Shown here: positions 1 to 64,000 of the stretch, piece after piece
Layout: each line of letters opens with the position of its first letter
How positions within the stretch are numbered: position 1 is the stretch's first letter
Origin: Dryococelus australis
Taxonomy: Eukaryota; Arthropoda; Insecta; Phasmatodea; Phasmatidae
DNA: 64,000 nt
Assembly (NCBI GenBank): GCA_029891345.1
Contig: CM057003.1
Span: 7,916,709-7,980,708 of the forward strand
Direction of reading: 5' to 3'
Notes under the pieces: generated by a model
Told to the model about the DNA's origin: nothing
Databases searched by the model: none
Seen by the model: the letters and a program-made list of their open reading frames with translations, nothing else
Translations under genes and position numbers: made by a program

Positions 1-59
1 GTGTGCTTTAAACAACCCTACCGTATTTTTCTAATTTATCAAATGTGCAGAAATTTCAT

Positions 60-205
60 GTTAATCTGTTTTTACAGTTTCACTTGCCGCATGAATAAAG
101 GGCTCAGACCCATGGAAGTGTTAATTTTATATATAGTGGAAGGGTAGACAGGAATAGCTCTTAAGCAGGGCTTTCAATGGAGATCAATTCGCTATGAACA
201 GCATT
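60..205 (+). mobile_element. Degenerate right half of long MITE (family B)
   Basis: This matches the right portion of the 400-bp TA-flanked MITE seen in full at 12,302 and 30,678. The shared landmarks are a block containing gtttcacttg, then ttaattttat with gtggaag, then cttaagcagggctttcaa. The element ends in a decayed terminal repeat (gaacagcat). The left half is missing or unrecognisable. Confidence 0.55.
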
Positions 206-334
206 TAGGAAACAGTTAACACTTCAAATCAATAAACTTTTAACTATTGTAACCTATTCACTATTACTGTGAGTAAAAGTTCTGTTATTTTACTGCTAGT
301 TTTAGTGGTTTGGCGATATTATCACTCTTCTACT

Positions 335-392
335 TCTACTCAACTTAAGACCTCGATTTAAGAGCCGCCCAAATCTCTTCATTCACTCAATT
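335..392 (+). repeat. SINE 3' tail fragment
   Basis: The stretch containing agacctcgatttaagagccg followed by cccaaatctctt matches the 3' end of the tRNA-derived SINE family found at 13,199 and 11,215. Only the tail remains, without tRNA-like promoter boxes. The rest of 206-1,354 is AT-rich and shows no recognisable gene. Confidence 0.6.
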
Positions 393-1354
393 TTTACTTT
401 TGATTGTGCGATTTTGTATTAAACAATAGAAACATTCATACACTTTTACAAATATTCACGTAAACATGCAAGCCTGGAAAATAACATGTGAACAAATTAC
501 AAATATTCTAATTTTTTTTTTACTCCGTAATATGAGTTTTTAATTAATTTTGAATTTTTGTGTCATGCTTACCCTACGAAATAATTATGACCTATCTTCA
601 TGAGCGTGATATAATCCTTCCTCATTCCCCCGCCTAATTCACGCTGCCTTTCTTTTGAAGAATTCATATTCATTCTCCTGGATTCTACAAATGAAGCCCT
701 GAACAATAGTCGGCATTTCAAAAGCCCCCCAGTTGGCGCAGATTCATTTCACTGCTCCTTGGTGCGAGGTCACATCGATGAATCAATGACTACGAGACGG
801 AAGAGGGGGAGAATTGATTAAAGAGCAGTTGTCACCTTCCTGCATCAGTGAAGTGTCACAAAATATAAGTGACCCGTGAGAACTGACTATAAAAGTCGAA
901 GTCTTTCCTTTTTTTCCATCTGTCATTGCAGTTTGCATTATTGTCGCCGCAACAAAAGGTGTTACATTGATTTTAATCACTGCGTTCATTGCAGTGTTAT
1001 ATATTGAAAAGTGTTTTTTTATTGCAATTTTACAACCGTCCATTGCAATTTTATTTTAACATCATAACGTTTCTGTGTTAGTGGATTAAATAACACACAC
1101 AAATACTTGCGGAATGTATAGACAGTGTTTCGCGAACATGCGAAGGAAATTTAAATGGCAATGTGTTTTCCTGTTAGTATGTTCATTGCCTTCTTAGATA
1201 CTTAACATATTTCAAACACAAACCTGAAATATTTTAGAAAGTCCGGAATAGAAAAACCTTTCTGCGGATATTAGCAATTCTTGTATTGTGTGATAAGTAT
1301 TCTTTCACTCTTTTAGATCACGGGGGCATCTTAAAATCAAAATAAAACGGAGTG

Positions 1355-2018
1355 AAGACTGTTCGCGGTAAACTGAGCACTTATAAAAGCTTTACTTAAG
1401 ATTTACTCGCACGCATAAAGAGTATTCTTCAAACTATACGTAATATTAACATGGGCATGGACCTCAGCATATAATTCATGAGTCGCTCATGCGAAAGTTT
1501 GAAATTATTAGGAAAGTAAATATTTTACTAATTTACTAATTCTTACACCTACAAGAATTAAAAAAATGAAAATGAAATTAATAATTTCAATATTTACTAA
1601 TGTTTACCTAACACTTTTAATTCAACATTAAGGGACGGGACTACATTCCCACTTCCGTTATGTACTATTCATGGTAAAGTGAGCACATTTTAAGGCCCAC
1701 CCAACAGGCAGTTAACCACTAATAAATATATCTTATTGCAGCCTTAGGCGTTTATTTATGAGAGTGGTGAAATGTGTGCACTGTGTTTATTGGTCACATT
1801 GCAATGTTTATAATAAAAAGCAGCGAGAAGATAGAAATTGTGTGAAAGTAAAAATTAAGAAGGGCCTTAAAAAAGTGCTCACTTTACCGTGAACAGCCTA
1901 TGCCAATTTTACTGGGTGCTTGCCGATTAGTGTACACATTAAAATACATACAGGTAGGGGGGAAGTGACATATTTTGAATATTGATTTCAAAGTACTCAA
2001 ATATTCGTGAACAGCATA
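1355..2018 (+). mobile_element. Long MITE (family B) split by a nested MITE
   Basis: Left terminal repeat aagactgttcgcggtaaac and right terminal repeat ending gtgaacagcata are inverted relative to one another, with TA after the right end. The internal sequence (alternating gaaattattag, acctaacactttt, catacaggtagggg) matches the copy at 12,302-12,699. Removing the nested 240-bp element plus a TA duplication leaves about 420 bp, the normal length of this family. It carries no coding capacity and would have been mobilised by a Tc1/mariner-type transposase supplied elsewhere. Confidence 0.8.
1661..1900 (+). mobile_element. Short MITE (family A) nested in family B copy
   Basis: The terminal inverted repeats are catggtaaagtgagcac on the left and gtgctcactttaccgtgaac on the right. 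TA lies at the left edge and TG, probably a mutated TA, at the right. The flanks rejoin to a sequence that matches the uninterrupted family B element at 12,302, so this insertion is the younger event. It has no ORF. Confidence 0.85.
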
Positions 2019-2158
2019 TACCGTGAAAAACCTACAGATCTGCGTAGCATATCCACACGCAAGATTTAACATATTCAGCGTGGGTGCAGGAGTCAGAATG
2101 CCATCGAATACACGCAGCCAGATTACAGCGCGATCTACTTAGCTTCGTTGGTTACCGT

Positions 2159-2195
<37 letters not shown>
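2159..2195. repeat. (GA)n microsatellite
   Basis: An almost pure GA dinucleotide run of about 35 bases. The 60-residue reading frame over it is a low-complexity artefact. Confidence 0.95.
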
Positions 2196-2199
<4 letters not shown>

Positions 2200-2289
2200 A
2201 AATATATATATTTTTTTGTTGGATGAAGAAGGGAGTGGTGTGATGAAACGAAACTCGCGAGATTAGGGAACCAATGGTTCTGCGTTCTT

Positions 2290-2342
2290 GTTAGTTAACT
2301 CGCCTCCCACCACGGAGAACCCAGTTGAATTCCACGCAGGGA
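2290..2342 (+). repeat. Diverged SINE 5' (tRNA-like) fragment
   Basis: The motif ctcgcctcccaccacgg, followed by a decayed B box (agttgaattcc), resembles the tRNA-related head of the SINE at 13,199. Similarity stops shortly afterwards. This could be a chance resemblance, but the 12-base identity ctcgcctcccac is notable. Confidence 0.4.
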
Positions 2343-3983
2343 CGACCTGGGGGCCTAATCTCGATATCGTTCGAGCGCAGTTAGTATACGAGGACGACTC
2401 GCACATTACGCAGCGTGTACGAGACAACTGTTGTAAGCTCCAGCCCCTGAAACTCGCATACTTTTCCAGTGCGCGAGGGGAGTGCCAGGCAAGCGTACGC
2501 GAGTGACATTTTGTCATGTTGATGAACCTGCGGCGAGACGGGAACAAATATTAGCGGAACTCAGCCAATCAGAAGCGTCACATGTATCGCGTGCGTTTGT
2601 TTATTTACATTGTACGCGGTTGGCTTCGAGTTACGGGGACGAACAATGCTGATTCCACACGAAGCTTTCTTCGCCACTGTAACCAGAAAATTATCGTTTC
2701 TGCGGCAGTTAAGGTTATCCACGCGACTATGACCTATTCTTTCAAATATTAAATAATATCATCAGGCATCTGTAACATTTGGCAACACTAAAATACATTA
2801 AATTTAATAGAAACTGAATTTTTGCTTTTCTCTTTTGAATACAAATATAGAGTGGTGGAATGGTAATATTTTGACTCGGGTTCAAACCTCGCTTAAGTAC
2901 AAAATATTTTAACTTTTTTATTATCACTTTTTATACACGATAGAACACCCACATAACGAAAGTTTGAAGACATTTTCATCATCTCATTTTATTTTAAACG
3001 GAAAGTACAGAAAACTAACTTGGAAATTATCGGAGAGGTTCCGTGAAATTTACGGAAAGTCCGTTCCTGAAAACCAATGTGTCCGTAATTTTGCGGAGAG
3101 TTTTCGGACACTTCTGGATAAATTTCTACCGGCACTTTTCCGTAAAATGAAGGAAATTGTTTTTAACAGTGCAGGGATTGATCAGTAAAATTCTTACCTT
3201 TGGAAATTACATACAATTTAATTAAGAGAACACAGTTGTGTATCATACATGGCCATAATGTTTACATTGCAATATAAATAATGAAATATGAATGTATATG
3301 TTAAGTTGCCCATCGTTTGGAGAGTATTAGCAGCTCCGTGACACTCCCCTAGACGTCGTGTTTGAGTAAGAGCAACTGTGAAGTCCATAGATACTTTTAG
3401 TATAATAATCTTAACCTGTTGCCACGTAGTTCAACTTCTTCCAATTCTTCTATTTCCATTACATTAATCCATTCTTCAGCCATAATAAATTCGAAATGCA
3501 AATGATGTTATTTAAGCTACGTATTACATGCTACACTGTTCAATTACTTAGCAAATGAGTATCTATGCTACTGCCTGTTATAGGATAACCTAAGTACTGA
3601 CTGTGGCCTATATTAACAACAAGTTTGTGCAATAATAATAATAACATACCTTATTTACAGAGTTTTATATGCAAGACTGACTAAATAATAACTTATGATG
3701 TCTAATCACCCAACTACGAGTCACTGAACAATAATGAACAATAATGCCTAAATAAATTACACTGTTACTCATAACCTCATTTGCACTCTCAACACAAATT
3801 TTACTTCTTGTCCGTTCAACAAGTTCTTAATTTGCATACGATTATACATTCGGCACAGCATAAATTATGTGTAAATTGAATTCACACAGCGTCAACAGTC
3901 ATCTTATGTCTAATATTTTGTTTGTTTCGATGCGCTACTCGTCTACGACTCCACATCTCGAACGGCGATGATCGAGAGAGTGG
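2343..3983. other. Unannotated; CpG-rich start, then AT-rich
   Basis: From 2,343 to about 2,720 the sequence is richer in G+C and CpG than its surroundings and includes a CCAAT-type site (agccaatcag, near 2,563). Such composition can mark a promoter, but no TATA box or downstream exon is visible. From 2,720 to 3,983 I see only AT-rich DNA. The 74-codon frame at 2,964-3,188 contains short inverted repeats around ttccgt and no family signature. Confidence 0.4.
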
Positions 3984-4155
3984 CCACTCGCACGGTCGAG
4001 ACGTATACGATGGCTCTCGTATGGTTCGATCTTACAGTTTACTCGCACGGTCGAGACGTATACGATGCCTCTCGTATGGTTCGATCTTACAGTTTACTCG
4101 CACGGTCGGACGTATATGATGGATCTCGTATGGTTCGATCTTACCGTTTTCTAAA
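3984..4155. repeat. 55-bp tandem repeat, three copies
   Basis: Three consecutive units begin at 3,990, 4,045 and 4,100 (gcacggtcga...). The first two are nearly identical and the third is diverged. Each unit contains the self-complementary core gacgtatacga. The period is not a multiple of three, so the overlapping reading frames are by-products rather than a repeat protein. Confidence 0.9.
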
Positions 4156-4221
4156 ATCGTGCGAGTTACAGCCGCAATTCGAAGATTTCGTATACGAGTG
4201 CAGTTTGAGCTTAGCCCTCAC

Positions 4222-4366
4222 CCTTGGACGCATGTGGGTAACGGTGCGGACGTTTCCCGTTGCCCGGTGGTATTTTCTCGGGGTACTCTCGTTCAACCCT
4301 CGCCGTCGCATTCTTCTGCTGCTCCACCTCCGCTTAATTTTTCCCCCGTCAGCGCTGAAGGCCTCG
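4222..4366 (+). repeat. Diverged SINE body fragment
   Basis: The order of landmarks follows the SINE body at 13,199: gcatgtgggtaacggtgcgg, then tattttctcgggg, then gcattcttctgctgctcc, then a tail-like stretch ending in ggcctcg. The tRNA-like head and the tail end are not clear. Beyond it, 4,380-5,290 shows nothing I recognise. Confidence 0.6.
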
Positions 4367-5296
4367 GATGGGAAGCGGTGCCCAAATCACTTGCATGTCT
4401 GAGCGCCATCTGCGTACACTGTGCACGGAGTACCCGGTGACCTGGACCGCGAAGGCGTCTCGCCCAATTGGCGGGGAGAATGGATTGGTGATGATTCGTG
4501 CGGCAGTCCATAGCGCCACTCAATATCTGGGTGCGGTAAAGGTTCTGGTTTGGTGCCCGGTATAAAAATAAAACAAAACTTTACCATGTTAACACCCAGA
4601 TAACAAACAACTACGCACCGACCATCTTCCACAATCACTCACGAACAACTTTCACTCAAAATTGGGAGGGTCGCTTTACTCGCCCAACAATTATGATAAT
4701 TTAAAACTTTTTACCGAACCCTCTTCACCGGAGGCAGGAGAGGAACTGTACGAATTTAGTAAATAATACATTGTTTGAACGGAAATATACAGCGAGGAAT
4801 ATTATGGGCACGATGACCAGTTGAGTCCGATCCATGCATTTCGGCCACTCTTTTTACCAGCGACACGGTACTAATGTTCTTCCGTGAATTTATTTCCTCG
4901 CATCATTTTTCTGCAAGAAGCATCTCGCATGGCACACAAATTTTTCATGTGGCGTTTCTTTAATTTTTCATTCTCGAAGAGGATAAATCGCTCCAAATTC
5001 TTGCATGTGACTGGCTTGCTCATTTATTGCTCGTCAACATTCGAGCATTTCAACTGACGTTGATCGATTTGAATTCTCCATTAGACCAACTATAGTGCAG
5101 AAATATTAGAAATCCTCGTTTAATATAGTCTCTATGCAGTATTGCATCTTCTTCAGTCTGATTGACCCGTTATTCCCCTTCTGTGCGCGTGGCCATTATT
5201 TTTCTCAATGACAAGAGAAATTTGTATATTGTTTACTAGCATCCCGTCATCGCTTCGCTCAGGTTTTATGGCGTTACTGAAATGCATACCTATATA

Positions 5297-5426
5297 TGCG
5301 ATTACCCGTGACTACCTGCGGCTACCCGTGACTATCTGCGACTTCCTGCGACTAATTGCGACTACCTGTGACTACTTGTGACAACTTGCGACATCCTGCA
5401 ACTACTTGCGATTACTTGCGACAACT
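5297..5426. repeat. 10-bp minisatellite, about 13 units
   Basis: Thirteen consecutive decamers fit the pattern tgcgactacc or tgygactact, with one to three changes each. The period is exact, with no indels over 130 bp. The flanks are AT-rich and unique. Confidence 0.9.
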
Positions 5427-5429
5427 TTC

Positions 5430-6224
5430 TACCTTTTCTTTTAACACTGTTTTAATTTATCTTTAATGGTTTTGGTAGAACATGCTTAAAAAGCAGCTCA
5501 TTTTTCTGCGACTCGGTATACCAATTATGAAATTTCTCAGGGATTTTTTTTTTAAAATTAAATGTAACCCATTTCCATCTGGAAGAATGTAGCTTTCTAA
5601 TAGTGAAAGAACTAAAGAAACGGCGCTGTAGTTTCCGAGATTAGTCTATATATATAAACAAATAAACAAACTCGCATTACCTCTATTCTATTAGTAGGCT
5701 ATAGATTATACATGTTTCAAAGCGTACACTTATTAAATAAATAAGATTTAATTGGAAAAAATAAACTCCCACATACAACCAATGCGTATTCTTCGCAGAA
5801 AAATAACCACAAAAATCGTACAATTTTAGATTAAAATATATTCTTAATGGTGGTCTACACATTTTTTGTAGTAGACTAAAATGCATTTTTTTTTATATTC
5901 AGCGGTAAGGTTTGTCCTTTGAATGATGCTTGCAATGTTAATATGTGATTAAATGAGAACTTTCTTCAGACATACGCTATTACTAAGCTAAGTTCCCAAG
6001 GAAATCTCAGAGGTTCACATTGTAGCATACACGAGAACAAGCCAAGACTGGATGTTGTTAACATATATTTAAAACATAAAATATATAAATAATTTCACAA
6101 GGAATTCAGTTAAGAGTTCTACCGAACTAACCAAAACAAAACAGGACGAACAACAAACGAACTACGAATAAACGAATATATAAACGTAAACACGCACAAA
6201 ACTATAGACGACCCGACAAAGTGT
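5430..6224. other. AT-rich, nothing recognised
   Basis: This region contains short T and A tracts and no gene, tRNA or repeat that I can name. Confidence 0.5.
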
Positions 6225-6420
6225 AAAGTGTAAAATTGACCAGAGTTGTAAATAGTTTACTTTTGTAATAATTTGGCAGTTTCACTTGGCCGACGTATGA
6301 AAAAAGTGATGAGGCCTATGGCAATGTTAATTTTACATAAGGTGGAAGAATACACAGCGTGCGTACAAGGAGAACTTAAGCAGAGCTTTCAAAAGAGCTC
6401 ATTTTACCGTGAACAGCCTA
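6225..6420 (+). mobile_element. 5'-truncated long MITE (family B)
   Basis: The landmarks gcagtttcacttgg, ttaattttacat and aggtggaag are followed by cttaagcagagctttcaaaa and the terminal repeat ttttaccgtgaacagccta, then TA. This is the same right half seen at 30,678-31,098. No left end is found upstream. Confidence 0.75.
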
Positions 6421-6422
6421 TA

Positions 6423-7945
6423 GCCCTGCCCGACCCTGTTAAACTCTGAGGTCGTGGGACCACCGAGTATACCAACGCGACATGGCGAAAGCACGCTGAA
6501 TGAAAACTTATGGTTAGGGGCAGGTGTTTTTCGCGAAAAAAAAACCCCGTCCCTACATATGGTGCTTGAATTGCGTGGTGTTCCTGGTCAACACTACCTC
6601 GCCTCCAGCCCTAAGATTTTTGGTGACCCCGAATGGGCCTCCCTAGTTTTTGCATTAGGCGACGGATCGTTACCCATCCATGTACTTACTCCACCATACT
6701 ATGTTGAACCATGACCATCAGGTTACCATGGCGGTATGGCCATCGGCAGGCTGAATGGAGACTGGGAAAATCACCTAGTTTATACGGAGTTTACCTCTCC
6801 TCCTAGCGCAGTCAATGGCGGTCGAGCACAGGGAATTCTGTACATTCTTTGATTTTCCTAAGGAGCTCTTTTTGTTGCGAACTTTAGAGTAGTGATGTAA
6901 CATGCCGGATCAAACAGTAAGACCAAGAAGATGGAAATAAAAATTTCCATAAATGCCTGAAAAATGTTGCGGCTCCAATGTTGAATTTTTGCTTCACACG
7001 GTTCTCTTTCGTCAAAATAAACAAAAGTTATTCACGTGTCTACTCCATTTTTCTCGAGGGACAAACGACTCGATAGTTTACTGAATTCGAGTAACCCTTG
7101 TAGCCTGGTAATGACAGCGATAACGTAACAGTAATATTATAGGTACCGTACACTATATATAAGAAAACCTTTCAGATAGTATGGTAATCGCATTGTTTTG
7201 TTTTAACCTCTTCAGTGAATGAGCATTGCCGACAATATCAATATATACATACTGCAGCAAGTAAATTCCTGGATTTCGATTGGGCTCTAGTTATTGCAGT
7301 GCAAGGTATCTTATGCATGTATGCATGTGCCTGATGAGCATATATTTATTTATTTTTTAACTCTCTCGTTCACTTGCTTTCGTATGAGCTGAGATGCATG
7401 CGACATTCAGTATATGAGATTCTCCTCTGGGGTTAAGTGTACTTAATGGCGAAGCGTATGCGAGGGGTATGAAATGCGAATTAACCTTGAGAATGTAAAG
7501 TTCTATAGCATTGAACTAGCAAACAAGATAGCGGAGTTGCGTGAATTGTAAATACCCTCTGGGGGTTATCAAACACGCAGGATTCCCGATTAGAAGTTTA
7601 ATTGTGGCAAATGATAATGATACAGTAATGAGTAAGGAGAGGCGTGAATAATAATAACCGTCAATGCTAGAGGCGATTATTTAGCTTCAATATTCAAAAA
7701 GAAAGAACTTCCTGTCAAACTGCGTAATAATTATTGTGAACACATGGATACTTGTATAAAGATCAGTTGTTAATGGAATTGTGAAGATACAACAATTCGT
7801 CATTAAAATGGACATCAGCATATCTATTGCCGCCACAGTTGAAAATAGTCTATTATTTATAAATTGTACTGCATGTTTTGAAGAGAAAAAAAAACAATAA
7901 TTTTTCCAAAACCAGTCTGTATTAAATAGGAGGCATTTTTTGGCA
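6423..7945. other. Unclassified; mixed composition
   Basis: The first 420 bp are relatively GC-rich and include an 86-codon open frame (6,454-6,714, alternative start) with no recognisable domain. They may be part of an uncharacterised repeat. The remainder is AT-rich with no features found. Confidence 0.35.
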
Positions 7946-7954
7946 ATCCATGAG

Positions 7955-8105
7955 ACGGCGTGGTGATTCAGTGGTATGGTACTACCTTGCGTGGTATGGC
8001 GGTAGGTCTGAAATACCAACCACTTGTAAAATTTTAACTAGTCAGAGCCAGAAATCGAACCCTTCTCCTCCAAAGAAAGACAACCAGAGCTACTGACTAC
8101 CGCAG
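7955..8105 (-). repeat. tRNA-derived SINE-like repeat (second family)
   Basis: On the minus strand, an A-box-like stretch (tagtcagtagctctggttg) starts near 8,098 and a B-box-like gggttcgatttc lies near 8,055. This is the spacing of an RNA polymerase III internal promoter. No cloverleaf of a functional tRNA can be drawn. The body differs from the main SINE family. Confidence 0.5.
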
Positions 8106-10379
8106 AAGCGATTCGTAAAGGGAAATGCTCATCGATTCCAGTCGTGTCCCTTGGTTTACACCCATAATACACTTACACACATAAGAACACATATGTTCTC
8201 GCCGTGTACATTGTATTTTGGGGGGACACAGGTGTGCGTGGTGGTTGGAATGGGAAGATTGTGTGGTAGGCTGGTGTGGAGATGCTGTACACCGATTTCC
8301 GTTTCCTGCAAACATTGCTACACCCTACGCCAACAGAACTGGAAACACAGGATACACTGTTAACCTAATCATGAAATGCCAATTACGTTTATAGATAATG
8401 CTGTCTCTTGAAAACACGCACATTAAATTTTTATGGCTGTGAAAATTATTTCCCAATATGTATCTCAAACTAATAAATTGCTGCCGTAATATTATTGTCA
8501 CAGATTTTAAACGCTGTGCTATGCTCAAGTAATTTCAACCAATTTCGAATGGGCACGAACTCCCGCACAAATCACCCTTGTTCAAAGGTTCATTACACTC
8601 TTGTTTATGGCAGCAGTACTCGGTAAGTAAGTTGGGGAAATTGTCATATTGAATGCTTACATTAGGAGGGGTGGGAGGCTTGCCCCACCTGGCCCATCTT
8701 GAGCGCGCGCCTGTGACATTCATATGAACGTATTTCAAGTTGTTATGATGGGGGTGGTGTCCAAGAAACATCGTTATTCCTGTCCTTCACGAGAAACTTT
8801 ACTTCTCCTTTATTTCTGTTATTTTTACGGTCATGTAGGAAGTATCACGTCTTGAAATGTTCATTCGAAACATTCTCCACGCGTTTCCATTTTTTTTTTT
8901 TCCATCCCGACTACTGTGCGTCACCTTCACCTTTCCCTTTACGACCCCCTTCGTCCTTCGTCCTTTTCTCCCTGCCGATCGGTAAGGCGGGCATTCGTGG
9001 CAGGATATCCGGAACAAGCTATCACCTTGAAGGATAGAGAGAGAGAGAAAAAAAAATGTAATTACCGATTAGAGGCCGCGATCTGTAAACATGGCCTCGT
9101 CGTACGAGATTCGTCGTTGATGGCGTTCGAGACGATCCCTCCCACGGCTGACGATCGGGAAGATATTGGCCGGGGCGAACGTAAAACAAGCATCATCATT
9201 GGCTGTGGTCGTTGAGTTTCACGCTCAGGTGGCACCGTGGCGATACAAGATATCGTTTCAGACGAGGCACGTATTCAAGGGATGCGTGCAGGCAGTCCGG
9301 GCGACTCTTTCAAAGGTAAACTTACACTCACTTAAGTAAAACGCTGGGAAAAGTAACCATTAGAAATTACAGCTGTTAGTTATAACATTTCGTGAGAACA
9401 ACTGCCAAAATACACATGATTTGATAGCTTAAGGAGCCACCCTTATAGCACACCACAAGGCTGATTTTTACTTCCGTATAATTTCTGTTATTATAGCAAT
9501 TTAATATTTAAAACTTTTTTTGAATGTTATGCCCGTGTGCAGTGTTTCAGCGTGTGAATGCCTTAGCAGTTGCTATAATCCAGTAAAACAGGGTTCATAT
9601 TCACACAGGAAAAACATGTTGAGATTTTTGTAACGTATCTGGAAAATTCCATTATATATTTGTGCGTATACATAATTTTCGTAGTTTTATTATTTCTCCT
9701 CGGTTACAGTGACCCCAAACTCCCCAACCTGCCCCTCGGTTCTAACCCTATTACGCCCGTGTTGACCCTCCCCAAACAATTCTCCTGGATATGTGCCTGT
9801 TTCAGAACCGACCTTAGAGTTTATCACAAGGTAAACGGTTTTGCCTATGCTTGTGTCCTTAGACTTACATATTTACAGCAGGAAAGAGAAAATAGTGACG
9901 TCGACAGTTGTTAAATTTAGCAGAACCAAAACATTTATACAGAGCGAGTCCTTTACAAGAGGCCCCGTGAGACTGTATTTCCTCATTCCCTCGCTCCGTT
10001 ACACACATGTCCCACAGGGCCTCTTTTAATTCATGTGTTCCAGTTGAAAAAAAAACACAAGAAGTGTAATGACATTCCACAACACGTATGCGAGTTGTGT
10101 GTTAAGCATTTGACAGTTCGTTAGGTAAGAAAGCCATTTGATGCAGGGACTGAGAAATCAAAATATTTCCTCTGTGCAGCCTAGTAATGAGCTTTGAAGA
10201 GTTAGAGCTAACCAACTTCGGGTGCGTCCGGCTCTGCCGAATTTAGCCGAAGTATAGGTAGTCCCTATCCGCTATGGACTGCCGAGTATGTAGTTCATTC
10301 ACGGTTACTTCGAACAACACACTCAAGATCAAATGACACGGTAGATAAGAATACATGAATCACCAACCATACCACCATT
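8106..10379. other. No gene recognised; one GC-rich patch
   Basis: From about 9,060 to 9,315 the DNA is CpG-rich and ends in caaaggtaaac, which fits a splice-donor consensus. I cannot tie it to any exon or family. The remainder is AT-rich, with reading frames that look random. Confidence 0.35.
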
Positions 10380-10380
10380 C

Positions 10381-10472
10381 ACGGATTAGCCCTATATGCA
10401 TGCACGGATTAGCCCTATATGCATGCACGGATTAGCCCTATATGCATGCACGGATTAGCCCTATATGCATGC
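10381..10472. repeat. 23-bp tandem repeat, four perfect copies
   Basis: The unit acggattagccctatatgcatgc (23 bp) is repeated four times without a mismatch. Each unit ends in the palindrome atgcat. Perfect identity implies a recent expansion. Confidence 0.97.
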
Positions 10473-10560
10473 ACGCATATTTCTTCGTGGATAACGCCAC
10501 TAATTAAAAGCTGTGCCCGTATGTAAAATGAATATAATGTTGTTTCAAGGTTTCCAAATA

Positions 10561-11072
10561 CACTATCTACCAAAAAGTAATTGGGCACCCGTGAAGATAG
10601 TAATTAAGTACGTCAGTTGACTTGTGTTTCACGGCCTTCGGCGTAGGACCGCTGGTGTTTGTCCGTGGCAGCATGAACACAGAGGTCTATTGTAACATTA
10701 TGGATAATGAAATGCTCCTAACATTGTGGCGTTTTTACAGAATGGACCCGTGTTACTTCCAGGATGACAATAACAGGTGCCATGTTTCAAGGGCTACTAT
10801 GCAGTGGTACGCCGACAACAATGTTCGCCGATTGGACTGGCCGGGTGAGGGCTCGTCAGGCGCGGCCAAAATCCATTGCTCAACTCATGAAATGGTTGCA
10901 AGAGGAATGGCGACGAATCCCCGTGGATGTCCTGTAAACACTCGCAGAGAGCATGCCCGACAGGGTGGCTGCTGTTATAGCCGCAAGAGGTGGCCCTACG
11001 AGATTCTAACGGGATGACAACCACCGAGTAAATATTGTGGACATGTGCCCAATTACTTTTTGGTAGTTAGTG
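10561..11072 (+). mobile_element. Internally deleted Tc1-like element (512 bp)
   Basis: The terminal inverted repeats share the core accaaaaagtaattgggcac, and TA flanks both sides (10,559-10,560 and 11,073-11,074). The interior keeps only the C-terminal half of a Tc1-type transposase. The N-terminal DNA-binding part and the first catalytic Asp are missing. It is a dead, non-autonomous derivative. Confidence 0.92.
10622..11017 (+). pseudogene. Tc1/mariner transposase fragment
   Basis: The frame contains an FGVGPLV segment and a MDNEMLLTLW segment, then FQDDNNRCHV, which corresponds to the family's QDNAPxH motif carrying the second catalytic Asp, then RRLDWPG. The usual SPDLNPIE segment is deleted. 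A frameshift follows: in another frame the family's C-terminus is still readable (MPDRVAAVIAARGGPTR). No start codon belongs to it. The fragment lies wholly inside the TIR-bounded element. Confidence 0.9.
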
Positions 11073-11214
11073 TAACTCGACGCAGACGCCGGAGGTATGC
11101 AATTTGATTGGCTGAAGAAAGCTATCTCACTGCATCAAGCGGAAGGCCCCTTCCTACACTTTGCTTCACTTGTCCCATGAGAACTTAACCCCCCCCCCCC
11201 CCCTTCTTCTTTCT

Positions 11215-11465
11215 CGGGCCGCGTCTGTGTAGTGGCGGGACTACTCGTCTCTCACATAGGTGAACCGGATTTCTATTACCGGCGGGACCACTCCCAGATT
11301 TACGTATGTATGAATCTTGCCGGACGATGCCGCTGGCCGGTGGGTTTTTCTCGGGATCTCCCTTTTCCCCCCGCCCTTACGTACTGGCATAATCACATTA
11401 CTTCACCCTCATCGGCTCTCAAGACCTCGATGTTAACAGCCGTCCAAATCTCTCCACACTCCACC
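11215..11465 (+). repeat. SINE, near full length
   Basis: A decayed tRNA-like head (gtgtagtggcgggactact) leads into the body gccggacgatgccgctggcc, then ttctcgggatctccc, and the tail ctcaagacctcgatgtta plus cagccgtccaaatctctcc. A poly-C run (about 11,190-11,205) precedes it. The order of parts matches the copy at 13,199. Confidence 0.85.
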
Positions 11466-12301
11466 CCCTTCCCCTCCAGCAATAAACACTTCTGAGTCGA
11501 TTCGAAGCAGGCGAGCGACCAAGACACAGCGCCCGGTTATATTACATAAGGCTGTAAATTCCAAAACACTCTACGTACTGTTCTGTTACAAGACCTGGAG
11601 TCAAGCCCCGTTTCTCCGGAATATCGTATAATAATGTTAAAGGAAATACCAGCTGCATCCATAGGAGAAGTGACAAAAACACAAGAGACAGCCAGTCTTT
11701 ACATACGGATCTCGAAGGAAATTTCGCTTTTATTATTTGATATGAGACATGCATTATGTTTTCAGCTGTTTATAAAGTATCAAATGTGATTTAGAACTAG
11801 TATGACTAACGTGGTGATACACTAGTGTGGCAGTGACAGAGACTCTGTCATGAATTTGTAAGTTTAATCTCGATTTTTTTTACCTCCTTTTTGTGAAAAT
11901 ACGTGTGATAATATCGGCTTGGTGCCCCATATATTAGGTTGAAAAATAACCAAAAGGGTTCGCAGAAAAATTTTTACTGGACTCTGTTCGATATTAAAGT
12001 GGCATAATTAATACTGCCACGTTACTCTATACTCCACCTCTGTCAAAATATTCCTGGATAATATTAGTTCTTCGGTCAAGAAATTACTGTTTCTAGTTGG
12101 GACTGTAAACTAGGACCATGTGTAATGGAAAGTTTTAAGGACTGATTCAATGACGTATTGTATTTTCACAATTTCATTATTAACGTATAACAGCGTGAAG
12201 GAATGTGGTGTCATTAATATGGATGAGTAAAAACAATATCTGTCAATAACATGAAGTTTCTTTGTCACAATTTTTTGTCGTAGCATGCATTCTGATTATT
12301 A
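11466..12301. other. AT-rich, nothing recognised
   Basis: No coding or structural signal found. Confidence 0.5.
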
Positions 12302-12699
12302 TAGGCTGTTCACGTTAAAATGAGTACTTTTAAAAGCCCTGCTGAAGATCTACTTTTATACACGTTTTGTGTTCTTCTGCCTTATGTAAAATTAACATTA
12401 TTCATGCGTCGGTCAAGTAAAACTGCGAAATTATTAGAATAGTAAATATTGTACCAATATGCTCATTTTTACACTTCGATGCATTAAAAAATACAGAAAT
12501 TAAGAGAAATAATTGAAGTTATTACAAATGGTTACCTAACACTTTTTGTTTGATGTTAAGATATTGAACTACATTCTCCTCCATCGTTACCAACTTTGCT
12601 GGACCCTCGCCCCACATTACGCCTGTTAAAATATATGCAGGTAGGGGCAGTGACTTTTTTCTAAGGTTGATTTCAAAAGTGCTCACTTTAGACAGCCTC
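12302..12699 (+). mobile_element. Long MITE (family B), intact length
   Basis: The left terminal repeat taggctgttcacgttaaaat pairs with a right end containing tttcaaaagtgctcacttta. TA lies at 12,300-12,301 and 12,700-12,701. It has no ORF. This is the best uninterrupted reference copy for the nested element at 1,355. Confidence 0.88.
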
Positions 12700-12701
12700 T
12701 A

Positions 12702-13074
12702 ATTGCAGTATTGGCAATTCACTTCGAGAGACAGAAAGTGGTGTGAAACCACGATGCTGTGCAGTCTTGCAGAAAGGGAATAAGATTTATAAATTATTCA
12801 TGTAGTCTCTCGAAGTTAGGTGCCCTACACTACGACATCGTCCGAGTACGAGAGGACCGCCGTGTGTTGGGAAAGCTGCTCTGGAGTTAGAATCCCATCT
12901 CCGTCTGTTCGGAAGACATGCTACTTGCACGTGCAAAGCGAGATTGTGCGCACAAAACTTGATCCAGGTTTCTCCTAAATTCGCTCGCGCATCGCTTCGA
13001 TTGCTGGCACTGTCTATACATTTTCTAACGGACGTCTGGAAAACAGATGAGAGCTACTGTCGAAAACGACGTGA
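12702..13074. other. Unclassified, moderately GC-rich
   Basis: Contains gagtacgagaggaccgc at about 12,844, reminiscent of the rRNA sarcin-ricin loop, but the flanks do not extend that match. No gene assigned. Confidence 0.35.
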
Positions 13075-13160
13075 TTAGCGAAACAGCGTAGGCTATCTGG
13101 ACTTTGAGATCTCGGGTCGAATCCAGTGTAAGTCAGTGATTTGCCGCGTTCTAATTTTCG
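13075..13160 (+). repeat. Possible tRNA-like SINE head
   Basis: A stretch with gtaggctatctggacttt and then gagatctcgggtcgaatcc has A-box and B-box-like spacing. The main SINE follows after about 40 bp. It may be an older, separate SINE fragment. Confidence 0.35.
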
Positions 13161-13198
13161 CTTCGGTTGACTCCCCTTTAATTACTGGTCTGGCTGAA

Positions 13199-13446
13199 GG
13201 GGCCCGTGGTGGCTGAGCGGTTAGACTGCTCGCCTCCCACCAAGGCGAAACTGGTTCAATCCCCGGCCAGGTAACTCCCGGATTTTCGCATTTGGGTATC
13301 GTGCCGGACGATGCCGATGGTCGGCGGGGTTTTCTCCGGATATCCCGTCATTGCATTCCGGTGCTGCTCCATTCTCACCTCATCTCACCCTCGTCGGCTC
13401 TCAAGACCTCGTTGTTAAGATCCACCCAAATCTCTCAACTCAACTC
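13199..13446 (+). repeat. SINE, full-length reference copy
   Basis: The tRNA-derived head has an A box in gtggctgagcggttagact and a B box in ctggttcaatccccgg. The body follows (cgtgccggacgatgccgatg, ttttctccggatatcccgt, gcattccggtgctgctcc), then the tail (ctcaagacctcgttgttaag, ccacccaaatctctcaactc). There is no poly-A tail. It is not a working tRNA gene because the acceptor and anticodon arms do not pair. Confidence 0.92.
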
Positions 13447-14153
13447 ATGAAGTCTAGTTGAAATATTAAAAATATGACCCTTTAGCATTCGCAATTAAGT
13501 TAGCTGGAGAACAAAATACAGGAGCGCTATGGTCACTGGAAGTTTCAGGTGTTATATAAGCGCCCACGGGAAAATAAAATAGCAAATCTTTATGTCACAG
13601 ATGTGATACACAGCTCTTTCAATTTCTGTCCTACCCCCCTCCCCCCCGGGTTCCATTTTCTTGCTGACAGCGGCGTATTTCATGAAATGACGTCCGGTTG
13701 GCAGCACATGACTATCGCTCTTTTGTGTCGCTAATATACAGTCACCCCCTTTTACATCACACATCACACATCACTCGTCACGTTTGGCCGGGCGTGATGG
13801 ATTGGGTGAGGGAGAGGGGCGTTAATAAGTTACGTTTCAATGGCGTGCGTGTATGAGTGGATTCACTTTCTGTGTTGTCATTGATGGTCAGGCATGGAGG
13901 GGACTAGCAGTTGAGCCCAACGGATAACACAAACACGTTTATTATTCTCAGCCCCTTAATCGGTGTGCCAATTTACTTTAAATAGTAGCACACGAAAGTC
14001 CTCGGTTTAGGGACAGGAATCAATATTATAGACGCGGACTTTTCGCCGATTCATTTCACAACAAGCTAGCCTCCACAATAATTTGTGTACTCGAACCGAA
14101 GTAAGTTGTTCACTGGCAGTTGCTTCAATTTAATTCCAGACCTAGTAGTACGA
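13447..14153. other. No gene recognised
   Basis: Mixed composition with a C-rich tract near 13,632-13,650. The reading frames here overlap on both strands and show no family motif. The last four bases (acga, 14,150-14,153) are the left target duplication of the next element. Confidence 0.5.
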
Positions 14154-15523
14154 AAGTAGTAGGGGCGAACGGGTCCTACCCACTTTTGATTAAGCGGATT
14201 ACCCCTTTGATATCAAATTAATGTAAAGGGTTTTAAGGGGTTAAATTTTAATCTGATTTTCATCCGAAAAAAATTCTTAATCCAATTAAAAAATTATTAA
14301 TCCGATCTTAATCCGATCAATTTTTTTCCGGATTTTGTGTTTGGTGCAAGAATTACATAAGTGTCAAATTTACTATTTTCTTTTCTTTTGTGGGTAGCAG
14401 GAGCTCTGCATGATGTTGACGGTGTGGTGCCTTGGAGGTGACTGACCAGAGTGGTAGTTTGCAATGTGTTGTATAGGTGTTGAGTTGAGTACAAGAGTGT
14501 GCTAAGGGCTATGTTTTTCTAATTTGATGTGTTTGTAGTTATATTGGTGGTATATAGACGATTTTTACGAATATATTTAACACGCGAGAGAAATTCAGAG
14601 TGTTTAAACGATTTATAAGGGTGGTCTAAGTGTAAATTTGATATTTTTGGGGGGACATTGCCCGTAGACAGTGGTAGGAGATAGGTGACATAGAAAGATG
14701 CGATTTACAAATTAGTAATGAGAAATGATTGACAACTGTTTCAGAATGCAATTAAAAAATTAGAGAATTTCAGAGTGTTCTATGTATGAATAAATTACAC
14801 ACATCGAATCGCAAATTTCAAATCACTACATGAATAATAAGAGGAGTTACTCCAGTGTGTAATTAAACATAATGCGAGTCTCGTGTTTAGAAATAAAATT
14901 TACAGGAGAGAGAGGTATACACAGTGACATGAGTATGGAATTAATGATCTAAAACAAAACAAAATGTCTCTACTAATTAAATGAACAAGATATATATATC
15001 TACATATATATAATGCCTCTTGCACATACTTTGCACATCCGTCTGCCTGTGAGACTAGCGAGGAGGAATTTTAGAAACATAATCAATACGTAAAAAGAAA
15101 TTATGTGACTCTCCAAAATGAATTGATTAAGAAAGAAAAATGTTCCTATAAATTACTTTAAATAAATGACAGTCTTCCTAAACACATTAACAAGTTTACA
15201 TATACAAATTATACATACATTACATGATTCAACCTGGTGAATGATATCTTTTTGCAAAAAAAAAAACTCTGAAATGATCTAAAGCAGATACAATCGCATA
15301 CATGAAACAATATTAAAATAAGTCCAATCGATGTATGAATAAGTAGCACTTACATCGAGCTGTGAGTAGATACGTGTAGCATGTTCGATAGACAACTGTG
15401 TTTGAATTACGGAAAAAATTCCTAAATGAATAATTTTTTTTTATGTTTATGAAATTCACTACACTTTTTAACACAATCTGTATTTTTAAACTGCTAAGAA
15501 TTTTCATAGACTGAGCTCAGAAA
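14154..15523 (+). repeat. Left terminal inverted repeat (1.37 kb)
   Basis: It pairs with 19,453-20,789 along its whole length, with small indels and substitutions. Clear shared blocks are the tip, the aatccgat-rich sub-repeats at 14,250-14,330, the block around gtagcaggagctctg (14,394) and cctgtgagactagcgagg (15,047), and the inner end at agactgagctcag. It shows no coding capacity. Confidence 0.92.
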
Positions 15524-16749
15524 AGTAATTGAGATGATAATAAAAATAATAAATGCAATAGATCGGGATATCACACGAAAATGTATATTTTCTGATATAT
15601 TAAAAAAATATTTCACCCTATAGTTTACGAATGCTGTGAACGAGATCTGAACCCTGGAGCAAATAATTTCGCTTAATGAAAATCGTGGCTAGCACTAGAG
15701 ATGGAGGTAGGTGCGATGGTTACCGGTCCATAGTTGCAGTAACCCTCGATTGTAACTTCATCAGCCACCAACTGTCTACCCACTTGGTGAAGACAAGAGA
15801 GAGCTGTTGAGGTATTCATCTGTCTAGTACAACCTGCCTACTTGTAGCCACCCCCTACTACCTCCCACACCCACCCCTTGCCAGAGTGCTACCCTGGGCT
15901 GGTCTCGATTGTCAATTTTTTGACAATGTAGCAAGATGGCATCAACTGTGTTCATGCATTCAGATCGAATGCTGTCTGCTGATAGCAACCCCCTCCCACC
16001 ACCACAAGTCAGAACTGGCCAGAGTCCAGTGTGCCAGCCACCCCCTACAGCCTCTCGCGCTCAGGCCATGTCTGAGAAGCCCTGGGGGTCATTCGCCCAT
16101 CTGCTTGTGATTGTCGTTTTTCGCCACTGAGGCAAGATGGCAAGGACTCTCTAGATATGGCCACATCGCTCCAACACCAGAACACATTTTTCGGACAGCT
16201 CAAGCATTGCTCTGGCCAGGACAACACACCCGACCCCCTCCCACCGAACCCGTAAACCACTCCAGCCTAGAGCACATATATTTTCCCGAACAAGTCTGTC
16301 TGTCTGCCTAACAGACTCCCTCTCTCGTGCAGCGAAGTTTGGACTCTTTCGAATGCATTAACATGATGTATTCCCAGGGAAATAAAAATTTTACAAGTCC
16401 CACCGGTCATAATTTATATCCATGAAGCTGAATATTACCCAAAATCTTAATCCCCAGATAAAATGCCAAGAAATTTTATATATAAATCCAATAAATGAAT
16501 TATAATTAAATAAACTTATTAAAGTAGTTCCAGGAAACTAAGTATATTTTCATACAAGAGATATTTTCAGTCACTATTTTTATTTTTTTTATTTTGAAAT
16601 ATCGCCATTTTCAAACATATACCATCCCATTTACTTAAGTTTCTACTATTACGATATAAGACACAATACATGCATACACTATAAAACATTCAATCTGTTA
16701 TATATATATATTCGTATAGCATAGAAAAATATGTATTTTATGTGTAGAC
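15524..16749. other. Element interior: GC-rich non-coding block
   Basis: From 15,690 to 16,330 the DNA is CA/CCC-rich. It contains two related segments about 215 bp apart that share gattgtc, a T-run and gcaagatggca (near 15,908 and 16,112), probably an old duplication. It could be a control region for the cargo genes, but no TATA box stands out. The rest to 16,749 is AT-rich. Confidence 0.4.
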
Positions 16750-17121
16750 TTGTCTGCGACACTAACATTTACTTATAACCAAAGTTTCAATTCACAAGTT
16801 TCCCAATCGAGATTTTTAGATACACTATCTACCATAACATTTGAATATACTCGAACTTATTTAGAAATCGATTTCCCTATAATCAAATTTGGACATAATA
16901 TTACTGAAATAGCACAAATGAAGGTTGAAATGACTTCTATCGGAGCTGGAATATATCAATTTCCACTATATTTCAACACATTTATGCAAAATTTAAAGGA
17001 AAATGCCTGCCATTTTGTAATTGGACACCCATCTTTTAGTATAATACTTTCCGTCTATCAAATAATTATTTACATTATAAAGAGATATCCGAGAAAAATG
17101 ACTTTATTCCATACTACTTAG
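16750..17121 (+). pseudogene. Orphan ORF inside the long-TIR element
   Basis: This is an open frame of 123 codons with no ATG at its start (the first codon is TTG), so it may be an exon or the remains of a longer gene. It has alternating hydrophobic and polar residues, a segment MKVEMTSIGAGIYQFPLYF near the middle, and a hydrophobic stretch near the C-terminus (residues 94-111). I recognise no domain. Its place between the TIR and the zinc-finger gene makes a structural or accessory gene of the element conceivable, but that is a guess. Confidence 0.35.
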
Positions 17122-17639
17122 GGAATCGACATGGCGAATTATCAGACAAATGTTAGTGGGGAAAACGAAATTCGTATTACATATGCATGTTTAAAATAGA
17201 AGAGCATTAAGACAATCACAGCTCAAAATAATTAACTAAACAGGCTAGCCTCCTAACACAATCATTTAGAAAACAGAGTCTTTAAAAATTATCTACAAAA
17301 TACTTTCAAACCCATCACTCCCTTCTACTTTACTGAAATTAAATGATTATTTATTCATTTTATTCGAATACAAAGTAAAGATGTATAACATGCATTGATG
17401 TAATCACATGGTGAATTAGTATGCACACCCATGCAATTAACACAGAAATATTAGAACGGAAGACATGAAACCTGATACTGTTTAAACCAGTACATTCATA
17501 CAGAAACAAGTTAGTTGTCATTCTGACATCTATTTGGAAGTAAACTTTCTCCTTACACCAACGATTATTCATTTAATCTGCATTGATGAAAATGGAGACA
17601 TCACTGAATAAACTACACTGCAAATACTATGCAAAAATT

Positions 17640-18182
17640 TACACTTTCGCATTCAATGTTCATAGCCATGAGAGGAGTGAATGTTTGAAGATATAATCTT
17701 GTACGATTCTGAACTGCAAAAATTGTTTTCACCACTTCACACAAATGGATAACTTGAGTCGTCATGTCAAGATCTATAAAAAAATTATCTTCCTCCTGAG
17801 AAAATAAAAGTACCGTCTACACTACATAATATCACAGAAGGAGCGGGAAATAAGGTAATTACAATAAATGACATAGAATTGGATTGTATGAAAAATACAA
17901 TAACACATGAACATAACAATTTTCGACATAGACTACTGCAACCACCTGTGAAGACCAGTGTCGATGACGATATACCTACTCTTTCTAAGCATTCCTTCAA
18001 CTAATGCTGTGGAAAAGGCAGACAGCATCAACAACTTTCTTTATATATTTCCTGAAGACTTGGATGAACTTGTTAATAAATTTAGATATTTATTGGAGTT
18101 TGAGAAACACTATGAATATTACAGAATAAAATATATGGTTTTAACAATAATAACACTTAAGGAACGAGGTTACATCGAATGA
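17640..18182 (+). pseudogene. Frameshifted C2H2 zinc-finger gene
   Basis: A finger is readable at 17,715-17,777. It has CKNC, then 12 residues including F and L (FTQMDNLSRH), with the last zinc-binding His replaced by Tyr (TAT for CAT). After a frame change near 17,785, a second segment runs in frame +2 to a stop at 18,002-18,004. A third segment returns to the original frame and ends at TGA 18,180. The last part (FPEDLDELVNKFRYLLEFE, then a leucine-rich helix ending RGYIE) resembles, from memory, the C-terminal helical domain of small finger proteins in arthropod TE or virus-like loci. The two frame changes cancel, which suggests one original gene of about 170 codons. The upstream limit is uncertain. 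Confidence 0.5.
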
Positions 18183-19056
18183 TGTAATATCTGCAAACAC
18201 CCGAGAAGTATGTGAATACATTTTAGTTAACCCTATTACTTAATAAAAAAAAAGTAATTATTTCAAGTAAGCATTGTGTGAAAGGAATATATTTTAATTT
18301 GAAATATTATGTCTTCTCCATACCAATTAAGTCGTTTGACTTTGCTTGGAATTTTCATTAGGTTTGTGGAATAAACCATATTATTTGAGTACTACACAGA
18401 CATATTAGAAAATTAAAGAATGGTTTGTGTTATAAACAGTCTTATTTGAGGAATAAAGTATGTTTCGAGGAATTATTTTGAGGAATTGGGAACTGACAAA
18501 CACCCTATAACATATAACCAGTATTAAAATTTATGGTATCTATGTTTGTGAAGCATACTTACTTATGCTAAGATTTTTGTAACCTCTTGTACTTGGTTGT
18601 GTTAAAAGGTTATACATAAATTTTTGGGTCATTCTGTATTTGTATATATTTTGAAACAATTGTCTAATATGTCCTATGTTTTGTAACATCATGTAGTTTC
18701 AAAATTTTGTAAAATCAATGTTTTATAATGAATTTTTTTCATTTATTTAACCCATTCCTCATTAAAAGTGAACTTGTTTTTGTAAGAAAATATTTTCTCG
18801 ATAGAGAGAGTGTGTGAGAGGAAAGGAATTAAAATGTAAGAACAGAGAGAGATTCTTGCATTTTCTATTAACATTATGTTGCAATGAGTTTAAAAGACTA
18901 TGACTTCTACCAAAACAAACAATGTTCTTACTGACACGAAATACTGTTTTACTGAAAAATAGCCAGAGGAAAAGTTGCAGTTTGAGTAAAGGTGAGATTT
19001 TGAGTTTAGTGAATAGTTTATTTCCCATTAATTGTTATTGTTTTGTATTGCACCAG
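18183..19056. other. Element interior between zinc finger and Rep fragment
   Basis: AT-rich DNA that may hold the missing N-terminal part of rep. A segment at about 18,738 reads FIYLTHSSLK, weakly like Rep motif 1 (FLTYS), but stops follow quickly. The end (ttgttttgtattgcaccag, 19,038-19,056) fits an intron acceptor: a T-rich tract followed by AG. Confidence 0.3.
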
Positions 19057-19490
19057 AAAAGCATAGTTCGGGTGAATTACATATTCATGAATTTCTAGCA
19101 TTGGAGGATCGGTTCGATTTGGCGTACGTTGGTGACATCTTGGTGTCTCACATTGGTAGAAGACATGACATTCAGACATGTAGGAATCGTCGCCAGGTGG
19201 TGAAGTATATTTCTAAAGAGGACGTCGAGCCACTGTACAATGTGATTACTAGTTCGTTGCATTTCAATGTTCAGTGACATCAGTGGTTGAAGCACACGTG
19301 ATGTTTTAGTTATAATGACCGTTTCGTTAGTCAGCATCGTCAATATTACAAATACTTAGCTTGTCATTTTAATGAATTTGAAGCGAGTAAGAATCAGGGT
19401 TTTATGTTGCTTATATTTATACATATAAGGGCTGGTATGAGGAGTGTGCATGTTTCTGAGCTCGGTCTACGAAAATTCCTAGCAGTTTAA
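19057..19490 (+). pseudogene. HUH-endonuclease Rep fragment (CRESS/geminivirus type)
   Basis: Rep proteins of circular ssDNA viruses and related replicons nick and rejoin DNA with a Tyr in an HUH fold. Here the frame from 19,057 contains SSGELHIHEFLALEDRFD, which has the HxH metal-binding motif 2 at 19,080-19,088. It continues to HDIQTCRNRRQ and VVKYISKED, with the catalytic Tyr at 19,206 and Lys at 19,215 (motif 3, YxxK). TGA stops at 19,275 and 19,299 interrupt the frame, which then stays open to 19,490 with a segment FVSQHRQYYKYL typical of structured protein. Motif 1 and any helicase domain are absent. The upstream AG and T-rich tract suggest the fragment was a downstream exon. It has decayed. 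The family call rests on motif order and spacing, not on a search. Confidence 0.7.
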
Positions 19491-20789
19491 AATTACAGTT
19501 TGTTTTAAGAGCAGTGAATTTCATAAACATAAAAAAAATTTTCTTTCATTTACAAATTTTACCATAATTTAAATACAATTGCCTATTGGAGGTGATACAA
19601 ATATCTACTCACAGCTTGATGTAAGCGTTACTCATTCATACATCGAACTGACTTATTCTAATATAATTTCAGGTACTAGATTGTGTCCGGTTTAAATGGT
19701 ATTCACAGTTTTTTTTGCCATAAGATACCATTCACCAGGCTGAATCATGTAAGGTACATATAATTTGTATGTGCAAACTTGTTATTGTGTTTAGGACGTC
19801 TGTCGTTTTACCAAAGTAATTTATAGAGGCATTTTTGCTCCATTAATTTTTAGGAGAGTCACATAATTTATTTTTACATATGGATTATGTTTTTAAAATT
19901 CCTCGTCGCCAGTCTCACAGGCTGACGGACATGTGAGGTATGTGAGAGAGGTATCATATATATATATATAATCGTTGGTTTAATTTTTAGAGACATTTTG
20001 GTGTGGATCATTATTTCCTCACTCATATAATTGTGTTATACTTTTCTCTCATGTAAATTATATTTCTAATCTCGCAACTCACGTCATGTTTGATTACATA
20101 CTGGAGTAAAGCCTCTTATTATTCATGTAGTTGTTTGAAATTTTGTATTTCGATGCGTATCATTTATTCATACCTAGAACACTCTGAAATTCCCTAACAT
20201 TTAACTGCATTTGGAAACAGTCATCAATCGTTTGTCATTACTAACACATAAATCGCATCTTTTAAAGTCGCCTATCTCCCACCACCATCTACGAGCAATA
20301 TCTCCCAAAGATATAAAATTTACACTTAGACCACTCTTAGAAATCGTTTAAATACTCTGAATTTCTCTCGTGTGTTAAACATATTCGTAAAAATCGTCTA
20401 TCTACCACCAATGTCCCTACAAACTCATCAAAATTATAAAAAACTTAACTTAACACCTATACAACACATTGCAACCCATCACTCTGCTCAGTCGACTCCA
20501 GAACACCATGCCTTCAACATAATACAGAGCTCCTGCTACCTACAAAGGGAAAGAAAGAAAACAATAAATTTGACACTTATACTATTCTCGCACCAAACAC
20601 AAAATCCAGAAAAAAACGATCGGATTAAGATTCTATTAAGAAATTCTTAATCGGACTAAGAATTTTTTAATATAATTAAAATCGGATTAAAATTTAACCC
20701 TTTTTGACTAACCCTCTCAATTAATTTGAAATCAAAGGGTTAATCCGAATAATTATAAGTGGGGTAGGACCAACCCGCCCCTACTACTT
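19453..20789 (-). repeat. Right terminal inverted repeat (1.34 kb)
   Basis: This is the reverse complement of the left arm. Its inner edge starts at tttctgagctcggtct and its outer tip ends cgcccctactactt, followed by the acga duplication (20,790-20,793). The end of the Rep frame runs about 40 bp into this arm. Confidence 0.92.
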
Positions 20790-20897
20790 ACGAGATACGG
20801 GCCTTTTTCCCCCTTGCAAACCAGTAATTGTTCGATGGTCGTCCGGAGGTTTCCTGACAAACTGCGGTCCAGTATAATAAAAGTATAGACTCGTACA

Positions 20898-21640
20898 GTA
20901 CGTTAGGCCCACCTACTTGGCGCTTCAATTGCGCTGCAGTGTGTCTGAAAAATACATTTTTCTTCGAATCTATTAAACAAGCGTACAATTTGTTAGCCTA
21001 CGAACATAACACACACTTCACATGAGGGCTGTTGAGTGCTTTCAAGATGTCATGTACATAAGAAACACCGTTTGAGAGCACTCTAAAATTGCTAAAAAAA
21101 ACAGCCATTTTAAAGCTCTAGATCTGAAGGGAAAAAACGCGCCAAATGCATACAAAATGTACTTAAAGCCCCTGCATTGGACCTTCCTAAAGACATTCGA
21201 CCAATAAATAGAGACCTGTAAAATTCGGTTTATCTTTCGATGACATGGTAGAGTCCACTCCACTCCACTCCACTCCAGTCACTACAGTTCGTGGTTTCAT
21301 TTGCCACTGCGCTGTAATCAACATCACATATCTGCTTGATCGCCTTAAAAGAGGTTGGCCACTCCACCGCTCAACTTGTATTATTGGTTCAAGAGTACTC
21401 CGAGGTGTGCCAAACATGCATAGTTTTGGCCAATGGCTGAAGTTGGTGAAACGCATAATAACTTGGAGTTCAGCCTGTCTTAGAATAATAACACGAATTT
21501 CGCAGGTCTCTAGCAATAAAATAATAGGGTCGCGATTGAAAGTCCTTAGGTTTGTGGGGTGCAACGAGAACACTGCACGTCCGTTCAGAGCCTTGCGCTT
21601 AACGACGATGGCACATTTGATGAGCATGGTAGTGTCACCC
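20898..21640 (+). repeat. Unclassified repeat X, copy 1 (split by MITE)
   Basis: The left part contains ccacctacttggcgcttcaa and gagtgctttcaagatgtcat. The right part contains cgtccgttcagagccttgcg and acgatggcacattt. Both are matched in the same order at 30,400-31,215. No ORF motif is recognisable. The 157-codon minus-strand and 232-codon plus-strand frames crossing this region include the nested MITE and are not credible genes. Confidence 0.65.
21211..21510 (+). mobile_element. MITE with gagacctg TIRs
   Basis: The ends gagacctgtaaaattcg and cgaatttcgcaggtctc are inverted repeats of about 17 bp, flanked by TA on both sides (21,209-21,210 and 21,511-21,512). A second copy lies at 37,251. It has no coding capacity. 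The tandem tccac pentamer near 21,251-21,276 is internal to it. Confidence 0.82.
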
Positions 21641-21699
21641 TTATCGCTGCTCACCCTCATACGTTCGGGGGAAAAACACTTCAGGTATACGGATGCCTT

Positions 21700-22821
21700 A
21701 ACTTGTCTTCAGATGAATTCGCGAAATTTCATGGTATCCACGTATTCATCAGACTCGCAGCATGATAATACGTCGAAATATGGAAACATATCGCAGGGGA
21801 TCGCCGCCGTGTCAGGATCGCCCAAGGAGGAAACGGAGACCAGTAGACCTCGTCACTTCCCCCACTATAAGTTCCGCACTCGCCCCTCATTTTTCCGCCC
21901 CCTACGCGACTGTGCTCGCGGGACCATTGTTGCGCGAAATTAATGACGCTTACAATTCTCCCGTGAACAATGAAGCTGTGCCCCTCCCGAAGGCACAATG
22001 GGTCTTTCGCCGAAGCCCGCAACGCTGCGTGTGAGGGGTCGATGTAGTGGGGTGTTGATCGCGACAGAACTGCGGGGGTTTCCAACCCCTCCGAAACCGC
22101 CTTGGTGTGTGAGACACCCGACCGACCAACCCTCACTTCGTTCGGCGATCCCAACCCTCGTCCTCTGCCTCCCCCCCCCCCCCCCCTCCTCCCATCACGG
22201 CTGCCTTTTCCAGACCAATGGTTCGTGTTTTAATATTTATCGCTGCGCCATTTCGTAACGTCTGACCCCCTACCAAGCCCTCATCCCCTCCTTGGGCCCG
22301 CATCCTGGGCGGTCTCCAACTCCGGTTGGGACTGACGTTAAGATGAATTCTTCGCAGGTCGAGGATTCTTCCCCCTTCCTCCTCCTACCCCTCCCCCCCC
22401 TCATCCCGTGCGCGTGAATACAAATGCATTATCCTGCAACTGTGGCGCTATCCTCCGGCGAAACGTTTTCTTGGCATCGTTTCTCGGAGGATAATCTCTG
22501 GAATCAAGTGACGCACCGCGAATATTTTTATGCTTTTCCTTTGTGGATTCAAATACTTTAAGTTCTATCCCGTGGTATTGTTGCCATTTTAAGTTGAACT
22601 AAGACAGGAAAAAATTTTAACAAGTGGCTTTCAATTACTAGTAATTACAATTTATGCCATTGCCACGATTGTTTATTCAGTTTCCTCTTTGCTGGTTTGT
22701 TGTCATTTTGCCCTATAAAGTTATCTGATCTTGGTTTTGTTTACTTTATTGATATTACTAACGAAGTATGTATGTAGTTTTCAGTTGTTATTTACTATCG
22801 TTTTGCTGATGTAATGAGGTA
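21700..22821. other. GC-rich, then AT-rich; no gene recognised
   Basis: 21,780-22,450 is GC-rich with a poly-C run (about 22,169-22,186). The overlapping frames of 90-140 codons on both strands reflect composition. A hairpin at 22,449-22,493 is listed separately. Confidence 0.45.
22449..22493. repeat. 16-bp stem hairpin
   Basis: The arm tatcctccggcgaaacg is followed after 12 bases by cgtttctcggaggata, its reverse complement with a one-base bulge. The function is unknown. Confidence 0.8.
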
Positions 22822-22893
22822 GATGACAGCTGATCCGCCGAAGTCGCTCCGATGATTCGGTGGGCAGTTTCCGGGGGAAGTATGATTTGCAAA

Positions 22894-22939
<46 letters not shown>

Positions 22940-23119
22940 TCTGTGGCTTAATTTGACTCATAATGGAAAACCTCACCAGGCCCGGGCACCGGAAGGACTG
23001 ACAGATAGAGAGCTCTTTCTTGATCCGGTTGTTGATGGTGCATGGCCATTCATATTTTGTGGAGCGATTTGTGTGGTTAATTCCGACAACGAATGAGACT
23101 CTGTCCTGCTAACTAGTAT
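22822..23119 (+). rRNA. 18S rRNA gene fragment (pseudogene)
   Basis: The stretch includes the near-universal small-subunit signature aacttaaaggaattgacgga, then gggcaccaccaggagtggag, then gcttaatttgactca, agctctttcttgat and ggttaattccgacaacga. This is the conserved core in the last third of 18S rRNA. It is truncated at both ends. It also lacks the segment normally lying between two TTCCGGG copies just upstream of the signature, consistent with a deletion between those direct repeats. Substitutions at usually invariant sites indicate a dead copy. Confidence 0.92.
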
Positions 23120-23459
23120 TGGTAACTTAAATAAACGTCATAACGTGAATACAATTATGTGTAAAATTAAGGACAATGTGGACAAATATAACATAACATA
23201 GAAATGACCAGGCACAACAGACCACAAATCCCATCGGTACATTGCTTAGGGTCTGGTACGTCAGAGCACGCACATGTAAGTATCATGGCGTGCTGTGGGC
23301 TTGTGCGAAGGGCGTAACGCACTAGCGCGGTGTACTTACGCACCATTGCAGTGGAAGCTATTGCACAGTGCACATCGTTGAACGACGCCGAGTTGCAATC
23401 TTATGTCTTATAAAAGCGACATCCAGCCCCGTAGACAACATCGAGACGACTACCCGAAG

Positions 23460-24900
23460 CTGAATCATGTGGAAGCCGGGAGAGTATAGAAATGTTGCTA
23501 GTGTAGCCGAAGAGTTCTAGATCACTCCCAGCATCGTGTCGCGAGCTGCGACGGACGTCATTTAGAACGACAGTTACAACTGGACGAAGATTTAGCACTG
23601 GTCGACCTCGAGACAGAGTACCGGAATGTTGTCCTTCAGGCGAATATAGATCGACTGCAGACATCGGGTCACGGGAGTGCGTTCTGGAGAAAAATTACTG
23701 GAGGTGCTCAATATGCAAAGCATCCCTGCTGTCGGCGCCTATGCATCGGGTTAAATCACAAGACTCGTGCAACGTCAACTAGACACCAGATGTCGCGTTT
23801 TACCGTGGTCAGGGGACTTCACACAGTTGGTTCGTTTGCATGGCGACCAGTACTGCCTGTACAATTAACGCCTACCTATCGGAGATTGCGTATGCCGTGA
23901 TATCGGTAATGCAAGGTCTTGGGACCTCAGCAGTGAGGTCGATTTCTCATTGCGGTTAGGAGCCAGTTTAGTTTCAGTAGCTGTTCCGGACGTATATACA
24001 CCAGGAGAGAGCAGGAAACAAGCAATTGCCCCTCCAACATCGTCAGAAATCACCGGTTTGCAGGTGGGGAGTCATAGGCCTTGGTCGTTGAACGGATCTC
24101 TACATCGATCAAGGAGGTGCAGACTAGTGATGGCATAATCGCTTGTAAAATAATAAAATATTTGATTATTTAATTATAATCGATTAATCGATTATTTTAA
24201 AACAATTCGATTATAAACGATATTCAGCAGTTTTTACTTAAACAAAACAAAACATTGCAGATACCTATATGTTTCACATTTATTAAAAAAATTAAATATA
24301 ATTTTGAAACATCAAATTTTCAAAATAGCAGAAATTATTTAAAATAAACAAAAAAAAATGGTTGAGAATAGTTTTAAACAAATTTATCGAAATGTATATT
24401 CTTTATGATCTATTTTGTGAATGGATTAGAACAAGACAATCGATTATTTTTACCGATTATTTATTCGATTAAAAAGTAATCATAATCGATTCATTCGAAT
24501 TACATAAGTATGCGAATATCCCACCACTAGTTCAGACACCTGTAGCCGCTACTTTACCTAGGTTCTCCTTCTTCACATACGTCTTTCCCGGGATGCTGTG
24601 GGTCCTGAGTTCTTCTTCATGCACTTCATCGTACAGCGGCCGTCGCTGAGCTGTTGGAGATGAAGATACTTGCGGCTAGGGTTGGCACGCACAGTTCCTG
24701 GACTTAAATCAAGTCGAACACACCTGGGACATAGTCTTGAGACTCGTACCAGCAACCGGGGGGGGGGGGCAGACGCCGGCAACGACCTCGTAGGTGGGAT
24801 CAGCGCTGCAAGAAGAATGGGCCGTTGATGTCTCAACAGCTAGTCGACGACACTTCATATCGAGTGCTCTGCGATGCTATTAACATCGCCTGGGGAGGAC
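23460..24900 (+). pseudogene. Tc1/mariner transposase pseudogene
   Basis: Near 23,500 a helix-turn-helix-like segment reads NVASVAEEF followed by a stop and ITPSIVSRA. Near 23,600 a GRPRDR AT-hook-like motif follows. Near 24,698 the signature LDLNQVEHTWDIV corresponds to the family's PDLNPIEHxWD, which carries the third catalytic Asp region. Stops and frame changes are frequent and the nested hAT MITE interrupts the middle. No activity is possible. Confidence 0.8.
24125..24529 (+). mobile_element. hAT-type MITE (405 bp)
   Basis: The ends tagtgatggcataatcgc and gcgaatatcccaccacta are imperfect inverted repeats. Eight-base flanks gtgcagac (24,117-24,124) and gttcagac (24,530-24,537) match at seven of eight positions, the duplication length typical of hAT elements. 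The interior is full of atcgatt motifs and has no ORF. Confidence 0.88.
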
Positions 24901-25125
24901 TGCATTTATCTCCGCCTGTCTCATGGACGTTTCTGTTTTTTTTTTTTTTTTGTCCTCAATTCCTTTGCATTATTTGAATTTTTTTCTTGTCTAGTTATTT
25001 TCACTTTTCACAAGATTCTCGACGATGTTATGGTAAGCTTTGTACCTACCTACCTTTTTGAAATACTACTCCGCAAAATTACATGTGAGAAAGTGTCTCA
25101 TCCTTAGTTTTTGTCCATCAGTGTA

Positions 25126-27605
25126 TAAAACCTAGCGTATCGAATAAAATAGTAAAATTAATACAAAGAATTAAATTGACGTGTTTTATAAGTAATGGAA
25201 TTCCATTACTCCAATATTTATAATCCGACAAGTAGGTTTTAGCGGAATGTTGGAAAGCCAGTTCGAGAGTTACCTCTCGTACAAGAGCTGCCTGTAAATA
25301 TTGATGTTAACAGCTAGATTTTGTTTGGGAGGGTTTACCAACTATCGTGATTTTTTTTTTGTAACAGGCTAACTGGGAGCTGCTTGATTTGTCCCGTGGA
25401 ATAAACTCACACGTAACAACAGCAAACAAAACTATTGTTTACAGTGGATTATTGCCCGGAAACTTCATCTACTAGTTGCCTTAGTTGTTTCGGGTATTGT
25501 ATTCCACAACTTGAGTCCACGATGGATAAGTCGCTTCTGACGTAGTCATGTAACGTAATTTTATTGAATTTGGAGTATATGTATACGAGATATTTTCATT
25601 TTAAACTAAAGTTTTTAAAAGGGGGAGCGTTGCCTATTTTCCTTCTAAATAAAAATCTTTGGAGGGGACCGCCACTCACTAAACGTTTTGTCTCCTCCTG
25701 GAACACGCGATTTGCTGCGCAAATAAATTTATGACTAAAAGTGAACCACTGCGAAATCGGTGTGCCACAAGAAAAATTTGTTTTGATCTGTATATCAATG
25801 GCAATGACAAGCTTTCTTTGTCTTTACAATGATTCAGTAGTATTCAATCTGATAAAATAAGATACTGTATTTTTTAATTTATACCATCACGTTGATGATC
25901 TTACGAACTGGTTATTTCGTAAAGCGGCAATTAATCAGTTTCAAATTATAAAATAAATAATATTTTCATATCATTTAACATTTTTATAGCAAAATATTTT
26001 TACTGTAAAGGGAGCTTTAGTGTTTTCTTTCCTATCCAGATAGGTTTAACTGTAATTAAAAATATGTAAAAAAGTTTTAATTTTTAAAATTTTTCTTTGC
26101 AATAAAAATGTGATTTTGTTATAGTAAACGAAATAGCCTCAAAGAGAGGTTTTTGTTTGCTACGCAGAAAGCTCCCAAGTTCTTTTTAAAGTGAACCTTG
26201 AATTAATTATATATAATTCAAATTTCATTTACAAACAATAGAGCAGTTTCAGGGAAACGTAAATAAATATTAATGTTAAATTCAATCACGCAGGTGGTCC
26301 GAAATCAACGATCAGCAATGTATTTAGATAGGTCTGATGTATCATGCCAGTTGCTACTGAGCTGGTGTAAGACGTGAAAATTATTTCCTCCCACACAGAG
26401 ATAGAGAGAAAAGAAATTGAGTTCGGAATGCAGAGGTGGGGAAACGCGAAGCACTCGTCTTTGTCTTTCACGGCCCTTCAGACTGGGCCCCACGCCGTTT
26501 TTAACCGTCGCCGTAAGAGCACTTCATGAATATTTTTAACATATCTCCCCCTTCGCGCCTCCTCCGTGCAATTCGTACACACACACTCACGCGAAGCCAG
26601 AGCGATGCCCTCTAGTATTTTCACAAGTAATTCTCTCTGGCCTTCCGACGGCACACTTATTTTTTTTTTACCCCTCTCTGGGCGTCTGCCTTGTTTATTT
26701 CATAACACGCCATTTCTGTGCCTTCTCTTGGTCCATCGCTTTGCCACCCCCGGAAAAAAGAAATAGCAGTTTGGTGTGTCCACTTCTTCCACCCTGCAGT
26801 TGGGGTGTTAGCCGTGTTGGGCACTGGATAAGGTCGACGATGGATCAGGGCAGAAGACGTGCGAAGGGAAAAGGGCGATGCGGGAGATAAAAGGACGAGA
26901 TAATGAACAAAGAATGCGGGCTTAACGAACCGCCTCAGTTGGACGGCGCCAACCGCTGGCAGTGCTGCAGCCATCGTCACGTAACAACGAGGGTAAAGAG
27001 ATGAAGATCCGCACGAATTACATACAAGTCCAGGGCGGAAGCGGGGCTTCAAGCCGTCGCGTTTCAGGTTTCCACCCTCTTGAATTCCTCTCGAATGGAC
27101 CAGAACCTTTCACGGGGGAAGATAACCGCACTTGCAGCAGTTCTTCAGTCTCATGTAATCCCACTCTCAGGATGACATGTTGCTAAGCTGAGCGTTCGCT
27201 GTAATATCTCGGTAGTAAAAACACATGAGTAGCCGAGTACTTTACGCAGTTCGCTAACATACCACAGAAAGTAACAAAAGTTAAAATACATGTGTGTATG
27301 AGTTGTTCGAGTGCTCTTCAACATGTTATCCCATGTACGTAAATTCGTTTCATTCATAGCTGGTTAAAAAAAGTCATTTGACATGAATTTGATTTGTGTT
27401 TATATAAATGCTTATTTTCACATATTTGCCTACATGCATACGAAAAGACACACGTTTCACTTGTTGTCTGTATACGTATATAGTATGTGTAGATTTATGT
27501 GGGAAGAACTGGGTTTTGAATAATAAACTTCCCAAAAAATTGTCCTTATGAACTAATGTCCAGGTTCGACAGTTCCCGAGTTGCGGGCACCAGTCACTTC
27601 ATCCG
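25126..27605. other. No gene recognised
   Basis: Contains a perfect 20-bp palindrome at 25,191-25,210. 26,480-27,190 is GC-richer with no family signature. The rest is AT-rich. Confidence 0.5.
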
Positions 27606-27610
27606 CTAGG

Positions 27611-27835
27611 ATGCCCCGGTGTAGTGGTTAGACTACTCGCCTCCTACCTCGACGATCCGGCCTCGATTCCCAGCCGGGTCGCTCCTAGATTTCCACAAGT
27701 TGGTATCGTGCCGGACAATGCCGCTGGTCGGCGGGTTTTCTCGGGAATGTTGCGTTTCCCCCCGACCCTTCATTCCGGCGCTGCTTCATACACACCTCGT
27801 TTCACCCTCATTGGCTCTCAAGACATCGACTTTAA
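27611..27835 (+). repeat. SINE, near full length
   Basis: The head ccccggtgtagtggttagac, the B box cctcgattcccagccgg, the body tatcgtgccggacaatgccg and ggcgggttttctcggga, and the tail gctctcaagacatcgacttt are in family order. The final tail segment is diverged. Confidence 0.9.
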
Positions 27836-27849
27836 GGGTCCTGTGTACC

Positions 27850-30395
27850 TGCGCGTTCAAGGTCAAGAAGCGAGAGAGCGATACGGGTGACGCTAACACG
27901 CACGTCTAGCGCCTCATCGCTCCTACGCGCATGGAGTGCAGTATTTCCGTCCTAACGCTTTACTGTGTAAACTAGAGCTGTAACAGTGGAGATTTATTAC
28001 ACGCGATGAAAATACACAGATAAAACTACCTGCGTATAATCGTACTTTTCTCTTGCCTCTTAAAGAAACTTCACAGGCAAGCTTTAAAAATGCGATATTT
28101 GACAACTTGAACGATTGTTTTTCTCCATTAATATACTTAATACTATAAAAGTAAAAATATACCGAAGTAGATAGTAGTTTATTTTTATCCTTTCTGCCAA
28201 AACTTCGTATTTCCAGAATATTTACTTACCCAGACACGCGTTTAGACCCATACAAGGATTTCACAGAAAACGTTTCAGTACACGACCCTTACGGGCTAAC
28301 TCACACACTCATTCCGTCATACATGCGGAATTTATTTAAATAAAGCCGTTGTTTCTTCAAATGTACAGTACACAATCACCATCTATTCAGTAAATATTGA
28401 ATTACACAAGAGGTGATTCATTGACCCGGTGAAGGGTCATGGAGGGAGGTTATGCGTGTAATAGAAAAATAACACGTGGGTGTTGGTGAGAAACGAAGTT
28501 TCTGTTTTTATTATTTTCCTCTCGTGTGTGACGTGTTATTTAGCCCCCCCCCCCCCCCCCCTCTTTCTCCTTCTCCTAGGCGACCCTTCGCAATCTCGAA
28601 CCTAAGGGTCGCTGCTCCACAAAATCCCCGCAAGTGCTTTCGGTCCGGCAAACTTTTGATAGAATTCCGCGCGACTTTGCGCCCGGGACTTTTCATCTCT
28701 TCTTCCATTTTATTTCTGCTGTTCCCTCTCTCGCTCTCTTGTCTCTCTCTCGTCTCCCGCGCACCGGGGAAAATTCCTCTGCAGAGCGTCTTCTCCGTGG
28801 CGCACGACGCCTCCTGTCGGTTGGATTTCACTTGCTGAAGACCACCCCGTCGTGTTTATGACATTTCTGCAGTGTTTCCCCTCGGGTGGTTAGCGCCGAG
28901 AACTAGCAGCGCCTACGCGTATAAGAATTTTTTGCCCTCGTTACTCTGGTTGATTTTCCTCGCGCACCTCTGCTTTTATCTCCGAATCAGCTTCAAGGCT
29001 CCCGGAAAAAAAAAAACAAGTTTTCTCAGTGTCGTAAAAGCAAACGATATGTTATTTTCTTTTTACGGCTATGAGGATGCAGAGAATTTCCTGACAGCAC
29101 TCTCCCAAAATTTCGCTTCTAAAACTATCTACACTAATTAAGAGCGCATTTTCTGGACACTTGAATAATTCAAGGAAATTTAATTTTTTCATCAAAGTAA
29201 AATTCAAACAGTTACTTCGTTTGTCTTTTTTAGCTGAAAAATGAAAATGCTGTTGAATATTTAGACTTTAATTGTAGGCATTAAAAACGCAATTTATTAA
29301 TTTATCCTTGTAATCCATATTCCATAAAAATTACATTTTTTATATTAGCCTTGATTACTCTCTTGTCAATCGGTGCTTTAGTTTCAGGCTTTTAAAAATG
29401 TAAATATTTTCATTAAAATGGTGTTCTGGTATTTACTCGTTTTTTGCAGTCTGCATTATTTAAAGGATTATTGGTATAGATATGTTCACAGAGAAATTAA
29501 ATTGATATATTTAGTTGAATACTTCTTATATAAGATAAATTAATTTTTGTTTGCATTATTCGACCAAGTATTCAAAAACATTTCAATGACAACCATTTAT
29601 GTTTGTGTTATAGATGCCCTGGAACGGATGCGTGGATTTATAGAAGAAAATGGAATCTGTATGATGAGTTAACTTTTTAATAGTATTCATGTATGCAACA
29701 ATAATGGACATATACAATTCAATCTTTAAATTAAGTATCCGAGATATCAGCGTAAATTTTAATTTAAAACAGTTTTACTGCTTCGCTTAGAACATATTAT
29801 AGAGGAGAGAAATTATTATCAGGGCAAAAATTTGTCTCTCTTTTTAAGAAATTTCACGTCACGTGGTAGTGTTCCAGGATATACTTATTCGCTCGACAGA
29901 AACTATATATGCTTAACCGGGAACTTTTAAATTAATTTCGAATAATGTAATTGGATTGTTTGGATTTATAACTTTTCTACGTGTTAATTCCTATCTTCGG
30001 TTCTGAAATTCAAGTGACTCGTTGCCAGATTGTAATGCCTTTACTTGTGTGCATCATAAAAAAGGGTTGATTTTACGAAACCCTGAATTCATACCAGGTG
30101 CGATTTTTTTTCCCCTCACAGTTAGTTAAGCTAGGCAACTGGATGTCGCTAGGGGGTCGTTGCCTCGACTTTTCGCCACCGCAGGAGAATTTTGGCAGTG
30201 CTCACGAGATTTTTCGGAGGACTTAATACCCATCCGTGGTTCCCCTGGGGCACAGTCGCAGGATTCCTCCGATTGTTTAAAATTTCCCAACGGCCAGCCT
30301 CGAATTTCTCCCCCAAATCTACGCCAATTTGCAAGTGGGTCGCCCTTAAGGCGATGACCAAGCATTTCTGAGCCGGTTTTACTTGGCAAGTAGTG
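27850..30395. other. No gene recognised; pyrimidine-rich patch
   Basis: A poly-C tract (about 28,544-28,560) and a CT-rich block up to 28,800 give spurious frames on both strands. 29,150-30,060 is AT-rich. 30,110-30,360 is GC-richer and unassigned. Confidence 0.5.
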
Positions 30396-30399
30396 GTTG

Positions 30400-31215
30400 G
30401 GAGTTACGGGGCCTGCCTACCTGGCAATTTAACCGCGTTGCAGTGTGTTTCAAATGCACTTCCTTCCATAGAACTATTTAGCTGGCGCCCAATGTGCTGA
30501 TCTATCGAAAAGGGCGCATATTCAAGAAGAGACTTATTGAGTGCTTTCAAGACGCCACGTATATAATAATCACAATTTCAAAACAGCTAAAAACGGTTGT
30601 TCAGAATACTACACCTCAAAATACACGCATAATATACATAAAAGAAATAACCAAGTGCGCTGCATTGAACTTTGTTAATGGCTGTTCCCGATGAAGTGAG
30701 CACTTTTGAAATCAATTTTAGAAAAATGTCACTGCTTCTCCATGCATATATTTGAAAGGGTGCAGTGAGTGACATGCGCCCAGTAAAGTTGGTAACGATG
30801 GAAGGAAAGTATAGTTAAACGCCTTGTCGTCGAATCAAAAATGTTATGTAACCATTACTGATAAATTAATTTTTTTTCTTTCGTTTTCTGTTATTCTAAA
30901 ACATCTAAGTGTATGAATGAGCGGATTTGGAAAATATTTAGTTTTCTAATCATTTCACAGTTTCACTTGACGGACGCAATGAAGTGATAAGGCCCATGGC
31001 AAAGCTAATTTTATACAAGGCGGAAGGATACACATCGTGCATTCACGTAGATCTTAAGCAGGGCTTTCAAAAGTGCTCAGTTTAACATGAATGGCCTTTA
31101 CAAACATTTAATCAGCACTACTAAAACACACCACGCCAGTTCAGAGTCTTACGCTTAGTGGTGATGGCGCACTTAATGCGTGTGGTGGTTTAGTCCTTAT
31201 TCTTCCACACATTTC
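30400..31215 (+). repeat. Unclassified repeat X, copy 2 (split by MITE)
   Basis: The left part to 30,677 (gcctgcctacctggcaattt, gagtgctttcaagacgccac) and the right part from 31,099 (ccagttcagagtcttacgct, gtgatggcgcac) match the two halves of copy 1 at 20,898-21,640. A family B MITE separates them here, and a different MITE does so in copy 1. Confidence 0.65.
30678..31098 (-). mobile_element. Long MITE (family B)
   Basis: The ends gctgttcccgatgaagtgag and tttcaaaagtgctcagttta are inverted, with TA at 30,676 and 31,099. Internal order is reversed relative to the copy at 12,302, hence the minus strand. It has no ORF. Confidence 0.85.
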
Positions 31216-31262
31216 TCGGCTCAATCGCGGAAATAGCATCAGTTAGGCGGGCTCCTTAAGGC

Positions 31263-32780
31263 CATATTTCACAATAATTATTAATTTCATTATCTAAAGG
31301 ATGTTTGTATTAAGGCCACATAACTATAACTATTTTGTAAACAAATGATTATAGTTTTCAAAATTTATCACCGAGAAGTAGAAAACCTCGGAAAATGGGA
31401 GCCCATGCTTCTATGCTCCTAATCAACTTTACCAACTTAATAACATGTCATATGGTCTGTATCATATACACAACATAGTTATTAAGTCTCAATGATATTT
31501 TACAATCGGTACTCTGGCGCTGGCATCCTGAATCTATTTTGAAATAGCTATTGATGTTTTTGCCAAAAAATTTTTATTTGCCCGAGAGAAAATAATATTA
31601 ATAATTATTAGTTCCTCTCGATCGAATATAATTTTGTTCGGCAAATACATCAATACATATTATTTTTAAACATTCTGGATGCAAGTACCCGAGTACCGAC
31701 TGTTAAATATACTTGATATTTAATATATAAGTTGTGTATATTGTTTCAAGAGTGCCAGAGGGGCGTATCTCAGTTAATGAAGGATGGAGGTCTTAATAAA
31801 AATAAAATTACTAAATTCAGTAATTATATTAATTCTCAATGCTACAGACGGTCGAACATATGTTATTTACCAGTCTGAGCATTCTATTAACTCTTATCGT
31901 TCTTATTGAGCTTAATATTTAATAACCACCTCCATTTCAATTAAAGTCTTCATCACAGTCTTTACTCTTACTAGTGTCCCTTAAACTGATCTAATTATTT
32001 CCACACGTTTAGTTAAAACTGTCTCTCTCCATCGTCCTCAGATGTCTTTTCACTCACGCGTTCAGTCCACAGTCTCGCAGTTCAGTCCTCTTCATTGCAC
32101 ATCAGATCGCCGACGCACTCTCGCAGATCGCTGTAGTCGTCCCTCGCCGCTCCGGAATCACCCAACTGTCGCATAGGGTCGCACGAGACGCCAATCTCTC
32201 GGCTCTTAATCACTGCCCCCCTCGGAGGCCCGCACGTGGTATTTATACTTGAGGTAGGCGCCGTCTAGAACGTTCTCGGCAATCCAAGATGTTCTGGGAA
32301 AAGTAATTGTGATGACGGCGACGTTCCTGCGTGGTAAATGGAGAGATATGAGCTTCTCAGGGTCAGCGGGGCGCAAGCTGCGAAGAGTTTTACGGCGTGT
32401 GCGGCGGCGTCCTTTATGACAGGCCGCTCGCTTTCTGTAACAGATACGTGGCCACTGGCCTGTCACTCGCCTGTTCATTCAAAACAATCCTCTGACTTGC
32501 TGCCGCCGCTATCATATAACTGTTGTCCTTCACTTCCACTCGCTCGTGCAGGATGCGAAGCAGAGCGCGCGTAACAATCTGATACAAATCAAATGACATG
32601 TGATTTAGTTGGTATAGTTAGTTAGGTACCTAGAAACTTGGGCTCCCATGTTCAGAAATATTCGTATATTTGGTGCTATATTTTGAAAAATATGGTAATT
32701 TCACTACAGATATTTACATTCATGTGGTCTTTATATAAATATTTTTCAAATAACGAAATAAAACGCTATCGTGAAATATG
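31263..32780. repeat. Long palindrome (foldback), split by a solo LTR
   Basis: The left arm runs from 31,263 to about 31,600. The right arm runs from about 31,605 to 31,741 and continues at 32,577-32,780 after the LTR. Paired landmarks are catatttcac, ttttcaaaat, gggagccca, tgtatcat, atacacaac, cggtact, gatg-ttttgcc and the centre. Without the LTR it is an imperfect inverted repeat of about 680 bp with almost no loop. It is non-coding and could be a foldback MITE. Confidence 0.85.
31742..32576 (-). mobile_element. Solo LTR (835 bp), minus strand
   Basis: On the minus strand it starts TGTTACGCGCG and ends TTGAAACA, with the TG...CA ends expected of an LTR. Flanks are atat (left) and atct (right). 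The palindrome partner arm shows that the empty site read gtatatgatac, so the 4-bp duplication was atat. A TATA box (aagtataaat on the minus strand, 32,241-32,250) and a GC-rich leader fit an LTR promoter. No internal retrotransposon genes are present, so it is a recombination remnant, probably Gypsy-like. Confidence 0.82.
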
Positions 32781-35700
32781 ACGTAACTGGTGCGTGGATT
32801 ACGTTGACAGATGTCCGAAATCAGTTCTCCATTCAGTGAAACACCTTAACATATGGCCAATACATTTATATATGGAAATAACACCCTCTTCAGATAACGT
32901 CTATAATGAGTACTTCCAAGACACCAAGCACAGTATAAACACTGTTTTGCAGCCCTATAACACGTGTAAAAACAATCTTCCCATAGGCTCTCCAAGAACG
33001 CAGAATTATGCTGCATGGGAAACTAGGGCATAAAAATGAATTCATCGTAGCTGTAGACCACAAATAAAATACATATCACTGCTTAAATTTTTATACTATT
33101 CACACAGAGGCGATGGGGCATTTGACGTTCTTGTTACTGTCGCTCTTAACGCTTCCTTGTCTTTGTGCACCATACGAGGCGTGTGGACGCAAACGTTCAT
33201 GTAGCGAGGGCGCTTAACTAAGATCCTCCCGAAAAACGAGAGGAATGTTTCAGTACAAATCGACAACCACTTCATCCTTCCCTATTTCTATAACTCCGTC
33301 TGAATTATTGTTCTTCATTCCATGTAAGTTTTTATCTTACATTCAAATACACTTTATATCTCTCTTTATCAGAACATATTTTGACGTGTATCACCTTCGT
33401 CTTGTTCCGTATCGTTCACTAATCCAAAGAAACTAAACAACAATCCAGGTTAGCAAACGTAGCACGAACGCTGTACCTAACAAGATACTTGGAAAACAAT
33501 CTAGTATCACAGGTGCATTCTACTAAACTGAGACGCAATACAACCAACGCACTTCCTTGGAAATCGAAGCTTTCAAATGTAGTCTGCTGAGCTGGCTTCC
33601 ATTCTTGAACGATTGATTCTCAATTGCTTTTCAAACTCGGTGCTTTTATGCTAGGAAGATACCCGGAGAGTGATTTATGTACTAAACTATCCTCGACGAA
33701 TAGTTGAAAGACACACCCACGCGACCAAAGTCTATCTGGGATTCAAACCTAGAGCTTCGCTGTCTCAATATGCACAAAAAAAAACCTTGTCAGAGATGCC
33801 AACACTTAAACAGAGAATTTCGCTAGCTCGTAAAGTGAAAATCTACCAGATTCCACTAGATTATAAATATATTTTATCGTACTTCAAATCATAATAGTTT
33901 CAATACTATTAATAAATTTAAATGACGGTATGATATGTTATTAAATTAATTCTCCTTTGACACAGATAAATTAAAATAAATACACATCTTACGGTTTTAA
34001 TTTTTCTTCTATGAATTTTCCATTGGAACCACCAAGCAATTTTTCTTTTCCTTCAGCTTTTGTGTACTTGTGAAACTTTCAAGTTATAACAAGTGTAAAC
34101 ATATTTAAGATAAATAAATTAACTGAATTTCGAATTAAATATGGAGAGTTGTTTATGTGAACTAATTAGATACCTTCACAATCGTTTCTCTATAGTTCTC
34201 TTCGCCAGCAACAGCCTAAGGACTTGTGAAAATGCTTATCCTTCAGTGAACGTGCATAAAGATCAGGTTTTTTAAGTTCATGAACAACATTTAGAAAAAA
34301 ATATGCTTGAAATGTTCAAAAATTTTCAATATTCACAAATTAAGTGAATATTTAGACATTTCAGATAGTTACATACATTTTATCCACCCAGAAAACTCTC
34401 CACTACATACCACCACAGTTTTAAAAACATTCGCTATATATATTAGAAATAAATGTCAAAGTATGCTTCTGGCGTATTGCCATTCAGCTCAAACTACTAG
34501 TGATCTGGCAAGAAATTTACTTCGATTCAAGTCGACAATTACCACTTCACCACAACGAGGTATAAGTCGCAGATTATGAAAACCTGGGCCTGGTCCTTGC
34601 ATATAAGCACACAAAGTAAAATAATTTAAATCAGCATTTAACCGCGAGTGTAAGCTTCCTGCTTTAATACTCCCAGCACTTTGGAAATCAAGCCTCCATT
34701 TTTGTACCAATACTCTTTTGATACCACACCGACATATTCGCTTGCAGAAAGCGACGCCTAGTTTAGATAGCCACGTTTACATCGTACTTTTCTATGGAGC
34801 TCCTAATTTTTATATGATTTATTTTATTTTATTTTTATTCAGGACAGCTTTATAAGTCGTCGCGCATTGACACTAATTTATATATTTAATTTTGGGCAAG
34901 GTTTAAATATATCAGCACGGCTTATGTATAACAACAATTGGCTGTGAACGAGGGCTAACGTCGCATTAAGGCGCATGTACACCATTGGCCGAAAGGGCTT
35001 GACGAGCCCCTTCCTCTACCTATAAGGCATTTCATTGGCTGCGGATGTCAGTAGGTGGCAATCATCTAGAATCAGCGTGAACTGCGGCACAAACACATAT
35101 ATGTATAGTACGCTGTTAGTTTACGGGAGTGTACCGCGACTGGCATTCTAATATCAAGCTGGTTATTTTAATACAGTACTTATTGCGGTTTTATAAAAAT
35201 CTGAAATTTTCAGACACTGCCCTTAAACTGACCAATTTTGCTACCTTCTTGAAAATATTATTATATGTAGCCAATACTGGAGCAAATCACTGCAAAATGA
35301 TACTTGCTAGCAAACGTATCTATGTAAAGTGGAGGACTGTCTGTACAGATGCGCGTGACTTATGTTGACCAGCAATGGATTTCAAAATTATAATTTTTCT
35401 ATTCACTGGCACTTGTGTAGGGATTTGGAAGGTTTTCAGTGTAAATATTTTACAATTAACTCACTACTTACTTTCCTTAAGTTTGTACGTTCTTTATTGC
35501 CACTCATTATTATCCATTAACTGAGACTGAACTAAATAAATAATAATATTTGCTACTCATGATTAAAATGGCCGTATAACATACCTGTATTTTGTATGAA
35601 TTTAAAAAAAATTTTAATGGTATTCTTCTCGGCTAATCTCTTCAACTGCAATTACATATTTAACTATTGTGTGAGGAAATTGACCGAGTTATTGATGACA

Positions 35701-37250
35701 ACATTATTGCTCGTTGGCACTATTTAATTTAAAGCAGTGATTTCTTTTTTTTACGGAATGGCAATGGTATGACAAGTTTTTTACAATAAGAGGAATTAAA
35801 TCAATTTTTTTTACAGGATAGAGTACTTCGAACACTTCATTCTTCTACAACGTAATAATGAAACGCCCGTGTCATGCTGGTAAATGATGAAAGAAATGAA
35901 TTCGACATTACGGTCGTAAACTGAATGTATCAACACAATATGTAACTGATACCAGTGGGAAAAAAAAAAGACACGGAGATAAAGAAGGTATGAATTTCTA
36001 AGAATAAAAAATTTTTTCGTAAACAAACATTTATTGTTTGGTAAAAGCTGTTTTTAACTGAGATGGAAACGCTAATGTTTTATTCAGGAATTTTTTATGT
36101 TTATGCAATGTTCCGTGTTGTTTAATTTCGGCAATAGTAATTTTCGGGCTCTGTTGTTAAAAAACATTGCATGGTTATGTGTAGAAAGGCCAAAAGCTAT
36201 GGGTTATCTCCCTATCCACCATTAGTTACGTGAGGAGAGCTTGCCTCTGGGCCATTTTTGTTGGCAAGGTGTTACGTTATGTACACTGGCGATCAACATT
36301 ACTTTCTCATCACTACGTCGTCAGCTAATCTGCATTTTACGATTGTCAGAATGCGGTGTAATTCGTATTCCCGTTGATATGTCCCCTAGCGAGAACTAGA
36401 TAAGAAAGTAAAAGTTTGCGACAGCAGTTCGCTTCTCCATCACAGTGGGTTAAATTTAAGTCTTTTCAATTTTATTTGCTTCCGTATTTCACAGTGTCAT
36501 CACTGCCCTGTAACTGCTCGTGCAATTTTGCTGCTGTTGTGGTGTTCTCATTGTACCTCTCCCTCGGAACTGCGTCAGTTAACATTGTTTCTCCCCGAAT
36601 GGAAGCCGCCCCCCCTCCCCCCCCCGGCCTTCCCCGGAACATAGCTCTAGAAACTTTTCACTTTTGCTCTAATACTCTTTGACTCCACATTAAACGTTAC
36701 TCTTTGACGGCGCGCGGGAAAAAAAAAATTAACCTTTTGATCGACAGTGCGGCGCTTCTATAGCCACCGCGTTTACAAACTTTCTGTTCAGTCGCATATC
36801 CACAGAAGAAACGTGACACGTAACACAAACTACGTGAAATGTAGTAGTTCGAATAACAAAGTTCAACATACTTTTTTTTTTTTATGGCCAGCATATTTCA
36901 GAGCAGGAAACATGCTATAGAGTTTTGTATGTGACCACGTATATTCCATAGATAAACGCTGTTTAATATGATACATTTCAATTGAATGAATATTTTAGGT
37001 ATAATAGCTAATCTTTTATTACATCGACATTTCTGAACAGAAATGGAAAGCTCACAAACGTAGCCATATTCCAGTTTTGAAAAAGATTTATAGGATGATA
37101 CAGACGTGCGAGGCACTACATTTATATGGTTCATCATTCAAAAGTGCTGCTCATTTGGGTAGTTGAGAAATATTATCTCCTATCCTAAAATGTGTACTTG
37201 TACGGGGATAATGTTCCCGATTATATCCTTTCACGCGTGCTATATAGGTA
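32781..37250. other. No gene recognised
   Basis: Mostly AT-rich. 34,950-35,060 and 36,580-36,640 (with a poly-C run) are GC-richer. A short block near 33,107-33,160 (gcgatggggcatttgac) faintly recalls repeat X. No exon, tRNA or TE end found. Confidence 0.45.
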
Positions 37251-37487
37251 GAGATCTGCGACATTTATTTGTACTATACCGTACTTTATTTGACACGCCC
37301 CAGGTAACCCTGCGCCAATAAATGAACACTTCACAACTGTGTGCCCCAATCACGTGCAGTTCAGTCAGAAAGGGAGTGACTTCACATCTAGGCGACAACC
37401 AATGGAGAAACGACGCCGGTTTCGAGTATGTAAAGTACTGTAAAGTTTAGCCTGATGCCAAATAATAACGCGAATTTCGCAGGTCTC
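37251..37487 (+). mobile_element. MITE with gagacctg TIRs, second copy
   Basis: The ends gagatctgcgac and cgcgaatttcgcaggtctc are inverted, with TA at 37,249-37,250 and 37,488-37,489. The right 45 bp match the copy at 21,211-21,510. The interior is shorter. Confidence 0.78.
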
Positions 37488-37489
37488 TA

Positions 37490-39270
37490 TATATATAGGT
37501 GAAATAATTATCGATGTTGTGCAGGTCCAAGAGATAGAACCAATACGGCAATCACCTTCCCTTGGTAAAATTTACTGTTTGCAGCTGACACAGCCACTGT
37601 GTTATAACTGACTTCTTCTCGTGTGATGGATCTACCGAAACATTTCCATTAGTTCAAAATCATCAGTTGTTATAAGAAATTCATAAGTTCTTTTCACGCC
37701 AAATTTTTTGTTCTTTTGCAACAGGTGAAATGAGAAATGAACGTGTACGTTCAATGGTTCAAAGAAAACTAATCATCTCGATGGGAAAAATTCTTTATTT
37801 AAATAAATTCTTTATCTAATTGAGAAAATGTGCAAAATAAAATTGCTACTAAAATATTTGTGGACTTTTATAGAGGCGTGGTCACTATTTCTTTCAGTTT
37901 AAAACTTCATGTGCACTGCGACATCCTCAGTGAGTAGACAACAGCGTTAAAGGCTAAATGTTGAGTTTTTTTTTTTTTTTTTTTTTATGACCGTAATCCG
38001 GTTCATATTTGTGAAGTTTCGAACAACTAATATAGCATTTTTGAAAAGTAGTTTTGAAATTTTCTCATGCGTCGTAACAGCAAGATACGAATCAAAATAT
38101 TGTGACGTTTTGAAAATAGTAAAAACCCAGATGTAATATATAAATTTATTCTAATTTATTTCGTAGCGAAGTGTGCTAAATTAAGGTTAACAGCTCCGAG
38201 TTTTACAATTTTTCTATGATATTTTTGTGGCGTTCTTGTCTTCTTTCAGTTATTTGTTTTTCTTTTGCAAGACGGTCCAGGCATTACTAAGCAAGTAGCC
38301 TCAAAGGCATGAATGGATCATTTAAATTCCTTTCATCATGTTTAGTTCTGCAGTATTATGAAAAAAATTATGTGTACCGCCATCTGAAACCAGCACGAGT
38401 TCTCGTCTTGGCGACGCCTGCTTCAAGAGAATGGGAGACTTAAAAGTTACGTTTATTTTTTCAAATCCTTAATTTATTTTCTTTGTTTTGCTCGCAGTAC
38501 TTGGCCTAATTACGATTTAACTCCAAAAGCTAAAATGTGATTATCACAAACAATGTCACGTTGGCGAGTTAAGAAGGGCTGGCATTCAGAAATAAGCATT
38601 TGATTAAGAGTTTGAAAATTGTTCATTCCAGTTCGGGTAATTTATTAATGGATGCGAATACTAATTGGTTCAGCAAATTTATTTCAACCTACAACTGCCT
38701 GAAGTTGTGTAAGTAATGGATAAGATCTCTAATTAATTTCTCGCACCCTTACGCGATCTCAGATAAAATAGCAACTGGCGAGTTATTTCCCACTAAACCA
38801 ATTACAGTTTAGCTTGAGAATAACTAGAAAACATATTTACAACTGCAGCTTTAAACGTCCTAGACTTGTAATAGAAGTCTTTCTCGTAGTCAGATGACTT
38901 ACGAAGCCTACCTAAAATGTAAAATTATAAACGGGATATTCATTCATTGCTTTTTTGTCCTTGTGTCTTATTCACTGCACGGGAAAGAGATGTTCATACA
39001 TGAGTGAAATAAAGTGTTTTATTTGAAAACACTTAGGCCTACTGCTAAATGTTTCTAACTGTAAAAATACTACTTTCCAGGTACTAAGAATTGCGTAATC
39101 AAGAAAATACAGTTTATTACGTCGAAATAGTTGGCAGTTTTTCAACAAAACAACTTAGAGACGATAGTATCTATTTTTAGTCAAGCTCTGTAGAGAGTTT
39201 CTTTTACTTTATAAATGCTACTTTAACTACGATTTATTTTTTACTCTTTTGAATGTTAAAATACGTAATG
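37490..39270. other. AT-rich, nothing recognised
   Basis: Includes a 21-base poly-T tract (37,966-37,986). No coding signal. Confidence 0.5.
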
Positions 39271-39274
39271 AGAG

Positions 39275-39495
39275 GAGGAGTCATCGAGGTGTTGAGAGCC
39301 GATGAGGATGAAGCGGGTTGAGTATGGAGCAGCGCCGGATTGAAAGGGCGAGGGAACAGGAGATTCGCAAGGAAACTCGCCGACCAGCGACATCGTCTGG
39401 CACAATTCCTAAATGCGAAGACCCGTGAGAAACCCCGCCAGAAATCGAACCCGGTTCGCCTTGGTGAGCGGCAGAGGCTCCAGCCAGGAGTCATC
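39275..39495 (-). repeat. SINE, minus strand
   Basis: Read on the minus strand: B box cgaaccgggttcgatttctg, body gtgccagacgatgtcgctgg, ccggcgctgctccatactca, and tail ctctcaacacctcgatgact. The A-box region is decayed. Same family as 13,199. Confidence 0.9.
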
Positions 39496-39499
39496 GGGA

Positions 39500-40213
39500 G
39501 TTATTCATATTCTAACCTCGGGAAAGGAACCTTGTGCGGTTCTCTAAATATTTCATTCTTCTTTTTGTATTATGTTATCTGATAATGTATTTTATGTTGG
39601 CATAATTATACCTATATCATCTAGTTTGCGAAAAGACAGAATACTTAGTTTTGCGAAAAATATTTATCTGGCTTCTGTGTACCGTTCTGATCTCAGTTTT
39701 AATTCGTGCACGCTAGTTGTATTTTGTTTGTGGACTAGTTTTCCATGCTCTCTCTCATGTATAGCATCTTCTTTCGCCGTGGTCGTATATTTTACGAGTC
39801 TTGCAAATTAAATATATTCGTATATTTCGTATAATGAGTAGATAGATTTTTTTTTTGCTATGGATCTTTAAAAAAACATGTTCTTACTCTACCCCTTCTC
39901 TCTGTCTCGTGTTTTATTAAGTATTTTATTTAACTTTTTGCAACTTTTGGTTCCTCATTAAATGTTGTTTTTATAGTTCCGCTGTGTTGCCGTTTATTTG
40001 CATTTCTAATTGGAAGGCTACTGCAGATTCCTTCTCCAATTGAAAACGAGAAACGTCATATAAAATTATTTTTATTATCGAATGAAACATTCGCGTTGTT
40101 TATTAGAAATTACTGTAGATATATACTTGCTGTCTGGGACTGCGTACATTTATATCGTTCAAGTGTGTAAAAATATGTGTTATTTCGAGGGTAAAAATAC
40201 ATTTTTTGTAAAG
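39500..40213. other. AT-rich, nothing recognised
   Basis: No feature found. The frames here show no family motif. Confidence 0.5.
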
Positions 40214-40318
<105 letters not shown>

Positions 40319-40319
40319 G

Positions 40320-42105
40320 TGAGTTTGTATACATATACACACATATATGTATATATATGTATATTTATATACACCTAGGGAAAGATATCGAATCAATGGG
40401 AATACAATTCAAAAATATTATTACTTGGTTATAATGATTTCAACTTTAAATTTTGAGCCAAGCAAATTACAAAATATTATTCAAGGAAAGGGTTTCAAAT
40501 CAGTCAACGTGTTTCTTAATGTAATATTAACGTCCTGAAGCATTTTCTCTCGCCTGCGTAGAAACAAATATATTATGCAACAGTATTAATGTTGCTAGAG
40601 GAATAATTTTTTGTTGTCTGTGAGCCGTCAGTAAGTAATGTTGCTGTTAATGTAATATATTAAGTTATTGTGTTAATGTAACATTTAAATAATAACGTAA
40701 CAATATTATATCCTTTCTGTACTGTCAAATTTAAAGTGATGTTTATGTTGCGGAAAAACCAATTGTGTGTAGAGCTGATGTTAACCATTTTATTGTATTT
40801 TATTTGTTCTAAAAGAAAATATTCCGATGTAACATAAATTAAGTACTAATGTTTCATCACAAAAATAATTATTACTAACGAAAAAAAATTACAGATATGA
40901 CGGTGATCGACCTAACTTCCTGAGTGCTTAACGTTTCTCTAATTCGCGGAACCCGCCATAATACCAACTGCGCTATCTTATCAAGTCTAACTTAGTTTCG
41001 TATTGTAAATATTGAGTGCAAAATGACGACAAACATCAGTTCTCTTTCGTTATGTGGAAACACTTCATATTCTATAAATATAAACACCTAACTAGCACAC
41101 GTAAACGGCTTTGGAATGCTTGAGTTCTGGTCTAAGTTACATTTAGTTTTGAAACTTTATTTTATAACTTAAAAAAAAAAAAAAAGGCAGTGGTTTGATT
41201 TTACGAGGTTATTGGTGTTCACTTCTATCCGCCATTTTTACAACGCCAAGTCAGTGTAACCTTATGTTGGTTGGCCATTCCTTTAATGTCATAGTAACAC
41301 AAAATATGTTATTCTTCCTGTTAATTTTTAGCGTAATACAACTTTAGATTGCGGCAACATTACTTAGAGGTTTTGTTAAAATTATCACTTCAACAGTATG
41401 TTTGCATTACATGAATATAAGACTTTGTAAATGGTTAGCATTAAGTAACTTCGTTACAAAATTATACATGTTACTACAACATAAACGATTAAAGAAATGC
41501 CTTGATAATATTTTTTTTTGTTGCACCAACATTAGAGATTTTTATGTAAGAAATTTGGTTTTTCAACTTTTGAGTATTAGTACGCTCAATGCATATTTTC
41601 AAATTCTAAGAAAATGCTAAGGTATATATGTCTACATCAAAAAGTTTTCATCTATATCATAAAATAATATTTATAATGCTATTTTGTTATTATTTGACCT
41701 AAGTAATCCTCTAATTACTAAAATTGTCTAAATTTATTGTTGAAAATAGTATCACCCTTCCCTTGCACACTCATGTCCTTTATTTAATATAGTACCACAA
41801 AAGTATAAAATATGCTAAAAACATAGAAAATAGTTTTTGGCACATGGATACCCTTAACAATGCACAATGGAAAATAAAATATTTCGCATGTGTGTGCATA
41901 TGTATCAATATATCAGAATTTCTCTCTTGCATTCAGAGTTTTAGGTAGTACAATATCGAGGCCATACACTGAAATCTTCATTTAGTGTTGATAAAATGTT
42001 CTATTCCAAATCCAGATATTTTTATCTAACAATTAAAAATAATGAAACATGTTATAAAAATAAAACACCAGTAGATTAAATTAATTGATTTAAAGGTTTT
42101 AAGAC
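40320..42105. other. AT-rich; possible tRNA-like scrap
   Basis: At 40,905-40,985, minus strand, tagcgcagttggta and gggttccgcgaat have A-box and B-box-like spacing, so it may be an old SINE head. Otherwise nothing found. Confidence 0.35.
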
Positions 42106-42116
42106 GTGTATGTGTG

Positions 42117-42211
<95 letters not shown>
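42106..42211. repeat. (GT)n(TA)n microsatellite
   Basis: Same compound structure as at 40,214: GT for about 20 bases, then about 85 bases of TA. Confidence 0.97.
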
Positions 42212-42213
<2 letters not shown>

Positions 42214-42435
42214 GGTAAAACCACAACTAATACATGTGTTCAAGTTAAGATAACTTTCAGAAATATTAAATATCGAAATATAAAATTCAACTATAGTTTG
42301 ATGTTCGGAGTCAGGCAAATTCGTTTCTATTTAATTTTATTTTCTTTTATTATAGCAGCGTGTGTGTGAGCGTGCGTGCCCAAGAAAATATTGTTTCACG
42401 AAACTGTGTAATAAAAATTCAGCTTATAAATATAT

Positions 42436-43170
42436 TGTTACAGGCGGCCGCTCTTTAAGCGTGCGAAGCACTGAAGATTTATTGACGCGCACGCGGTATC
42501 AGTTGCAACCAGGGACGCAACGTCTTTTCACAAAGTAATGTTTACAAAGCGTGCATGTTATGCCTATCAGGGCGCGTGCCGCTCCCGACCTTGGATATCG
42601 GTTGTCATTGAGACATCTGATGAAAGCACTGGATTACTGACCTCGTGCCTCTCAGGTAGACTCGGGGTGCGGCGAACCCTCCAGGTCAAGGCCAGCGGCT
42701 ATATAAGGCGCACCTGGCCTCCGAGCCGGCAGTTGCTGAGTGGACGAGTTTCAGCGATAGACGACTAGTGAGAAGAGAAGCTCGCGGCGAGAGAAGTGGC
42801 CATCGGGAGGAAAACCTGCGACGGCGAACATTCAGATCAGTGAAGAATACGACTGGAGGCTGGACTTTTGGACTGGATGCGTGAGTGAAACACATTACAA
42901 ATGATGGAAACAGATATACTGACCGTGCGATAATGATGAGTATGAGTTAATTCACAATAACCAAACAGAGACACAATGAAGCACATAATTAGAGTTGAGA
43001 TATACATTATTGCGCTCACTGTGAAATAAAAGGAGTAATAATGGAGACAGATAATTTAATGTTGTGAATAATAGCCTTGGGAATAAATTTAAAATCAAAT
43101 TTAGAATTTTTTTTTACTAAGATCCCGTCCCTCGCGATCTATTATACGCCCTGCAGGCGCCCATTTAACA
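42436..43170 (+). mobile_element. Solo LTR (735 bp)
   Basis: It starts TGTTACAGGCGGCC and ends CGCCCATTTAACA, flanked by atat on both sides (42,432-42,435 and 43,171-43,174). A TATA box (ctatataagg, 42,699-42,708) is followed by a GC-rich leader. AATAAA signals occur at about 43,024 and 43,082. There is no primer-binding site, gag or pol nearby. The start resembles the LTR at 31,742, which suggests related Gypsy-like elements. Confidence 0.85.
42699..42708 (+). promoter_or_regulatory. TATA box of the solo LTR
   Basis: The sequence ctatataagg lies in a GC-rich context about 265 bp into the LTR, the expected position of the U3 promoter. Transcription would start near 42,730. Confidence 0.6.
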
Positions 43171-43174
43171 ATAT

Positions 43175-44590
43175 TTCCTTAAAAATACATGCATTTGTTC
43201 AAATCTACAGACATTACACAGTTTCCAAGTTAATTGTTAATGCGTGAGCATGTTAAATACCATGAAGAGTCTTAAGTTTTTTAACGCCGCAATTCCGTCA
43301 CGATCAAGTGTATTATGGTTAGATCATTACGATGGGACTTAAACCTGTCATGCAGGGATTAAATTGAATTTCCAATGCTCTTTATTTATGTAAAACACAT
43401 CTTCAGTGGTTTTGTATAGAACGCTATCAGTCTTTAGGCACTATGACTTAATTTAAACAACCACTATCACTTACAACAAGAATTTTGATAAAACTATTAT
43501 TTTGTACGATAGATAGCATTCGTATTAAAGGGCATTGATGCAATCGGAACACATTTCAGAACCTGTCACGCAACGAGACCTGTCATATGACGTTTATTTA
43601 TTTATTTTGAAAAAAAATAGGATATTTCTCACGAGAACCCGATATTGAAATAAAAGTCGGCAGCGCGTTGATGGAAATTCCGTTGGCTGCTTCGATTTTC
43701 GCATTTTGCCACAGTCGTGCTGTGTAGTAAGAGAAAAAAAAAAGATATTTATTCACCAAACAGCAAGGTTTTACGAGGAAATAGCAATGATTTTTACGAT
43801 GAAGATATGTTTACACGTAAATCACCTACGCAACAGTATCTTATTTTCTAAGAGAGGTTCGTTATCTTTTTCGGAATAAATGATACAGTTGCGATGAATG
43901 AGGCGCAAAGGTGAAATGAAAACTTCTCAAATAGCAGCGCGTTATCAAATTATCTGTTCCCTTCTTTCGGCGACGCTTCTACTCGGCGTTTGACGTTGAA
44001 ACCACCCTCCTCTCTGTTACTCCTATGCTACCACGTAGGTAGTACCAACTTCTTCAAGAAAAAATAATAACCTCTACAATTTTACAGGGTAATTAATCCC
44101 TGTAGGAGACCATTTTTTTCAATGTATGTAAGTTTGTGCGTGAGTACTTGTGTGGCAGCACTGCTGTGGATTTTTTTTTCAAGGTGTTGCCATGGTTCAG
44201 AGGAAGCTTAGGCGTGGAGTAGACGCCTGCGACTGGCAGAGGATGTTTTAAGTATGTCGTGCGGATCGTTTACGATTCCGCGGCGGGAAAGAGAAGAGAC
44301 TAATGCAGTAACGGAGGGGTCGTTGGCTAAGTTATTATTCCCTTCTCCTTGCTCTGGCAGAAACCAGAATCTCGCAAACTAAACGCAAATGCATACTTGA
44401 AAAAGAAATTTCAATATACATTTGTGGATCATAATTTCGTGACTACAAAAAAAAACCCGTTATTAACAAAACATATATTAAAAACTCCACTACCTAGCGA
44501 AGTTTCAGCCACCACCGACAAGAGCCCTACATGACCTAAACTTTAGATTTTTGGGGGAATTTGCTTCCGAAGTAAAATGGCGCACTTGCT
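43175..44590. other. No gene recognised
   Basis: AT-rich with scattered A tracts. No exon, TE end or RNA gene identified. Confidence 0.5.
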
Positions 44591-44595
44591 CTCCT

Positions 44596-44792
44596 CCATG
44601 GGGTCGCTCCCTCATTTTCGCATGTGGGAATCGTGCCGAACGGTGCCGCTGGCAGGCGGATCTTCTCGGGGATCTCCCATTTTCCTCCGCCATTGCATTC
44701 CGGCGCTGCTTCATGTTAATCTCACTTCGCCCTCATCGGGTCTCGAGACTTAGATGTTAAGAGCCGCCCAAATCTCTTCACTGTCTCCACTC
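44596..44792 (+). repeat. SINE, 5' truncated
   Basis: Starts within the head (ggggtcgctccctcattttc). The body gaatcgtgccgaacggtgcc, ggcggatcttctcgggga and cattccggcgctgcttca follow, then the tail atgttaagagccgcccaaat. The A box is lost. Confidence 0.88.
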
Positions 44793-44794
44793 GC

Positions 44795-45646
44795 CAACAT
44801 AGAGCGCCTAAGGCTGTCAGGGTGTCACGATTTATCGGTTTGTAGCCGATCCGTCTCGTCCATCGTCATAAAAATTAATTTCTTCTCTCTAATTTCCTGG
44901 GGCTTACAGTATACTATTTCATCCTCATCGCCATTCTTCGTCAACCTAACAACCTTTTTGTTATTTGTTGCTCTTTAAAGCGTCCGTTCTGTGCCGGTCG
45001 GAATATGGACAAGTAACTCGCGTAATTAACCTAGGATAAGTTTTAATAACGGCACCTATAAACAAGCCTTGCGGAACATCCACACATGGAACTTCGTCAC
45101 CTGATAGCGAAGCCTTGATAACGTCAGTGAAGGGGGAGGACAATGAAAACTTTACCACTGGCAGGAGTTCTAAATTTACTGTCTTGCTGTCATTTAATTT
45201 CTTGGAAAAGAAAATAGTTCGGTTTGATTTTTTCCTATTTACACTATTCATTGGCAGTTAATGCGAAAGATTAAAACTTTATAATTTTCAGGCTGTTTGG
45301 GATCTGACAGGATAACTACTGGAGGAAATTGTTTTACACTACCAACTCTGATAACTAACAATCCACCGGAGAGAACTAAATTTCTTGAAGGTGTGTGTAC
45401 ACATTTCTTTGATGGTCTCTTGGATCTTTTAACACAATTATTTGAATGAGATGGGCTTGGCACAGTCATTATTCTGTATTTGTAGAGACGATTGGTTTTA
45501 TTTTATTATGTGCTGCACTTTTTGTTTTCTTAAGATAGGGGCAAATGAAAAACATAGCCCTCGCCCTCTTTCCAACTAAACTTACTTACACATATCTGAA
45601 GAAATTTCCTGAAGTGGTGTATGGATGATGCTATACTAACCTGAGC
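44795..45646. other. No gene recognised
   Basis: The frames of 70-100 codons on the minus strand at 44,961-45,469 carry no recognisable motif. Confidence 0.45.
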
Positions 45647-45648
45647 TA

Positions 45649-45874
45649 TAGACTGTTCAAGGTAAAGTGAGCACTTTTGAAGCCTAGTTATTTTTTTCCT
45701 TTCGGCCATTTCTCATCATTGAGTTACCTTTTTCAATAACTATTACCATATAAGTAATAAACACTGTGTGTGTATTCCACTGCACTCGGAAGTCAACGCC
45801 TAAGACTACAGTAAAATACATTTATTGACTGTTTCTCCAAATGAGAGGGCGTTCACTTTACCGTGAATAATCTA
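45649..45874 (+). mobile_element. Short MITE (family A)
   Basis: The ends tagactgttcaaggtaaagt and gttcactttaccgtgaat are inverted, with TA on both sides. The core (ggccatttctcatcattgag, ataaacactgtgtgtgtatt) is shared with the copy at 56,905. Confidence 0.9.
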
Positions 45875-46139
45875 TAAGAACTAAGACACGCAGTAAAGTA
45901 TTTTCTTGTGTAAACCTACATATGTACAACGTCCTCTTACACCATTAACTATTCGAGGTGTAACGTTTAAATACTTCAAAGCGTTAAATAATCTCTTGGG
46001 AAGATACATTTTTGACATCGTTTTATGGTACCACATCGCAAGTTGTATTAACATTTTGTAAATTTTTTTATGAATGTATGTCTGTACCAGTGTACAAGTG
46101 ATGCAGTAATGCATGCATTCGTAGTTACATTTTTTTTAG

Positions 46140-46402
46140 TTAAAATTCATTTCTCTTTGCACCCAGCTACACTTTACATCGCCCATAATTTCTGCGCAAA
46201 AAGCTATATACGGTTTCACGTTGTTGAGTGTCCGCCATTTCGCTGAAGCTCGTGGATTCGGCTCAATATAGTACAAACATTTCCTAAGGTCTGTTACAAA
46301 CACGGACCTTGTAGGTTTACAAGAGAAATATTTGTACTTTCACAAGCGTTTGTAAAAGTATAAAGAATTTCTCAGTATAAATTACAAAAAATTTTTACAA
46401 TG
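46140..46402 (-). repeat. Foldback-like repeat F, partial copy
   Basis: The reverse complement matches 49,388-49,690 along its length: tttgtaattt, actgagaaattc, acaaacgcttgt, ccttaggaaa, gagcttcagc, ggacactcaacaacg and gatgtaaagtgtagctg. A short minus-strand frame starts at ATG with MADTQQRETVYSFLRRNYG and stops soon after. The same stretch in the other copy is damaged. Confidence 0.75.
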
Positions 46403-46768
46403 TACTACGTTGGGAATTGTTTCTGGGAAGTGGCAGTGGCGAGGCTTGTGGCGGAATACATGGACACTCAAGCAATTTTTTTTTTTTTTCATCGAATGTT
46501 GTGTCCAGGGCGTAAACCGGACCGAAGAATCACGCGCACCGACACGATAAACAACACAAACATAAACAACAACATGGCGGACGAACTCAAACAGTAAAAA
46601 GGAGGTCTTGTTAAACTTGCTGCCGCCAGGGCACTAACACAGTAGGCCGGAGTTTAACCAAGGAAGTCAGAACATACATGAAGCACTGTGGGTACTTCAA
46701 GCCACTTTCATGTCAATATTAAATTTTCACGTGAAAAAAAAGTAATTAATTTTAATGTAGGAATGCAA

Positions 46769-47140
46769 TTAGTGTAGACATTCTACTACTGATGAATTTA
46801 CATTCCCCAGCAGTTTCATATTTTTTTCCAGACTTTTATCAATTGTCCACTTACGTATACTAAGTAATGCATGCAAAGAGGCACTTTTACGTGGGGATAG
46901 AGTGAAGAGTCTTTTTAATTTTATTCTACTGTGTTTAGACGTGTCGAAGACGTATCGTATTAGTTTCCATTTACATTGTTCAGTTTTGAAATCATCACGT
47001 TTGAATACTCCTTCGCCTTCTGTAGCTGTTATCGTTTCTTTGTCGACATCGATTCCCTGTAGTAAATTGATTTCATGGTGTATTTCTCTCCCTTGTTTGA
47101 GTCCAAGTTTCCAGCTGTACACGCGAGAGTTCGGGTACAA
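46769..47140 (-). CDS. Unrecognised ORF without ATG, 123 codons
   Basis: An open frame on the minus strand begins right after an in-frame stop at a TTG codon and has no early ATG. Its residue composition is charged and protein-like (for example KTEQCKWKLIRYVFDTSKH, then basic KRLFTLSPRK) rather than the low-complexity pattern of other frames here. I recognise no domain. It could be an exon, a gene relic or chance. No splice pair is obvious. Confidence 0.2.
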   Translation of the reverse strand: MYPNSRVYSWKLGLKQGREIHHEINLLQGIDVDKETITATEGEGVFKRDDFKTEQCKWKLIRYVFDTSKHSRIKLKRLFTLSPRKSASLHALLSIRKWTIDKSLEKNMKLLGNVNSSVVECLH

Positions 47141-47159
47141 TTATCGGTTTATATATACC

Positions 47160-47940
47160 GCCTAGCTGAAGTTTGCGGGCGGTGACGTCAAACGCAAAAA
47201 TTGAAAAGGGAGGGGGAAAAAAATACCCTGAAGCGGCGGTAGCTGGAAATTGCTTGACGCGCCAAGAAGTTGTGAGTTTCTCTCCGATGCAAGTTAAGGC
47301 TCCTAGCGATAATTCCCCGAAGGAAGGGAAGCCTCGCTAACGAGGACTTTATCAACGGCGCTGGAACCCCGAGATGCTGAAGGAGTGGCTCATTGGGTGA
47401 GGGAACGTTGGGGAGGGGGGGTGCGCAAACTTCCCCTCCCACCCCGCCCCTTCTTATTATGCGGTTTCCATCCTTCCCTCCTTACCCTTGAATCCTGTCC
47501 GAGGCCCCTGCGATGTGGGGCCTCGGGAGATTTCCTTCCTCCAGGCTTTGTCGATACAGCTGAAGAATGTTGACAATGCTCCCGCGCGCAGGCTGCCATC
47601 AGTCGGGGCGCTGATGTTGACTTTGCCTACTCCTCCCATCCCCCTACATATTAAACTTCCTTCCTCCCCTCCTACCATCCCTCCTGATGTTAGGACAGCT
47701 TCCTAGTGCTGTCGTTCGTGTGCTCGCTGTCGCATTATGCTGACGTAACCTGCTGAATTTAATAATCGGGTTGTGGCTATGTCGATGACAAAGCCGTGAT
47801 TCTACGTGTTTACATCTGCCGCAGACTGTATAACTTTTCTTTGGCGTGCGGGAACTAAATTAAAGTAACGAAAATGATATTATAATAATTATGGCTTCAC
47901 TCTACAGTTATGTAAGAAATATTTAGTTTGGCACAAATAT
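47160..47940. other. GC-rich block, unassigned
   Basis: Contains G and C runs and a perfect 9-bp-stem hairpin (cgaggcccc / ggggcctcg, 47,500-47,525). Overlapping frames on both strands follow from base composition. Confidence 0.4.
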
Positions 47941-48247
47941 CGACGTTCTAGCTAAGTCGTAGCCCAGCGTGACATAGCTACTGCCCGGGAAATTTTCGCC
48001 CATACCGAAAGTCGCATCGTGTCGGCGCGGGCCCCCACCCGATTCCCGGCGCACGTGCGGAGCTAACTTAAGGGTCCCGCCTGCCTGGAGTTCCCCCCCC
48101 CCCCCGCTTTTGAGGTCAATAAGCGCGCAAACTATAAGGTCTACATTGGCACGCGCTGTAAGTGCGCCATCGCCGCTACGCGCAGGCATGCAGTGGTTTC
48201 GTCGTGCTACGTGTACCTATGGGACTTCAAGCGGTGACCTCATCATT

Positions 48248-48335
48248 TTATTGGTGGAAAGTCTACAGCCCGTTTCAGCGCATGCCTCTTAAGTACTCCT
48301 GCGAGTATATAAGGCGAATGTTTCAAGACACAGCG
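48248..48335 (+). promoter_or_regulatory. Possible polymerase II promoter
   Basis: An inverted CCAAT motif (attggtgg, about 48,250) lies some 55 bp upstream of a TATA box (gagtatataaggcg, about 48,304) at the end of a CpG-rich block. The arrangement resembles the LTR promoter at 42,699, so it may instead be part of an unrecognised LTR. No coding exon is visible downstream. Confidence 0.3.
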
Positions 48336-48429
48336 CTTTGAAAAAGAAAATTTCAGCTGTGTTGGAGTGTTGTGAAAAGGCGTGTTTCTAAAGCGGGTGA
48401 CGCCCCGAGAGTAATTGACAAGCAAAATC

Positions 48430-49385
48430 TGAAATCAGTGTTCGTTTAGAAGGTCAGCACATTTGGTGCACGTCTAACAGTTTCACAGAGAAAACTGGAA
48501 TTTAGGTACATTGTAACGCAGTTCAATCGACAGGCATTTTTATGCGCAAGTTTGTGCTTTCGTCCAGATAACTGACAGATAACCTCTGTGCAAAGACTGA
48601 GCGTGATGAAGACAGTCTAAACTCAGTAAGGGATAACATGTTCTAGCCTACTGTTTTCCTCGTTTCTTTTTATCACTGTATCTAATGTCCGTATAAGTTG
48701 CAGCTATGTTTTACATTTTGAGTTTCATGCGTAGGCCTACTGTATAAGCACGAATAGCCGCACAGTATTCTTAAATTTTAGTTCTCATTTGCTGAAGTAT
48801 TGGTTTCGATAAATCATCTCTTTTACTGCAGATTAAAAAAATTTATATAGTTAATCGGAATCGCCACGGGTTTTACTTTTATTTTTCACTGGAAGTAATT
48901 AGTTGGGAATGGTACATCGGAACGATTATGCAAGTTACAATTTTTGGTAATTATTTAGAAGGAACAATTGCATTCTGTTGATCTCTCATAACATGAAATA
49001 GGCGAAATCTAAAATACTGTACTATTAATAACTGTAGAGTTTTAATTTGGCTACGTAGCTCATACTATAAAAAAAAAAAGGAGAAAATATATGACGTGCT
49101 TGCTGAAGAAAAATCGATAAAACTGATCAGATGTGGACGTTAGTTGCTGATGAAGGCGAAGTTGACAAAGATACCAACGGACAATTTAATGGTTTTAACG
49201 ACACCCTCAAGTATATGTCTAATAACTATTAGTAAACAGCAATCAAAGTGTACACTTATTAACTGTAGGAACATCCGCGGCGTACTTTTTTAGACTGTGA
49301 TGAATTATTGACAGTCTAGTTCTTCTGATCAATATACAGTGAGCTAGAGAGTATTGCCACCTGAACGAATTAATGTTCCCAACCA
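48430..49385. other. AT-rich, nothing recognised
   Basis: No gene or repeat identified. Confidence 0.5.
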
Positions 49386-49387
49386 TA

Positions 49388-50284
49388 CTCTAAAAAAAAA
49401 TTTGTAATTTTTACTGAGAAATTCGTTGTAATTTTACAAATGCTTGTAACAGTACACAGATATTTCTTGTAAAAATACTCGCTTGTAAAACTACAAAGTC
49501 CGTCTTTGTAATAGGCCTTAGGAAAGGTTTGTACTAAACCGAGCAGTATCCATGAGCTTCAGCAAACTGACGGACACTCAACAACGAAAAACCGTATAAA
49601 GCTGTTTGTGCAAAATCTATTGGTGATGTAAAGTGTAGCTGCATGCAGAAAGAAATGTATTGCAAGTTTGAATTACGGGAAGAAGAAGAAGAAAAAAAAA
49701 ACGCTCCAATAATCATAATAAAACGACAAGTTCAATAAAACGTGACCATATTATTCATTATTTATTAGTGTTTCCTAGCTACATTTAACTCTTAAATCAA
49801 CTCTTAATACCCCGTTGTTAAGAGGCGTCCAAATCTCTTAACTCAACAACTGAACTATTGAAAAGAATTACATGTACCTATTCTTGTAAACCGCATAACT
49901 ACAATATTATTTTGTATGCTCTTGCGCCTATATTTAACGTAAAAATAAGCGCCATTATTGTGAGTCAAGTTGGTAAAAGTACGGTATAGGTACGGTATAG
50001 TAATACAAGGGGTGTGAGTTCTGATCGCCATGCTGGTGAGGTAATTTTTTTTTGTTCAGTTGTTCTCTGTTACTATTTCATCACGATTTTTTAGAACGAA
50101 AAAAGTAGTATTATGTACACTTCTCAATAATGTAAGTTGTAATACAAGGCTATCATTTGTAATATCACAAAGAAATATTTTGCAGATTTTACAAGAAAAC
50201 TCTTTGTAGTTTTACAAAGGATTTTCTTTGGCAACTGAATTTCCAGGGATTTTTCTTGTAAAAGTACAAAAAGATTTTTAGAGT
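49388..50284 (+). repeat. Foldback-like repeat F, copy with both ends
   Basis: Outer ends actctaaaaaaaa and tttttagagtgc are inverted. Each end is followed inward by several hairpin-prone units of the type ttgtaaaa...tacaa. The left 300 bp match 46,140-46,402 in inverse orientation. No clear target duplication is seen. A SINE tail lies inside (49,795-49,852). Confidence 0.6.
49795..49852 (+). repeat. SINE 3' tail fragment
   Basis: The stretch ccccgttgttaagaggcg followed by tccaaatctcttaactcaac matches the tail of the SINE at 13,199, which ends atctctcaactcaactc. Confidence 0.65.
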
Positions 50285-50289
50285 GCATT

Positions 50290-53200
50290 GAAAATCAAGC
50301 ATAAAACGACAAATTAAATGGAACGCATAGATATTACTCATGAGATGCCTGCAGCTGAGAATTTCAAGTATATTGCGAAAATCAGAGCGATTGAAATAGT
50401 TCGTAAATTGCAGTGTGTCTATGTCTGTTTTTCCCTTTCTACTTTTGGTTATATGTAAACTCGGGTAGGTATTCATGGCTCCATTCGTGGTCAAGGTTGC
50501 CCATTCCCTATATACGGCGATGAACGCCTATTTGCATGAATTCCTTCCCCTGTAGGCGTCCGGGGATCAACCAGGAAATGCATCGAAGTTCCTTTCCTAC
50601 CACAGACTCGCACGTAACACTTATAATTAGAGTAGGTTGAAAAAAAAAAAAAAGTTTTCATTTCCTAAAATAGCGTGTTTTTTTTCCGAATAACTCCGGA
50701 ATGCTATAATGTAGGTATTTGGATATTTAACTTCGTCAATAGAAAAGTTCGGGGCGCAATTTTAGACGAGGAACTGCGAGTTTAATACAACAGTATTTTC
50801 TGAATTCCCAAAAGTTTCCGGTATGGTCGGTATTTATGGTGTTGTCGGTACGGTTTTATTTTATATGCCCATTCAGTATGGTGGTTAATGGTCAGCGTGG
50901 ATATCGTATGGTCGATGCATGTGTGGTATACCCCCGCTAAGGTCGATCTGGTCGGGATATTTTCTGTGTAGAAGGTGCCACGTGGTGTTGCAGCACCCCC
51001 TTTCTTAGGCAGGTTGCCAACCTCACAGGCCACTCACCCTTCTGTTTTGCATACGTACTTCCCCAAAGGATTTCGCGAAAACGGTTCACCTGTTACGATA
51101 TTCTGATTCTTAAGTCATGTCGACAAATCGCTTACAGCTAACTGTTCACATTTTTCGTGCAAAAGCAGTGTGGCAATCGCTATTTTCTTGATGACGAGGG
51201 ATAATATTACCAACCGCATTTCCACAGGTGTAAGATCTCCGTTCTACAAAACACTATTTACCTATTTGTTGCTTAATCGTGAGTAGTTCCTGATATGTAC
51301 TCTCAATGTCATTCAAAACCATGGTATTTAGGAGTGCAAAACTCCTTCTAATAGTCAATTTAGGGACAAAGTGGTACAGACATTTACGACTTATCTTTTC
51401 GTTAGTAGTAACCTGCCCGAATTTGTCGATGTTGCTCAGAAACAAGTTTTGTGTGTGTATATATATATATATATAAGTATATTATATTATCGTATTAGAT
51501 AAATAAATACTTCTCAAATCTTCCCTTTGCTTGAGAATAAGGTGGGGTGAGCTGTGCAATGAGTTGAGTTAAAGTAGAAAATGCTGGATATGTAGTTCTT
51601 GTGGGGGTTTGTGAATGTTAAATATTTGCACTACCTCGATCCTACTCTAGAAGCTACAGTTCACCATTACTATCAGTATGCCCTATCTTTACGCCAGCCA
51701 AAGAAACTGTAGGGTCTCAAATTATTCGTGTACGGTAATTAATGCATTTAGCTATTTTAAATAGAGCAAAATGACTTTGGTATCAACTGAGTCTCCATAT
51801 CTCGCAACGCCACTGTACTACTTGCTCGCATCATTCTTCAAAGGCACCTAGAATGTGATTGTGTAACAGCAGTGTTAAGAACTCGAAATTTCATAATGTC
51901 TCTTGTTTTTTTTTTTGTGTTCGCTGATTTTTTTATTATACACTTTTCCTTAGGGAATGGATCTCTTTGTACTACCTACATTCGAAAATATATGAAGTAA
52001 CAAGAGAAGTCGTGTTATTATAAGCACTGCCGTATACGAGCAAGAAAACATTAGTTTGATAATGTCCTATTCGCCTAATATTTTATTGACTTAAACGAGT
52101 TTCCATGTGATCCAATCAGTGTGAATACAATTGCTGAAGATCGTAATCTTCGTTGGGAATACAAATCTACATGTTTGAACCAAATGACGTATAATGTAGT
52201 TTGTATATGACGTGTTAGTTGCTTTTAGAGTGAAAAACATTTGAACTTTCTAAAAACTGCCCTTTATCGTATTTCCTGCACTAGTACTATATGTCTGAGT
52301 ACCACGTTTAACGTGAAGTAAAATGCGAAAACCCAAAAATTCGACAGCCTTGTAATGAATGCCTGAAAACTTATCGATCTCAACATTCTATATTTTATTT
52401 AAGTCATGTTTTGGTCTGAGAACTTGACACATTCATTTAGGAACAATAGCCAGGATATGCATGTTTTACGAGACATCTCATTAACTACAGAGATTATATT
52501 TAACTGATTTGTTGCTGTAAAGTATATTTTCAGTGGACAGATGTGAACTAACACACATCTTGACAACCGAGCTACTGGGTTGTGTTGCACAGACAGCAGC
52601 TAACCATGAAACTCAACTGCAGCGTGCCGATAGAAGTCAAACATCATTGGCAGAAATGTGATCGCTACATACACACTGGCTTCTCTGGTCGTGTGGAGTA
52701 TTGGTCTCGCATTTACATATTTTGCAGCAAGCCGATTACGATCCAAACAAATTGAAGTTAAATGTGAAGTTTTAGTTTCACTTAATCGAGCAGACGCTTA
52801 AAACGTACTGTGCTCGTTTACTAAAGCTCTCCGATTTGTCGTAGAGTTTGTTATAAAAAAAAAAGTTCCCTTTGGAAGTGTTTGCATATATATGTCTCTC
52901 TCTCTCTCGCTCTCTCTCCCTCTAGGATTAAGAAGTAGGAATAGCCCTTAGCTGAAAAAATAAACAATTTATAATAAAAAAAAAACTTTTTTATGTTATT
53001 TACAAATTTACAAAATTTTTTAGTTGTTTAGTGTATTCTACACTATACGTATACTGCCTAATTAATTGTCATCAATTATTTGTATGATGTAATGACACAA
53101 AATCATTTATAAAAAAAGCTGGGCGCTCTTGACACGAAAAACGATTGGTAAGGGAAGGAGAAGGTATGAATTGTGGGAGAATAGTCACGTGACTGTAGGA

Positions 53201-53959
53201 GCCGACATTGAACATAACCATCGGACACGGGGAAACTGCGGAAGCGTTCGCAGCTTTGGACGACAGCGGAAATCACAGAGGAAACGAATGAAGTTCTCAT
53301 CAGCGAAGGGTCTTGGAGTACGTCTCATCATGGGGTTTCAGTTTCCTTAACCCGCCAAAGGTTCGCCCCACCCCCTCTCTTCGAGCCACAGATAATGGGG
53401 GGGGGGGGGGGGGAGTTATTTCGACGGCTGGTGGCGGGTCATTATGGAAATTGTCACCGCTGGAAAAGTGAGCAGAGGGGTAGGGAAAGGGTGGCTCACT
53501 TCTAATAATGGGCAACCCTTTCCCCAACCCCCCCTCCATCCCTTAAAGCATTGTTAATGTCCTCGCTAAATACCATTTCCACTGCCGGGGCTGGAACAAA
53601 AGCCCTTCCACGCACGAAAAGGGGAACGACCGTGCGAAGTGCAAGACTTCGGCAGAAGGAAGAGGAAGAAGAAGAGGGAGTGACGAATAAGAACAAAGGG
53701 ATACGACGTAGATAAGCGACGGCGTTTGATGTTCGGAAGGAGGGTTCACCATGTTACGGCTGAACTTTTTTTTTAAGGTTAGGAATGTTTACAGCTGACG
53801 GTGTTTGGCTCCGTCCTAACATTTTTACCCGATTTTTCCACCAGGAGTTTTATTTGTGCATTTCTTGGCTTGTCGGCATAAAGAGCAAGGAATTTGCAAT
53901 AATTTTTTAGATTTCGCGAATTTGTTTCGTGGTCCTGTACCCATTTTGACTATCCTTAA

Positions 53960-53960
<1 letters not shown>
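50290..53960. other. No gene recognised
   Basis: Includes a CT microsatellite (52,892-52,925), a TA run near 51,461, a poly-G tract (about 53,398-53,413) and a GC-richer block at 53,110-53,760. Nothing else is supported. Confidence 0.5.

Positions 53961-53961
<1 letters not shown>

Positions 53962-54002
<41 letters not shown>
53962..54002. repeat. 41-base poly-A tract
   Basis: An uninterrupted A run. Such a tract can mark the 3' end of a retroposed copy on the plus strand, but the 200 bp before it match nothing I recognise. Confidence 0.9.
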
Positions 54003-54006
<4 letters not shown>

Positions 54007-54009
54007 AAA

Positions 54010-56160
54010 CTCAATAAAGAAACACAGTTGTGAGGTTTGAAGCATTTTAGCGATTGCCTCGTACTGATTTTATATTTACTAAGTAAAAATAATCATTTCT
54101 AAAAAGAGGCAATTAGAATTTCATAACATCTCTGATGTTGGCTTCGTAACTGGGCAGTGAAGAAATTTCACCCAGATGAGGAAATGTCAACAATTACTCT
54201 ATTTGCAAGATGCTCTCACGTTTACTGTTAAATTGGGGGAAAGTTTTAAGTTGACGGAGATTACATTTAGAAATCATATGTGTATTATTCTTATTACTAC
54301 AAAACGAGGAAATGCAAGTATAAAAATACTTTCAAATAACTTAAAATTATCAAGTATCTTAAAAAATATTGAGTGAAAAACATGCGTGAGTTTCTAACAC
54401 ATTAAATATATTTCATTGGCAGGTGCTTAAAGTTTTTTATTTCCGCTGACGTATGCGTAATGATAGTGAAACGTTTCGAATGTGGTATGTTTTTAAGTCT
54501 ATAATACAGCCTTCCTTTATTTACGCAGCATTATACATCCATCCTAGAAAAATAAACAACTCTTATTAAAAGCTGAGATTATCCAGAACTTCTTAGCTGC
54601 ACGAGATCGAAGAAAGCAAACGTTTATTTATAAATTACTTGGTTTTTGCAGCTACCAATCAAATCCCTAGAAACTGTTCTGATATACGGAAACAACAGCC
54701 CCGGCCAGGGTTGAAGGGAACTAGAGAAATTAAAAATAACTCGCCGCCCCTTCAGCGGTGGCTCCCTCTGGGTATTTCCTTTATCGTTAAGCGCAAATTG
54801 GGGATTATCGTGATTCCGCCTGGATCCTTCTTGATACGTGTCCAGGGTACCCGCCCCAACAAATTACAAGCTTTCCGCCCCTTGCAAAACTCGTGGCCTC
54901 ATCCATCTTCGGTGCCATTTTTTTTTCCCCCTCCTTTAACCTTCCTACGTTTTTTTTCCTTGTTTATCACGGTCCTTTTCTTCCGGGCCGAAGGAAGGGG
55001 GAAATTTTTTTTCCCTCGCTCTTTACTGTCACACTTTTGCCTATTTTTCGTCCATAGCCCGAAGTTCTCCGGATATCTTTATCAGCCGCCTTCCCCACTG
55101 CCACCCCCTGGTTACACACAAACGCACACTCTACCCCCTCTTAAAACCCTTCATACCCCTCCACCGCCCTGGATGTTGTCACGGGTGCAATCAATCAATA
55201 GATGTGTCCCTGGAGGCCTACCCCTAGCTTCCGCAACCCTCGTGGCTTCAAGGGCGGGGAAGAATTCTCCTTACTTTATCCTCCACAATGGTGAGATTTC
55301 CATCCCTTACGCGGTGTAAGTCAACAGCGTCACATGCGAGGGAGCTATGCGTAGGAATCTGGTGAAAAACACAAAAACCAGCCTGAACATGATCTGTGGA
55401 AGAACACGCCTGTTTCGTTCATTTTTGCGAATTGCAGAAGAACTTTGACGATCTTCAAACATGATGCACATTTTGCAAATGAGAGATTAATAAATACATT
55501 AGAGTGACCGGCAGTTATCTAGGCAGGTCTCAGCGCTGGAAAGCGGGATAGCGGGGTCGCCCCAAATAAAAGGGGCTGGAAAGGAGACACGCGCGCAGTC
55601 GCACCTGTGTACTGGCTGTTCGAAACACATCGGTAGCAGATAATATACGTGACTTAAGATGGAAGGGAATGGTAACTCGCTGAAATGCAGCAAAGTCATT
55701 CGCAGCAGAAAACGGGAAATAATAAAGACTCCGATACTAATTACCTTTACCATGGCTCGCCTTTACTAAAGCCATGATCAATTCAGTACATTTAGTTTTT
55801 TTTTTGTGAGGATTTGATATATAATACTGTTGAAAAAGAACTGCCTAAGTATTTTCATATGAAACGTGTTTACACAACTGCATCATAATGAAATCGAGAC
55901 AATGTTTATATAAAATATAAGGCATACAGAATTTTATGTACTTTGTCTATTCGCCTTACACGCTATGAAGTGCTTGCAGGTTAAAGGTTTTGTTATTAAA
56001 GCTGTACAATTTTTAATACTTGTGGGCCTATCCAATTCGGTAAAACGTGTCCACGACAATTGAAAGTGTTATGATATTTTACGGTGTAAAGTGCAATGTT
56101 TGCATGAACAATATGTATCTATTTATTTGCCTACTTCATATGTAACTGTAGCACTATAAC
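54010..56160. other. No gene recognised; long low-complexity frame
   Basis: A 226-codon frame at 54,639-55,319 is rich in Pro, Phe and Leu, from pyrimidine-rich DNA, and lacks domain motifs. I do not call it a gene. Confidence 0.5.
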
Positions 56161-56162
56161 TA

Positions 56163-56396
56163 TAAGCTGTCCACGGTAAAGTGAGCACTTTTGAAAGCCC
56201 TTTCATTTGGAATAATGGTCAAAAATGTTTTACTTTAGCCTTAGACATTAAATTCCGAGTGCGGTGGAATATACGCACAAGTGTTTATTACTTATAAGGT
56301 AATATTAATTTATAAATGTGGTTAAAGGATAAAAGATGGCTGAAAGAAAAAAGTAACTAGGGCCTCAAAAGTGCTCACTTTACCGTGAACAGCATA
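56163..56396 (+). mobile_element. Short MITE (family A)
   Basis: The ends ctgtccacggtaaagtgagc and gtgctcactttaccgtgaac are inverted, with TA on both sides. Internal parts (cattaaattccgagtg, agatggctgaaag) match the other family A copies in reverse order. Confidence 0.9.
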
Positions 56397-56904
56397 TAGC
56401 AATAATGAAATTCACGTCTGTCTGCTTCAGTTTTAATTAATGTGAATGGTCACCAAATGGAAAGAAAAAAGCTCGCCCGACGGTCACATCAGTAGCTAAA
56501 CAACACCTGTCTTAAAGTCAGTGATGCATTATTCCTGACCATCAGTTAGCCTGCATCATTCCTGGCAACAAACTTGCCTGTTATCTTACTCATTTTGGAG
56601 CTCCACCCCTTCTGTAAAAATTGCGTCATATTATTTTATTTGTGCGAGAGAAATGCTCATACGCGACGGATGATGGGTTTTGAAAAGTCGTTATTTACAC
56701 TGCTTGTTGTTTGTGTAAAAGCTTAACACTCTTTCATTTCTAATTACCATTATACTTTGTGCATTCCGGTAGACGAAACTTATAGGGGTTGAGCTAGTTT
56801 GTGCAAAATCAGCAGGTTTTCTCAGTATGCACCAGTGGGCTGACATCGCTGGCCAAGACATCTGTTAGGATAATTGCAAAATATATTCAACCAACAGTAA
56901 TACT

Positions 56905-57141
56905 TTGTCTGTTCACAGCAAAGTGAGCACTTTTGAGGTCTTGGTTACTTTTTCCTTCCAGCCATTTTTTCATCCTCTAACCACCTTTTTAAATAAATAT
57001 TGCAATGTAAGCAATAAACACAGTGTGTGTATTCCAGCTTACTCGGAAGATATCATCTAAGACTAAAATTAAATTTTTGTATTGACTATTGTTCCAAATG
57101 AGAGGGCTTTCAAAAGTGCTAACTTTACCGTGAACAGACTA
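56905..57141 (+). mobile_element. Short MITE (family A)
   Basis: The ends ctgttcacagcaaagtgagc and gtgctaactttaccgtgaac are inverted. TA follows the right end and the left duplication is decayed. The core matches 45,649-45,874 closely. Confidence 0.88.
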
Positions 57142-57143
57142 TA

Positions 57144-59566
57144 TCAACTTTATATAATACATAATATTAATATACATGGTGCCATTTGTCATGATTATTC
57201 ATATTTACAAATTTTAGTTTATAGGTAATTTGGTAATGAAGTTTAGCTGGAAATCATGTGTATTTTACTGCACGCCTTACCAATAATTACATACTTTCTG
57301 GCGATTCACTACATTCGTTATCTCAGCATATAAAGAAAAAAACACGAAATGCTGAATAAATACGTTTTGTTGAATCCCATTACACGCGTCTATGTAAAAC
57401 ACTTACTTAATATTGGCGTGACTTTTCTTGTATATTAATGTTCTTTATTGTTAACTATGTTGCTGTGTGGTTCATTACTTGTGTATGAAAGAACGCGCAC
57501 TATTGTTATAATGTGAAGTTGCCAAACTTTTGTCTCTAGGCTGTGCAGCGAATGTTTCCCGTGCTGCTCGTATACGACCGACCCACAGCGGTTGTCGCAC
57601 AGCCATTACCCAGTGTGTACTGGACACCCCTCGAGACAGGACGCGCCCAGATGTCTGCCGCGCCCTGTACCTTTCCTTTTAAAATCTCAAAACTTCAGAT
57701 ATTTTAACAGTGAAATTTAATTAGTGACCTATTGCATTACTCAAAGAATTAAAAACTCCTTGCAGCATAGTGACACTGTAAAATATTCTTGAAAGGTAAA
57801 AATTTCCGTATGTAAACTATTTAAAGACACAATAATGCATGTAATTAAAAGCGTGGTTTTGGAAAAGAAGGTGAATTTCTGTGTTCATTTGTTATAATAA
57901 TAATAATGCAAGGAACTTGTCACAAAATAAAATTTAGCAGGAAGTACAATAATCATAGACGTTCGTGATGTTTTGTAACATTATTGTTGACCATTTTGAA
58001 TGAATTTAGATGTGTTTAAACAATATAAATGATGGTTTTTGAAACCTATTTTTGAATTAATAGATTTATTTCGTGAAAACGCAATAATAAAGGGAATACC
58101 ACTGATAACCTATACCAATTTACATAGACGTACATTATACAGTCAAAGCAGTTCAAAATCATCGGTGCTATTGTTCTTTATATAAACAATGTATTCATTT
58201 GAAAATTTCTTAGTAGTTATATTTTATCAATTTACTGCAAAATTATGACTAAAATACACAAAAACGGTATATTTTTAATTGATTATTTTCCCAAAGTCTT
58301 GGAAAAATGCAGTTACAACCCTTTCCGGAAATAATGACGGAAACGCCACCTGTTTAACACACAAAGCGTTTTTGGTAACGACGGAAAACCTAACTTTCCG
58401 AATAGGTTTTCATTCTGAAATGCTACTTATTTCCATTATGTTAAACAATTCAATATCATCACGATTGTGTGGAATGTATTACCTCTTAAGTGTACTTTCG
58501 CCTGTTGTAATAAACTTGAAAGCATTCTCTATGGATATTTTCAAGTTAGGGTTCATATACTTGAAAAATGGAAACAATAACGCTACGAGGGAAAATTCAG
58601 CATTAAGTGTAATTTTTATTTTGCACACACAAATCACTATCCGTAAGCTGCACACACACACACAGCCATATTTTGTCGCCTGTGAAATGGCCAAGGTGTG
58701 CTTAATAGCCACTTTGTAAATCACCACCCGGTACTGGAATCCATACGAATCGGCCATTAGAACGCTCTAAATGGTCTGCAGAGCCATCTAGAATACTTTC
58801 CGCGAAATTCATGGTGATTTGCCACCGAGTGAAAGAAAATATCTTTTAATACAACTAGCGAAGAAAATCACAGCGAAGTGAGCACGTTGCGTAGCCATAA
58901 ATTAGAACAGTTGCTTAATTATAAATTTCTTCGGCAGTTTAACAGGAAACGTGAATTATTTTCTTGTGTATACTTTATAATTTGGTAGGGTCAAAAAAAC
59001 ATTTTAAAAATTCTAAAAACCCTTTAAATTGTATTTTGCGTTTTTTTCTTTAGTAGAAAGCATAATTTCAAATATCGATACTAAAAAAATGAATAAATAG
59101 AATTACCCTTTAAAATTTATTACAAAATTTTAGTTTAACGAATGAGCGAATGCAGTTTTCATCAACTAAAACTTTGGAATATATATGTATACGCCTATTA
59201 AAATATTTATTTACGTATAGACACATACACACATGTATGAAGTCCGTCATATATTTTCCAAACTATATAATAAACTAGGTTTATTTTGAAGAACAATTTG
59301 TGGCTGTTATTGATACGACAATAGTTAACGCTTATCGACATGAGAAAGATTTTTCTAAATGAATCACTTATCTACTACTAATAATAATAATACAATAAAG
59401 CATTTTTACCTTATGTGCAAAAAAATAATCGTAATTAAATACAATCTCTAAGTTTTAGAATTGGTTTTATGTAGTGGTAATACACTCATTGCCATAAATA
59501 TTTCTACAATATAAATGCATAGTTGGATATATATATATATACACTGAAACAGAAGGAGATATTTAG
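57144..59566. other. No gene supported; one CpG-rich segment
   Basis: 57,538-57,680 is CpG-rich and follows cttttgtctctag, a good splice-acceptor consensus. All three frames are nearly open, so coding cannot be argued. The 146-codon frame at 58,279-58,719 starts at TTG and shows no motif. Confidence 0.35.
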
Positions 59567-59568
59567 TA

Positions 59569-60195
59569 TATGCTGTTCACGGCATTGAGTACTTATGAAA
59601 TCAATATTTTAAACATTGGAATTGGCATTTTGGGTAATACTTATTAATGTCCCCCAGCGTTATTCCTGAAGGCTTATTAGGAGACGGCTTGCAAACCAAC
59701 TTATGACTTAACTTAAACTAACACCATGTGCCTTACCTAGGATTCTAACCCAGAGCCTCCGGCAATAAAGACCGGCGGCGCACGAACCGACTGCGCAACG
59801 GGAGTTCGGCAAGATTTGAAAATTGTCACTGCCCTGATCTGCATGCATTAAAACGGGTTCGATGACTTCCATGAGCCCAGTTAAGTTGGTAACGACTAAT
59901 GGAACGTAGTTTCATGACTTAGAGTTGAATCAGAAGTATTAGGTTAACACTCATGAATATAGTAATTTTTTTCTTTGTGTTTGATAATGCATATAAGATA
60001 ATGAGCAAGTTTGTGAAATATACGTATACATGTATAATCGTATCACAGTTTCAATTTACCGACGCGTGAATAAAGTGTTTAGGTAGATGACGATGTTAAT
60101 TTTACATTTGGTGGAAGAATACCCATTGTGTATAGCCTACATGTAGATCTGAATGCAGGGATTTTAAAAATGCTCAGTTTACCATGGACAGCGTA
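59569..60195 (-). mobile_element. Long MITE (family B) with nested SINE-like insert
   Basis: The ends tatgctgttcacggc and tgctcagtttaccatggac are inverted, with TA at 59,567 and 60,196. The order of internal landmarks (cactgccctgatctgcatgc, agttaagttggtaacga, gtttcaatttaccgac) equals that of the copy at 30,678. The extra 200 bp near its left end is the insert. Confidence 0.82.
59640..59815 (-). repeat. tRNA-derived SINE-like insert (third type)
   Basis: On the minus strand, an A-box-like tgcgcagtcggttcgtgcg and a B-box-like gggttagaatcc are spaced as in a tRNA promoter, followed by a body to about 59,645. It does not share the main SINE's body. Its exact ends and duplications are unclear. 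Confidence 0.6.
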
Positions 60196-60199
60196 TACA

Positions 60200-61235
60200 A
60201 CTTCGGATCGCATTTTGTTTGTATGCATGCGTGAATATTATCACAGACGTAACTAACAAACGTCGCATGTTACCGTACGCAGATTTGCAAACAGTTTTGG
60301 CAAATAATAGTTCGAATCACAAACTCGTTAACACGGATGTAGCTGGCGTCCAAACCGGTCGCGCAAATATTCTGATGGCGATAAATCAGTTAAATGGCCA
60401 AACGAGGAAACGGTTTAAGTGGGAATGGTGCGCGAAAGCTGTATATTTACCAAGTTTTTGTCACTAGTTGTTTCCCAGAGGATTTTTCGAAATTTTCGGC
60501 ACGTCAAGACATTAATAATTATTGTTAAAACCTTCTTACATTTTTGGATATTGACTGCCTTTGCTATTCTCAGAGCACTGATGGAATAAAATTAAGAATA
60601 CCTCATATGTTATCTTCTACCAGAGCTCCGAGAATAACATAGAAAGTGAATATCTAACGGTGTAAAAACGTTTTCACAATTATTATTTGTGTCTTGTCAT
60701 GCCGAAAATTTCCATAAACCCTCTGAAAAACAACTTGCGATGTAAATTGGGTTAAATATACTACTTTCGTTCACCATTCCCCTTAAACTAATGCCCTGGA
60801 AAACAAGAAATGTGGGAGAGTTCTCGTGCCAGTCAGGACAGTTTTCAAGTTATACTACAGGATATGAATTTTTTTTCCGTACCAATGTGTATTCAATGAC
60901 TCTCGAATAAGTTAGAGCAGAGAACTACGAAGTCATGACGCTAGTAGTAAGATAGATGTGCCGCTGTAAAATGTGGCAGAGATTGTAACTCACATCTGCG
61001 ACCCTTCAGTCTGTAGCAAGGTGGCGATCCGTTACATAATTGTGATGTTTCGTTACAGTCCAGTCAGTACATCTCTTACACGTTCTCTCTGCCGTCAGCG
61101 AAATCGAGACCTTAACGGCGGAACACACTAAGATCGACAGGATTTGCGTGTGCTAGGCATATTAAACTCTTCTGGTAGAGAAAATTATACTCTAGTGAAG
61201 TTACCACATGCGAATGTGTAGTGGACAACGGAAGC
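60200..61235. other. No gene recognised
   Basis: The 82-codon frame at 60,219-60,467 has no motif. Composition is otherwise mixed and AT-rich. Confidence 0.45.
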
Positions 61236-61239
61236 TGGT

Positions 61240-61407
61240 ATTATTATTCTGCCAAATGTTTACACCAAAATTGCTATGTGACTAATAAACACAGTGTATA
61301 CTTTCATCTTGCTCAAAAGTTAATGTTTGAGGCTGGAACATATTTATTTGTTATTAATTCCTATTGAATGGGCCTTAAAAAGTGCTCACTTTAACGTGAA
61401 TAGCCTA
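61240..61407 (+). mobile_element. Short MITE (family A), left end lost
   Basis: The internal block gactaataaacacagtgtat and the right end gtgctcactttaacgtgaat plus agccta, then TA, match family A. No left terminal repeat is found. Confidence 0.75.
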
Positions 61408-61737
61408 TAGGTTATTCGGCTTAATTTCCTACGGCACTCAAACTCCTTACGTTGTTTCTGATATTGTACCGCGTGTCTTATCGGTATGTATACCGCCCAT
61501 TTATCACCCTGGATATATCACATGGAATGTTATTGCGACTTTTCATATACGCTGCATAAAAGTGTTCTACTTCACAAAAAGTATTTTGAACCATTCACAT
61601 ATTATCGACTGTTTGCATCTTCGAATATTACTGAATAAGTTTTTGATAGGTGCGCGAATTCTTCTGGCAGTGAGTGAAGTTATAAAACCATAACAGATAC
61701 ACAGCTTCCAGCAAAAGTGGAGGACCCCGTTTAAGTG

Positions 61738-61915
61738 AGCTGTTAGCTCTTCAGCTTTCAGTTACGATGACCCGGGCTTGGATTCCCAGCGCGGTTGTTC
61801 ACGGGTATTTGCATATGTGAAAATTGGCGATCGTTACTTGTTGGCCAGAAGGTTTTCTGTGGTACTCCCGTCTCTCCCATAATTGTATTCTGCCGGCTTT
61901 TTATTTCGTTCAGTG
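61738..61915 (+). repeat. Diverged SINE copy
   Basis: The head retains a B box (gggcttggattcccagcgcg). The body keeps ttgcatatgtgaaaattggc, ttggccagaaggttttctg and gtactcccgtctctcccata. The tail is missing. Confidence 0.65.
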
Positions 61916-61919
61916 TCCC

Positions 61920-62984
61920 GCCCGGTAAGAGTCCAAGTGTGTTCCGCAGCTAGAAGATTCTGCAAAAAAATGCAAAAACTATAAAGATAACAGTCGCACC
62001 CTTCTTAAGAACTTCTGGTGTATCCAAGATGGCTACATTGGATTTTTAATTATCCTGTGCATATTTAGATAGTGTTAAAAATGCTGCGTTAGATATCCAT
62101 TTTGTTCTTGCATTTGGCCTTGTATTCGCTACTTTAGCAGCTATAAAACATAGTTATATTTTTAATCATGCCGAGCTCATTAAGAGTAATTCACTGAAGA
62201 CATTACAATTTTGGTTACCCTTGCTGCGTATTAATTTTAGTAACAGAAATTGCGATTGGTTGAGAATGTTGTGCGTAATATAATATTTAAATTCATTTTA
62301 ATTATTTTGGGTAACATCTCGAGAGTTTTATGTAAGGAGGTAACAAATTTACGTTTGTTAAAAAAAAATATTGAATTTTGCTTTCCTGATTGTGATTTTT
62401 ATCCGTGAATTAATTGTTGGTATTATCAAAACACTGTAAATGATCACTTAATATTTCATATTATGCAGATGTGAAATATACCCCATAATTATGGGATAAT
62501 TGCAGTAACAAAAGAAAATGGAACTTAAAATTATATATATTATTGTTACTCAGACGATGAAACCACTGCAATGATAGTTGTTTGTTTTTATCCCTTCTAT
62601 CCATAAACTAAATATTGTGGTATATGTAAAACTGTTTTATAAAACAATCATGTTACTGTCTCTCAGAATTAATATTTGATATATGCGCCCTAAATACGAC
62701 AGTTCAGCGTTTCAAAGAAACGAGAATGGAAAACAAAAATATATATTTTTTAAATGTCATACTTACAGATTTTCTTCAAATATTACACATAATCAAAGCT
62801 TAGGTAAGCTGGATTGCGTTATTCATATTCCAGAGAATGTGTTTTCAAATTCTAGTAAATGTTTATCATTTGTTTTTCAAGACGTTGTTAGACTTCTGCA
62901 GTTCACGTTTATTCTTCATTTCATGTGTCGGAAATCTTATTATAGAGAGGTTGACGATATTCCACAATTGTACTTGAGGATTAA
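61920..62984. other. AT-rich, nothing recognised
   Basis: No feature found before the GA tract. Confidence 0.5.
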
Positions 62985-62993
62985 AGGGAGGGG

Positions 62994-63061
<68 letters not shown>
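62985..63061. repeat. (GA)n microsatellite
   Basis: A short G run followed by more than 60 bases of pure GA. The Arg-Glu repeat frame is an artefact. Confidence 0.97.
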
Positions 63062-63064
<3 letters not shown>

Positions 63065-64000
63065 AGCGGCATTTTTGCGGCTAAGGAACCTCCTTGGTTG
63101 CAGTACATATTGCTAGTTGCGTAACAAAAATATCGCTAGATAGTCGAAGCACACCGCATTGCATAAGCAGAAAAAAAAAGTAGACTCTCAATACCAGATA
63201 CGAAGCTCGAGAAAGCTTTTATCCAAGTGAATTAAACATCCTACGCAAACTGCAATTTATGCGACGGTGTAAACAGGACTATATAAACGAGGATATCAGC
63301 ACACACATATCTCGCCCCACTTGCAGCAAAATGGGAAAGTATCCTAAGTGGATGCCAAGTTCAGAATATTCTGAGGATATTATTCAGCACGGATGAAAGG
63401 AAATTGTTGCCTGCGAGCTACAGCAAACTAAATACCAGGTTAAATTAAGTTATGCTCTCGAAGAACGTGTAACACCTCGCGTACGTTTGTTTTTATTTCC
63501 AGACTGTTATCGCTCCTTTAGCTATAAATATTCGCAGAATAACTTTTCATTCTCTTAATGTCCTACATTTCGGCGCAGACCGAACATTACGTGGTCACTT
63601 GGTAGCATGCTAGACTCCCTTCTTGAGGTCAGTTCTGTCCCAGCCCACCTGCGCTGGTAGCAGGTTCTCTTCATCTGATCTCTCATCACTACCCCAGGAA
63701 AATATCGATGCCATTCCGTAACGTATCTCGCCGATTTGAAACACATCTGATATTAGAATTCTGATCTTACCTGCTCATGTTAATACTGAAAGTGTTGTGT
63801 AAATTACAAGACCCTCGACTAGGTCGGTAAATTTTTACTATCTAAGACGTGAAATATCCTACGATTATTGAAAATACATTGACTTGAACACATGCACATT
63901 TTCATTTGCATGATACGTAATAAACGAACACCTAAACAATAATGCAAAGGAAGGCACTCTGCTCAATTTTTACGACGCCCAAGAAGACAGAATCCAGACT
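63062..64000. other. No gene supported
   Basis: A tRNA-like stretch near 63,588-63,660 (gtggtcacttggtagcatgc) may be a SINE head, but the B box is weak. The remainder is AT-rich. Confidence 0.35.

What the first reader, a model, noticed from the sequence alone, without database searches (positions are those of the whole stretch)
14154..20789. Long-TIR element carrying a relict CRESS-type Rep: candidate undescribed mobile element
Inverted repeats of about 1.35 kb, matching tips and a 4-bp target duplication (acga) show that it moved as a unit. Its cargo includes an HUH Rep fragment of the kind used by circular ssDNA viruses, a C2H2 finger gene and an orphan ORF. Known cut-and-paste superfamilies with 4-bp duplications do not use such a Rep, and Helitrons and other HUH transposons lack long TIRs. 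Either a rep was captured by a TIR transposon, or a linear ssDNA-like replicon with long terminal repeats colonised the genome.
Basis: partly seen in the sequence, partly recalled or inferred. Interest (0 to 1): 0.87.

Follow-up and report, generated by a model that had tools for sequence, protein, structure and literature searches.

The report
Decayed Polinton holding borrowed Rep fragment
A worn-out copy of a known kind of virus-like jumping DNA (a Polinton) in a stick-insect genome holds, at the edge of one end repeat, a broken piece of a replication gene of the type used by small single-stranded DNA viruses; the shell is a known kind, while the mixture of the two virus types is unusual and worth following.

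Summary
The long inverted repeats, matching tips and Rep fragment are real. The repeats belong to a large family. Larger copies encode a double-jelly-roll capsid domain (Pfam E 4e-35, 5e-35), a phospholipase A2 domain (2e-8) and a weak family-B polymerase match (0.0046, under cut-off). The tip is better read as AGTAGTAGG with a 6-bp target duplication: 5 of 6 paired copies match at 5 or 6 of 6 bases (window TACGAA/TACGAG). So the shell is most likely a Polinton/Maverick, not a new superfamily with 4-bp duplications. No core gene was found in the window copy. Its right arm is shortened inside and joined to a truncated Rep fragment. Rep is a separate family (138 matches; best Gemini_AL1 E 2e-12). 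It is absent from the 5 other paired copies examined, and 19 of 19 other Rep loci lack this repeat within 1.5 kb. Best reading: secondary acquisition by a decayed Polinton. Against it: of 12 Rep loci seen with 5 kb around, one lies downstream of capsid and PLA2 genes on the same strand and one has a piece of this repeat 3.6 kb upstream. The genome-wide co-occurrence test did not complete.

The parts
14149..14154 (.). left copy of the 6-bp target duplication, TACGAA
14155..15523 (+). left terminal inverted repeat of a Polinton family, tip AGTAGTAGGGG
   Evidence: 79.6% to the right arm; 40 matches scored of 3645 candidates in the genome
15524..16172 (+). inner block, parts of which lie inside the inverted repeat on both sides in larger copies; in the window only on the left
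   Evidence: blastn hits to parts of it on both sides in E15, E14 and E10 (in E10 both sides only to about 15712)
16369..17155 (+). interior DNA shared with another copy (L095, 76.5%); holds the 133-aa 'orphan' frame 16720-17118, 47% identical as protein there
   Evidence: frame length within chance
17697..18179 (+). relict C2H2 zinc-finger region in three overlapping open pieces; no match in the other copies and Rep loci examined
   Evidence: zf-C2H2 E=0.0057 below cut-off; motif in 0 of 400 simulations; no hit elsewhere
18972..19449 (+). truncated relict of a CRESS-type (geminivirus-like) Rep; open piece 19032-19274 with HIH and YISK motifs; the homology to other Rep loci stops at the inner edge of the right repeat
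19453..20788 (-). right terminal inverted repeat, shortened on its inner side compared with larger copies
20789..20794 (.). right copy of the 6-bp target duplication, TACGAG

Best explanation
The feature is an old, non-autonomous copy of a Polinton/Maverick family of Dryococelus australis. Shown: long inverted repeats, a family tip AGTAGTAGG, a 6-bp target duplication, capsid and PLA2 genes in larger copies of the family, none of these detected in the window copy, a right arm shorter on its inner side than in three larger copies, and a Rep homology that stops at that edge. Inferred: the ancestor was integrated by a retrovirus-type integrase and copied by a protein-primed polymerase; this copy lost its core and had a stretch of other DNA, including a truncated gene of a separate multi-copy CRESS-type Rep family, joined to the inner edge of its right repeat, by recombination or by template switching during replication. 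Whether the joining came before or after integration cannot be told from one copy. Rep is most likely not what moved the element.
For: TIR family with larger copies carrying DJR (4.3e-35, 5.4e-35), PLA2 (1.9e-8) and weak DNA_pol_B_2 (0.0046); pieces of these genes find nothing in the window. 6-bp duplications in 5 of 6 paired copies, chance for one pair 0.0065. Rep absent from 5 of 5 other paired copies. TIR absent within 1.5 kb of 19 of 19 other Rep loci (matches over 60 bases). Rep family with 138 matches, those other than the window's own at 30-75% aa identity. With a query that runs on into the repeat, Rep homology ends at 19447-19449 in 7 of 19 loci and earlier in 12; in the 7, identity falls from 23-33 of 40 bases before to 7-13 of 40 after. 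Between Rep loci homology goes >=60 bp further in 6 of 19. Window arms 1.37 kb against about 1.55-2.0 kb in E10, E14 and E15.
Against: One Rep locus of 12 (L144) lies downstream of DJR and PLA2 genes on the same strand. Another (L145) has a piece of this TIR about 3.6 kb upstream. No integrase was found in the 10 of 64 listed pieces scanned, and the polymerase match is below Pfam's cut-off. Copy E10 shows no duplication (1 of 6 bases). In several Rep loci homology to each other also ends within about 40 bases of the same point, so the edge could partly be a natural boundary of Rep, such as an exon end. Only pairs among the 40 scored TIR matches were examined, so a Rep-bearing sister copy could have been missed.
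Confidence: 0.75

Rival explanations
1. A Polinton sub-lineage of stick insects carries a CRESS-type Rep as a regular gene, and the window copy is a decayed member of it.
For: L144: Rep, DJR (7e-39) and PLA2 on one strand within 4.3 kb. L145: TIR piece 3.6 kb upstream of Rep. The window itself.
Against: 0 of 5 other paired copies hold Rep. 11 of 12 Rep loci show no DJR, PLA2 or polymerase match within about 5 kb, and 11 of 12 no TIR match.
Confidence: 0.17
2. A cut-and-paste TIR transposon of a new kind with 4-bp duplications captured a rep gene.
For: Exact ACGA on both sides.
Against: Other copies show 6-bp duplications and Polinton genes; of 38 non-self matches 10 start at base 2 of the query and 2 at base 1.
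Confidence: 0.04
3. A linear ssDNA-like replicon with long terminal repeats, replicated by its Rep, colonised the genome.
For: Rep next to a terminal repeat; some folding near the ends: z -1.46 and -0.26 for the outer 41 nt, -1.45 and -1.91 for the outer 100 nt, -0.99 and -2.58 for the next 100 nt.
Against: TIR family without Rep in 5 of 5 other pairs; Polinton genes in the larger copies; no strong terminal hairpin shared by both ends.
Confidence: 0.03

Closest known systems
Polintons / Mavericks (polintoviruses)
   Same: Long terminal inverted repeats, 6-bp duplications and AG tip (both recalled as Polinton traits), double-jelly-roll capsid gene and a weak family-B polymerase match in larger copies of the family.
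   Different: In the window copy no core gene was found; it is 6.6 kb and holds a Rep fragment and a C2H2 relic not found in the other copies examined.
Geminivirus-like Rep transposon of Tuber melanosporum (PMC3198968; passages and section 8 read)
   Same: Geminivirus-like Rep inside an element with terminal inverted repeats; many Rep copies in the genome (42 there).
   Different: There: 37-bp TIRs, two transposase frames, no obvious duplication. Here: 1.35-kb Polinton-family TIRs, 6-bp duplication, no transposase found in the pieces scanned.
Bidnaviridae (PMC4061559; passages read, one of them from the abstract)
   Same: In that paper's scenario an ssDNA virus entered a Polinton and took its terminal repeats: the same two kinds of partner as here.
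   Different: There the ssDNA partner was a parvovirus and the product a virus with PolB; here a broken CRESS-type Rep lies in a decayed Polinton shell.
Endogenous CRESS Rep sequences in eukaryotes (PMC3198968)
   Same: The Rep family (138 matches) gives Gemini_AL1 matches up to 2e-12.
   Different: No helicase domain was seen in the pieces scanned; homology to the window starts at one base, 18972, in 10 of 19 loci, just after an acceptor-like site.

Membership tests
Polinton/Maverick | long terminal inverted repeats | tested here: met
Polinton/Maverick | 6-bp target duplication next to an AG... tip (trait recalled) | tested here: met
   5 of 6 paired copies at >=5/6 bases; E10 fails
Polinton/Maverick | double-jelly-roll major capsid gene | tested here: met
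   in family copies E15 and E14, E 4.3e-35 and 5.4e-35; not found in the window copy
[quoted passage not shown]
   DNA_pol_B_2 E=0.0046, 16.3 bits, below cut-off 25.8, in E10
Polinton/Maverick | retrovirus-type integrase | tested here: inconclusive
   not among the 10 pieces scanned, of 64 listed
Polinton/Maverick | adenovirus-like protease and packaging ATPase | tested here: inconclusive
   L129:849-1082 looks like the protease to me from recall, but Pfam and PDB searches gave no such match; no ATPase among the pieces scanned
CRESS/geminivirus-type Rep | HUH nuclease domain with motifs II and III | tested here: met
   window HIHEF and YISKE; Gemini_AL1 in 6 of 7 relatives at E<=0.1, 3 of 7 at or above cut-off, best 2e-12; best of 4 weak phage matches is a Microviridae initiator aligned at both motifs, E=1 in the collection
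CRESS/geminivirus-type Rep | motif I | tested here: met
   FLTFPNC in relatives L135 and L138; in the window only a damaged counterpart. Which motif this is rests on recall
CRESS/geminivirus-type Rep | superfamily 3 helicase domain | tested here: inconclusive
   none in the pieces scanned; further exons not examined
CRESS/geminivirus-type Rep | origin stem-loop with nonanucleotide | not tested
   -
Helitron | Rep joined to a helicase, no long TIRs | tested here: not met
   long TIRs present; no helicase in the pieces scanned

The most novel reading that the evidence does not exclude
Stick insects host a Polinton lineage that has taken up a CRESS-type rolling-circle Rep as a working gene, so that a dsDNA virus-like element with protein-primed replication gained an ssDNA-virus initiator: a second case of the kind of merger proposed for the origin of Bidnaviridae. 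The window copy and L144 would be decayed witnesses.
Probability: 0.15. Interest if true: 0.85.

Novelty: new member of a known kind. Interest (0 to 1): 0.45.

Why it matters
It documents a Polinton family with many copies in the Lord Howe Island stick insect, a large, diverged family of geminivirus-like Rep genes in the same genome, and one place where the two are fused. If Rep genes prove to sit regularly in Polintons, it would make testable how often ssDNA-virus replication genes and Polinton shells merge, the event proposed for the origin of Bidnaviridae. If not, it is a plain example of how decayed Polintons gather other DNA and how a single copy can look like a new kind of element.

Tried and rejected
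Rejected: a new superfamily with 4-bp duplications (6-bp duplications in relatives); a linear ssDNA replicon (the repeats occur in pairs without Rep); the orphan ORF as a gene (length within chance; 47% protein against 76.5% DNA identity in L095); a shared terminal hairpin (in one subterminal stretch, 20590-20689, only 1 of 200 shuffles folded as well). Led nowhere: protein search with the Rep piece and with a zinc-finger-region piece (no candidates), viral contigs, prokaryote genomes, plasmids, PHROGs and NCBIfam (no Rep match), PDB by sequence, a single-sequence fold of the Rep piece (pLDDT 49; not used). The tip pattern in viral contigs gave 83 stretches; the whole window element against these loci gave only two matches, of 20 and 18 bases. 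Literature: 10 searches listed no paper that I recognised as Rep inside a Polinton; for most searches only the best rows were shown, and the library lacks most subscription journals. Not checked: a small inverted pair inside L104 was left out of the duplication count. A flaw found on re-reading: the queries ended at 19452, so their end points at 19447-19449 proved nothing by themselves; one search repeated the comparison with a query running to 20400 and gave the same ends.
Full report
What was checked first. The inverted repeats are real: 14154-15523 against 19453-20789, 79.6% identity over 1387 columns, 82.2% without gaps, K2P 0.206. No other place in the window matches the element at E<=1e-3. 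The 14-base tip is exact at both ends; the other six matches in the window all have three mismatches. ACGA stands outside both tips; random pairs of sites in the window share an exact 4-10 bp string in 0.75% of draws.

The contents. The Rep piece 19032-19274 gives Gemini_AL1 with E=4.8e-4, 20.5 bits, under the cut-off of 24. It is the only Pfam match under 1e-3 among the 33 pieces of the window element that I entered, a few of them overlapping. Its motif pair alone arises in 5 of 400 simulated elements. In the frame beginning at 18900 it is preceded and followed by stop codons, so it is a relict. The C2H2 relict gives zf-C2H2 E=0.0057, under cut-off, but its motif arises in 0 of 400 simulated elements. 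The 133-aa orphan frame is reached or exceeded in 24 of 400 simulations. No transposase was found in these pieces.

The host. An unrelated frame of the window (27552-27884) finds three proteins, all of Dryococelus australis, on contigs of 127354163, 159496588 and 262277254 bases. The window's own assembly has contigs of exactly these lengths (C11, C8, C4). So the host is that stick insect.

The family of the repeats. A search of the assembly with the outer 347 bases of the left repeat gave 40 scored matches from 3645 candidates. Two of these are the window's own arms. Of the other 38, 10 begin at query base 2, 2 at base 1, 4 at base 3 or 4, and 22 at base 27 or later. Five further pairs of opposite arms were seen in the list: E15 (C1), E14 (C11), E10 (C11), E3 (C14), E2 (C4), named by rough length in kb. 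A small pair inside L104 was not examined.

Ends. Read with the tip AGTAGTAGG, the 6-bp flanks are TACGAA/TACGAG in the window, GATTCG/GATTCG in E15, AACGTT/AACGCT in E14, CACATA/CACACA in E3, GGCTAA/GGCTAC in E2, and GGCAAT/ATTGAC in E10. Five of six match at 5 or 6 bases. The chance for one pair is 0.0065; the tips were placed by eye, which favours matches somewhat.

Genes of the larger copies. Single open pieces of 75 aa or more were listed for the five stretches of E15, E14 and E10 (64 pieces), and 10 of them were scanned. DJR-like_dom: E=4.3e-35 (L126) and 5.4e-35 (L128). Phospholipase A2-like domain: 1.9e-8 (L127), with a 69% identical counterpart in E14. DNA_pol_B_2: 0.0046, under cut-off (L130). 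No integrase appeared in these ten. PMC6431247 (passages read) gives PolB, a DDE integrase and, in many, jelly-roll capsid proteins as Polinton genes. I file the shell as a Polinton on the repeats, the duplications and the capsid gene; polymerase and integrase remain unproven here.

How the window copy differs. Seven gene pieces of the larger copies find nothing in the window at E<=0.01. In E15, E14 and E10 the inverted repeat runs further in, to about 2.0, 1.7 and 1.55 kb, and covers homologues of parts of DNA that in the window lies only inside the left arm (15524-16172; in E10 only to about 15712). On the right side of the window the repeat stops at 19453 and Rep begins. Interior DNA 16369-17155 is shared with L095 (76.5%), so the left part of the interior belongs to the family.

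The Rep family. The Rep piece gives 138 matches at E<=0.001 of 150 scored from 312 candidates; this includes the window's own, and at least one locus appears in two pieces. Seven open Rep pieces from relatives were scanned: 6 match Gemini_AL1 at E<=0.1, 3 reach the cut-off, best 2e-12 with 47.6 bits; L141 gave nothing. FLTFPNC, HIHAFL and YITKED are seen among the relatives, not all in each. Independent of this, the best of four weak phage matches of the window piece is a Microviridae replication initiator aligned at both motifs, though only at E=1 for the collection.

Rep and this repeat. Nineteen other Rep loci with 1.5 kb on each side: none holds the repeat (matches over 60 bases). Twelve of these with about 5 kb on each side: one, L145, holds a piece of it about 3.6 kb upstream. 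Five other paired copies of the repeat: none holds Rep (hits of the last Rep piece in four TIR loci fall in its end, which is mostly repeat sequence). With a query running to 20400, homology between the window and Rep loci ends at 19447-19449 in seven loci (L108, L109, L113, L114, L115, L118, L119) and earlier in the other 12; in the seven, identity falls from 23-33 of 40 bases to 7-13 of 40. Between Rep loci it goes on for 60 bases or more in six of 19 (L113, L114, L118, L121, L122, L124), while in five others it ends within about 40 bases of the same point. So the window's Rep is cut at or near the repeat edge, though a natural boundary of Rep may lie close by.

A result against the simple reading. 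In L144 Rep lies at 4747-5118, the DJR gene at 7407-8563 and PLA2 at 8851-8997, all on the minus strand. That is one of twelve loci. The genome-wide test that would settle whether this is more than chance was sent eleven times in three forms and not answered.

Mechanism. Shown: a Polinton-family shell with a target duplication, no core gene detected, right arm shorter than in three larger copies, Rep fragment joined at that edge. Inferred: integration by an integrase, copying by a protein-primed polymerase, loss of the core, and joining of other DNA by recombination or template switching, before or after integration. If the arms were equal at insertion, K2P 0.206 means about 10% change per arm, so the copy is old.

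Comparison. PMC3198968 (passages and section 8 read) describes a geminivirus-like Rep with 37-bp TIRs and transposase frames in a truffle. PMC4061559 (passages, one from the abstract) proposes that bidnaviruses arose when a parvovirus entered a Polinton. The window shows the same kinds of partner, in decayed form. PMC9587614 (passages) was read for composite transposons; PMC4028283 was searched for six terms, none found in its text.

Verdict. A Polinton of a known kind, decayed, with a borrowed Rep fragment; interest 0.45. The bolder reading, a Polinton lineage with a working CRESS-type Rep, is kept at 0.15.

Noticed in passing
window 22874-23260: Diverged fragment of eukaryotic 18S rRNA (RF01960, about 115 bits; model positions 1117-1242 and 1189-1489 in two scans), 2 kb from the element.
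   Followed up: no
L107, L110, L113, L114, L115, L118, L120, L121, L123: A separate repeat of about 770 bp, matches 84-96% alike, lies within 1.5 kb of Rep in at least 9 of 19 Rep loci, in both orientations; in L121 it ends about two bases before the Rep block. It may be an insertion into an intron of Rep or part of a Rep-bearing element.
   Followed up: partly
L139:4112-7438: Inverted arms of about 540 bp (79%) enclose a Rep locus; possibly a short TIR element that carries Rep.
   Followed up: no
window 18966-18972: Rep homology in 10 of 19 loci starts at 18972, just after an acceptor-like TTGCAG, which suggests an intron upstream.
   Followed up: no
window 14350-20649: Mirror-like GC skew: +0.46 / -0.44 in the outer arms, negative at 15700-17949 and positive at 17950-19749.
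   Followed up: no
window 60413-60788 and 31464-31741: Two palindromic stretches of about 380 and 280 bp, each 75% alike to its own reverse complement.
   Followed up: no
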